Shown here piece by piece: positions 1 through 38,411 of a DNA stretch of 38,411 nt. A program made the position numbers and the translations under genes. Every line of letters begins with the position of its first letter. The stretch's first letter is position 1. Source of the DNA: Streptomyces sp. SBT349 (GTDB lineage Bacteria; Actinomycetota; Actinomycetes; Streptomycetales; Streptomycetaceae); contig NZ_LAVK01000024.1 of the NCBI RefSeq assembly GCF_001083795.1, positions 1 through 38,411 of the forward strand, in the 5' to 3' direction. The notes beneath the pieces were generated by a model. It made no database searches and was not told where the DNA came from. It worked only from the letters and a program-made list of their open reading frames with translations.

Positions 1-97
1 ACCAGTGATCCACCCTCCCCTGTCCCCGCGCAGCTACAGATGTAAAAAAGACACGCCCCCCGCCGGTGCCCCGCCTCATCCGGCGAAGGAGCCCGTG

Positions 98-1075
98 ATG
101 CGAAAGAGGGACACAGCCGCGGTCGCGGTCCTCGGCCTCCTGGCCGCCACGCTCAGCGCGTGCGGCGCAGGCGGCGGGGACGACAGCGCGAACGGCGCGA
201 ACGGTGCGACCACGATCCGGCTCGCCCACAATTCCAACGCCGGCGTCCTGTCGGCCCGAGTCGCCGACGAGCAGGGGTTCTTCGCCGAGCACGACATCCA
301 GGTCGAGTTCACCCAGGTCGAGAACGTCGAAACGCTCCCGCCGACTCTTGGCAACTCCTTCGACATCGTCCTGTCCACACCGACCCTGCTGCTCAGCGGA
401 TCAGCGCAGGGCCTCGACCTGGTGGAGGCGGCCGGCACCTCCGTCGAGGTACCCGACAACCCCACGGCAGCCGTGATCGGCTCGGCGGGCACCGGCACCC
501 GGAGCGCCGAGGACCTGGCAGGCAGGACCATCGGGGTGCTCAACCAGACCGGCACCCTGCACCTCGCCACCCAGTACTGGCTCGACCGGGCCGGCGTCCC
601 GCTGGACAGCGTCGACGTCGTCCAGGTCGACCCCCCGGCCGGCAAGGACCAGCTGATGGCCGGTCGCATCGACGCCGTCGAGACGGTGACCCCGTTCATC
701 GACCAGATACTCGCCGAGGACGACGCCACCCTGCTGGCCTATCCCCACCTCGAAATGGCCTCGGAGATCGGGCTGATCCTCTGGGCGACCAGCGGCGACT
801 GGGCCGCGGACAACCCGCGGGCGCTGGAGGGCTTCCGCTCCGCCCTCGACCAGGCGGCGACGTGGATCGAGGATCCGGCGAACGAGCGGGAAGCGCGCGG
901 CACCCTCGCCGAGTACACCGGCCTGCCGAGCGACGTGATCGCCTCGCTCCAACTCCCGGTCTACGCCGCGGAGCCCCGGCCCCAGGACCACGAGATCTGG
1001 CTGGCGGCCATGCGCGAGTACGCCGGGTTCACCGGCGAGGTCGACCTGGACGAACTGGTCGCGGGGGCGCCGTGA
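98..1075 (+). CDS. ABC transporter substrate-binding lipoprotein, NMT1/TauA-like
   Basis: A 325-residue extracellular binding protein of the SsuA/TauA/NMT1 type, which delivers small organic substrates (sulfonates, pyrimidine precursors, nitrate-like ligands) to an ABC importer. The N-terminus is a lipoprotein signal: basic MRKR, a hydrophobic stretch and the lipobox LSAC near residue 27, so the mature protein should be lipid-anchored. The body has the usual two-lobe pattern, with GFFAEHDIQVEF, a substrate-test segment (IVLSTPTLLLSG) and DLAGRTIGVLNQTGTLH. The ATG at 98 was chosen because GAAGGA lies just upstream at 85-90; an in-frame GTG at 95 is the alternative. No ATPase or permease follows, so they would lie upstream of the window or elsewhere. 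The substrate is unknown; the XdhC-like gene 76 bp downstream hints at purine or related metabolism, but this is only context. Confidence 0.85.
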   Translation: MRKRDTAAVAVLGLLAATLSACGAGGGDDSANGANGATTIRLAHNSNAGVLSARVADEQGFFAEHDIQVEFTQVENVETLPPTLGNSFDIVLSTPTLLLSGSAQGLDLVEAAGTSVEVPDNPTAAVIGSAGTGTRSAEDLAGRTIGVLNQTGTLHLATQYWLDRAGVPLDSVDVVQVDPPAGKDQLMAGRIDAVETVTPFIDQILAEDDATLLAYPHLEMASEIGLILWATSGDWAADNPRALEGFRSALDQAATWIEDPANEREARGTLAEYTGLPSDVIASLQLPVYAAEPRPQDHEIWLAAMREYAGFTGEVDLDELVAGAP

Positions 1076-1151
1076 GCCGCGGGTCTTCCCCCCACCCCGG
1101 CGCGGCGGCGAGGGCCTTGCGGAGACGGACCGCGGGCGCGAAGGAGGGAAC

Positions 1152-2303
1152 GTGCTGGACATAGCCGCACCGCTGCGCCAGTGGTGCCGGGACGGGCGTG
1201 ACTTCGCCGTCGCCACCGTCACCGCGGTGCGCGGCAGCGCCCCCAGGCAACCGGGCGCCGCGCTCGCCGTCGACGCCGACGGCACGGTGGTCGGCAGCGT
1301 CTCCGGCGGCTGCGTCGAGGCCGCGGTGTACGAGCTGTGCGTGCGGTCGCTGACCACCGGCGCCACCCTGGTGGAGCGCTTCGGCCATCAGGACGACGAC
1401 CCCTTCGCCGTCGGCCTCACCTGCGGCGGGGAGATCGACGTGCTGGTCACCCCGGTCCGGGCCAAGCCGGGGGCGCCGCCGGAACGCGCCACCGTCGAGG
1501 CGGCCCTGGACACGGCCGCGTCCGGCCGTCCGGCGGCGCTGGCCCGGATCGTCGCCGGCCCGGCCGGCCTGCTCGGGCGGGTGCTGCACGTGCGGATCGA
1601 CGGCACCCACGAGGGCACGCTCGGCTCCACCGCCGAGCTGGACCGCACGGCCGCCCGGCAGGCGGCGGCCTTCCTGCACAACGGACACACCGGCACCGTC
1701 GGCCTCGGCGCCGAGGGGCTGAGGTGCGGCGAACCCGTCACCCTGTTCATCGAGACCAGCCTGCCGCCGCCCAGGATGCTCGTCTTCGGCGCGGTGGACT
1801 TCGCCGCCGCTCTCGCCCGCGCGGGCCGGTTCCTCGGCTACCGGGTCACGGTCTGCGACGCGCGGCCGGTCTTCGCCACGGCGGCCCGCTTCCCCGACGC
1901 CGACGAGGTGGTCACCCAGTGGCCGGACCGCTACCTCGACTCCCAGCGGCTCGACGCCCGTACGGCCGTCTGCGTGCTGACCCACGACGCCAAGTTCGAC
2001 ATCCCACTGCTGCGGCGCGCGCTGCGCCTCCCGGTCGCCTACGTCGGCGCCATGGGCTCGGTCCGCACCCATCGGACCCGTGTCGAGGGTCTGCGCGCCG
2101 CGGGCGTCACCGAAGCCGAACTGGCCAGGCTGCGTTCGCCGATCGGCCTCGACCTGGGCGCGCGGACTCCGGAGGAGACGGCGCTCTCCATCGTCGCCGA
2201 GATCGTCGCCCTCAGACACGGCGGCTCCGGCGTTCCGCTGACCGGCTGCGAGAGCCCCATCCACCACGACCCGGTGGCCCCGGCCGCCGCACCACCGCAC
2301 TGA
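1152..2303 (+). CDS. XdhC/CoxI family protein (molybdenum-enzyme maturation)
   Basis: A 383-residue member of the XdhC/CoxI family. Relatives bind molybdenum cofactor, promote its sulfuration and insert it into xanthine-dehydrogenase-type hydroxylases in the cytoplasm. The N-terminal XdhC_CoxI domain (about residues 10-80) shows VRGSAPRQPGAALAV and the SGGCVEAAV motif; the C-terminal Rossmann-like XdhC_C domain starts near residue 210 (PRMLVFGAVDFAAALARAG) and contains YVGAMGS and a closing RSPIGLDLGARTPEETALSI segment typical of the family. Translation starts at GTG 1152 behind a perfect AAGGAGGG at 1141-1148. No xanthine dehydrogenase subunit gene is next to it, so the partner enzyme must be encoded elsewhere. 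The preceding binding-protein gene reads in the same direction and may be cotranscribed. Confidence 0.88.
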   Translation: MLDIAAPLRQWCRDGRDFAVATVTAVRGSAPRQPGAALAVDADGTVVGSVSGGCVEAAVYELCVRSLTTGATLVERFGHQDDDPFAVGLTCGGEIDVLVTPVRAKPGAPPERATVEAALDTAASGRPAALARIVAGPAGLLGRVLHVRIDGTHEGTLGSTAELDRTAARQAAAFLHNGHTGTVGLGAEGLRCGEPVTLFIETSLPPPRMLVFGAVDFAAALARAGRFLGYRVTVCDARPVFATAARFPDADEVVTQWPDRYLDSQRLDARTAVCVLTHDAKFDIPLLRRALRLPVAYVGAMGSVRTHRTRVEGLRAAGVTEAELARLRSPIGLDLGARTPEETALSIVAEIVALRHGGSGVPLTGCESPIHHDPVAPAAAPPH

Positions 2304-2346
2304 GGCGGATCGAGGCCCCCGGGATCGGATCACCGTTGTTCAGAAG

Positions 2347-2466
2347 GCCGGTGGCGCCGACGCGGGTCGTGGACCGAGAGGTCGATCGCTTCGTGCGAGA
2401 TGTGCGTGGAGGCGTCACCGGGGAACTGGTGTCGCACCCACGCTGCGATCTGCTCGGGAGACCGGC
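2347..2466 (-). pseudogene. IS30-family transposase remnant
   Basis: Reading the minus strand across this gap gives CRSPEQIAAWVRHQFPGDAS followed by THISHEAIDLS, which closely follows the conserved block of IS30-family transposases (SPEQIA..L...FPDD....VSHETIY.SL). Only about 35 codons survive, with no start, no DDE catalytic core and no visible inverted repeats, so it is a relic. It sits between the convergent ends of the XdhC-like and pirin genes, and the arginine/proline-rich tail of the pirin reading frame runs right up to it, so the insertion may have altered that tail. Confidence 0.55.
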
Positions 2467-2476
2467 ACCGCCTCGG

Positions 2477-3472
2477 TCACCGCGGCGCGGATCGAGGTGG
2501 GTTCGCTCGCGGTCTGATGGTGGCGTTGGGCAGGGCGGGGGCGGGCAGCCGGTCTCCGTCGTAGCCCCCGACGGTGCCGAAGCGGTCGGTGCCCTCCTGC
2601 CAGGCGGTGCGGGCCTGGAGGATGTCCTCGTGGCTGCGGCCGATGAAGTTCCACCACATGACGATCTCCTCCTCGAAAGGTGGTCCGCCGAGCAGGAGCA
2701 TCCGGGCTGGTTCGTCGGAGGCGTTGGTCAGCGTGAGGGCGTCGTTCCCGGTGTCGAGGTAGCCCAGCTCCGCCGGGCGCAACGGTGTGTCGGCCATGCG
2801 GACATGGCCGTGGTCGACGAGGAGGCCGTGCTCGAAGCCGGCATCCACGGCGAGGGTGGCCGTGGCGTGTGGCTGGAGGACGATCTCGGCGCCGAGCAGG
2901 GGGGTGAAGGTCCGCACCGGCGATGTGACCCCGGCGAGGGAGCCCAGGAAGACCCTGGCCTCGGCCCCGTCCAGCCGTAGGGGGTCCGGGATGTGGTGCT
3001 GGAAGTCCCGGGCGGCGCCGCGGTGTGCCTCGGGCAGTGCCACCCACAGCTGGACACCGTGCAGCACGGTGGTGCGCGCCGTGGAGACCTCGGAGTGGGC
3101 GATGCCGTGCCCGCCCGTCATGAGGTTCAGCTCTCCGGGCCGGACGAGGGCGTGGCTGCCCAGGCTGTCTCGATGCTCGACCTCCCCGCTGAACAGCCAG
3201 CTCACCGTTTGCAGGCCGGTATGCGGGTGCGGGGGGACATCCATCCCGCTCGTGGCGGCGACATCGTCCGGGCCGTAGTGATCGGCGAAGCACCAGGCCC
3301 CGATCAGCGTCCGGGCCCGCTGCGGCAGCGTGCGCCGCACCGTCATCGACCGCGGGCCGCCCAGCGGCACCTCACGCGGGGCCAGGACCTCCACCCGCGG
3401 CGCCGTTCCCCGTTCGCCGTCGGCCCGTGCTCCGCAGCTCAGCACGGCCGGCTCCGTCTCGACGTTGCTCAC
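2477..3472 (-). CDS. Pirin family protein (bicupin)
   Basis: A 331-residue pirin, a cytoplasmic two-cupin protein that binds one metal ion in the N-terminal cupin; members act as quercetinase-like dioxygenases or redox-sensing cofactors. The N-terminal metal-binding residues are visible as PPHPHTGLQ and, further on, HGIAHSE, giving the expected three His and one Glu. The C-terminal cupin carries LLLGGPPFEEEIVMWWNF, a family hallmark. The start is GTG at 3472 (5' end on the minus strand) with GGAAGG about 8 nt upstream. It is divergent from an AhpD-like gene and shares with it a 132-bp promoter region holding a near-perfect palindrome. The last ~15 residues are Arg/Pro-rich and abut an IS30 remnant. 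Confidence 0.93.
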   Translation of the reverse strand: MSNVETEPAVLSCGARADGERGTAPRVEVLAPREVPLGGPRSMTVRRTLPQRARTLIGAWCFADHYGPDDVAATSGMDVPPHPHTGLQTVSWLFSGEVEHRDSLGSHALVRPGELNLMTGGHGIAHSEVSTARTTVLHGVQLWVALPEAHRGAARDFQHHIPDPLRLDGAEARVFLGSLAGVTSPVRTFTPLLGAEIVLQPHATATLAVDAGFEHGLLVDHGHVRMADTPLRPAELGYLDTGNDALTLTNASDEPARMLLLGGPPFEEEIVMWWNFIGRSHEDILQARTAWQEGTDRFGTVGGYDGDRLPAPALPNATIRPRANPPRSAPR

Positions 3473-3501
3473 CGCTGACCGCCTTCCACTCGATCGACAT
3501 C

Positions 3502-3519
3502 TAGTTTATGCATCAACTA
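3502..3519. promoter_or_regulatory. 18-bp palindromic operator between pirin and AhpD-like genes
   Basis: TAGTTTATGCATCAACTA is palindromic at 16 of 18 positions, with mismatches only at the symmetric positions 6 and 13. It is AT-rich in a very GC-rich region and lies centrally between the divergent starts at 3472 and 3605, so one bound repressor could control both genes. Its size and symmetry suit MarR- or HxlR-type regulators, but no such gene is adjacent. Confidence 0.6.
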
Positions 3520-3604
3520 TCCTTGCGGGTCGAAGGTACACCCTGACCCACCACGACACGGTGGAACGAGTGCGGCCGCCCGCGGCCCGACGAAGGAGCC
3601 CGGA

Positions 3605-4102
3605 TTGAGCGACACGACCCCCGATCCCGAGGCTCGGCGGATCTTCATCGACAAGCAGAGCCCCGAGCCCTATCGCGCGCTGCTCCAGACCTCGGAAGCG
3701 GTCCGTGCTGCCGCCACCGGCGCGGGCCTGGAGCGCACGCTCGTGGAACTGATCAACCTCCGCGTCTCGCAGATCAACGGCTGTCCCTCCTGTCTCGACG
3801 TGCACACCAGGGCCGCGCTGCGCGCCGGCGAGACCACCCAACGCCTCGGCGTGCTGGCCGCCTGGCGGCACACGGACCTGTTCACGCCGCGCGAGCGTGC
3901 CACCCTCGCCCTGGCGGAGGCCACCACCCGTCCCGCGGACGACGCCGTCCAGGAGGCCGCCTACGCGACCGCCCGCCAGGTGCTCACCGACGATGAGATC
4001 TCCGCGGCGATATGGGTGGCGGTCACCATCAACGCATTCAACAGGGTCTCGATCATGAGCAGGCATCCCGTGCGCGCGAGCTCCGCGAGGCCGCCGAGGT
4101 GA
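3605..4102 (+). CDS. Carboxymuconolactone decarboxylase / AhpD-like protein
   Basis: A 165-residue all-helical protein of the CMD/AhpD family. The redox motif INGCPSCLDVHT matches the CxxC...H signature of AhpD-like alkylhydroperoxidase proteins, in which a cysteine pair reduces or is reduced by a partner. It lacks any secretion signal, so it should be cytoplasmic. The start is TTG at 3605, supported by GAAGGAG about 7 nt upstream; there is no closer ATG. The length and ending (NAFNRVSIMSRHPVR) are normal for the family. It is divergent from the pirin gene and probably coregulated with it through the palindrome at 3502-3519, suggesting an oxidative or electrophile stress pair. Confidence 0.9.
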   Translation: MSDTTPDPEARRIFIDKQSPEPYRALLQTSEAVRAAATGAGLERTLVELINLRVSQINGCPSCLDVHTRAALRAGETTQRLGVLAAWRHTDLFTPRERATLALAEATTRPADDAVQEAAYATARQVLTDDEISAAIWVAVTINAFNRVSIMSRHPVRASSARPPR

Positions 4103-4196
4103 CCCGCCCGGCGTTGTCCTCCGTGACGCGCCACGTGAGCCAGTCGTCGATGTGCCCAGGCGCCACCTCGCCCCCGCCGCCCCGCCGGGTCACGGT

Positions 4197-4215
4197 GGCC
4201 GGCGACAGGCCGGCC
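4197..4215. terminator. Hairpin between convergent AhpD-like and ArsR-type genes
   Basis: GGCCGGC and GCCGGCC form a perfect 7-bp stem around the 5-nt loop GACAG. It stands in the 168-bp gap between the stops of two convergent genes and could terminate both, as Streptomyces hairpins often lack a U-tract. The rest of the gap shows no convincing gene. Confidence 0.45.
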
Positions 4216-4270
4216 GTGCCGCCGAGGAACTGCTCCGGCGCAGGCACGAAGTCGCCGGCGCCCGGACGAG

Positions 4271-5275
4271 CTATGTGTGGGGCCATGCACCGGATTCAGG
4301 CCGGAGCAGGGCTTCTCCCAGCGCGGTGGTCAGGTACAGGACGGCGCGACCGGAGCGTTCCCGTGCGACGAGGCCGCTGTCGCGAAGGATGCGAAGGTGC
4401 TGGGACACCGCGCTGGGTGTGACACCGAGCGCGTGTGCCAGGTCCGTTGTCGTCGCGGGGGAGCGCAGTGTCTCCAGGAGCTCGGCTCGTACGCGGCCGA
4501 GCAGACGTATGACGCCGGCCGCGGGTGGCTGTGCCCGCGCCGTCCACACCGCGGCGGCACCGCGAGCGGGATAGCGCACGGTGGTCTGTGTGGAGGTGCT
4601 CTTCTTGATCAGCACCTGGCACGAGCCGAGGACGACGGGGATGAGGACGAGACCACCCGGGCCGCGGTCCACCACGCGATCGGCCCGCCAGCGTGGGCCC
4701 CCCAGCATCAGTACACCTTCGTGCCATCGCAGGTCCGGGTGCAGGTCGGTGAACAACTTCGCGGCACCGCCTGCGGCCAGCTGCCTGGCGCGGTGGCCGA
4801 TGTCGGCATCCAGTACTCCCCGGATCCGTGACCAGTGGGGTGCGATGAGCCGGTCATGGGCCTCGCGCAATTCGGCAGCGATCGCACGCAGTCCCGCCGC
4901 CGGCCGCGCGGCGAGTGCGGCGGCTTCCCCGAGGTCGTCGCCGAACACGCGATGGAGGCTGGCCCTCAGCTGACGGGGGGTCGTGCGCCGCAACGCGGCC
5001 AGATCGTCGTCGATGGACGCCACACCGTTGCGTGGGGCGGGGACCAGGAACTCCGGCCAGTTGACCCGGCGGCTGACAAGGAGTGGCCGGGTCCAGGAGA
5101 GGTCGAGCGGTTTCCGGGCCAGCTCCTTCCGTGCCCATCGCAACCACCGCAGGTTGATCGCCTGCCGATCGCGGCCGGCCAGCTGCTGCAGGCATGCCAC
5201 GGTCTCCGACAGCGGCGAGATCGCGAAGCGCGTGGCCGCCAGCTCCGCTACGCCGAGCTCGATCGTCAGGGCCAT
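4271..5275 (-). CDS. ArsR-family winged-helix regulator with N-terminal DUF5937-like region
   Basis: A 334-residue cytoplasmic regulator. Residues ~1-240 are an actinobacteria-typical extension (beginning MALTIELGVAELAATRFAISPL) found in front of a C-terminal ArsR-type winged helix. That domain, at roughly residues 250-325, shows LLETLRSPATTTDLAHALGV, then PSAVSQHLRILRDSGLVA and RSGRAVLYLTTALG. No metal-binding cysteines are seen in the HTH, so the signal is probably not a thiophilic metal. The ATG at 5275 was chosen because the longer reading frame would cross the divergent promoter. The gene is divergent from an MFS exporter with a 25-bp dyad between them, so it probably represses that exporter and itself. 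Confidence 0.85.
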   Translation of the reverse strand: MALTIELGVAELAATRFAISPLSETVACLQQLAGRDRQAINLRWLRWARKELARKPLDLSWTRPLLVSRRVNWPEFLVPAPRNGVASIDDDLAALRRTTPRQLRASLHRVFGDDLGEAAALAARPAAGLRAIAAELREAHDRLIAPHWSRIRGVLDADIGHRARQLAAGGAAKLFTDLHPDLRWHEGVLMLGGPRWRADRVVDRGPGGLVLIPVVLGSCQVLIKKSTSTQTTVRYPARGAAAVWTARAQPPAAGVIRLLGRVRAELLETLRSPATTTDLAHALGVTPSAVSQHLRILRDSGLVARERSGRAVLYLTTALGEALLRPESGAWPHT

Positions 5276-5281
5276 GGCGTG

Positions 5282-5306
5282 AGTATGCAGCAGAGGGCTA
5301 CATGCT
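5282..5306. promoter_or_regulatory. Dyad operator between ArsR-type regulator and MFS exporter
   Basis: AGTATGCAGC, five bases, then GCTACATGCT: the ten-base arms pair at eight positions. It lies 7 nt upstream of the regulator start at 5275 and 35 nt before the exporter start at 5341, the usual place for an autoregulatory site controlling both. Confidence 0.5.
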
Positions 5307-5340
5307 GGCCGCACCGGTTCACGGGGCGAAGGCTGCCGCC

Positions 5341-6597
5341 ATGACCCAGACCCCTGCCACACCACGCCTGTCCGGGGCCTACTGGAAACTGTGGTGGGCA
5401 ACGGCCATCAGCAGTGTGGGCGACGGCGCGTTCGCGGCAGCGTTGCCCCTGCTGGCCGTCACGATCACGGACGACCCCCGGCTCATCTCTCTCGTCGCCA
5501 CCTCGATGTACCTGCCCTGGCTGTTGCTGTCTCTCCCCTGCGGATCGCTGGTGGACCGTCACGACCGCGTCCGCCTGATGTGGTGCTCGCAGGCGGCCCA
5601 GGGCCTTATCGTCGGCGTCCTGGCGTTTCTGGCGATGTTCGGCGAGATCGACATCCCGGTGCTCGCCGTGCTGGCCTTCGGCCTGGGCGCGTGCGGCGTC
5701 CTCTTCGGCAACGCCGGACAGGCGATCCTGCCCGACATCGTCGGCAAGCCGCTGCTGCACCAGGCCAACGGCTACCAGCAAGCGGTCACCTCGATCGGCC
5801 GGGACTTCGCGGGTCCTCCGATCGGCGGCCTGCTCTTCTCGATCGCCGTTGCGCTCCCGCTGGGGATGGACGCCGCCTCGTTCGTGCTGTCCGCCGCACT
5901 GCTGGCGACCTTGCCCAGGCAACGACGCATGCGAGCCGAACATCCGCCCATGCGGGCCGCGATCGCCGAAGGTCTTCGCTGGCTGGCCCGCCACCGGCTG
6001 CTGCGCACCCTGGCCGTCCTGCTCGGCGTCAACACCTTCTGCGGCCAACTCGGCAACGCGGTACTCATCCTGCTGGCGACCGAGACACTGCACCTCGATG
6101 CCAGGGGCTACGGCGTGCTGCTCGCCGCAGCCGCGGTCGGCAGCATCCTCGGCGGTGTGATCAGCGCACGCCTCATCACCCGCATCGGCGCACTTCCCGC
6201 CCTCCTCGGCGCACTCGCCGTGAATGTCGTCGCTTTCCTCGGAATCGGCCTCAGCCCGAACGCGCCCACACTCGGCGTGGCCCTGGCCGTCAACGGCTTC
6301 GCCACCACGCTCTGGACCATCGTGACCGTGAGCCTGCGGCAGCAACTCGTGCCCGGGGAACTGCTCGGCCGGGTCAGCAGTGTCTACAAAATGCTCGGCT
6401 GGGGCCTGATGCCGCTCGGCGCGCTGGTTGGCGGCCTGATCGCGCACGAGCTCGGGCTGCGCGCGCCGTACCTCGTGGCGGGTGTCGTGCGCGGCATCGC
6501 ACTGCTGGCGGCACTGCCCCTGCTCGTCCGCGCACTGCGTGCGGTGCGCGCGGGATTCGGGTCCGCGCCGGGCGGCGAAACCACGGCACGGAACTGA
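5341..6597 (+). CDS. MFS transporter, DHA3-type drug exporter
   Basis: A 418-residue integral membrane protein with about 12 hydrophobic segments, belonging to the MFS_3/DHA3 group (macrolide- and tetracycline-type proton antiporters). Family features are ISSVGDGAFAAALPLLA in helix 1, GSLVDRHDRVRLM in the 2-3 loop (motif A), and LVPGELLGRVSSVYKMLGWG in helix 10. The ATG at 5341 is preceded by GCGAAGG; the frame is open further upstream but that part would overlap the regulator. It is probably repressed by the divergent ArsR-type protein. The substrate cannot be read from sequence. The tail after helix 12 is short and polar. Confidence 0.9.
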   Translation: MTQTPATPRLSGAYWKLWWATAISSVGDGAFAAALPLLAVTITDDPRLISLVATSMYLPWLLLSLPCGSLVDRHDRVRLMWCSQAAQGLIVGVLAFLAMFGEIDIPVLAVLAFGLGACGVLFGNAGQAILPDIVGKPLLHQANGYQQAVTSIGRDFAGPPIGGLLFSIAVALPLGMDAASFVLSAALLATLPRQRRMRAEHPPMRAAIAEGLRWLARHRLLRTLAVLLGVNTFCGQLGNAVLILLATETLHLDARGYGVLLAAAAVGSILGGVISARLITRIGALPALLGALAVNVVAFLGIGLSPNAPTLGVALAVNGFATTLWTIVTVSLRQQLVPGELLGRVSSVYKMLGWGLMPLGALVGGLIAHELGLRAPYLVAGVVRGIALLAALPLLVRALRAVRAGFGSAPGGETTARN

Positions 6598-6633
6598 CAC
6601 GGCGGTCGCCGGCCGGACGGTGCTGGGGGGTCA

Positions 6634-7062
6634 TCAGAGCTCACCGCGCAGCACGGCGTGGCCGGTGTCGGCGTCGAAGGGCACCGACGCGTGCTCGTGA
6701 ACGATCGTCCAGGCGCCGTCCTTCCGGCGAAGGCAGCTCGTCGCGCGCACCCACATGCCGACCTCGGTGCCGTCCCGCATCGTGCCACCGATTCGGACCA
6801 GGAAGTGGCAGAACGCGAGATCGGCTCCGGCGGAGATTTCCAGGTCGCGGATCTCGTGCCCGATCCCGGTGCGGTACGACGCGATCCACCTCTCCAACCG
6901 GCCGGCCGGGTCCTCGCCGCGGCGGACGAACGGGCCGACCGCGTCGTACAGCACGAGGTCGTCGTCGTAGTCGGCGGCCGCGGTGGCGGCGTCCCGGCGG
7001 CCGAACGCCCGGGTGCGAGTCTCCAGCAGGTCGCGGATCTGCCGGTCGCTGTCCGCCGTCAT
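6634..7062 (-). CDS. SnoaL/DUF4440-like nuclear transport factor 2 fold protein
   Basis: A 142-residue protein with the NTF2-like pattern of ketosteroid-isomerase/SnoaL relatives: an N-terminal helix pair (IRDLLETRTRAFGRRDAATA), DDDLVLYDAVGP, and a closing WTIVHEHASVPF, typical of the YybH/DUF4440 subgroup. Such proteins form small cytoplasmic dimers; most have no assigned reaction. It is the third gene of an ArsR-AHSA1-SnoaL operon, and its ATG overlaps the stop of the gene before it in an ATGA arrangement, so translation is likely coupled. Its stop faces the stop of the MFS gene across a 36-bp gap. Confidence 0.85.
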   Translation of the reverse strand: MTADSDRQIRDLLETRTRAFGRRDAATAAADYDDDLVLYDAVGPFVRRGEDPAGRLERWIASYRTGIGHEIRDLEISAGADLAFCHFLVRIGGTMRDGTEVGMWVRATSCLRRKDGAWTIVHEHASVPFDADTGHAVLRGEL

Positions 7063-7502
7063 CGCCGGGCCACCTGATGGCCGAGGGCGTCCAGCCAGTC
7101 GCCGGTGCCCTGCTCGCGCCACTCGGGCTGTTCCCGGTCGTCCAGAAAGGTGCCCTGTTCGGTGAGCACCAGGCGGGTCCCGTCGCCGTCGCGGGCGAAC
7201 CGCACGGTCGTCAGCGACACGGTCGACAGGACCTCGTCGGTGAACAGGGCTGTGGTGTAGACGATGCGTTCCTCGGGGACGATGTCGTGGTACGTGCTCC
7301 GTGCGACGAGGTCGACCCCGTCGCCGCCGTGCACGGCCTCGGTGCCGCCGACCCGGAAGTCCAGCGAGTAGCGGCCGTCCCCGGCCGCGAACCACTTCGC
7401 CTTCGTGTCGCTGTCGGACCAGGCCGCGAAGACCGCGGCGGGCGAAGCGGCGTAGGTCCGCTCCAGCGTGAACGTGCTGTGTTTCACCGAGTGGTCGGTC
7501 AT
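7059..7502 (-). CDS. SRPBCC family protein, AHSA1-like (START-like fold)
   Basis: A 147-residue protein of the AHSA1/COG3832 branch of the SRPBCC superfamily, a helix-grip fold that holds hydrophobic ligands. It shows the diagnostic start (FTLERTYAASPAAVFAAWSD followed by TKAKWF), a central YHDIVPEERIVYT strand and the end helix WLDALGHQVARR. This family is very often encoded next to an ArsR regulator, as here: the regulator stops 5 nt upstream, and the SnoaL-like gene overlaps downstream. The ATG at 7502 was taken because a longer frame would run into the regulator. The ligand is unknown. Confidence 0.9.
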   Translation of the reverse strand: MTDHSVKHSTFTLERTYAASPAAVFAAWSDSDTKAKWFAAGDGRYSLDFRVGGTEAVHGGDGVDLVARSTYHDIVPEERIVYTTALFTDEVLSTVSLTTVRFARDGDGTRLVLTEQGTFLDDREQPEWREQGTGDWLDALGHQVARR

Positions 7503-7507
7503 GATCC

Positions 7508-7843
7508 TCACTCCTTCGTCTGCTCGTCGATGACCGCGCCGAGGCGGTCCAGGCGGTGCTCCCAGGCCGTGCGCCGGCGCCGCAGCCACGCCTCGGCGTT
7601 GCGGAGGCCGGCCGGATCGATCTGGCAGGTGCGGACCCGCCCGACCTTCTCCGACCGCACCAGCTCGCTGTCCTGTAGCACGCGTAGGTGCTGGACCGTC
7701 GCGGCGACGGTCACTCCGAGCTGGGCCGCCAGCTCGCTCACGGTGGCCGGGCCGCGGGTCAGGCGCTCGATCACCGCCCGCCGGTTCGCGTCCGCAAGCG
7801 CGTGGAACACCCGGTTCACCGCTTCCGCCTCATACGTAAGCAT
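7508..7843 (-). CDS. ArsR-family transcriptional regulator
   Basis: A 111-residue winged-helix repressor: NRVFHALADANRRAVIERL, TVSELAAQLGVTVAATVQHL and VLQDSELVRSEKVGRVRTCQ follow the ArsR/SmtB plan. It carries the long C-terminal helix (LRNAEAWLRRRRTAWEHRLD) common in regulators paired with AHSA1 proteins. No metal-site cysteine pair is visible. ATG 7843 (MLTYEAEAV) is preferred; an upstream in-frame ATG exists 15 nt earlier. It heads the operon and likely represses it: the upstream region carries two copies of a GCG(A)CTTAA(C/G)TTTC element, one directly at the start codon. Confidence 0.9.
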   Translation of the reverse strand: MLTYEAEAVNRVFHALADANRRAVIERLTRGPATVSELAAQLGVTVAATVQHLRVLQDSELVRSEKVGRVRTCQIDPAGLRNAEAWLRRRRTAWEHRLDRLGAVIDEQTKE

Positions 7844-7896
7844 GCGCTTAACTTTCATCCATCGGGGCCGCAAAGTCAAGTAGCGACTTAAGTTTC
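7844..7896. promoter_or_regulatory. Direct-repeat operator region of the ArsR-AHSA1-SnoaL operon
   Basis: GCGCTTAACTTTC at 7844-7856 and GCGACTTAAGTTTC at 7883-7896 are near-identical direct repeats about 40 bp apart, both AT-rich for this genome. The first overlaps the 5-bp dyad TAAGC/GCTTA that brackets the regulator start. Their position just upstream of the regulator suggests autoregulation. Confidence 0.4.
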
Positions 7897-8028
7897 TTGC
7901 GGACGGCGGCACCTGGTCCCGCCGCGGGGGAGCTGCGGTGCGGCGCCATCCGCATCACCGGCCTGGGCAAAGCCATCGCGCCGAGGTGGGAAGAGGCTCC
8001 GTGTATCACGTCGGCTGTGTCGCGGGCG

Positions 8029-8048
8029 TATCGGAAATCGCATACGCC
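8029..8048 (+). promoter_or_regulatory. Conserved upstream element shared with the VanZ-like gene
   Basis: TATCGGAAATCGCATACGCC matches at 16 of 20 positions the sequence upstream of the VanZ-like gene (minus strand, 11534-11553), including an identical CGCATACGCC. Both regions also carry an identical GGCTCCGTGTATC some 15-30 nt earlier. Here the element forms a perfect GGCGTAT/ATACGCC inverted repeat (8025-8048). It ends 73 nt before the start of the serine-hydrolase-like gene. Confidence 0.5.
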
Positions 8049-8121
8049 ACCGCAACGCTCCTGCCTGTTCAGTTGGCGGCATGGACCGCAGCGGTTTGTC
8101 GATCGGGAAGGGATCGCAATC

Positions 8122-9369
8122 ATGAACTCGGACTTCGCGCGTGGTATCGACCGGCGGCGGCTGCTCGCGTGGGGCGGGGTGGCGGCCGGCGCGCCGCTGG
8201 TGGGTGCCGGGACCGGCCACGCCGCCTCGGCGTCGACCGATCCGGACGCACCCGTGGAGCCCGAGTCGTCCGGGAGTGACCAGGTTCCGCCGGACACCCT
8301 GCCCGGCGGGGCATACGACCGGTATGTGGCGGAGCTGGCCGCGGAGGACAGGTTCTCCGGTGTGGTGCTGCTGTCGCACCAGGGGCGGACCGTGCTCTCC
8401 CGCAGCTACGGCATGGCCGACAAGGAGAGGGGGATCGCCCATCACGAGGGCGTCGCGGTCAACCTCTCCTCCGGGATCCAGCCGTTCCTCTCCGTTGCGG
8501 TCCTGCAGTTGGTGCAGGCGGGCAGCGTGAAGCTGTCGGACACGGTGGGCGCCCACCTGACGGGCTTCGCCGGAGACATCGCCGAGCAGGTGACCGTCCA
8601 CCACCTGCTCACCGGCACATCCGGGGTGGGCAACGCGGATCTGGACCGGCAACGCGTCTTCCACAGCAGGGAGGAGGTGCACGACGTCTACGAGCAGTGG
8701 ACCCGGCAGGCGGAACTGGTGGCCGTCCCCGGATCCGGCTCCCAGAACCACACCCCCGGCGCCGGCACCGGCCTCGCCATCGCCGCGCAGATCGTGGAGG
8801 CCGTGACCGGCATGACGTACTGGGACTACGTGCACGAGCACGTCTTCGGACGCTCAGGCATGACCGGCTCGGCGTTCTACACCAGGCCGCAGTGGCTTCA
8901 GGACGAGCACATCGCGCACTCGTACATGCGGCAGGCCGACGGCAGCCGGGTGGACGCCGTCCGCAACCTGGACAAGGGCAGCGCGAACCCGGCGATCGCG
9001 GGCAGGAATCCGGGCCGCGCCTTCATCGGTCACGCCTCGGGCGACGGCTTCGCCACCGCGCCGGACCTGGTCCGCTTCGCGCACGCGCTGCGCGACGGCA
9101 CGGTGCTGGACCGGCCCTACGCCCAGTTGCTGACCGGGGCCAAGCTCCCCGGCAACGGCCCCACCTCGTTCATGGCGTACACGATGCCGGTCAAGATCAT
9201 CAACGGCCAGTGGGTGATCGGGCGCGGCGGATCCAGCGCCGGCAGCGTCGCCAACTGGAACATCTACCCGGACACCGACTGGGTCGGCGTCGTCCTCAGC
9301 AACTACGACGACGTGCCGATTCAGGAGATCACCCAGCGGGAGGTGCAGGCCATCACCGGCCGGGACTGA
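8122..9369 (+). CDS. Serine hydrolase (beta-lactamase/class C fold) with degraded active site, Tat-type signal
   Basis: A 415-residue protein with the class C beta-lactamase / DD-peptidase fold. An N-terminal twin-arginine-like signal (DRRRLLAWGGVAAGAPLVG) ends near AAS at residue ~35, so it is probably exported. The fold is clear from FSGVVLLSHQGRTVLSRSYG, FLSVAVLQLVQAGSVKLSD, WDYVHEHVFGRSGMTGSAF and TAPDLVRFAHALRDG. The three catalytic motifs are not intact: SxxK reads S117-G-I-Q120, so the general-base lysine is glutamine; the YxN region (SQNHTPGAGTGLA, about residues 207-219) has no tyrosine; and the usual HxG/KTG reads R368-GG. It may therefore bind peptidoglycan or a ligand without hydrolysing it. 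ATG 8122 lies after GGGAAGGGAT. A shared upstream element links it to the nearby VanZ-like gene. Confidence 0.85.
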   Translation: MNSDFARGIDRRRLLAWGGVAAGAPLVGAGTGHAASASTDPDAPVEPESSGSDQVPPDTLPGGAYDRYVAELAAEDRFSGVVLLSHQGRTVLSRSYGMADKERGIAHHEGVAVNLSSGIQPFLSVAVLQLVQAGSVKLSDTVGAHLTGFAGDIAEQVTVHHLLTGTSGVGNADLDRQRVFHSREEVHDVYEQWTRQAELVAVPGSGSQNHTPGAGTGLAIAAQIVEAVTGMTYWDYVHEHVFGRSGMTGSAFYTRPQWLQDEHIAHSYMRQADGSRVDAVRNLDKGSANPAIAGRNPGRAFIGHASGDGFATAPDLVRFAHALRDGTVLDRPYAQLLTGAKLPGNGPTSFMAYTMPVKIINGQWVIGRGGSSAGSVANWNIYPDTDWVGVVLSNYDDVPIQEITQREVQAITGRD

Positions 9370-9376
9370 CCCGCGG

Positions 9377-9399
9377 GCCCGCGCGGCGGCAGCGCGGGC
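9377..9399 (+). terminator. Strong hairpin after the serine-hydrolase-like gene
   Basis: GCCCGCGC and GCGCGGGC form a perfect 8-bp stem with the 7-nt loop GGCGGCA, 7 nt past the stop codon at 9367-9369. Between it and the sensor kinase start at 9669 no gene is recognisable. Confidence 0.65.
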
Positions 9400-9668
9400 A
9401 CATCGTCCGGGCCGTCCGCCGGCTGATCGCGCCGGGGAGCTGGGTGGCGCCGTCGGCCTCGCCGAGCCCGCCAGGGCGCTCACCGCGCGGAGCCCGGCAA
9501 GGAGCCGGTGAATCCGGCGGGGCGCTGTCCGTGCGGATGGCGCGGTTCGAGGCATGGCCTCCGTCAGGCCAGCGTGGTGTTGCCGGCGGGTGTGCGGTTT
9601 TCGATAGGCCGACGATATGCGCCGGCTCGTAGCATCGCTGTCCGGCGGCCGGGCATGAGGGGGAGACC

Positions 9669-10877
9669 GTGAACAGAGCGCCCGGGTTGAGCGTTCGCTT
9701 CAAGCTCACCCTCAGCTACGCCGGATTCCTCATGCTCGCCGGCTTCCTGCTCCTCGGGGCGGTGTGGGTGTTCCTCCTGCGTTATGTCCCCGAGCGTGCG
9801 CTCATCGTTCCCGCCCCCACCGGTGGTGTTTTTCCCATCCGGTACAACCTCCTGCGTGTCTTCGCTCCGAGGGCGGCCGCGGTACTGGCATTCCTGCTGG
9901 TGTTCGGTCTCGTGGGAGGGTGGATCCTCTCCGGCCGGATGCTCGCCCCGCTGGCCCGGATCACGGACGCCACACGCACCGCCGCGAACGGATCACTGTC
10001 CCACCGGATCCGGCTGCCGGGCCGCAAGGACGAGTTCCGTGAACTCGCCGACGCCTTCGACGGCATGCTCGAACGGCTCGAAGCGCACGTCGCCGAACAG
10101 CGCAGATTCGCGGCCAACGCCTCGCACGAGTTGCGCACCCCGCTCGCGGTCTCGAAGACACTGCTCGACGTGGCCCGCGCCGATCCCGCACGCGACGCCG
10201 ACGACGTCATCGACCGCCTCCGCGCCGTCAACACCCGGGCGATCGACCTCACCGAAGCGTTACTCCTGCTCAGCCGCGCCGACCAGCGGTCCTTCACCCG
10301 AGAACACGTCGACCTGTCCCTCCTGGCGGAAGAAGCCGCCGAAACGCTCCTCCCCCTGGCCGAGAAGCGGGGTGTCGCCATCGAAACCTCCGGCGGCGTC
10401 ACCCCGGCCATCGGCTCACCCGCGCTCCTGCTACAGCTGACCACGAACCTCGTGCACAACGCGATCGTCCACAACCTGCCCGAACAGGGCGCCGTGTGGG
10501 TGCGTACCGGCGTCCGCGCCACGTCCGTGGTGCTCACGGTCGACAACACCGGCGAGAAGCTCACCCCACAGCTGGTCTCGACCCTCACCGAACCGTTCCG
10601 GCGCGGCACCGGGCGCGTCCACACCGACCAAGCGGGCGTCGGCCTCGGCCTGACCATCGTCAAGACCATCACCCGGGCACACGGCGGAACGCTCACCCTC
10701 GCGCCGCGCTCCGCCGGCGGGATGCGCATCACCGTGGAGTTCCCGGATTCTCCCGCGCACCGGCAGGTGACGAAGCCGGGACCGGAGCCGGTCGAGGGCG
10801 GTCCGCCGGCACCGCGGCCGTGGCGCGCCACCACCGGCGCGACGCCAGGGCGGCCAGGCCCGCGCCGGCGGCGTTGA
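9669..10877 (+). CDS. Two-component sensor histidine kinase (orphan)
   Basis: A 402-residue membrane kinase. Two hydrophobic segments (about residues 13-37 and 66-87) flank a short extracellular loop. A HAMP domain follows (GGWILSGRMLAPLARITDAT), then HisKA with the phosphorylated His153 in ANASHELRTPLAV, and an HATPase with N-box LTTNLVHNAIVHN, G1 VDNTG and G2 GVGLGLTIVKTI. The start is GTG 9669 behind GAGGGGAGA. No response-regulator gene adjoins it on either side, which is unusual for this EnvZ-like architecture. The last ~40 residues are Pro/Arg-rich and are encoded opposite the 3' end of the convergent VanZ-like gene (149-bp overlap), so this tail may be a recent read-through extension. 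Confidence 0.9.
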   Translation: MNRAPGLSVRFKLTLSYAGFLMLAGFLLLGAVWVFLLRYVPERALIVPAPTGGVFPIRYNLLRVFAPRAAAVLAFLLVFGLVGGWILSGRMLAPLARITDATRTAANGSLSHRIRLPGRKDEFRELADAFDGMLERLEAHVAEQRRFAANASHELRTPLAVSKTLLDVARADPARDADDVIDRLRAVNTRAIDLTEALLLLSRADQRSFTREHVDLSLLAEEAAETLLPLAEKRGVAIETSGGVTPAIGSPALLLQLTTNLVHNAIVHNLPEQGAVWVRTGVRATSVVLTVDNTGEKLTPQLVSTLTEPFRRGTGRVHTDQAGVGLGLTIVKTITRAHGGTLTLAPRSAGGMRITVEFPDSPAHRQVTKPGPEPVEGGPPAPRPWRATTGATPGRPGPRRRR

Positions 10878-11502
10878 GCAGGACGTCGTCCACGGAGGAC
10901 ACCCGGTCCAGCCGCAGGACGTACTGCGCGGTCTCGACCAGGACCGAGCAACCCGCCGCGAGCGCCAGGATCCGCGGTACCGACGCCAGCGCCGCGAACC
11001 GCAGCGGGACGAGGAACCCCAGCGCCGCGAACACCAGCAGGTTGCCGACGATCTGCAACGTCGCCCCGGCCTCGAGGAGCGTGCGCAGGTCCCGCAGCGG
11101 TACCAGGCTCACCCCGCCGCGGACGTCGCCGGCCCTGGCGCCCGGCATCATCGTGATCCAGACCCACGGCACCGTCCCGTGGACGATGCCGACCTCGGCC
11201 AGCGACATCCGCCACGCCGACCTGACGCCGGTGGCACTCCGACGGCGCGCCAGGATCCACGCCACCAGCGCGGCCAACGGCAGTGCGGCCACCGTCAAGA
11301 GCACCACGCCGTTGAACGTGCCGACCCAGACATGCCACCCCGACCTGCGCATCGGCATGAACAGCATCGTCAGCACCGTGTCGGCCGGGCCGAACGCGGC
11401 GCTCGCCGCACCGAGGATCGTCAGACCGAGGATCGCCAAACCGACGAGCATGGCCCTGCGTTGACGACGAGCCGGGGCCGACGGCGGTGCGGTGTGGTCC
11501 AT
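10729..11502 (-). CDS. VanZ-like family membrane protein
   Basis: A 257-residue integral membrane protein with about five hydrophobic segments (for example AMLVGLAILGLTILGAASAA and GTFNGVVLLTVAALPLAALV). The conserved VanZ block is present: VSLVPLRDL, then IVGNLLVFAALGFLVPLRF and CSVLVETAQYVL...RVSSVDDVLLNAAGAGLA. VanZ in glycopeptide resistance lowers teicoplanin binding by an unclear mechanism; most chromosomal homologues have unknown roles. The C-terminal ~30 residues are Pro/Ala-rich and overlap the kinase gene on the other strand. It shares an upstream element with the serine-hydrolase-like gene, suggesting a common envelope-related control. Confidence 0.85.
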   Translation of the reverse strand: MDHTAPPSAPARRQRRAMLVGLAILGLTILGAASAAFGPADTVLTMLFMPMRRSGWHVWVGTFNGVVLLTVAALPLAALVAWILARRRSATGVRSAWRMSLAEVGIVHGTVPWVWITMMPGARAGDVRGGVSLVPLRDLRTLLEAGATLQIVGNLLVFAALGFLVPLRFAALASVPRILALAAGCSVLVETAQYVLRLDRVSSVDDVLLNAAGAGLAALASRRWWRATAAVPADRPRPAPVPASSPAGARENPGTPR

Positions 11503-11533
11503 GCCCGCATTGAAGACGGGAGGCCGTACCGCG

Positions 11534-11553
11534 GGCGTATGCGTTATTCCATA
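11534..11553 (-). promoter_or_regulatory. Conserved upstream element of the VanZ-like gene
   Basis: On the minus strand this reads TATGGAATAACGCATACGCC, 31 nt upstream of the ATG at 11502, and pairs with the 8029-8048 copy (16 of 20 identical). GGCTCCGTGTATC precedes it on the same strand (about 11561-11573), as at the other site. This is either a shared operator or shared promoter architecture; the sensor kinase upstream region holds only a looser ATATGCGCC match near 9615. Confidence 0.5.
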
Positions 11554-11721
11554 GGTCCGCGATACACGGAGCCCTTTCCCACCCGCGGGCGAGGGGAGTC
11601 GGCTGGTGAGCGCCCCGGCCGCTGCGCGTGGTGAAGCCCCTGGTGGACGAGTTCACGACCACGATCACGTGCCGCACCAGGAGCCCGGTGCCGGTGGTGT
11701 CACGCCCTTCTCCTCGTCGAG

Positions 11722-12924
11722 TCACCCGGCGGTCGACGCGTCCCCGAAGTCGTCGATGCGGAGCCGCTCGCCGTCGCGCAGCGCGGACTCGTGCGCGACG
11801 ATGCCCGGGAGCGTGTACCTCGCCGCCACCCAGGCGTTCACGCTGGGCAGTTCCCGCTTGTTGACGGCGGTCACGAAGTCGTCGACGAGGAGGTGGTGGC
11901 TGCCCATGTGTCCGTTGCCGAGGCCGATGAACTCCCTGGGCAGGCGTGAGATGTCGTGTACCGGCGCGTGTCCGGAGACGAAGGAGTCGCGCAGCTTGGG
12001 GTCGACGCCGCTCAGGACCGCTTCGTCGTATCCGGTTGCCTCGCCGGGACGGACGAGGTCCGACAGGTCGTGCAGGCCGCCGGAGCGCTCGTGCCACACG
12101 GTCGCCAGGGCGCTCTGCTCCAGGATCCCTTCGGTGCCGTAGTACGTGAAGCGGGATTCCGGCACCCCTTCGGCGAGCCCGACGCGACGGAACTCGTTGG
12201 TGCGCAAGCTGCCGCCATCGGCGGTCCCGAAGAGGGCTGAGGCGTTGGAGAAGTCGTTGCCGAACATGCTCACGGACGTGTCGAAGACCCCGTCCTGTCG
12301 CTGGTCGGGGATGCCGATGGCGCTCACGCTGATCGCGTGCGTTCCCCAGGCGCCGAGCACGCCACCGATCGCGTGGGTCGGGTACTTCAGGGGTGGGAAG
12401 CTCGCGGTGCGCTTCCAGTCGGCGCCGCCGCTGTACTGGTAGGCGGCGTAGAAGCCGTGGTCCATGTCGTGGACATAGTCGCCCTCGGCGTAGAAGAGGC
12501 GGCCGAAATCACCCGCGGCGGCCTTCTGGCGGGCGAGAACGGTGACGGGGTTGTAGTAGCTGGTCTCGCCCATCATGTAGGTGAGTCCGGTCTCCCGGAC
12601 GGCGTCGATGATCGCCCCGATCTCCTCGGCCGTGTACGCCATCGGCACGGCGGAGTACACGTGCTTGCCGGCGCGCAGTGCCTTCACGACGAGCGGACCG
12701 TGAGTCCACCGCTGGGTGAAGATGCCGACGGCGTCCACGTCGGAGGCGAGCATCGCCTCGACGTCGGCTACCACCGCGGCCCGACCCAATTCGCTCGCGA
12801 GCTTCGTCGCGCGATCGGCGAGCAGGTCGGTGACGGTGACACGGGAGACCCCGGGATGGGCGTCGAACAGCTTCGCGAATCCACCGGCGAACTGTCCGGC
12901 GCCGACGATACCGAGAGAGAACAA
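11722..12924 (-). CDS. Gfo/Idh/MocA family oxidoreductase
   Basis: A 400-residue NAD(P)-dependent oxidoreductase. The N-terminal Rossmann fold begins immediately with LGIVGAGQFAGGF (GxGxxG-type) and continues with DAVGIFTQRWTHGPLVVKAL and the EKP-like catalytic strand, here AGKHVYSAVPMAYT. The canonical Lys-Pro pair of this motif reads VP, so the usual catalytic lysine is not in place. The C-terminal alpha/beta domain includes MMGETSYYNPV and YPTHAIGGVLGAWGTHAISV, where the last His pair is typical of the substrate side. The start is TTG at 12924 with AGGAG about 9 nt upstream. The substrate is probably a sugar or cyclitol. It is divergent from an AraC-type activator, which likely controls it. 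Confidence 0.88.
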   Translation of the reverse strand: MFSLGIVGAGQFAGGFAKLFDAHPGVSRVTVTDLLADRATKLASELGRAAVVADVEAMLASDVDAVGIFTQRWTHGPLVVKALRAGKHVYSAVPMAYTAEEIGAIIDAVRETGLTYMMGETSYYNPVTVLARQKAAAGDFGRLFYAEGDYVHDMDHGFYAAYQYSGGADWKRTASFPPLKYPTHAIGGVLGAWGTHAISVSAIGIPDQRQDGVFDTSVSMFGNDFSNASALFGTADGGSLRTNEFRRVGLAEGVPESRFTYYGTEGILEQSALATVWHERSGGLHDLSDLVRPGEATGYDEAVLSGVDPKLRDSFVSGHAPVHDISRLPREFIGLGNGHMGSHHLLVDDFVTAVNKRELPSVNAWVAARYTLPGIVAHESALRDGERLRIDDFGDASTAG

Positions 12925-13020
12925 CGGGTCGCTCCTGTCATGAGTTCACTGATCGGCCACGCATCGGCTGGGGCGGCGATGCCGCGCCAATCCCTGGCTG
13001 GACCAGGGCGGTGTCCACCG

Positions 13021-13026
13021 TAGAGT
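13021..13026 (+). promoter_or_regulatory. -10 box for a probably leaderless AraC-type gene
   Basis: TAGAGT lies six bases before the ATG at 13033, with a -35-like TGGACC 16 bp upstream (12999-13004). A transcript would start at or next to the A of the ATG, a common arrangement in Streptomyces. No Shine-Dalgarno sequence precedes this start. Confidence 0.45.
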
Positions 13027-13032
13027 CGTACG

Positions 13033-13908
13033 ATGAGCGCAGTCTTCACCGATAGGAGCGAGAAGTTCGTGGATTCTCAGGTGGTGGGGATGGAGTCATC
13101 CGGGTTCTTGGGGTGGGGTGGCCGTCCGACGTTGATGGACATCCCCCATCAGCACGACGACCTCGAGGTCAACCTCGTCACCGAGGGCGGCTCGATGCTC
13201 TATCTGTTCGGCGGCATCCCGGTCGAGGTCGGTCCGGGGTCGGTGGCGGCCTTCTGGGCGGCCGTTCCGCACCAGCTCGTCGCCAACTCGGTGACCCAGG
13301 CCCACTGGATCCAGGTGCCGTTCACGACCTTCCTGGGGTGGGGGTTGCCGGCCAACGTGCTCGGCCGTCTGCTGTCGGGTGTCCCGCTGGTCGCTCCGCC
13401 GTCGGCGGCGATGGCCTCCGACGCGGCGGCCTTCGCGCAGTGGGCCACTGACCTCGCGAGCGGCAACGCGGAGCTCCGCCGCATCGCGCTGCTGGAACTG
13501 GAGGCGCGGGTGCGTCGCGTCGCCCTGGCGGCGCCGCGCGATCCCGGGGTCAGCTTCAACGTGGGCGATCCCGTCGTCCACCATGTCATCGCCATGGTCC
13601 GCCGTATTGCCCAGCGCTTCCATGAGCCGCTCACGGTCGCGGACGTCGCCGATACGGCGCGACTCCATCCCAACTACGCGATGACCCAGTTCCGCAAGGT
13701 CATGGGCACCACGATCGTCGACTACCTGACCCGTTGTCGCCTTGCCGAGGCGCGCCGCCTGCTCATCACGACCGCCCTTCCCATCGGCGACATCGCGTCG
13801 GCCTCGGGGTTCAGTTCCGTCAGCAGGTTCTACACCGCCTTCAGCTCCAGATGCGGTACGCCACCAGCCAAGTACCGACGAGATCACCGGCACACCGGCG
13901 TTGCCTGA
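13033..13908 (+). CDS. AraC-family transcriptional regulator
   Basis: A 291-residue regulator. The N-terminal cupin-like sensing domain (residues ~15-110) carries MDIPHQHDDLEVNLVTEGG and PGSVAAFWAAVPHQLV, matching sugar-binding AraC_binding domains. The C-terminal double HTH (about 190-285) shows LTVADVADTARLHPNYAMTQ, GTTIVDYLTRCRLAEARRLL and IGDIASASGFSSVSRFYTAF, the latter being the AraC signature helix. It is divergent from the Gfo/Idh/MocA gene, so it probably activates that gene in response to the sugar or a derivative. Translation is probably leaderless, since a -10-like TAGAGT sits six bases before the ATG. Confidence 0.92.
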   Translation: MSAVFTDRSEKFVDSQVVGMESSGFLGWGGRPTLMDIPHQHDDLEVNLVTEGGSMLYLFGGIPVEVGPGSVAAFWAAVPHQLVANSVTQAHWIQVPFTTFLGWGLPANVLGRLLSGVPLVAPPSAAMASDAAAFAQWATDLASGNAELRRIALLELEARVRRVALAAPRDPGVSFNVGDPVVHHVIAMVRRIAQRFHEPLTVADVADTARLHPNYAMTQFRKVMGTTIVDYLTRCRLAEARRLLITTALPIGDIASASGFSSVSRFYTAFSSRCGTPPAKYRRDHRHTGVA

Positions 13909-13955
13909 GACCTCCGATGGCACCATGGAGGTCCGACCGTGAAGGAGCGCCGCCC

Positions 13956-14381
13956 GTGCGACTGGTTTCCGATCCCGGGTTCGGCGAAGTGAACCTCACC
14001 GCTTCAGCGGAGGAACTGGCCGACCTGGCGAACGCGGTGGCCGAGGGCGACGGGTTCATCGGCTCCACGTCACCACTGGACGGCGACGCCTTGGCGGGAA
14101 TCGAGGCCAGGAAGACGTCCGGCCCCGGGGTTCGGATCGAACTGGACGCCTCCCGGCAGGTCCTGGTGATCAGCGGCGATCCCGGCGCGAGGGCGATCCT
14201 CGCGGACAACCTGCGGGCCATGGCCACCGCCGAGGACGGCGGTCACCTCCACATCGACTACTTCCCCGAGCACCCCTACCTCGTCGAAGGATCCGTCCCC
14301 ATCGTGGTCAACAGCCCCCACGGAGGCATGCCGACCCGTGATCGGTGGGACCGCCGCCGTCGCGATCAGCGAGCGGGGTGA
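13956..14381 (+). CDS. Small hypothetical protein, Imm32-like
   Basis: A 141-residue protein with alternating strands and one helix: GFGEVNLTASAEELADLANA, VRIELDASRQVLVISGDP and HLHIDYFPEHPYLVEGSVPI. This pattern resembles short Imm32-type immunity or bacterial hypothetical proteins, but I recognise it only loosely. GTG 13956 follows GAAGGAGCG, a good ribosome-binding site, and the preceding AraC gene ends 48 bp earlier. The Arg/Asp-rich last ~15 residues look like read-through past an older stop. No toxin gene is next to it. Confidence 0.55.
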   Translation: MRLVSDPGFGEVNLTASAEELADLANAVAEGDGFIGSTSPLDGDALAGIEARKTSGPGVRIELDASRQVLVISGDPGARAILADNLRAMATAEDGGHLHIDYFPEHPYLVEGSVPIVVNSPHGGMPTRDRWDRRRRDQRAG

Positions 14382-14727
14382 CCGGTGCACCGACGGCCAT
14401 CGTGCTCCGCGCCGCCACCGCACCACCCTGCTCAAGGGTGACCACGGGTACGCCACGAACTTCGCTGATCGGGGACGGGCACAGCCGGTGGCTCGCTCCG
14501 CGTACTGCCGCACCGTGGCCAGGATGACATCGCTCACCGACACGTGCGACGGTACTGATCCGCCCACTCGGCCTCGGCGGTCCGGGCGACGAGGTTGTCG
14601 CGGATCTCGGCCGGCCGAGCGCGTTGGGTTGGCTCGGTCCGCGGCATTGAACACCGGACGCGGGCTTCCCCGAACCTCGGGGCCGTTCCGTCCGCTCCGC
14701 CCTGCCGCCTCGGTACTGTGACGTCGC
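14382..14727. other. Gene-poor gap with a possible recombinase remnant
   Basis: No complete gene is supported. On the minus strand around 14550-14625 the reading EIRDNLVARTAEAEWADQ resembles the segment (EI.DNL.ARIAEAEREGW) seen in tyrosine recombinases of actinobacterial integrative elements. It is short, stops soon after and has no catalytic residues, so it is at best a relic. Confidence 0.3.
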
Positions 14728-15624
14728 ATGACCGACACCGAGATCGAGATCACCGCGGACCTGGTCCGCGACCTGCTGCAGGAGCAACATCCGGACCTTG
14801 CGGGGCTGGCCATCCGCGAGGTGGTGGGCGGTTGGGGCAACCAGATGTGGCGCCTCGGGGACGAGTTGGCCGTGCGCATGCAGCGCATGGACCCCACCCC
14901 TGAACTCCAGCTCAAGGAGCGGTGGTGGCTACCCGTGCTGGCCCCGCGCCTGCCGCTCCCGGTGCCGACCCCGGTGCGGTTCGGCGAACCGTCCGAGCGC
15001 TTCCCCAAGCACTGGACCGTGATGACGTGGGTTCCCGGCGAGCCGCTGGACCACGCCTCGATCAGCCGCGGCGCCCACGCGGCCGACACGCTGGCGGGCT
15101 TCCTCCAGGCGCTCCATGTGGAGGCGCCCGCCGAGGCACCGATCGCTGCGGACCGCGGTGCCCATCCCAGGGACTGCACGGACGGCTTCGAGGACTTCTT
15201 CCGGGCCGTTGCCCCCGACGACATCGCTGCCGACGTCCGGGCCGTCTGGGACGACGCCGTCGCGGCCCACGCGTGGGAGGGCCCGCCGGTGTGGGTGCAC
15301 GGCGACCTCCATCCCGCGAACGTCGTCGTCTCGGACGGAACGCTCTCGGGCATCGTCGACTTCGGTGACATGTTCGCCGGCGATCCGGCGTGGGACCTCG
15401 CCGCCGCATGGGTGCTGCTCCCCGCGGGCACGGCCTCACGGTTCTTCGACATGTACGCGCATGCGGACGAGGCGGCGATCCGGCGCGCCCGCGGGCTGGC
15501 CGCGATGAAGAGCCTCTTCCTGATGCTCATGGGGCAGAACGGAGATCGGGGCCTTCCCGGCGGCAAGCCGAACTGGGGACCCGCGGGCCGGGCGGCACTT
15601 GCTCGTGTCCTGAAGGGCGTTTGA
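14728..15624 (+). CDS. Aminoglycoside phosphotransferase (APH) family kinase
   Basis: A 298-residue protein-kinase-like phosphotransferase. The N-lobe has VVGGWGNQMWRLGDELAVRM (glycine-rich loop and the strand carrying the ATP-binding residue) and the hinge WTVMTWVPGEPLD. The catalytic loop is WVHGDLHPANVVV and the metal-binding motif is IVDFGDMFAGDPAWDLAAAW. All key residues (H-D...N and DFG-like D) are intact, so it should be active. Relatives act on aminoglycosides, macrolides, homoserine or other small alcohols; the substrate cannot be told here. No Shine-Dalgarno precedes ATG 14728; TACTGT at 14714-14719 could be the -10 of a near-leaderless transcript. Confidence 0.85.
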   Translation: MTDTEIEITADLVRDLLQEQHPDLAGLAIREVVGGWGNQMWRLGDELAVRMQRMDPTPELQLKERWWLPVLAPRLPLPVPTPVRFGEPSERFPKHWTVMTWVPGEPLDHASISRGAHAADTLAGFLQALHVEAPAEAPIAADRGAHPRDCTDGFEDFFRAVAPDDIAADVRAVWDDAVAAHAWEGPPVWVHGDLHPANVVVSDGTLSGIVDFGDMFAGDPAWDLAAAWVLLPAGTASRFFDMYAHADEAAIRRARGLAAMKSLFLMLMGQNGDRGLPGGKPNWGPAGRAALARVLKGV

Positions 15625-16017
15625 TACAGGCTTCTTTGAACGTGTTATCGATCCGGGTCGAGGGCCATGCGGCAGCCCACCTTCATGGGCGATCGAGCTG
15701 GCCGAGTTTCTCCTGGCCTTCCGTTTCCCGAAGCGGGTGAGGAAGGCGTCCTATCCTTCTTCGGTCGGGGTCCGGTACTCCTCGCTGGGGCGGGTGGACC
15801 GACGGCGGGCGATGATGGCCCCGTTCACCTCGATCCTCTCGGAGTCTTCGCCATCTTCGAACATGCAGGTCGGAGGCTCTGGCGTGGCGCTCGCTCGGGA
15901 GTCCGGGTCATCGAACCCGTCATCTCCCGGTGCGGTGCGCTCTCGCGGCCCACGGCCGGCGACGGCGTCCGCGAGGGCCGCTGCCAGGTCTCCGTCGTAC
16001 GTATGTAGTGTGCGGAA
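15625..16017. other. Gap without a supported gene
   Basis: Reading frames in both directions cross this stretch but none has a recognisable motif with a ribosome-binding site. The minus strand near 15755-15865 reads MFEDGEDSERIEVNGAI and ends PSEEYRTPTEEG, a protein-like composition, but without an RBS or known family. TAGTGT at 16006-16011, six bases before the next ATG, could be a -10 box for a leaderless DinB-like mRNA. Confidence 0.3.
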
Positions 16018-16581
16018 ATGACAAGAAGCGAGCGAATCGCGGACCAGCTGGACCGGCACTGGCACAAGAACCTGCGGCCGCGGCTGCACGGTCTTGCCGA
16101 TGAGGAGTACTTCTGGGAGCCGGTGCGCGGCTGCTGGAGCATCCGCCCACGTGGCACGTCGGCCGCACCGATGTCGGCAGGTTCGGGGGAATGGACGATG
16201 GACTTCGCGTCCCCTGACCCGGTGCCGGCGCCGGTGACCACGATTGCCTGGCGGCTGGCGCACATCATCGTCTCCTGCCTGGGCTATCGGGTCGGATGGC
16301 ACTTCGGCGGCCAGGACGTCGACTCCCGGACATTCGCCTACGCGGGGACCGCTGACGAGGCGCTGAAACAGCTCGATGAGATGTATGGGAGATGGAACGC
16401 GGGGGTCCGCGAGCTCTCGGACGCTGACCTGGAGAATCCGCCCACGGCGGGTCCCGAGCGGTCTCCCATGGAGGGCATCGTCCTGCACGTCAACAAGGAG
16501 CTGATCCATCACGGCGCCGAGATCTCCCTGCTGCGCGACCTCTACCGCTGGCAGGACGGAGCGGTACCGCGCCGCATATGA
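16018..16581 (+). CDS. DinB-like family protein (putative metalloenzyme)
   Basis: A 187-residue four-helix-bundle protein of the DinB/YfiT superfamily. The N-terminus ADQLDRHWHKNLRPRLHGL plus EEYFWEPVRGCWSI is the typical first helix and loop of actinobacterial DinB proteins. Metal-ligand histidines are offered by WRLAHIIVSCLGYRVGWHFG and by HVNKELIHHGAEISLLRDLY. Some superfamily members use mycothiol or bacillithiol as cofactor for isomerase or transferase reactions, so a mycothiol-dependent role is plausible but unproven. It is monocistronic; its likely -10 lies only six bases upstream, suggesting leaderless translation. Confidence 0.85.
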   Translation: MTRSERIADQLDRHWHKNLRPRLHGLADEEYFWEPVRGCWSIRPRGTSAAPMSAGSGEWTMDFASPDPVPAPVTTIAWRLAHIIVSCLGYRVGWHFGGQDVDSRTFAYAGTADEALKQLDEMYGRWNAGVRELSDADLENPPTAGPERSPMEGIVLHVNKELIHHGAEISLLRDLYRWQDGAVPRRI

Positions 16582-17677
16582 CTCTCCGGTAACCGGCGAT
16601 CGAGCTTCGGAAACCTCCGTGGACTCCGTGACACTCATTGGTTTTCGTCACACCATTCCAACAGCCCCGCGGGCAGCCTGGTTACGCCCTGCCGTCCGTG
16701 CGGGCCGGTCACGGGCGGACGGTGAGCTTCCCGTCGAGCCGTTTGTGCGGCCAGCCGCGGTCGGCCGGCTTCGTCAGCTTCCCGCGCAGCGGCTCCAGCC
16801 TGCCCCGCACCCCGGTGTCCACGCCCAGACGCGGCACCGGCGGGCGGACATCGAGGAGTGGGCCTTCGCCCAGATCGACACCATCGCCGATCAATGGGCC
16901 GACGGCCAGGGGTTCCCCTTCCGCTTCCCACCCCCGAGCGGCCCGTCCGGCCCCGAGCACCGACCCGGCCTGCAGGGAACCGAGATGTGGCTGGCCACCC
17001 TCTGGTACATCGCCGACCTGCTCGGCATCGCGGAATCCCTCGGCTACCGACCGCGCGGCGTCCACCGCCCCGAACCCGCGATCACCCCGCACCCCTGAGG
17101 GCCTCTCGGGAAAGCAAGGGACGATCCTGAGCCGGCAACCACATCCCGCCCAAGTGAGCGTCCGAAGCGACCGAGCAGGCGAACCCCGGGCGTCATTGAT
17201 CCGTTTGCCGTCTTCACAGAAACAGGCGACGCCGGACTCCGTTGGCAGCTCAAAGAGTTCAGCCTCCGTCTCTGAACGCGGGATGGACCATGATCGGCCG
17301 GCCATGAAGTGGAAGGATCCCCAGCGCGTCATGGACCGCATCGTTGAACGGGTCGGCGCCAGGGTCGCAAAGCGGTCAGCTTTCCGGAAGCGGTCGAACC
17401 AAGCCGCCCCACAGCAAGGCGAAGACGAACCAAGGACAGGCAGCTCGTCGGCATAGGCTCTCACAATGCCCGGGTTCTGAGGGGACCTCTGCGAGCGGTG
17501 ACCTGGGGAAACGTGGCCGCGTCCGGGGCTGTCGCAGAACTCTCACGGATGGTCATTCATGAGAACCGCTGGGGCGGCGGCGACGGGCCTTGGATGCTTG
17601 CCCGGCGGATCTTGTGGCCATCTGATGGTCGGCTCGTTGCGCTGGGCCTGGGCGGGGGTAGCTGCCGGACGCCGTCG
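16582..17677. other. 1.1-kb gene-poor stretch with coding remnants
   Basis: No intact gene is supported. The plus strand at about 16850-17098 codes for a decayed C-terminus listed separately. The minus strand at 16709-16830 ends in RGRLEPLRGKLTKPADRGWP..KRLDGKLTVRP, which also looks like a real protein end but belongs to no family I recognise. The two fragments converge at about 16840, which suggests a deletion or rearrangement joint. From 17100 to 17670 nothing convincing was seen. Confidence 0.35.
16850..17098 (+). pseudogene. C-terminal fragment of a squalene-cyclase/prenyltransferase-like protein
   Basis: The reading frame gives DIEEWAFAQIDTIADQWADG and then GLQGTEMWLATLWYIADLLG, ending GYRPRGVHRPEPAITPHP before a stop. 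The ending is the kind seen at the C-terminus of actinobacterial proteins with squalene-cyclase-like alpha/alpha repeats; this match is from memory and is not strong. Upstream of about 16850 the frame becomes Arg/Pro-rich and unlike any protein, and no RBS is present, so the N-terminal part appears to be lost. Confidence 0.4.
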
Positions 17678-18175
17678 TCAGGGCCGGTTCGGGTCGGAGT
17701 GCACCACCATGAAGAGCGACCATGCGGGCGCGGCTGGGTCGTCCGGGCGGGCGGCGAACTCTTCCAGCAGATCCTTGAGCCGGGTGCGGAACTCCTCCAT
17801 CTGCGGCGGTGGCAGGCGCAGCGCCATCCTGATGCCCTCGGCCTCGGTCGCGGGGACGAGGGCGAGTTCCTCCAGGAACGCGTCGAGCATCGACCGGTCC
17901 AGCGCGGGCGTTTCGAGGTGCCAGCTCTTGCGCGTCGCCAGATACGGGACCTCTCGTGCGCCACGCGCGCCGCGCCGTTCCTCCTGCGCCTCCAGGAACC
18001 CGGTGCGGACCAGCGTTCTGGTGTGGTGCAGCACGCTGGCCGGGTCGCGGCCGAGGATCGCCGCGATCTCCTTGTTCGTGTGCGGCTGCCGCACGCAGAT
18101 GCGCAGGATGCGCAGGCGGAGGGCGGAGGCGAGTGCCTTCGCCTCCGCGTCGGTCGCCGGCCGGCGTTCGGTCAT
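17678..18175 (-). CDS. ArsR-like winged-helix transcriptional regulator
   Basis: A 165-residue regulator with an N-terminal winged helix: EAKALASALRLRILRICVRQ, TNKEIAAILGRDPASVLHHT and TLVRTGFLEAQEERRG follow the ArsR-like pattern, with the recognition helix at PASVLHHTRTLV. The C-terminal half is a helical dimerisation or sensing region (LDRSMLDAFLEELALV and MEEFRTRLKDLLEEFA). No metal-binding cysteines are seen. ATG 18175 (MTERRPAT) was chosen because a longer frame would cover a perfect operator-like palindrome 51 bp upstream. It is divergent from a methyltransferase gene, which it may control. Confidence 0.87.
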   Translation of the reverse strand: MTERRPATDAEAKALASALRLRILRICVRQPHTNKEIAAILGRDPASVLHHTRTLVRTGFLEAQEERRGARGAREVPYLATRKSWHLETPALDRSMLDAFLEELALVPATEAEGIRMALRLPPPQMEEFRTRLKDLLEEFAARPDDPAAPAWSLFMVVHSDPNRP

Positions 18176-18225
18176 GACCGGCAGCCTACTGAAAAGCGGA
18201 CGGCCCGGTGAAGGGCCGGACCGCA

Positions 18226-18249
18226 AGTGATTGACAAAACTCAATCACT
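18226..18249. promoter_or_regulatory. Perfect 9-bp-arm palindrome between ArsR-like and methyltransferase genes
   Basis: AGTGATTGA, six bases (CAAAAC), then TCAATCACT: all nine arm positions pair. It contains TTGACA (18232-18237), a consensus -35 for the rightward promoter, so a bound dimer would block RNA polymerase. It lies 51 bp from the regulator start and 89 bp from the methyltransferase start. Confidence 0.7.
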
Positions 18250-18337
18250 CGTTCAGGGTGCCGCTGTGCCCTTCACACCCCGGGGATCCGCGGATCTCCC
18301 GCCACGCCCGCCGTGGCCCGAACGAACGAGGTCAATC

Positions 18338-19171
18338 ATGCCGAACCGTCCCGGAACGACCGGCGGGACCGCCGCTCCCGAGAGCCCCGCCGAACAGGCG
18401 GATGCCCCGCCGAACAGGCGGAGCGTGTCCTGGGTCAGTCCCGTCGAGGCTCCCCCGGGGCCCGGGGAGAGGGTGAACGACTACGACCGCTTCGCCGAGG
18501 CGTACGCGGCCGAGAACGAGACCAGCCTCCTCAACGCCTACTATGCGCGCCCCGCGATCGTGGACCTGGCCGGCGACGTGGCGGGCCGCCGGATCCTCGA
18601 CGCCGGCTGCGGCGCCGGCCCCGTGGCCGAGGCCCTGCGCGAGCGGGGCGCCCTCGTCGCCGGCTTCGACTCCAGCGCCGGGATGCTGGCGCTGGCGCGG
18701 CGGCGGCTCGGCGACGGTGTGGTGCTGGAACGCGCGGAACTGGGCGGCCCGCTGCCCTTCGCCGACGCCGGGTTCGACGACGTCGTCGCTTCCCTGGTCC
18801 TGCACTATCTGGAGGACTGGACGACGGCCCTGGCCGAACTGCGGCGCGTGCTGAAGCCCGGCGGCCGCCTCATCGGGTCCGTCCACCACCCCTTCGTCCA
18901 GCATATGACGGCACCGCCCGGAACCGACTACTTCGCGACCCGCTCCACCTCCCAGTGGTGGGAACTCGGCGGCACCAAGCACCTGATGACCTTCTGGGAC
19001 CGGCCGCTGCACGCGATCACCGACGCGTTCACCGCGGCCGGCTTCCGGATCGACGTCATCAGCGAACCGGCCCCGGGACCCGGCACCCGCGAACGGTTCC
19101 CCGAGGTCTTCGAGCAGAAGGAGTCGGGCAAGTTCCTTTGCTTCCTGTTCTTCGTCCTCACGAAGGCATAA
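18338..19171 (+). CDS. Class I SAM-dependent methyltransferase
   Basis: A 277-residue cytoplasmic methyltransferase. Motif I is RRILDAGCGAGPVAEALRER, followed by LVAGFDSSAGMLALARRRLG, the acidic strand PFADAGFDDVVASLVLHYL and LRRVLKPGGRLIGSVHHPF, the standard order of the Methyltransf_11 group. The first ~45 residues are low-complexity, partly encoded by a 20-bp tandem repeat (18384-18422), and unlike the rest. A GTG at 18473 (VNDYDRFAEAYAAENE) with GGGAGAGG upstream may be the true start, giving a 232-residue protein of more usual size. The substrate is unknown. Probably controlled by the divergent ArsR-like regulator. Confidence 0.88.
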   Translation: MPNRPGTTGGTAAPESPAEQADAPPNRRSVSWVSPVEAPPGPGERVNDYDRFAEAYAAENETSLLNAYYARPAIVDLAGDVAGRRILDAGCGAGPVAEALRERGALVAGFDSSAGMLALARRRLGDGVVLERAELGGPLPFADAGFDDVVASLVLHYLEDWTTALAELRRVLKPGGRLIGSVHHPFVQHMTAPPGTDYFATRSTSQWWELGGTKHLMTFWDRPLHAITDAFTAAGFRIDVISEPAPGPGTRERFPEVFEQKESGKFLCFLFFVLTKA

Positions 19172-19384
19172 CCTCCCGCCCGTAGGTGCGGGCCGTCGGC
19201 CCAGGAGCCGGCCTCACGCACGCCTCGAACGGCGTCGCGGGCGAGGGTGAGCGTCCGCGCGGAGGCCGGGTTCGCGGCGGAGTCGATTCTGCGACCTTTC
19301 CCGGCGCCTGGACGGCTTCCCGTACGCGGTGCGCTGCCGGGACGGTCGCTGTCGGGCCAGACCGGATGGTCGGCGGGCCGTGGG

Positions 19385-19723
19385 TCAGGCGTCGACCTTC
19401 GGGCGGGGTTCGGTGGCGTGCCGACGGAGTTCTTCGTTGATGCGCCGGGCCTCTTCGAGCTGGTCTTCGAGGATGACGATGCGGCAGGCGGCTTCGACGG
19501 AGGTGCCCTGGTCGACGAGTTCGCGGGCGCGGGCGGCGATGCGCAGCTGGTAGCGGGAGTAGCGGCGGTGGCCGCCTTCGGAGCGCAGGGGGGTGATCAG
19601 GCGGGCTTCCCCGATGGCGCGGAGGAAGGCGGGGGTCGTGCCGAGTATTTCGGCGGCCCGGCCCATGGTGTAGGCGGGGTAGTCGTCGTCGTCCAAGCGG
19701 TTGCGCGGGTTGTCTGCGGTCAT
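19385..19723 (-). CDS. MerR-family helix-turn-helix protein
   Basis: A 112-residue DNA-binding protein with one MerR-type HTH: YTMGRAAEILGTTPAFLRAI, then ARLITPLRSEGGHRRYSRYQ, where SEGGHRRYSR is the wing signature. A coiled helix follows (IVILEDQLEEARRINEELRR), long enough for dimerisation but with no effector domain or cysteines, like small MerR proteins common in Streptomyces. ATG 19723 is preceded by GAGGTGG. No target gene is obvious. Confidence 0.88.
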   Translation of the reverse strand: MTADNPRNRLDDDDYPAYTMGRAAEILGTTPAFLRAIGEARLITPLRSEGGHRRYSRYQLRIAARARELVDQGTSVEAACRIVILEDQLEEARRINEELRRHATEPRPKVDA

Positions 19724-20376
19724 AACCACCTCGTTGTCGCATGCGTCGAGGGGCCCTGGCGCCGCACGGCACCAGGGCCCCGAAGGGGAGATCAACACCA
19801 TCGCCGACTATCTACTGCGTCGGCCCTACATTTCCGCACGCCGCCCGGGGGGGATGGGCGGGGTGCGGGGATCGCGGATACGAGACCGTGGGACCACCTT
19901 CCAATCCGGGGCCTGCGGTACCCGGGCGGCCCATGTCCTCACCCGGGCGATCCTGATGGCGTCTGTCTCCTCCTGCTCCATCCGGTCGACTTTGTCTGTC
20001 ACTGCTGGTTCTGCCGTCCTGCTGGCGGCCCCTGGCGAGCCGCCCGGCCCGGCGGTCAGCGAGGGGACCCCGAAATCCTTCCAGCCCCGCCACTCCACCG
20101 CCGTGCCACCACCTGCTGGTCCTGCGTGCGGGCAGTTCGTGTCTGCCGCGCCTTTCCGATCTCTTGGCTACGAGGAAGACACTAATCCAGCCCAGCGCGA
20201 ATGTCTACCCCGGCTATGACAGATTCCCTGTGAGGGTGGAGGCCGGGCTTCTGTCGTCCTCGCTGTCCGGAAAGTTGCACCGGAGTGCGCAGCCCGGCGT
20301 GTGAGGGCCCTCAGGGGCGGGCACACTGCCTGGCACTGCGAAGCGGCACAACCGATAACAGGTGGGGTGTACGCGC
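19724..20376. other. 650-bp gap, possibly one small gene
   Basis: The only protein-like frame is on the minus strand, 20098 down to 19826 (90 codons, GTG start), containing KVDRMEQEETDAIRIARVRT and WAARVPQAPDWKVV. It matches no family I know, and the ribosome-binding site (AGGTGGTGG) is imperfectly placed. The rest shows no gene. Confidence 0.3.
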
Positions 20377-20799
20377 ATGAACAACACGAAGATCACCGAG
20401 AGCACCAGCACCCCGGCACCTGCCACGACGGTGGCGCGGGGCGACAGCCCGCAGAGCGTTCCCCGGGCCCGCGAGGCCACCCGCGCATTCACCGACAGCC
20501 TCGCCCCGGCGCCGGACCCCGACACCGCGGACACTCTGGTCCTGGTGGTCTCCGAACTCGTCACCAACGCCCTGCGGCACGGCGGCGGCCGGTACGCACT
20601 CGCACTGTCCGCCGCGCCGAACACGATGACCGCCATGGTCAGTGACCCCAGCCCCGCGCGGCCACGCGAACGCACACCCGATCTCGACGACGGCGGCGGC
20701 GGCTTCGGCTGGCACATGGTCCGCCGCCTCACCAGCCACCTGACCATCACACCCGGCCCCGGCCCGGGCAAGACCATCCACGCCCGGCTCCCCCGATGA
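20377..20799 (+). CDS. ATP-binding protein, anti-sigma-factor-type HATPase
   Basis: A 140-residue single-domain GHKL ATPase of the RsbW/SpoIIAB-like group abundant in Streptomyces, where such proteins act as anti-sigma factors or serine kinases of anti-anti-sigma factors. Motifs: N-box VVSELVTNALRHGGG, G1-like SDPSPARPR and G2 GGGGFGWHMVRRL. The N-terminal ~35 residues are Ser/Thr/Ala-rich and probably disordered. ATG 20377 follows AGGTGGGG. No sigma factor or STAS-domain gene is adjacent. Confidence 0.87.
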   Translation: MNNTKITESTSTPAPATTVARGDSPQSVPRAREATRAFTDSLAPAPDPDTADTLVLVVSELVTNALRHGGGRYALALSAAPNTMTAMVSDPSPARPRERTPDLDDGGGGFGWHMVRRLTSHLTITPGPGPGKTIHARLPR

Positions 20800-21136
20800 C
20801 CTCCCGCCGCCGCCGCCGACCCATCAAGCGCTTCCAGGCCCTCCCCACCTGTCACACCGGGCGGTGAAAGACCAGCCGGAGAAGGCGCCCTCGATCAGGA
20901 GGCAGACGTCGAAGCGCCAGCGCGCTCGGTTCGGCTCCAGGCGCTCCTCGGAACAGGAAGGGTGACCTCGGACGGCCGGGTCGCTTTCCGGAGCTGGCGC
21001 TGCGGCTGCCGCAGGGAGGTTGCCGGCACAGGATCGCTGTCGGGCCAAACAGCGGATGGTGCGGATCCTTGCTGCTCCAGGTCCTGCCGAGGTGTCGGCG
21101 GGAGGAGGGGAGCGAGCTGTGGAAGGCCCCATCGTG
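20800..21136. other. Gap without a supported gene
   Basis: Frames exist on both strands but none has both protein-like composition and a ribosome-binding site. No strong repeat or hairpin was seen. Confidence 0.3.
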
Positions 21137-21499
21137 ATGGACACCCCGACGTGCCTGCGGGAGGTGGCACACCGTCATCTCTCGCCGAAGGAACGGATGC
21201 TGATCATCCGCGGCAGTCAGCACGGCAGCCTGACGGGGCGACCGGTTCACGCCCTCCTGGAGCGCGGCCTCGTCCGTCCTCACGTCGGCCGGAACAAGGA
21301 GGTCAACCGGCCCGGGGAACGACTGCTGACCGGAGTGCTGGCTTCTAGCGGCCGACGGGGTCGCCTTCGGCCCGGTCGGTCTGCGTGCGCAGCGTCGCGT
21401 GGCCGCCGTGGTGAAGGGGCGTGTCCAGCTTCAGGCGGGCTGCCTCGGTTCCCGTTCGGGCGTCGAAGAGGTGGATCTCGCCGTGACCGCCGCGGGTGA
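21137..21499 (+). CDS. Small hypothetical protein, possible winged-helix
   Basis: A 120-codon frame with ATG 21137 behind GGAAGG. The first 70 residues look genuine: CLREVAHRHLSPKERMLIIR, then HALLERGLVRPHVGRNKEVN and RPGERLLTGVL, a helix-helix-wing rhythm like small winged-helix proteins. After about residue 72 the frame is Arg/Gly-rich because it runs antisense through the end of the beta-propeller-like gene (155-bp overlap), so the natural stop may have been lost. Function unknown. Confidence 0.4.
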   Translation: MDTPTCLREVAHRHLSPKERMLIIRGSQHGSLTGRPVHALLERGLVRPHVGRNKEVNRPGERLLTGVLASSGRRGRLRPGRSACAASRGRRGEGACPASGGLPRFPFGRRRGGSRRDRRG

Positions 21500-22544
21500 C
21501 GGCAACCCAGTCCGTGCCCGGTGACGCTGCCACCGCACGGCGTTGGACGCCCTCCCAGGGGGTGCCGCCGCGGCGGGGCGCGCCGTCCATGGCCGGGAGG
21601 GGGACGCGGTGGGCGGTCCCGCCGTCGGCGTCCAGCAGAACCAGTTCGTCGCCGTCCGGGTGGATACGGGCGAAGGCGGCGTGGTCCTGGGTGAGAGCCA
21701 GCCGGAAAACGAGCCCCGAGCCGAGATCCGCCAGGGTCGTACGATCCGTCTCCACGTCGTGACACCACGCCTGATTCGTCCACTCCGGCCACCGCAGAGG
21801 GTCCGCGTGCCCGCCCCGCAGCGTCGACCACAGCGTCCGCCGCCGCGGGTCGAACCGCAGATACCAACCCCGGGCGGGCGAACCCCACGGGATCGTCGGC
21901 TCCGCGACGAGTGCGTCGCCGTCGCGGCGTGCCCGGTACACCCCTTCGCCGACGGCCGCGAACACCTCGCCGCGATCCGGGGCCTGGGCGTCGCCGTGGC
22001 CGTCGTCCGGCAGTGGGAGACGCGCGTGGGCCGTTGCCGGCGGGCAACCGGGCGGCGCGCCGAGCAGGTCGGCGAACCGGTGGACGTCCAGGGCCCCGGG
22101 CTCCCTGTGCCGCAGCACGACGAGGGGGTCGCCCCCGCCCAGTACGGTCACTCCGGGCTCGCCCACGCGTGTGCGCACCCGGGCCGTGTCTCCCGTGGCG
22201 AGGTCGACGACCGTCAGCAGATCCGACCACGGCCTGTCGTTCCTGCCGAGGCCGGTCGTGACGGCCACCCAGCGGCCGGACGGGTCCACGGCGAGGTGCT
22301 CGGCCGGCGCGGCGACCGGGATCACGGCTTCCACGAGCTCGTGGCCGAACGGGGCGAGCACCAGCAGTTCGCCTCTGCGGTCATCGACGCAGGCCGTCCG
22401 CCCGCCCGGCAGCGCGAGGAACCCGGCGTGCTCGGAGATGTGGCGGCCGGTGAGACGGCCGGCCTCGGTGCCGTCCGGCACGGTCAGCACAAGGACGAGT
22501 CCCCCTACGTGGTCGGAGACGAGCAGCAGTGGATCGGCGGACAT
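21345..22544 (-). CDS. Beta-propeller-like (WD40/YncE-type) protein of the RiPP locus
   Basis: A 399-residue protein made of repeated ~40-residue strand units with the rhythm expected of a propeller: LALPGGRTACVDDRRGELLV, AEHLAVDPSGRWVAVTTG, WYLRFDPRRRTLWSTLRG, HAAFARIHPDGDELVLLDAD and WVAVTRGGHGEIHLFDARTG. There is no signal peptide or lipobox (MSADPLLLVSDHVGGLVLV), so it should be cytoplasmic. It is rich in His and Asp (for example DDGHGDAQAPDRGE). ATG 22544 has GGAGG upstream. It is divergent from the peptide precursor gene with a single Zur-like box between them, so it is probably derepressed under the same condition. The role is unknown; a chaperone, metal-handling or immunity function are all possible. 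Confidence 0.7.
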   Translation of the reverse strand: MSADPLLLVSDHVGGLVLVLTVPDGTEAGRLTGRHISEHAGFLALPGGRTACVDDRRGELLVLAPFGHELVEAVIPVAAPAEHLAVDPSGRWVAVTTGLGRNDRPWSDLLTVVDLATGDTARVRTRVGEPGVTVLGGGDPLVVLRHREPGALDVHRFADLLGAPPGCPPATAHARLPLPDDGHGDAQAPDRGEVFAAVGEGVYRARRDGDALVAEPTIPWGSPARGWYLRFDPRRRTLWSTLRGGHADPLRWPEWTNQAWCHDVETDRTTLADLGSGLVFRLALTQDHAAFARIHPDGDELVLLDADGGTAHRVPLPAMDGAPRRGGTPWEGVQRRAVAASPGTDWVAVTRGGHGEIHLFDARTGTEAARLKLDTPLHHGGHATLRTQTDRAEGDPVGR

Positions 22545-22613
22545 GGGTGCCTCCATCGACGGGCTCCTCGGGGCTGGCCGGTGTGTTACCTGGATCACCT
22601 CCAGGCGGGTAGT

Positions 22614-22634
22614 AAATGATAATCATATTCTTTA
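22614..22634. promoter_or_regulatory. Zur/Fur-family box controlling the RiPP precursor and propeller genes
   Basis: An AT-rich island in GC-rich DNA. The core AATGATAATCATATTC contains the perfect 5-1-5 palindrome ATGAT-A-ATCAT. Aligned with the Streptomyces Zur consensus as I remember it (TCATGAnAATCATTTTCA, then nnA), 14 of 18 defined positions agree, including the central AATCAT. It does not fit the iron-repressor DmdR/IdeR pattern (TTAGGTTAGGCT type). It lies 60 bp before the precursor ATG and 70 bp before the divergent propeller start, placed to repress both when zinc is sufficient. Confidence 0.7.
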
Positions 22635-22693
22635 AGCTCTGCGGTGCGGCGCTCGTTCGACCGCCGTACCTCCCATGCGGATAAGGAGAGTTC

Positions 22694-22816
22694 ATGGACA
22701 ACGAGATGGACAACGAGAAGGTCTTCGCGCCGATCGCCGACCCGGGCCAGCTGGCCCACGACTCGGCCTCGCACTCAAACGCCCTCGTGGAGAACCCGTT
22801 CGAGGACGGCGAGTGA
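22694..22816 (+). CDS. Putative RiPP precursor peptide (metallophore candidate)
   Basis: A 40-residue acidic peptide directly behind AAGGAGAG (22683-22690). The first 12 bases, ATGGACAACGAG, are repeated exactly, giving MDNEMDNE and two possible starts. The leader-like part is KVFAPIADPGQLA; the next segment HDSASHSNA alternates serine with His, Asp or Asn; the tail is LVENPFEDGE. There is no cysteine or threonine, so azole or azoline formation could only use the three serines. The two histidines, serine-derived rings and acidic residues would suit metal binding. A strong hairpin follows, then the modification operon, the usual RiPP layout. It is preceded by a Zur-like box. It resembles no precursor I know. 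Confidence 0.75.
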   Translation: MDNEMDNEKVFAPIADPGQLAHDSASHSNALVENPFEDGE

Positions 22817-22839
22817 CCAAGGGGTAAGCCCCCCTGACC

Positions 22840-22873
22840 GTGGGCCCGCCGCTTCTCTCCCGGGCGGGCCCAC
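22840..22873 (+). terminator. Hairpin separating precursor from modification operon (attenuator)
   Basis: GTGGGCCCGCC and GGCGGGCCCAC make a perfect 11-bp stem around a 12-nt loop, 23 nt after the precursor stop and 37 nt before the next start. Such a partial terminator would keep precursor mRNA in excess over enzyme mRNA and shield its 3' end. Confidence 0.75.
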
Positions 22874-22910
22874 GCCCATCTCCGAAGCCCTACCCGACAG
22901 GAGACCCGAC

Positions 22911-23732
22911 GTGTCCCGCAGCCAACTCGCCCCCGGCGTCGAGGTCGTCGCCGTGCCCGGGCGGGGTCTCGCCGTCCGCACGGCCGACGGCGAGTTCCTC
23001 AGCGCACGGATCGGCGGGTCCGACCAGAACGCGCTGCTGGCGCGGCTCTCCGGCACGGCGACGGGCGAACCGGACGCCGAACTCGACCGCCTCGTCCGGG
23101 CCTTCGATCGCGCCGGCTACTTGTCGGAGCACGCGCGGCGCAGGGAGTGGCCCGCCGGGCGCCGGGACGTCCGGCTGGTGGGCGACCCCGTGCTGACCGG
23201 GCCGCTGGCCGCCTATCTGTGGGCCGAAGGCGCGAAGCCCCGGTCGGTGGAGCCCGACGCGGCGGCCGACGGACACCCCGCCGCCGTGGTCTGGTGCGTC
23301 GATGGCCCCGTGCCCGAAGGACTGTGGGAGACCGCCGACCGGCTGCCCGAGCGCGGGATCGCCTGGCTGCGCTGCCACCGCGAAGGCTGGCAGGCGTACG
23401 TGGAGCCCCTCGCAGCCGCCGCCGGTGACGTCACCTCCTCCCACGTCCGTGCGCGTCGACTCGCCGCCACACCCGCGCACCGCGAGCTGGGCGCCTACTG
23501 GAGCGGCCCTCGTACGTCCGGCGCCCCCATCCGGCTCACCGCCCCGGCTGCCGGGTTGCTCTCCGCGCTGCTCGCCGACGACCTCACCCGGTGGGCCACC
23601 GGCGTTCCCGACACCGGCGGGCTGCCCGCCCGGCGCCGCCTGCGCCGTGTCGACCTGCGCACGCTGACCGTCACCGAGCACCCCGTGCTGCCCGTTCCCG
23701 ATGTCGCCCCGTTGCCGGACAGCGCCCGATGA
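22911..23732 (+). CDS. E1/ocin-ThiF-like leader-peptide-binding partner of YcaO
   Basis: A 273-residue protein that matches the short E1-like partner proteins of TOMM/azoline clusters. The first ~80 residues (LAPGVEVVAVPGRGLAVRTA...LDRLVRAFDRAGYLSE) look like a RiPP recognition element that binds the leader. A truncated ThiF-type Rossmann domain follows (RDVRLVGDPVLTGPLAAYLW, AAVVWCVDGPVPEGLWETAD, GIAWLRCHREGWQAYVEPLA). The paired zinc cysteines (CxxC) common to these proteins are missing: the expected position reads VTSSHVRARRLAATP with Ser176-Ser177. It therefore likely presents the precursor rather than adenylating it. GTG 22911 has AGGAGA upstream; its stop overlaps the hydrolase start (ATGA). 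Confidence 0.75.
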   Translation: MSRSQLAPGVEVVAVPGRGLAVRTADGEFLSARIGGSDQNALLARLSGTATGEPDAELDRLVRAFDRAGYLSEHARRREWPAGRRDVRLVGDPVLTGPLAAYLWAEGAKPRSVEPDAAADGHPAAVVWCVDGPVPEGLWETADRLPERGIAWLRCHREGWQAYVEPLAAAAGDVTSSHVRARRLAATPAHRELGAYWSGPRTSGAPIRLTAPAAGLLSALLADDLTRWATGVPDTGGLPARRRLRRVDLRTLTVTEHPVLPVPDVAPLPDSAR

Positions 23733-25207
23733 CGTTGCTCACCGAGGCCGTCGACGGCCTCGCCACCGACATCCGGCTCCCGGACGGCGACGGTCCCTTC
23801 CCGGCCGTCCTCGTCCGCACTCCCTACGACAGGCGGCGGTACCGCGCCGAGCTGAGCGGGTGGGCTCAGCGCGGTTTCGCAGCACTGGCCCAGGACGTGC
23901 GAGGGCGGCACTCCTCGGCGGGGGCGTGGCACCCTTACCGGAACGAGGCCGCCGACGGAGCGGCAACCGTCCGCTGGATCCGTCGGCAGCCCTGGAGCGA
24001 CGGGCGACTGGTGGCGGCGGGCGCCTCCTACGCCGGGTACTGCGCCCTCGCCCTCGCGCTGGAAGCGCCCGAGGACGCCCGCCCCGACGCCGTCATCGCC
24101 GCCGTGCCCGCACTGGGCACCGCGGAGACGGCTCGCGAGCCCTCGGGCGTGGAACGACTCTCGGCCCGTGCCGGGTGGTGGGCGGCTCACGGCGACCGGC
24201 GGGACTCCGACGAGGAGGCCCTGGCGAAAGCCCTCGCCGCCGACCCCGAGCTGCTCGCCCACCTGCCGGTGAGTGGCCTCCCCGAAAGGCTCGGCCGGAG
24301 CCTGCCCTCCTGGACGGGCCTGTGGCGGCACCGCGAACGCGGGCGGCTCGGCTCGCGGGCGAGGCACGCCGGAAGTCCCCTCCTCGCGGTGGGCGGCCGG
24401 CACGACCCCTTCACCGAGGAGACCTTCGCGCTGTGGCGCTGCTGGGGCGGGCCATCGGCGCGGCTGCTGATGGGGCCCTGGGGGCACGGCCTCGTCGCGG
24501 AGCCCGGTCCTGACGCCGACCCGGCGCACCGGGTGCGCCTCGGCGACCTCTACGCGCGCTGGGCCCACCTCGCCCTGACCGGGGAGCTTCGGAACGGTCA
24601 CCGCGGCGCGGTCGCGCTGGGCGGCAGCCCGCTGTGGGTGCCGGCCGACACGGAGGGCGAGCCGTACAGTCCGGACCTGCTGCTGCTGCACGGAACCTCG
24701 TTCACGGCCGACCCCGAACGCCCGGTGCCGTCCGGTGAGCTGACCGTCCCCACCGGTGGCACGCCCGACCGCTGCCTGCTCGCCACCGCGCCGCTGCCGC
24801 GTCCGCTGGACGTCGTCGGTCCCGCCGAGGTGCGGCTGCGGGCCGCCGCCGACACGCCGTGCTCCGACTGGTTCGCCCGGCTCGCCGCCATCACCCCGGA
24901 CGGCACGGCCGAGCGGCTGGCCGTCGGCGCCGTCCGGCGCGCGGACCCTCCGGGCCGGGCCGCCGAGTTCACCGTGGCGCTCGGCCGGCTCGCGCGCCGG
25001 CTGCGCGCGGGCACCCGGCTCCGCCTGGAGATCGCCGGGCACCACTTCCCGGCCCACGCCCGCAATCCCCACACCGGTGACGACCCGGTCACGGCCACCC
25101 ACCTGCTCGCCTCCCGGCGCGAGGTCGCACCCGGGCGCGTGGCGCTGCGGCTGCCCGTGCTCCGGACCCCCCGCCCCACCGACCCCGTACAGGAGATCCT
25201 GCGATGA
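23729..25207 (+). CDS. CocE/NonD (peptidase S15-type) hydrolase
   Basis: A 492-residue serine hydrolase of the CocE/X-Pro dipeptidyl-peptidase superfamily. The N-terminal alpha/beta domain begins ATDIRLPDGDGPFPAVLVRT with the oxyanion tyrosine in TPYDRR (Tyr33). The nucleophile is Ser100 in GASYAGY, the acid Asp226 in VGGRHDPF and the base His253 in MGPWGHG, so the triad is complete. The C-terminal jelly-roll (about residues 320-490) contains LTGELRNGHRGAVALGGSPL and HHFPAHARNPHTGDDPV. It has no signal peptide. Gene overlaps on both sides (ATGA) tie it to the E1-like and YcaO genes, so it most likely acts on the peptide: leader removal, or hydrolysis of an amide or ester. No other protease is encoded in the cluster. 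Confidence 0.87.
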   Translation: MTLLTEAVDGLATDIRLPDGDGPFPAVLVRTPYDRRRYRAELSGWAQRGFAALAQDVRGRHSSAGAWHPYRNEAADGAATVRWIRRQPWSDGRLVAAGASYAGYCALALALEAPEDARPDAVIAAVPALGTAETAREPSGVERLSARAGWWAAHGDRRDSDEEALAKALAADPELLAHLPVSGLPERLGRSLPSWTGLWRHRERGRLGSRARHAGSPLLAVGGRHDPFTEETFALWRCWGGPSARLLMGPWGHGLVAEPGPDADPAHRVRLGDLYARWAHLALTGELRNGHRGAVALGGSPLWVPADTEGEPYSPDLLLLHGTSFTADPERPVPSGELTVPTGGTPDRCLLATAPLPRPLDVVGPAEVRLRAAADTPCSDWFARLAAITPDGTAERLAVGAVRRADPPGRAAEFTVALGRLARRLRAGTRLRLEIAGHHFPAHARNPHTGDDPVTATHLLASRREVAPGRVALRLPVLRTPRPTDPVQEILR

Positions 25208-26583
25208 CGGCCCTGCCGCTGGAAGCTCTCGTCGACCCCGTCTGCGGCATCGTCCGCAAGGTCAAGCCCGTCGAGCACCCCATGGGCGCACCGCCCCGCT
25301 ACACCGCGCTCACCGCGGAGATCTCCGACGCCCGCAGGCTCGGCCTGTGGCCCGCCGACCGGGTATCACTCGGCACAACGTTCGGTGACCCCGAGGGTGC
25401 CCGGATCGCCGCCATAGCGGAGGGAATCGAGCGGTACTGCGGTAACCGCCTGCCGCCGCCCGGCCACCCGCGCGCGCCGCTGCGAGCCACGGCCGCCGAG
25501 CTGACCGAGAAGGGCCTGCGGCTGTACGGACCGGGGGAGCTGCCGGCCTACGCCGGCTGGCAGTACGGCCGCGAGAAGTTCCCCTACCGTCCCCTGACAC
25601 CGGACACGCCGGGCCTGTGGGCACGCGGCGAGGAGCGGCTGCGTGGCGGGGAGACGGCCGAGGTCTGGGCGCCCGTCGCGCTCACCCACCTCAACTGGCG
25701 CCAGGGCGAGCTGCGTTCGCTGCCCCGTACACACCACCTCAACTACGCCGGGATCGCCACGGGGCAGGGGTTCGACGACGCCGTCGAGCGCGGTCTGCTG
25801 GAGGTCGTCGAGCGCGACGCGCTCGAACTGTGGTGGCACCTGGACGGGCCGGCCCGCGGCATCGACCCGGCCGGTGTACCCGGCCTCTCCGACGACCTGG
25901 CCGGATCCGGGCTCGACGTCCATCTGGTCGAGATGCCTTCGGAGTTCGCCCCCTGCATGGGCGCGCTCGTCCACGACCGCCGACTCGGCCTGCACGCCGC
26001 CGGGTTCGCCTGCCGGTACGATCCGGCCGAGGCCGCCCGCAAGGCCGTGCTGGAGGCCGTCCACACCTGGATCTTCACGCAGGGCCTCATCGATCCCGAC
26101 GGCTGGGTGTTCGAGGCCGTCGAGGCCGGGCTGCTCGCCCGCGGGCTCTACCTGGACCACCGCGAGGACGGACGCTACCTCGACGCGTGCGGTGAGCACT
26201 TCTCCCGGGTGCGGGACCTGGGCGCCCACGTACAGGTGTGGCTGGACGAGCGGATGGCGCCCGAGGCCCGGCGGTTCACCGAGCCCGCACGGGGAGTCGT
26301 CCCCATCGACGCGGTTGAGCCCGGCAGCCGGGAGCGACTGGAGCGCGCTCTTCACGAGGGCGGTCACCGCGTCATGACGTTCGACCTCACCACCGAGGAC
26401 GTGGCCGAGACACCGCTGCGCGTGGCGCGCGTACTCGTCTCCGGTCTGATCCCCAACGCCCCCGCCGCCTTCGGCTACTTCGGCTGTCCGCGCCTCGCCG
26501 AGGCCGCCGTGGGCCGGGGTTGGCGCACGACCGGTCCGAGCGCACCGGAGGACTTCACGCTCGCTCCTCCGCCCCACATGTGA
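25204..26583 (+). CDS. YcaO-domain protein (peptide-backbone cyclodehydratase-like)
   Basis: A 459-residue YcaO enzyme, which uses ATP to phosphorylate a peptide amide and so form azolines, amidines or thioamides. ATP-site motifs are visible: A69xxxE73GIE76R77 (SxxxExxER with Ser replaced by Ala), LLE200VVE203R204D205 and the third motif VLE284AVH287, in which the usual glutamine of ExxQ is histidine. The C-terminus ends LAPPPHM, a short proline-rich tail like the PxPxP ends of azoline-forming YcaO proteins. With an E1-like partner and a SagB dehydrogenase next to it, heterocycle formation is the best guess; the precursor offers serines only. No TfuA is present, which argues against thioamidation. 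ATG overlaps the hydrolase stop. Confidence 0.92.
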   Translation: MTALPLEALVDPVCGIVRKVKPVEHPMGAPPRYTALTAEISDARRLGLWPADRVSLGTTFGDPEGARIAAIAEGIERYCGNRLPPPGHPRAPLRATAAELTEKGLRLYGPGELPAYAGWQYGREKFPYRPLTPDTPGLWARGEERLRGGETAEVWAPVALTHLNWRQGELRSLPRTHHLNYAGIATGQGFDDAVERGLLEVVERDALELWWHLDGPARGIDPAGVPGLSDDLAGSGLDVHLVEMPSEFAPCMGALVHDRRLGLHAAGFACRYDPAEAARKAVLEAVHTWIFTQGLIDPDGWVFEAVEAGLLARGLYLDHREDGRYLDACGEHFSRVRDLGAHVQVWLDERMAPEARRFTEPARGVVPIDAVEPGSRERLERALHEGGHRVMTFDLTTEDVAETPLRVARVLVSGLIPNAPAAFGYFGCPRLAEAAVGRGWRTTGPSAPEDFTLAPPPHM

Positions 26584-26593
26584 GGGCCGCCCC

Positions 26594-27676
26594 GTGGATC
26601 TCGTCACCGCCCTCGCCCGCGCCCGCTCCGCCGAGGAGCCCGGCCCGGACACGCCCGCCGCGCCCCCCGTCCCCGACTGGCCGGGGGACGCACGCTGCCT
26701 GTCGCGGGCCGGCCCCGGAGAGCTGGACCTCTGGTGGCTGCTCCGCCTCTCGCTGGCCGCCCAGGACGGTGCCGGACGGCTGCGGCCGGTCCCGTCGGCG
26801 GGCGGCCTCCACCCGGTGGACGCCCAGCTCGTCGTGGGCGCCGACTGCCCGCTGCCGTCCGGACGCTACGGCTACGACCCGCTGCGCCACCGCGTGCACC
26901 TTCTGGGGCCCGCGCCCGACGACGCGCCGCCCGGAGCGGCCGTCGAGCTCTCCGTCACGCCGCGGCGCACGGTCTCCCACTACGGCCACCGTGCCTGGCC
27001 CCTGATGCTGCTCGACACCGGACACGCCGCCGCGGCGCTGCGTCTCGCGGCCCGCGCGCTCGGCGCCGGCCCGCCCACACTCGGCCTCGACGGGCGTGCC
27101 GAACGCCCGCTCGCCTCACTCCACTTCACGCCGCCCGGAGGTCCGCGCCGGGTCGCGGACGCGCCCGCTCCCCGCGATCTGCTGGCCCGTCGCAGCGCCC
27201 GGCCGCCGCTGAGGGGCGTCCCTTCACGGGACGTCCTGCGAACGGTGCTCGCCACTCTCGCCGACGCGAGCGCCGGTGAGGTCGCGTGGTGCGCCGCCGT
27301 TGGCGAACCGCGGCCCGAACTCGTCGAGTTGTCCCCCGACGGCTCCCTGCGGCGGCTCGCCTCCGGGGAGGCCAGGCCGACACTCGCCGCCTGGGCCGCG
27401 GGCCAGGGATGGATAGCGGACGCGGGCGCCGTCCTGCTGGGGTACGGCTGCCCGACGGACGCCGACGCTCCACGGATCCGCCGCGCCCATCTGCGGGCCG
27501 GCTTCGCCGTGGGGCTGGCCCACGTCGCGGCCGGCCGCCTTGGGGTGGCAAGCCGCCCCGTCGGCTCCTGGCAGCAGGCGGATCTGGGCGCCGCGCTCGG
27601 CGCGGCACCGGGCAGGGACTGGATCGTCCACGGCCTGGCCCTCGGCACCACCCACCCCAAGGAGGGGATCCCGTGA
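26594..27676 (+). CDS. SagB-type FMN dehydrogenase (nitroreductase family)
   Basis: A 360-residue flavoprotein of the SagB/ThcOx group, which oxidises azolines to azoles. The FMN-binding signature R64PVPSAGGLHP74 is clear. The sequence looks like two nitroreductase-like halves, the second starting near DLLARRSARPPLRGVPSRDV. The second half includes AGFAVGLAHVAAGRLGV near the end, the usual helix before the C-terminus. GTG 26594 lies 10 nt after the YcaO stop. Its stop overlaps the first ABC gene in GTGA. Its presence implies that at least one heterocycle is aromatised, although the catalytic Lys-Tyr pair known from some azoline oxidases could not be located with confidence. Confidence 0.85.
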   Translation: MDLVTALARARSAEEPGPDTPAAPPVPDWPGDARCLSRAGPGELDLWWLLRLSLAAQDGAGRLRPVPSAGGLHPVDAQLVVGADCPLPSGRYGYDPLRHRVHLLGPAPDDAPPGAAVELSVTPRRTVSHYGHRAWPLMLLDTGHAAAALRLAARALGAGPPTLGLDGRAERPLASLHFTPPGGPRRVADAPAPRDLLARRSARPPLRGVPSRDVLRTVLATLADASAGEVAWCAAVGEPRPELVELSPDGSLRRLASGEARPTLAAWAAGQGWIADAGAVLLGYGCPTDADAPRIRRAHLRAGFAVGLAHVAAGRLGVASRPVGSWQQADLGAALGAAPGRDWIVHGLALGTTHPKEGIP

Positions 27677-29439
27677 TCGTCCACCCCGAGTTGCGCCGCG
27701 CCGCACGGCACGCACGGCGCACCCTGCTCGCGGCCACCGTCCTTCAGGGGGCCGTCACCCTGACCCACGTCGCCCAGGCTGGGCTGCTGGCTCTCGCGCT
27801 CGCCGACGTGGCCCGGGGCGACACGGACCAACTCCCGCCGCTCCTCGGAGCGGTGCTGGCCGTGGTCGCCATCCGCGCGGGGCTGAGCTGCTGGCAGCGG
27901 CGCACGGCCACCCGCGCCGGGACAGGGGTCAGGGTGCGCCTGAGAGACGAACTCGTCGCCCACCTCGGACGGCTCGGGCCCGCCCACCTGACCTCCCCCG
28001 GCCTTCGGCCGGGGGGACCCCCCGCGCGTGTCGGGGCCGTCCGGACGACCCTGGTCGACGGAGTGGAGGGCGTCGACGCGTACGTCTCCCGCTACCTGCC
28101 CCAACTCCTCGTCACCCTCGCCGTGCCGCCCCTTCTGCTCGCCGCCGTGGCCGCGGTCGAGCCCCGCGCCCTCCTCTGTCTCGTCCCCGCCCTTCTGCTC
28201 GCCCTGGTCGGGCCGCGCGCCTGGGACCGGCTCCTCGCCCGTCGCGGCAAGGAGCACTGGGACACCTACGAGGGGCTGGGCGCCGACTACCTGGAGGCCC
28301 TCCAGGGCATGCCCGTGCTGCGTGCTGCGGGCGCCGTGGAGCGCACCCGCGAGCGGCTGGAGGAGCGTTCGGCGGCGCTGCACCGGGCGACCGTCGCCAA
28401 GCTCCGCGTCTCCCTCGTCGACACCGGGCTGACCGACCTGGCGATCCAGGGCGGCACCGCGGCCGCCGCGCTGCTGGCCTGCTGGTCGGCCGCCACCGGA
28501 TCCACCACGGCGACCGGCACCTATATGGTGCTGCTCCTGGCCGCCGAGTGCTTTCGGCCCGTGCGCGACCTGGCCCGCGAGTGGCACGCCGGGTACCTGG
28601 GCGTCTCGGCCGCGGACGGGCTCGCGGCGCTGCGCACCGCCGAACCCACGGTCCCCGACGCGGGAACGGCGCGGGCGTACTGGCCGGAGCCGCCCCAGGT
28701 GCGTTTCGAGGACGTGACGTTCAGCTACGACGGCGGGGAGGAGTTCGCCGTCCGCGCCGTCACCTTCACGGCCGAGGCAGGGCGTACCACCGCGATCGTC
28801 GGCGCCTCGGGCGCCGGCAAATCCACCCTGATCGCTCTGCTCCTGCGCCATCGCGATCCGGGGCGGGGCCGGATCACGGTCGACGGCCGCGACGTGGCCG
28901 AGTACACCCTGGATTCGCTGCGGCAGGGCATCGCCGTCGTCTCCCAGGAGACCTACCTCTTCCACGGCACCATCGCCGACAACCTGCGCCTGGCCCGGCC
29001 GGCGGCCACGGACGACGAGCTGGTCCGCGCCGCGCGCGCCGCCGGCGTCCACGACGAGATCGCCGTCCTCCCCGACGGCTACGCCACCGTCCTCGGCGAA
29101 CGCGGTTCCACCCTCTCCGGCGGTCAGCGGCAGCGGCTCGCCCTCGCACGTGCTCTGCTGGCCGACGCCCCGGTGCTCGTCCTCGACGAGGCCACCAGCT
29201 CGGTCGACGAACGCCGCGAGGCGGACATCATCCGCGAGCTGGTGGCCGCCGCGGGGGGCCGGACCGTCCTGGTCGTCGCCCACCGGCTCGCCGCGGTCCG
29301 GCACGCCGACCGGATCGTGGTACTCGACGGCGGACGGTTGGACGCCGTCGGCGAGCACATCCCCCTCGTCGAGGCCGGCGGCGTGTACGCGGAACTCGTC
29401 AACGCCGGCCGTACGCACGAGGAAGGGGTCCCCGCATGA
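27673..29439 (+). CDS. ABC transporter, fused permease/ATPase (CydD/YbtP-like half)
   Basis: A 588-residue half-transporter of type IV exporter fold. The N-terminal ~330 residues hold about six membrane helices (ATVLQGAVTLTHVAQAGLLA, PQLLVTLAVPPLLLAAVAAV and others). The ATPase domain has Walker A GASGAGKST (Lys383), Q-loop VVSQETYLF, signature LSGGQ (481-485), Walker B VLVLDEATS (Glu506) and the switch His in VAHRLA, so it is catalytically complete. It overlaps the next half-transporter by ATGA, indicating a heterodimer. Similar pairs export peptides or cysteine (CydDC) or import siderophores (YbtPQ, IrtAB). Residues ~107-116 (SPGLRPGGPP) are encoded by a 9-bp-stem palindrome and appear to be an in-frame insertion. 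Confidence 0.88.
   Translation: MIVHPELRRAARHARRTLLAATVLQGAVTLTHVAQAGLLALALADVARGDTDQLPPLLGAVLAVVAIRAGLSCWQRRTATRAGTGVRVRLRDELVAHLGRLGPAHLTSPGLRPGGPPARVGAVRTTLVDGVEGVDAYVSRYLPQLLVTLAVPPLLLAAVAAVEPRALLCLVPALLLALVGPRAWDRLLARRGKEHWDTYEGLGADYLEALQGMPVLRAAGAVERTRERLEERSAALHRATVAKLRVSLVDTGLTDLAIQGGTAAAALLACWSAATGSTTATGTYMVLLLAAECFRPVRDLAREWHAGYLGVSAADGLAALRTAEPTVPDAGTARAYWPEPPQVRFEDVTFSYDGGEEFAVRAVTFTAEAGRTTAIVGASGAGKSTLIALLLRHRDPGRGRITVDGRDVAEYTLDSLRQGIAVVSQETYLFHGTIADNLRLARPAATDDELVRAARAAGVHDEIAVLPDGYATVLGERGSTLSGGQRQRLALARALLADAPVLVLDEATSSVDERREADIIRELVAAAGGRTVLVVAHRLAAVRHADRIVVLDGGRLDAVGEHIPLVEAGGVYAELVNAGRTHEEGVPA
27995..28015. repeat. Palindromic repeat inserted in-frame in the first ABC gene
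   Basis: CCCCCGGCC, TTC, GGCCGGGGG: a perfect 9-bp hairpin followed by GACCCCCC. Such CGGCCTTCGGCCG-type palindromes recur in Streptomyces genomes, to my knowledge as dispersed REP-like units. Here it adds about ten residues (SPGLRPGGPP) to a loop after the second membrane helix without breaking the frame. Confidence 0.5.
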
Positions 29440-31208
29440 GCGGCACCGTCCAAGACGCCATACCGGACCGCGGCACGGTCGATGCTCCCGAACCCCAGCG
29501 CGGGTCACTGCGCGCGCTGCTGCCCGCGCTCGCCGGGCACCGGGCCATGATGGCCCGCACCTGCGCCGCCGCCGTCGTCGAACAGGGCTCACTGGTCACC
29601 TTGCTGACCCTGGCCTCCCATACCGTCGGAACCGCGGTCACCACGAACCGCGCCCCCTCGGCCGGAGCGATCACCGCTCTCGTCGCCCTCGTCCTCGTCC
29701 GCGCCCTGATGACCTGGCGCGAGATGGACCTCTCGCACGATCTGGCCTACCGGGTGCTGGCCGAGCTGCGGGTGCGGGTCTTCGACGGGCTCGCCCGAAG
29801 CGCGCCCGCCCGCGTGGGCGGCAGGCGCAGCGGAGAACTGGCCGCCACCGCGATGGCCGACGTGGAGGCCCTGGAGTTCTTCTACGCCCACACCACAGCC
29901 CAATTCCTCGCATCCGGATTGGTGTTCGGCGGCGGCGCCGCGACCCTGGCCGCGGTGGAGCCGTGGTTGCTACTGGCGGTGCTGCCGGTCGCCGCCCTGC
30001 TCGCCGCGGCCCCCTTCGCCGACGCGCGGGGAGGTGCGGTGCGTGGAGCGCGCACCAGGGCGGCCGCCGCGACGCTGTCGGCCGACACCGTGGACACCGT
30101 CGACGGGCTGCGCGAGCTGCTCGCCTTCGGCGGACTCGCCACGCGGCGCCGCCGACTCGCGGAGCAGGGCCGGAAAGTGGGCGAGGCACAGCGGGCCGAG
30201 GCTTCCCGGGAGGCCTCGGCCGCCGCCGTCCGCGACGTGCTCATCGTGTCCGCGATCCTCGGTGCGGTGGTCGCCGCGGCGCAGTCCGCGACCTCGGGCA
30301 GGCTCCACGGTGCGTGGGTGCCGGCGTCGATGGCGCTGGCCCTGACGATGCTGGGACCGGTCGCCGAGTCGGCCAAGGCGCTGAGCCGGACGATGGGTCT
30401 GCGCGCCGCGGCCGCCCGGGTCGACGCGGCCGTGAAGGCCCCCGCGCTCGCCCCGCCGCCCGCATCCCCACGCCCGCTGCCGCCGGGCCTGCTGGGCGTC
30501 CGGTTGCACAGCGTGAGCTTCGACTACGGGGGCCCGCCGGTGCTGGACGGCATCGACCTGACGATCCCGGCTGGACGGACGCTCGCCCTGGTCGGTGCCT
30601 CAGGGGCGGGCAAGTCCACCTGCGCCCACCTGCTGGCCCGTTTCTGGGATCCGTCCGAGGGGGCCGTCCACCTGCTGCCCGACGGCGGTGAGCCCGTCGA
30701 TCTCCGCGACCTGTCCGACGCCCAACTCCGCGGCGCCATCGCCGTGGTGGGCCAGGACGCCCCCCTCTTCCACGGGACCCTCGCCGACAACCTGCGCCTC
30801 GGCGCACCGGATGCGGACGACCGCCTCCTGGCCGAAACGGCGAAACTGTGCGGCGTCGACGGGATCGCCTCCCTGGACACCCTCGTCGGGGAGCGCGGTT
30901 CCACCGTCTCCGGCGGCCAGCGCGCCCGCATCGCCCTCGCCCGTGCCCTGGTGGCCGAACCCCGGGTCCTGGTGCTGGACGAGACCACCGCTCACCTGGA
31001 CAACGCCGGCGACGCCCGGCTCGGCAGCGCGCTCGGCGGGGGAGACCGCACCACGATCGTCATCGCCCACCGCCGCTCCACCATCCGCCGCGCCGACCGC
31101 ATCGCCGTCCTCGAAGCCGGCCGCATCGCGGAAGAGGGCACCTGGGAGGAACTCACCGCCCGCTCCGACAGCGCGCTGAACCGCGTACTGGCCGCCACCT
31201 CGTCCTGA
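29436..31208 (+). CDS. ABC transporter, fused permease/ATPase (CydC/YbtQ-like half)
   Basis: A 590-residue partner of the preceding half-transporter. About six membrane helices lie in residues 40-320 (AAAVVEQGSLVTLLTLASHT, AGAITALVALVLVRALMTW, AQFLASGLVFGGGAATLAAV). The ATPase has Walker A GASGAGKST (Lys393), Q-loop VVGQDAPLF, signature VSGGQ and Walker B VLVLDETTA (Glu516), with His in IAHRRS, so both subunits can hydrolyse ATP. It is the last gene of the plus-strand operon and ends 37 bp from the convergent importer genes. In this context it could either secrete the modified peptide or bring the metal-peptide complex across the membrane. Confidence 0.88.
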   Translation: MSGTVQDAIPDRGTVDAPEPQRGSLRALLPALAGHRAMMARTCAAAVVEQGSLVTLLTLASHTVGTAVTTNRAPSAGAITALVALVLVRALMTWREMDLSHDLAYRVLAELRVRVFDGLARSAPARVGGRRSGELAATAMADVEALEFFYAHTTAQFLASGLVFGGGAATLAAVEPWLLLAVLPVAALLAAAPFADARGGAVRGARTRAAAATLSADTVDTVDGLRELLAFGGLATRRRRLAEQGRKVGEAQRAEASREASAAAVRDVLIVSAILGAVVAAAQSATSGRLHGAWVPASMALALTMLGPVAESAKALSRTMGLRAAAARVDAAVKAPALAPPPASPRPLPPGLLGVRLHSVSFDYGGPPVLDGIDLTIPAGRTLALVGASGAGKSTCAHLLARFWDPSEGAVHLLPDGGEPVDLRDLSDAQLRGAIAVVGQDAPLFHGTLADNLRLGAPDADDRLLAETAKLCGVDGIASLDTLVGERGSTVSGGQRARIALARALVAEPRVLVLDETTAHLDNAGDARLGSALGGGDRTTIVIAHRRSTIRRADRIAVLEAGRIAEEGTWEELTARSDSALNRVLAATSS

Positions 31209-31245
31209 CACGCGGGCCGTCCACGTCGCCGTGCGGCACCGGGCG

Positions 31246-32265
31246 TCAGAACGCCCCGGGGTACAGCGCCGCGGCGATGTCCGCGACCGCGTCGACGTTG
31301 CCGAGCGTGCCGGGGTAGACGTCCGAGGACGAGATGGGGATGAGGCGGTCGTTGCGCACCGCGTCGAGGTCGGGGAAGGTGCTCTCCAGGTACTCGCGGG
31401 TGGCCCGCTCGTGCTCGGCGCCGCTGACCGCGAAGACGAGGGCCTCCGGGTCCCGTTCGGCGAGCACCTCGGGATTGATCTGGGCGGCGAAGAAGTCGGC
31501 GAACGCGGCGTCGCCGGGACCGAAGACGTTCTCGCCGCCGGCCCGCCCGATGATGTCGTACTCGATGCCGGCGCCGATCGCGGAGAGCGTGCTGCCCTCG
31601 ACGTAGACCTGCGCGACCGTGACGGGCTCCTGCCCCGAGACGCCCGCGGCGACGTCGTCCAGCGCCGCCCGGGCCTCCTCGGCGAGTCCGGCAGCGGCCT
31701 CGACTGCCCCGAGGGCGCGGCCGAGGGTGTCCAGGTCGGTGAAGAGATCGTCGACCGTGCCGGTCATGCGGCGATCCTCGCAACCGCCGGTGGCGATATA
31801 GGCGGCCACGCCCGCCTCGTCGAGTTGCTCGATGCTGGCGAAGCCCTGCTCGGCGGTGAACTCGTAGGCGGTGGGCGCGAACACGAAGTCGGGCGCGGCC
31901 TCGAGCAGCACCTCTCGCGTCGGCGGGGCGTCCTCGCTGAGCACGGGGATGTCCTCGGCCTCGGCCCGCAGGTCCTCGGGCAGTGGTGCCGTGGCCGTCT
32001 GCGCCTGACCCACCATCCGGTCGCCCAGCCCCAGGCGCAGCAGCAGCTCCGTCTGGGACGGGCTCAGGCCCACGATTGCCTCCGGGGGGCCGGAGAGGAC
32101 GATGTCGCGCCCGCAGTTGGCGAGAACGGTCGGCTGCCGGCCGTCGGCGCCCTCGCCGTCCGCCTCCGGCTCGGTGACACCCGAGCCACAGGCGGTGAGG
32201 GTGAGGAGGCCGACGGCGGCCAGGACCGTTCCGGCGGCGGACCGGGAAGGAAGGGGGCGGGTCAT
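31246..32265 (-). CDS. Metal-chelate (siderophore/cobalamin-type) ABC binding lipoprotein
   Basis: A 339-residue extracellular binding protein of the FecB/BtuF class (helical-backbone, class III), the type that binds metal chelates rather than free zinc (ZnuA). The lipobox LTAC lies near residue 26 behind a hydrophobic stretch. Family strands: AIVGLSPSQTELLLRLGLGD, VLLEAAPDFVFAPTAYEF, LAERDPEALVFAVSGAEHER and a closing DAVADIAAALYPGAF. It lacks the His-rich loop of zinc-specific proteins. Last gene of the importer operon, coupled to the ATPase by ATGA, with AAGGAG before the ATG. Some actinobacterial relatives have been called putative F420-0 transporters; nothing here points to F420. Confidence 0.87.
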   Translation of the reverse strand: MTRPLPSRSAAGTVLAAVGLLTLTACGSGVTEPEADGEGADGRQPTVLANCGRDIVLSGPPEAIVGLSPSQTELLLRLGLGDRMVGQAQTATAPLPEDLRAEAEDIPVLSEDAPPTREVLLEAAPDFVFAPTAYEFTAEQGFASIEQLDEAGVAAYIATGGCEDRRMTGTVDDLFTDLDTLGRALGAVEAAAGLAEEARAALDDVAAGVSGQEPVTVAQVYVEGSTLSAIGAGIEYDIIGRAGGENVFGPGDAAFADFFAAQINPEVLAERDPEALVFAVSGAEHERATREYLESTFPDLDAVRNDRLIPISSSDVYPGTLGNVDAVADIAAALYPGAF

Positions 32266-33083
32266 GATGCGTGCTCCTTGGCTGGGCGCTCGGGCGCCGG
32301 GACGTGCGGTGAAGGGGGTGGCTGGGAGGAGAAGGCGATCAGGGGCCGCCCGGTCGCCGGGTGGCTGAGCAGGTGCGCCTGGACGCCGAAGACCTCGCCG
32401 ATCAGCTCGGGCGTCAGCACGTCCGCCGGGGGACCGTGGGCGACGATCCGCCCCGCCCGCATGACGGCGACGACGTCGCAGTGGGCCGCCGCCAGGTTCA
32501 GGTCGTGCAGCGCGGCGAGCGTGGTCAGCCCGAGCTCGCCGATGATGCGCATGAGTTCGAGCTGGAAGGAGACGTCCAGGTGGTTGGTCGGCTCGTCCAG
32601 CACCAGTACCTGGCTCTCCTGCACCAGGGCACGCGCCAGCAGCACCCGCTGCTTCTCGCCGCCCGACAATCCGGCGAAGGGCCGTCCCGCCAGCTCGGCG
32701 GCGCCGACACGGGCGAGGGCGCGGTCGGCGAGTTCGAGGTCGCGAGGAGAATCGCCCCCGAAACCGCGGTGGTGGGGCAGGCGGCCGAGGAGCACGGCGT
32801 CGAGTACGTCGAGGTCGAAGTCGGCGGTGGTCTCCTGGGTCATGACGGCGACCTGCCGCGCCACGGTCCGCGGCGGCAGCTTCCACACGTCCTTCCCGTC
32901 GATGCCGACCGTGCCGGTCTCGGGCCTGGTCACCCGGTAGAGGCTGCGCAGCAGCGTGGACTTGCCGCTGCCGTTCGGGCCGACGAGACCGGCGATCCGG
33001 CCCGGTGCCACGCCGAACGTCGCGCCATGCACGATGCGGGTGCCGCCCAGCGCGACGACGACATCCGTGAAGTCGACCCTCAT
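32262..33083 (-). CDS. ABC transporter ATP-binding protein, FecE/BtuD-like
   Basis: A 273-residue ATPase of the chelate importer. Walker A VGPNGSGKST, Q-loop VMTQETTAD, signature LSGGEKQR (GGE rather than GGQ, normal for this family), Walker B VLVLDEPTNHLD and the switch LHDLN are all in place. The C-terminal ~25 residues are Pro-rich and non-conserved. ATG 33083 overlaps the permease stop and its own stop overlaps the start of the binding protein, so the three importer genes form one translationally coupled operon in the order permease, ATPase, binding protein. Confidence 0.92.
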   Translation of the reverse strand: MRVDFTDVVVALGGTRIVHGATFGVAPGRIAGLVGPNGSGKSTLLRSLYRVTRPETGTVGIDGKDVWKLPPRTVARQVAVMTQETTADFDLDVLDAVLLGRLPHHRGFGGDSPRDLELADRALARVGAAELAGRPFAGLSGGEKQRVLLARALVQESQVLVLDEPTNHLDVSFQLELMRIIGELGLTTLAALHDLNLAAAHCDVVAVMRAGRIVAHGPPADVLTPELIGEVFGVQAHLLSHPATGRPLIAFSSQPPPSPHVPAPERPAKEHAS

Positions 33084-34186
33084 CGCGACATCCCCGCCCT
33101 GGCCGCGCGCCCGTGGCGTATCAACCAGAGGAAGCAGGGGGCCCCCACCACGGCGGTGACGATGCCGATGGGTATCTCGGTGGGTTCGGCGACGGTCCGC
33201 GCGAGCACGTCGGCGGCCATCAGGAACAGAGCGCCACCCAGGACGGAGACCGAGAGCATGCGGCGGTGGTCGGCGCCGACGAGGATCCGCGCGGCGTGCG
33301 GGATGACAAGACCGACGAAGCCGATGCCGCCGCTGACCGCCACGACCGACCCGGTCAGCAGGGACGCGGCGATCACCAACTGCCCGCGCAGCCGGTTGAC
33401 GTTGACGCCCAGGGCGGTGGCGTTCTCGTCGCCCACCAGCAGAGCGTTGAGGGCACGGGCGTTGGCCAGGGCGAAGAGCGTGACGGCGGCGAGCGCGGCG
33501 GCCGGCACCGCGAGCTGTTCCATGGTGGCCGCGGAGACGCTGCCCAGCAGGAAGAAGAGCACGCTGAACACGTTCTGTGCCTCGGTGGTCAGTGTCAGGT
33601 AGCTCGTCACCGCGCTGAGGAGCGAGCCGAGGGCCACTCCGGCGAGGATCATGCGCGTCGGGGCCAGCACCCCGTGCTGACGGGCCAGCAGGTAGACGGC
33701 GGCGGTCGCGCCGAGCGCGCCGAGGAACGCCGCGCCGCTGAGCGGGAGCCCGCCCACGGCGGCCGAGCCGAGCGTGATCACGGCGACCGCGCCGACGCTG
33801 GCCCCCGCCGAGACCCCCAGCACGTAGGGCTCGGCCAGCGGGTTGCGCACCGCGGCCTGCATCAGCGCCCCGGCCAGCGCGAGACCGGCCCCGGCCAGAC
33901 CGGCCAGCAGTGTGCGCGGCAGCCGGAACTGCCACACCGTCTGGTCCTGGAGCCGGGTGATCGAACCGTCCCTCATCCAGGGGGCGTCGGGGACGAGGTG
34001 GCCGATGACGACGCGCACCGCGTCAGCCGCCCCGACGTCAGCCGGGCCGGTGGCGACGGAGACAACGACGGTGGCGAGGATGGTGAGCACGAGCACGAGG
34101 TGCACGCCCACCAGCGCCCCGGCGGGCCGGCGTCGCCTCCCCTGTCTGGCGGCCTGTCTCGTGGTGGACAACGACGCGCCTCCCAT
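33080..34186 (-). CDS. FecCD-family ABC permease (metal-chelate importer)
   Basis: A 368-residue permease with about ten membrane helices. Diagnostic FecCD blocks: LPRTLLAGLAGAGLALAGAL, then MQAAVRNPLAEPYVLGVSAG, GASVGAVAVITLGSA, and FVGLVIPHAARILVGADHRR near the ATPase-coupling loop. The homodimer would form the channel. It is the first gene of the importer operon; ATG 34186 is 3 bp from an AT-rich Zur/Fur-like box. Together with the peptide cluster facing it, this points to uptake of a metal complex. Confidence 0.92.
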   Translation of the reverse strand: MGGASLSTTRQAARQGRRRRPAGALVGVHLVLVLTILATVVVSVATGPADVGAADAVRVVIGHLVPDAPWMRDGSITRLQDQTVWQFRLPRTLLAGLAGAGLALAGALMQAAVRNPLAEPYVLGVSAGASVGAVAVITLGSAAVGGLPLSGAAFLGALGATAAVYLLARQHGVLAPTRMILAGVALGSLLSAVTSYLTLTTEAQNVFSVLFFLLGSVSAATMEQLAVPAAALAAVTLFALANARALNALLVGDENATALGVNVNRLRGQLVIAASLLTGSVVAVSGGIGFVGLVIPHAARILVGADHRRMLSVSVLGGALFLMAADVLARTVAEPTEIPIGIVTAVVGAPCFLWLIRHGRAARAGMSR

Positions 34187-34189
34187 CCT

Positions 34190-34210
34190 GATTGAAAACC
34201 GTTATCGTAA
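34190..34210 (-). promoter_or_regulatory. Second Zur/Fur-like box, importer promoter
   Basis: GATTGAAAACCGTTATCGTAA stands immediately upstream of the permease ATG. Read as a Fur-family 7-1-7 site, TGAAAAC-C-GTTATCG pairs at 5 of 7 arm positions; 11 of 18 positions of the remembered Zur consensus agree, fewer than for the box at 22614. This AT-rich run stands out from the surrounding DNA. Confidence 0.5.
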
Positions 34211-34593
34211 TCGTATCCATGTGGCCGGTCGGCGGGCAACGGATGAGGCGCGGGCGTGAAGACGATCACAGGCGGCGTCCGGTCGGGCCCGCACGTCACC
34301 TGATACGTCCACGAAGGCGAATCCGCGGTGTCGGGCTCGGCCATCAGCCGTCCCCTGTGGCGTGGTTCGGCCCTGACATCCGTCAGTCGGGCCGAGGGGC
34401 CCGCCCGCGGGGCGGCCTCCGTCACCACCGCGAGGGCGCGTGGCGCCCTTTCGAGCTCAAGGTGCCTCGCGGGCGCAGGCGCAGGCGCAGGCAGGACTCG
34501 GCGCGAGGCAACGCCGAACCGGGCGTGACCACCCAACCGTGGTGCGGCCTCAGCCGGGGGAACCGGCCGGGCTGTTTCCCCGTCGGAGGGAAC
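34211..34593. other. Intergenic stretch without a supported gene
   Basis: The downstream gene has a good ribosome-binding site at 34585-34590, so the open frame leading into it is not taken as coding. A GGCGCA tandem repeat lies at about 34472-34493. No other signal was recognised. Confidence 0.35.
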
Positions 34594-35532
34594 ATGACAT
34601 GGGCTACTTGGGGTGATCGGAGCGCGCGCCTGCTGACGGGGGTTCTCGTCGCGGGGGTCCTCGGCTGCGGTGCGGACGCGGAGCCGGAACGGAACTCGGG
34701 GCCGGGGCCGGAGGTCAGAACGACACCGGATGACGACCCGTGCCCGCCCGGCCCCGAAGCCCGGCATGATCAGCTGCCGCGCATGTGTGCGGTGGCCGAC
34801 GCGTGGGAGGCGTCGGACGCGCCGCGCCGGTGGGCGGAGGAGTTCCACCCGCTCGATGCCCATGTCCAACTGCCCGAGGACGGCCTGCGGGACGAGTTTC
34901 AGAACGGAGCCGTCAGGGCGCTGACCTCCCTGCCCGGCGAGTCGGCGGACGGGGCCATCCGGTGGGAGGACGGGGAGACCAGCACCGTGCCCCTGATGTC
35001 GGCCGCCGCTGCCTTCGGGGAGATGGACAGCGGCATCGCCGAAAGAGTCGAGGGCTACCCAGCGATGGAGGTGACCGGCGTCGAGCCGGGCGAGATGCGG
35101 CTGCACACCAGCCGGGGACCGGCCCAGGTCCCCGCCTGGCTCTTCACGCTCGACGGCTACGACACCCCGCTGCGGTACGCCGCCGTCGCCGCCCCGACGC
35201 CGCCGACCGCCTCCATCGAGCCGGCGGTGGGCGACCGCGATCTGGCGGGGCTGGCGCTGGGGTCGCTCAGCGAGGACGGCCGGCGCGTCACCGTCACGTG
35301 GTGGGATGGCTCCTGCGAGGAATCGGCCATTGACGTGCTGGAGACGGACGAGAGCATCGTCATCGCCAGGTCGGTCAGCGGTGGGCCACCACCGGGCACG
35401 GCGTGCACCGCAGAGGTGCGCATCGTGGAGAAGACGCTGGAGTTGGAGCACCCCCTCGGGGAACGGGCCCCGCTCGACGCGTCCACGGGCGAGGTGCTCC
35501 AGCCCGAGCTCCTGGACGCACGTAATCCGTGA
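34594..35532 (+). CDS. Putative lipoprotein of unknown function
   Basis: A 312-residue exported protein. After MTWATWGDRSAR comes a hydrophobic segment with lipobox VLGC at about residue 26, so it is probably a lipoprotein; the next ~35 residues are Pro/Glu-rich linker. The rest has no motif I recognise. It contains Cys pairs (DPCPPGPEARH, RMCAVADAWE, DGSCEESAID, TACTAEVRI) that could form two disulfides outside the cell, and a strand-rich C-terminus. ATG 34594 follows GGAGGG. It reads away from the importer operon with no shared promoter element, so a link to the metal system is not supported. Confidence 0.7.
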   Translation: MTWATWGDRSARLLTGVLVAGVLGCGADAEPERNSGPGPEVRTTPDDDPCPPGPEARHDQLPRMCAVADAWEASDAPRRWAEEFHPLDAHVQLPEDGLRDEFQNGAVRALTSLPGESADGAIRWEDGETSTVPLMSAAAAFGEMDSGIAERVEGYPAMEVTGVEPGEMRLHTSRGPAQVPAWLFTLDGYDTPLRYAAVAAPTPPTASIEPAVGDRDLAGLALGSLSEDGRRVTVTWWDGSCEESAIDVLETDESIVIARSVSGGPPPGTACTAEVRIVEKTLELEHPLGERAPLDASTGEVLQPELLDARNP

Positions 35533-36354
35533 CGCCAGTGCCGTATCAGACCGGCGCGTCGGCCGCCACGGGTCCGGGACCGGCCCGGCGAACCGGTCGG
35601 CCAGCCGCGCAAACGCCCTCAGGCGGGAGGTGGTCGCGGTGGCGGTGGCGGCAAGCTGACCCCAGGCCCGACATGACTCGATCCGGCAGGTTCGAGTGAA
35701 GTCGGCCGCGCGCCGGACCGCCTGGTAGCGGCGGCCGGCGAAGAAGGCGTCCACCCCGTGACGGGACCGCGCGGCCAGCTTGTTGTCCCCGCCCGGTCAG
35801 CTGCGCCCCGCTCCCGTCGCGGCGCCTGGCGTCATGCGTGCGGCGAGGATGGACAGCAGCCAAGCGACTGACCTCGCAGGTCACCCGACCTGCTGAAACG
35901 CGATGTTTCCCGAGACGGCGGAGACGGCCGTTGTCCACGCTTCGAGATGTCGGGTCACGAAGCACGAGCGAACGGCCGCTGCCACGAGTCTCCCCGTCCA
36001 CGCCCCCGCAGGCCATGCATTGGCTCTCCTGTCGTGCGTGGATGGGCCGGTGAAGACCCTGGTCGGGTTGTCGCTGCGCGACCCCAACGCCTTGGACGAG
36101 GAAGCCCACGCGGGCGACGGCGTGCGGGGGTGACTCCGAACGCCGCTTCTGCCCGAACGTGCCGGGAAGCCCAAGGGAAGATATTCGGATGACACGCCGG
36201 GCCGAGAACTGTTTCATGATCCGATGTCTCGAAGCCCCCGCCGCCGAGAGCACTCCCAGCCAGGTGCACCAGCTTCACGGCCCGGTGCCCCCGAAGCTGC
36301 CACCAAGTGCCACGTAGCTCTCTGTCCACGCGCCGAAATTTCGAGGTCGAGCCG
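35533..36354. other. 800-bp gap without a supported gene
   Basis: The minus strand near 35570-35754 gives DAFFAGRRYQAVRRAADFTR and CRIESCRAWGQLA, protein-like in composition but belonging to no family I know and with no clear start; it may be a remnant. Frames elsewhere in this stretch are short and Arg/Pro-rich. No hairpin of note was seen. Confidence 0.3.
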
Positions 36355-37299
36355 ATGAACCAGGGCACCCATCCCGAAGAGCTGCCGGCCGAAGTCCTGG
36401 CCGACGTGGCCGACGTGGTCGGGGCAGAGGTCACTCTTCCCCGTCGCCTACCCGGAGGCGTCAATGGGGGTGCCGTGCGCGTCCAGTTGGCCGGAGGGGC
36501 AAATGCGGTGCTCAAAGCGGTGCCCCGTGCACACCCCAACCACCTGGACGAGACGTTGCGGGCCCAGAGAGTGGTCGAGCACATGCGCAGGCGCGGCTAT
36601 CCCACCCCGGCCTGGCTCGGAGTGGGGGCCACTGCCACTCATGTATGGCATCTGATGGACTTCGTTGACGCGGCTCCCGCGCCAGAGCTGACCCCGTCCC
36701 TCGTTGAGCAGCTGATGGAGATCATCGAACTCCAGGCTGGCCAAGCCTCCGAGCCCTACGACCACTGGTCGTACGCCTGGCGGGTCGCCACCGGTCAGGA
36801 ATCGGCTGTCGCCGGGCTGGATTTCAACGAGACGCCGGAGCAGTCGCGTCTCCGCCGGTCCGTGGCCACGCTCTCGGCGTATTCCTCCGTGGTGTCGGCC
36901 TTGGTCGAGCGCCTCCGGCTCGTGTGTGCCGACGTCCCACCACCACGAGAGGCACCGGACATGGTCCATGCCGATCTCTCAACCCCCAGCAATATCCTGG
37001 TCCGTGACGGAGCGATCGTGGCGGTCGTGGACATCGGGAACGCGGGTAGCGGCACGCGGGCGATCGATCTCACCACCCTCGTGTGGTACACCTTCCAGGA
37101 TCCGCTGCTGGAGGGTGTCCGAAGGCGGCTGTGGACGAGAATCCTCGACCTGGTCGGCTGGGACGGGGCGGCGGTGCTCGCAGCGGCACAGATCCTCCAC
37201 ATGCTGGAGATCCCCACCCGCCACGGGCGCCACGATGTCATTCCAGGGGTGGTCAAGCGCGGCCATCGCGCCCTCGACGAGCTGAACGCGCTTCGCTGA
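36355..37299 (+). CDS. Aminoglycoside phosphotransferase (APH) family kinase
   Basis: A 314-residue phosphotransferase of the protein-kinase-like fold. N-lobe: RLPGGVNGGAVRVQLAGGAN and AVLKAVPRA (ATP-binding lysine). Catalytic loop MVHADLSTPSNILV (H-x-D-L...N) and metal site VVDIGNAGSGTRAIDLTTLV, in which DFG/DLG reads DIG. The residues needed for catalysis are present. It differs clearly from the other APH-like protein in this window, so it is not a recent duplicate. ATG 36355 has CGAGGT upstream; a GTG at 36307 is possible but poorly supported. The substrate is unknown. Confidence 0.83.
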   Translation: MNQGTHPEELPAEVLADVADVVGAEVTLPRRLPGGVNGGAVRVQLAGGANAVLKAVPRAHPNHLDETLRAQRVVEHMRRRGYPTPAWLGVGATATHVWHLMDFVDAAPAPELTPSLVEQLMEIIELQAGQASEPYDHWSYAWRVATGQESAVAGLDFNETPEQSRLRRSVATLSAYSSVVSALVERLRLVCADVPPPREAPDMVHADLSTPSNILVRDGAIVAVVDIGNAGSGTRAIDLTTLVWYTFQDPLLEGVRRRLWTRILDLVGWDGAAVLAAAQILHMLEIPTRHGRHDVIPGVVKRGHRALDELNALR

Positions 37300-37491
37300 C
37301 CCTACGAGGGCGTTCGCGGAACCCGGCCCTACCGTTTTGACCTTCACATCCCGGTGCAAGCCCCGGACGGGACCATGGCCGCGTCCCCACAGTCGTCATG
37401 ACCCGACCACCGTGAACGAGCCGGAAACGGGCGAAGGTGAGAAAGACGGAACTCCAGACGACTCCCCACGCGATCCGCTACAGAGAGCTAT

Positions 37492-37990
37492 GTGGCACGT
37501 GGTGGCAGCTCCGGGAGTCCGCGGGTGCTGCGTGACGCCACCGGTGGGCCGGTCGCTGTCACCGCCGACATCCCCGGCACACGCCCCGGGCCGCGCTTCG
37601 TCCTCGATGCCTGTCCGGGCACCGCGCCCTTCGGCGACGAGAGCCCTTGGACGCACCCGCCCGCCTCCGGCCTCGTCGAAGAGGGCCGGCTGTGGGGCCG
37701 GGGAAGCCCGGACTCGAAGTGCGCCGCCGCCGTCCTCCGCCACCTCGCCGCCCCCGGACGACGTGGTCGGCGTCATGATCGGCCACCGAGGGCCCACCGC
37801 GCCCAACTCCACGTCCACGGGGCCGCCTCCCACTCCGGGGGCAGCAGGGCCACGCCGGAGCCATCGAGAAAGCCGCCCACCTCATCCGTGCCACTGCCTC
37901 CGGATGTGTAGGCGTCACCCGCGCCGACCGGCCGGCCGGCGCGGCTGCCTCGACCACATCTACGGCGAACCACGCTCCCGAAGAAGCCAC
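37492..37990 (+). pseudogene. Frameshifted M20-family metallopeptidase
   Basis: One frame reads PRFVLDACPGTAPFGDESPW and then GRLWGRGSPDSKCAAAVLRHLA, which follows the M20 active-site region (LDxHxD-VPxGD...W...GxLYGRGxxDxK) although the first metal-binding His-Asp is altered to CPGT. Homology continues in other frames: PPDDVVGVMIG at about 37755, LHVHGAASHSGG near 37810 (dimerisation domain HG..AHSG) and HAGAIEKAAHLIRATAS at about 37852-37905. At least two frame changes and the loss of the N-terminal and C-terminal parts make it non-functional. The intervening bases 37300-37490 hold nothing recognisable. Confidence 0.65.
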
Positions 37991-38076
37991 CCGCATCGCG
38001 GCCCCCTTGCCCCACGATCCCTGGCCGTGGAACAGCCCCGTGGGCTGCGCGTCCAGCCCGGCCGCGCAGTGCCAAG

Positions 38077-38411
38077 TCAGCTCGGCACTTCCTCCCGTCG
38101 CCGGTCGTCGTCGGCTGCGGCGGGGATGGCGTTGTCGATGAGGACGGCGGCGATGGCGGCGGCGGTGGGGAAGGCGTCGGCGCCCAGGACCCGGGTGCGG
38201 GCCGCGGCGCCGTCGAGGAGCAGCGCGAGCTGCTCGCCGAGCTGTTCAGGGTCGGCGGCGCCGGCTTCGCGGGCGGTGTCGGCGAGCCGCGCGGCGACGG
38301 CGTTCTTGTAGTCGCGCGCGTACCGGGACGCGGGGTGCTCGGGGTCGTGGAGTTCGACGGCGGCGGCGATGTAGGGGCACAGGGGGGTGGGGGGGGGGCT
38401 GTCGCGGGCGG
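38077..38411 (-). CDS. TetR/AcrR-family regulator, C-terminal part (cut by window edge)
   Basis: The 3' part of a gene whose start lies beyond the window. The 110 visible residues (LCPYIAAAVELHDPEHPASR, YKNAVAARLADTAREAGAAD, QLGEQLALLLDGAAARTRVL) are the ligand-binding/dimerisation domain of TetR-family repressors; the CPYIAAAVE...DPEHP block is common in Streptomyces members. The DNA-binding domain is not visible. G runs at 38382-38399 could hide a sequencing indel, although the frame stays open through them. Confidence 0.75.
   Translation of the reverse strand, partial: ARDSPPPTPLCPYIAAAVELHDPEHPASRYARDYKNAVAARLADTAREAGAADPEQLGEQLALLLDGAAARTRVLGADAFPTAAAIAAVLIDNAIPAAADDDRRREEVPS

Follow-up and report, generated by a model that had tools for sequence, protein, structure and literature searches.

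The window, a stretch of 38,411 nucleotides of Streptomyces sp. SBT349 DNA, contains a RiPP gene cluster in the order amiA-B-C-D-E-T1-T2 that, judged from its sequence, is of the streptamidine (ami) type. This placement compares layout and motif with the published description of the cluster of Streptomyces albidoflavus J1074 (MIBiG BGC0002115; PMC8442711), and AmiD with that of L010, a cluster of equal layout, to which it is 92% identical. A standalone AmiD-type YcaO enzyme is found together with a precursor, AmiB, AmiC, AmiE, two ABC transporters and an importer. Downstream of amiA, the forward strand encodes: amiB (22911-23732), an E1-like, leader-binding partner assigned weakly (TIGR03882, 21.6 bits, below the cut-off of 36.9) that is 49-86% identical in relatives and matches them in position; amiC (23729-25207), a CocE/NonD-type (S15) hydrolase scoring above its family cut-off; amiD (25204-26583), a YcaO enzyme of streptamidine type; amiE (26594-27676), a SagB-like flavin dehydrogenase (TIGR03605, 49.9 bits, below the cut-off of 78.4; PF00881, 29.2 bits); and, by profile matches, the ABC half-transporters amiT1 (CydD/MsbA-like, 27673-29439) and amiT2 (29436-31208). 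An earlier, sequence-only reading had named the Ser/His peptide gene, the YcaO and CocE proteins, the E1-like and SagB-type partners and a facing FecBCD-type importer, all of which stand, the two partners with family scores below cut-off. Its fused ABC pair was a misreading: amiT1 and amiT2 share 4 nt, read in different frames, and the amiT2 frame simply stays open 5' of its start. Assignment of amiD to the SagD-type azole-forming YcaO family (TIGR03604) was rejected at 193.6 bits, below the cut-off of 219.25. No Rfam family reached its gathering score across the window, a scan of 22500-22920 found no sigma-70-type promoter or terminator, and no zinc-panel gene other than ami lies inside the window.

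The precursor gene amiA (22694-22816, forward strand), identified as an open reading frame and by alignment with relatives, has 40 codons rich in Ser and His (MDNEMDNEKVFAPIADPGQLAHDSASHSNALVENPFEDGE); its second ATG, at 22706, is the start that agrees with most relatives. The predicted core, HDSASH, aligns with HLSATH of streptamidine. By analogy with the published ami product, it would carry an N-terminal six-membered amidine, for which hand computation predicts C25H34N10O10, with [M+H]+ at about 635.25. Ser24 and Ala30-Leu31-Val32 are identical in all 82 precursors aligned, which places them with motif A (ALV, core Ser3). The core residue His27 is likewise invariant, His22 occurs in 80 of the 82, and the segment SNALVENPF is identical throughout.

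The importer occupies 31246-34186 of the reverse strand and is the putative carrier of the ami product. It consists of: a FecB/BtuF-type substrate-binding protein (31246-32265; PF01497, 55.6 bits), whose nearest solved chain is the periplasmic binding protein 4mlz (E 7.9e-17); an ATPase (32262-33083); and a FecCD-type permease (33080-34186), the latter two assigned by profile matches. The permease shares 61-71% identity with the permeases linked to ami in L213-L217, versus at most 49% with the other FecCD loci compared in three genomes (matches covering at least 70% of the query). An F420-0 ABC transporter was rejected, as TIGR03868/69/73 scored 118, 304.7 and 298.5 bits against cut-offs of 392.4, 437.35 and 372.4. 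A chelate-type importer match is present in all 72 relatives with a propeller-amiA region; in 69 of them a permease match lies between the propeller gene and amiA, a place from which it is absent in the window. The window departs from the standard streptamidine layout: its importer has three genes, encoded on the opposite strand at the cluster's 3' end. What is probably a scar of F4, the ATPase of the standard importer, remains at 22572-22598 (forward strand). Here the frame GWPVCYLDH resembles the F4 tail GGWPVCYPDHPL, which was found in 12 of 12 standard loci compared, with shorter remnants in L010, L013 and L015; none was seen in L213-L217. A regulatory role for this GTTACC-GGATCAC block is less likely: in standard loci it forms part of a coding sequence, and it was not seen in L213-L217. 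Importer type has been exchanged between loci while the boxes described below were kept.

Divergent from amiA, and sharing its box, stands a conserved gene for a 399-residue beta-propeller protein (21345-22544, reverse strand), which the earlier reading had overlooked and which probably corresponds to amiX in the streptamidine paper. The protein matches no Pfam or NCBIfam family, and inspection by eye revealed no signal peptide. It has the fold of AztD, a zinc metallochaperone (6cmk, 6n01, 6ck1) that ranks among the closest known systems, although a shared fold shows no function. Identification as AztD by sequence was rejected: no family matched at E 0.001, NF038015 included, BLASTP was unconvincing and hhalign gave a probability of 5.5. 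The single match in a PDB sequence search (E 1.1) was taken as chance.

Both outer promoters carry Fur-family-like boxes, as had been claimed. The published S. coelicolor Zur box reads tGaNNatSatNNtCa (PMC5472717). Counted by eye, its 11 specified positions are matched at 10 by the 15-bp core of the amiA box, TGATAATCATATTCT (22617-22631), and at 8 by the importer box, TGAAAACCGTTATCG (34193-34207). The full amiA box (22614-22634) agrees at 17 of 21 positions with a longer Zur consensus. When an independent Zur matrix was run over the 38-kb window, the two top sites were the amiA box (22.5 bits; match 22613-22631) and the importer box (12.4 bits; match 34189-34207), followed by a site at 8.0. 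Among 200 column-permuted matrices, none reached the amiA score and four reached that of the importer box, so that the latter is weak by itself; its equivalents in the sister loci L010, L013 and L015 score 14.5, 17.8 and 19.2 bits, all three at 14 or above. The genome has a zur gene, located after znuCB, whose product matches S. coelicolor chain 3mwm, which we take to be ScZur, at E 5.8e-73. A genome pattern search allowing up to three mismatches gave 30 forward matches, versus two for the control; of seven such sites inspected besides ami, three lie at znuA, L31 and a SufS-like/methyltransferase pair, and four away from zinc genes. The genome's remaining YcaO loci (L001, L002, L004, L005) have no Zur site above 6 bits within about 1.5 kb on either side.

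Judged by their promoters, Zur-type control of ami clusters is strongly supported far beyond this window. Motif discovery without a given consensus, applied to 28 znuA, 27 L31 and 72 ami promoters, returned one common palindrome, TGAAAATGA-T--CAT. The Zur matrix was built from znuA and L31 promoters alone; among the 27 L31 promoters used, one or more lack a good site. The loci G000, G005 and G027 were excluded from training. Of 225 relatives, 80 were retained by the scan; 8 of these have no propeller match and 6 no amiA match, most or all of these from contig ends. At 14 bits or more, sites were found in 72 of 72 propeller promoters and 5' of amiA in 73 of 74 loci, the last scoring 13.7; the background was 108 of 5758 other scanned windows of the same loci, a figure that includes the amiA-side boxes. 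Relatedness among the 80 loci, almost all of which come from Streptomyces, means that these counts do not represent independent events. The sample from outside the genus comprised 20 of the 28 genomes with a match, and the six loci without a located precursor are absent from the count that follows. In these distant clusters, a site scoring 11 bits or more lies no farther than 250 bases from 13 of the 14 precursors that were located, whereas 40 of 1497 other windows have one. For L232, the search for the precursor covered only the surroundings of a site, and the count without this locus is 12 of 13. L217 has a box before the importer only and none before the precursor. This search of other genomes for boxes beside peptide, YcaO and importer, and the Zur-type control it bears on, had both been put forward in the sequence-only reading, and the independent matrix strongly supports the latter.

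The same motif marks zinc-related genes elsewhere. Allowing up to two mismatches in three genomes, the pattern gave 13 forward matches and none for a reversed control. Its 18 sites on both strands fall at ami (6), znuA (5, that of G037 assigned by eye), AztB (1), a SufS-like/methyltransferase pair (1), a NikA-like gene (1) and elsewhere in G037 (4). Another 44 strong sites occur in the 80 loci; tallied by hand, 18 of them adjoin L31/L28 ribosomal genes, 7 adjoin COG0523 GTPases, 2 adjoin L32 (one assigned by analogy) and 3 adjoin an importer of the window type.

The window resembles the J1074 cluster in its gene set, conserved ALV motif, HDSASH/HLSATH core and linked FecBCD(E)-type importer, and so the gene set is not the undescribed one that had been supposed. 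In the accessible text of PMC8442711, streptamidine-type clusters are reported from more than 230 species, with their role stated to be unknown. There, production requires AmiB, AmiC, AmiD, AmiE and the importer; AmiC is proposed to cleave off the leader; the product bears an N-terminal six-membered amidine; and importer deletion abolished every ami pathway compound. Production needs the dehydrogenase, yet the hexapeptide shows no oxidation. Metal import was already proposed for the cluster in that account, and its main text makes no mention of Zur control.

Taken together, Zur-like boxes at the peptide gene and the importer, and in nearly all relatives, make it likely that streptamidine-type peptides help the cell to gather scarce zinc. 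The evidence leans modestly towards a specific form of this proposal, in which the ami cluster is repressed by Zur and switched on under zinc starvation, and the modified peptide is a zincophore that is exported, binds zinc and is taken up again. The part read from sequence comprises the ami gene set, the boxes, their conservation in the family, zur in the genome and zinc-starvation genes adjoining some relatives. Zur would bind the ami boxes, and zinc starvation would lead to derepression. AmiB, AmiC, AmiD and AmiE would make the peptide, with AmiC cutting the leader as in the published cluster, and AmiT1/T2 would export it. Zinc would then be held by the two core histidines, perhaps with a conserved Asp/Glu, and the FecBCD-type importer is predicted to take the loaded peptide back. 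Inside the cell, the AztD-fold propeller could act as acceptor or chaperone in zinc hand-over. Peptide modification and the importer link, both part of the original claim of a secreted, re-imported zincophore, fit the characterised family; the zincophore step is plausible but has published negative data against it, since LC-MS assays of the purified hexapeptide showed binding to none of seven metals (Fe, Co, Cu, Mg, Mn, Ni, Zn), according to the published account (PMC8442711). That account also describes a negative CAS assay and wild-type growth of an amiD mutant under metal starvation. A Zur box before nearly every precursor examined points to zinc starvation as a specific condition in which to look for the genuine product and what it does; it may also account for the blank results of the earlier hexapeptide tests.

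A bolder extension, which we consider tentative and unlikely as a whole, would make the entire streptamidine superfamily, motifs A and B, Zur-governed ribosomal zincophores across Actinomycetes. The hexapeptide would then be what is left of a spent zincophore, originally longer and oxidised, once it has been cut after uptake, with the propeller taking zinc from the imported complex. This would explain the need for the dehydrogenase, the effect of importer deletion, the invariant SNALVENPF and the hexapeptide's lack of metal binding. Motif-B cores lack the His pair, which counts against a zincophore.

If the zincophore step is true, it would provide a ribosomal route to zinc scavenging, of which no description was found in the open-access literature (subscription papers and most preprints being outside this scope). 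From what the sources give, coelibactin and ethylenediamine-disuccinate resemble ami in being under Zur, with a zinc-starvation switch expected (PMC6103462, PMC5472717), and the YcaO/metallophore papers PMC13174530 and PMC12710340, in their accessible parts, do not concern the streptamidine family. The ami scaffold is a YcaO-modified ribosomal peptide, whereas coelibactin, as described, is not ribosomal. Nor is ethylenediamine-disuccinate a ribosomal peptide. Methanobactins and bufferins are metal-binding ribosomal peptides, as proposed for ami; they are copper-binding, copper-linked and made by MNIO enzymes, whereas the ami family is YcaO-dependent, Zur-boxed and amidine-forming.

The alternative that survives best, though we hold it unlikely, is that Zur controls a signal or toxin made under zinc scarcity, the importer recovering the peptide or what remains of it. 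Streptamidine's lack of metal binding and of a metal phenotype is in line with this, as is the authors' suggestion of signalling or development, and the wholly identical SNALVENPF looks more like a recognition tag than a ligand. However, the published tests found no antibacterial or antifungal activity (PMC8442711), every relative with a propeller-amiA region has a chelate-type importer match, the box was kept when importer type was swapped, and the divergent propeller gene has a zinc-chaperone fold.

Also weighed against the zincophore reading is a metallophore for iron, cobalt, nickel or copper, its box read by another Fur-family repressor, which appears improbable. In its favour, most FecBCD importers transport iron chelates or cobalamin. 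The ami importers are moreover called iron transporters in the accessible text of PMC8442711. Against this, independent motif searches gave ami the same motif as the promoters of znuA and of zinc-free ribosomal proteins. Among the 30 loci scored from 45 FecCD matches in three genomes, sites above 12 bits fell at ami importers, at AztB and, in one case, 1.3 kb from L271; IdeR-like boxes (14-17 of 19 positions of an IdeR consensus) occurred in 7. An iron box at ami importers was rejected, the three ami importer loci matching that consensus at 10, 11 and 11 of 19.

That the boxes arise by chance in AT-rich sequence or belong to neighbouring genes, leaving the clusters without a zinc link, is very improbable: permuted matrices do equal the importer box alone, but this is opposed by the promoter counts in Streptomyces and beyond, by footprint conservation (across 21 chosen loci, the non-coding gap upstream of amiA has the box as its main conserved block) and by zinc-regulon genes in 24 of the 80 loci within the stretch taken. 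In G027, ami is flanked by the zinc genes AztB/AztD and by a COG0523 GTPase, L31B, L28 and S14.

The window, contig 166 of an 8.06-Mb genome, carries a streptamidine-type (ami) gene cluster. The precursor gene amiA (22694-22816, + strand) is followed on the same strand by amiB, amiC, amiD, amiE, amiT1 and amiT2, in this order and ending at 31208. A conserved beta-propeller gene (21345-22544, - strand) diverges from amiA, and genes for a FecB-type binding protein, an ATPase and a FecCD permease (31246-34186, - strand) face the ami genes. The sequence-only reading had named an E1-like partner, a YcaO, a SagB-type oxidase, a CocE hydrolase and an importer; this gene set was found, but the family matches of AmiB and AmiE are weak in a family profile search, and the supposed fused ABC pair is two separate genes, amiT1 and amiT2, overlapping by 4 nt. 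The set is already described: Russell and colleagues published it as the streptamidine family, with the genes amiF1-F4, amiA, amiB, amiC, amiD, amiE, amiT1 and amiT2 (PMC8442711). Among named clusters, the nearest belong to Streptomyces; that of Streptomyces sp. 8K308 has an AmiD 92% identical to the window's (profile scan of genome contigs).

The window precursor aligns with that of streptamidine, in which the core HLSATH becomes a hexapeptide bearing a six-membered amidine (PMC8442711). Here, the core is HDSASH, followed by SNALVENPF. An alignment of the precursors from 74 named loci, 7 distant loci and the window, 82 in all, shows no variation at Ser24, Ala25 and His27 or in SNALVENPF; His22 is conserved in 80 of them. 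The same paper reports 237 precursors, the majority in two motif classes with ALV common to both. At the start of amiA, a repeated ATGGACAACGAG (22694-22717) creates two in-frame start codons, the second of which most relatives match.

The regulation of these genes was approached through 225 relatives found by a contig scan with an AmiD alignment; among the best 80 of the 225, the propeller gene was matched in 72 and amiA in 74. Motif discovery with no consensus supplied recovered an identical palindrome separately from 28 znuA, 27 L31 and 72 ami propeller promoters, and the Streptomyces coelicolor Zur ChIP motif agrees with it (PMC5472717). A Zur matrix was then built from znuA and L31 promoters alone, excluding genomes G000 (the window's own), G005 and G027; the 27 L31 promoters include at least one with no good site (minimum -4.5 bits). 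Under this matrix, all 72 propeller promoters reach at least 14 bits, as do the upstream regions of 73 of 74 amiA genes, the remaining one scoring 13.7. Among other 250-base windows of the same loci, 108 of 5758 pass, a count that includes amiA-proximal second boxes. In the window, the box shared by amiA and the propeller gene (22614-22634) ranks first at 22.5 bits and the importer box (34193-34207) second at 12.4, the next site scoring 8.0. Boxes at both outer promoters, as first proposed, are thus the top two sites, the importer one weak on its own (of 200 permuted matrices, 4 equalled its score). At the equivalent place, the three sister loci that share this importer, L010, L013 and L015, score 14.5, 17.8 and 19.2 bits.

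The motif was also compared with controls. Allowing up to two mismatches in three genomes, TGAWAATCRTTTTCA gave 13 forward matches versus 0 for the reversed control. Both strands together hold 18 places: six ami promoters, five znuA (that of genome G037 assigned by eye), one AztB, one SufS-like/methyltransferase pair, one before a NikA-like protein and four elsewhere in G037, three of them inspected. With up to three mismatches, the window's genome has 30 forward matches versus 2 for the control; of seven places inspected besides ami, four lie away from zinc genes, and the other three are at znuA, at L31 and at the SufS-like/methyltransferase pair. The zur gene itself follows znuCB in this genome. 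Of 45 FecCD matches, 30 loci were scored. Sites exceeding 12 bits were seen at ami importers and AztB, and in one case at L271, a locus on contig C112 of the window's genome, where a Zur-like site of 15.8 bits precedes a further FecCD permease by 1.3 kb; this permease carries an IdeR-like box as well.

The boxes extend beyond close relatives. AmiD matches occur in 33 of 394 genomes of the class, 28 outside the genus; 20 of these 28 loci were fetched (AmiD about 34-64% identical). A precursor was found in 14, and in 13 of these the 250 bases upstream contain a site scoring 11 bits or more under a slightly smoothed matrix (12 of 13 without L232, whose precursor was looked for only near a site), against 40 of 1497 other windows from the 20 loci. 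At the exception, L217, the sole site is on the importer side. The boxes span both motif classes, since the distant precursors include motif-B types adjoining two YcaO genes; several carry repeated NALVHNPF-like units. Taken together, these sequence comparisons make Zur control of the streptamidine family very probable.

The importer differs in position among the relatives. A FecCD permease match lies between the propeller gene and amiA in 69 of 72 relatives holding this region, with an ATPase match too in 68. In the window, as in the three sister loci, the three-gene importer stands at the opposite end of the cluster instead. The window still has 27 bases (22572-22598) between propeller gene and amiA that read GWPVCYLDH and correspond to the end of the standard F4 ATPase; in all 12 standard loci displayed, this end is GGWPVCYPDHPL, and shorter F4 remnants persist in the sister loci. 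The window permease shares 61-71% identity with ami-linked permeases of the distant loci L213-L217 and at most 49% with other FecCD loci compared (matches covering at least 70% of the query). Most likely, one importer replaced another with a Zur box retained before each unit, which argues that uptake is part of the function.

Some clusters also adjoin zinc genes. The sequence retrieved for 24 of the 80 relatives, some of them short contigs, contains at least one of AztB, AztD, COG0523 GTPase, L31B, L28, S14 and ZnuA, with L059 counted solely by a 35% COG0523 match preceded by a strong Zur site; as the loci are related, these are not 24 events. None of this panel was found in the window. In G027, the ami genes separate AztB and AztD from a COG0523 GTPase, L31B, L28 and S14. 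The S. coelicolor Zur regulon includes ribosomal paralogues and COG0523 (PMC6103462), and the remaining neighbours are named zinc transport families in NCBIfam. Another 44 strong sites across the 80 loci stand by L31/L28 (18), COG0523 GTPases (7), L32 (2, L067 by analogy with L071), window-type importers (3), the SufS-like/methyltransferase pair (4), a 275-aa methyltransferase-like gene (5) and a NikA-like protein (1), with 4 left over; most GTPase, L32 and 275-aa assignments were by eye.

What is new here is a testable regulatory link for a known biosynthetic family. Russell and colleagues put forward metal import as the role, looked for binding to seven metals and found none, observed no phenotype when an amiD mutant was starved of metals, and stated that the role is still unknown; their main text does not mention Zur (PMC8442711). 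If Zur represses ami when zinc is sufficient, zinc starvation would lead to peptide synthesis and export by AmiT1/T2. The peptide would bind zinc via its two histidines and re-enter through the importer, and zinc would be passed on inside, perhaps by the propeller protein. The gene set, boxes, conservation and zinc neighbours in some relatives come from sequence; the need of the genes for production and the amidine product come from PMC8442711. We lean slightly towards a zincophore function. The negative binding data concern the hexapeptide, and we speculate that this is the remnant of a longer active form. Such a form would fit two published observations: the dehydrogenase is needed although the product is not oxidised, and importer deletion abolishes all compounds (PMC8442711).

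Other genes share these neighbourhoods. An operon of diaminopimelate-decarboxylase-like, SbnA-like, SufS-like and methyltransferase genes adjoins ami at 10 of the 80 loci (L010, L017, L021, L030, L032, L036, L038, L041, L045 and L047), 9 of which include the decarboxylase-like gene, and at least part of the operon recurs on another contig of the window's genome (L121, C74, 1146-3919). In several, a Zur-like site precedes the methyltransferase gene, and the operon is possibly a second zinc-regulated metabolite pathway. The 275-aa methyltransferase-like gene, recognized by eye, lies behind the propeller gene with its own strong Zur site (L012 2161, L016 2077, L017 1976, L022 1744, L026 1915). 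Zur-like sites also precede NikA-like substrate-binding proteins at L147 (G005 C1:4160485) and L068 (17911), candidates for metal-chelate import.
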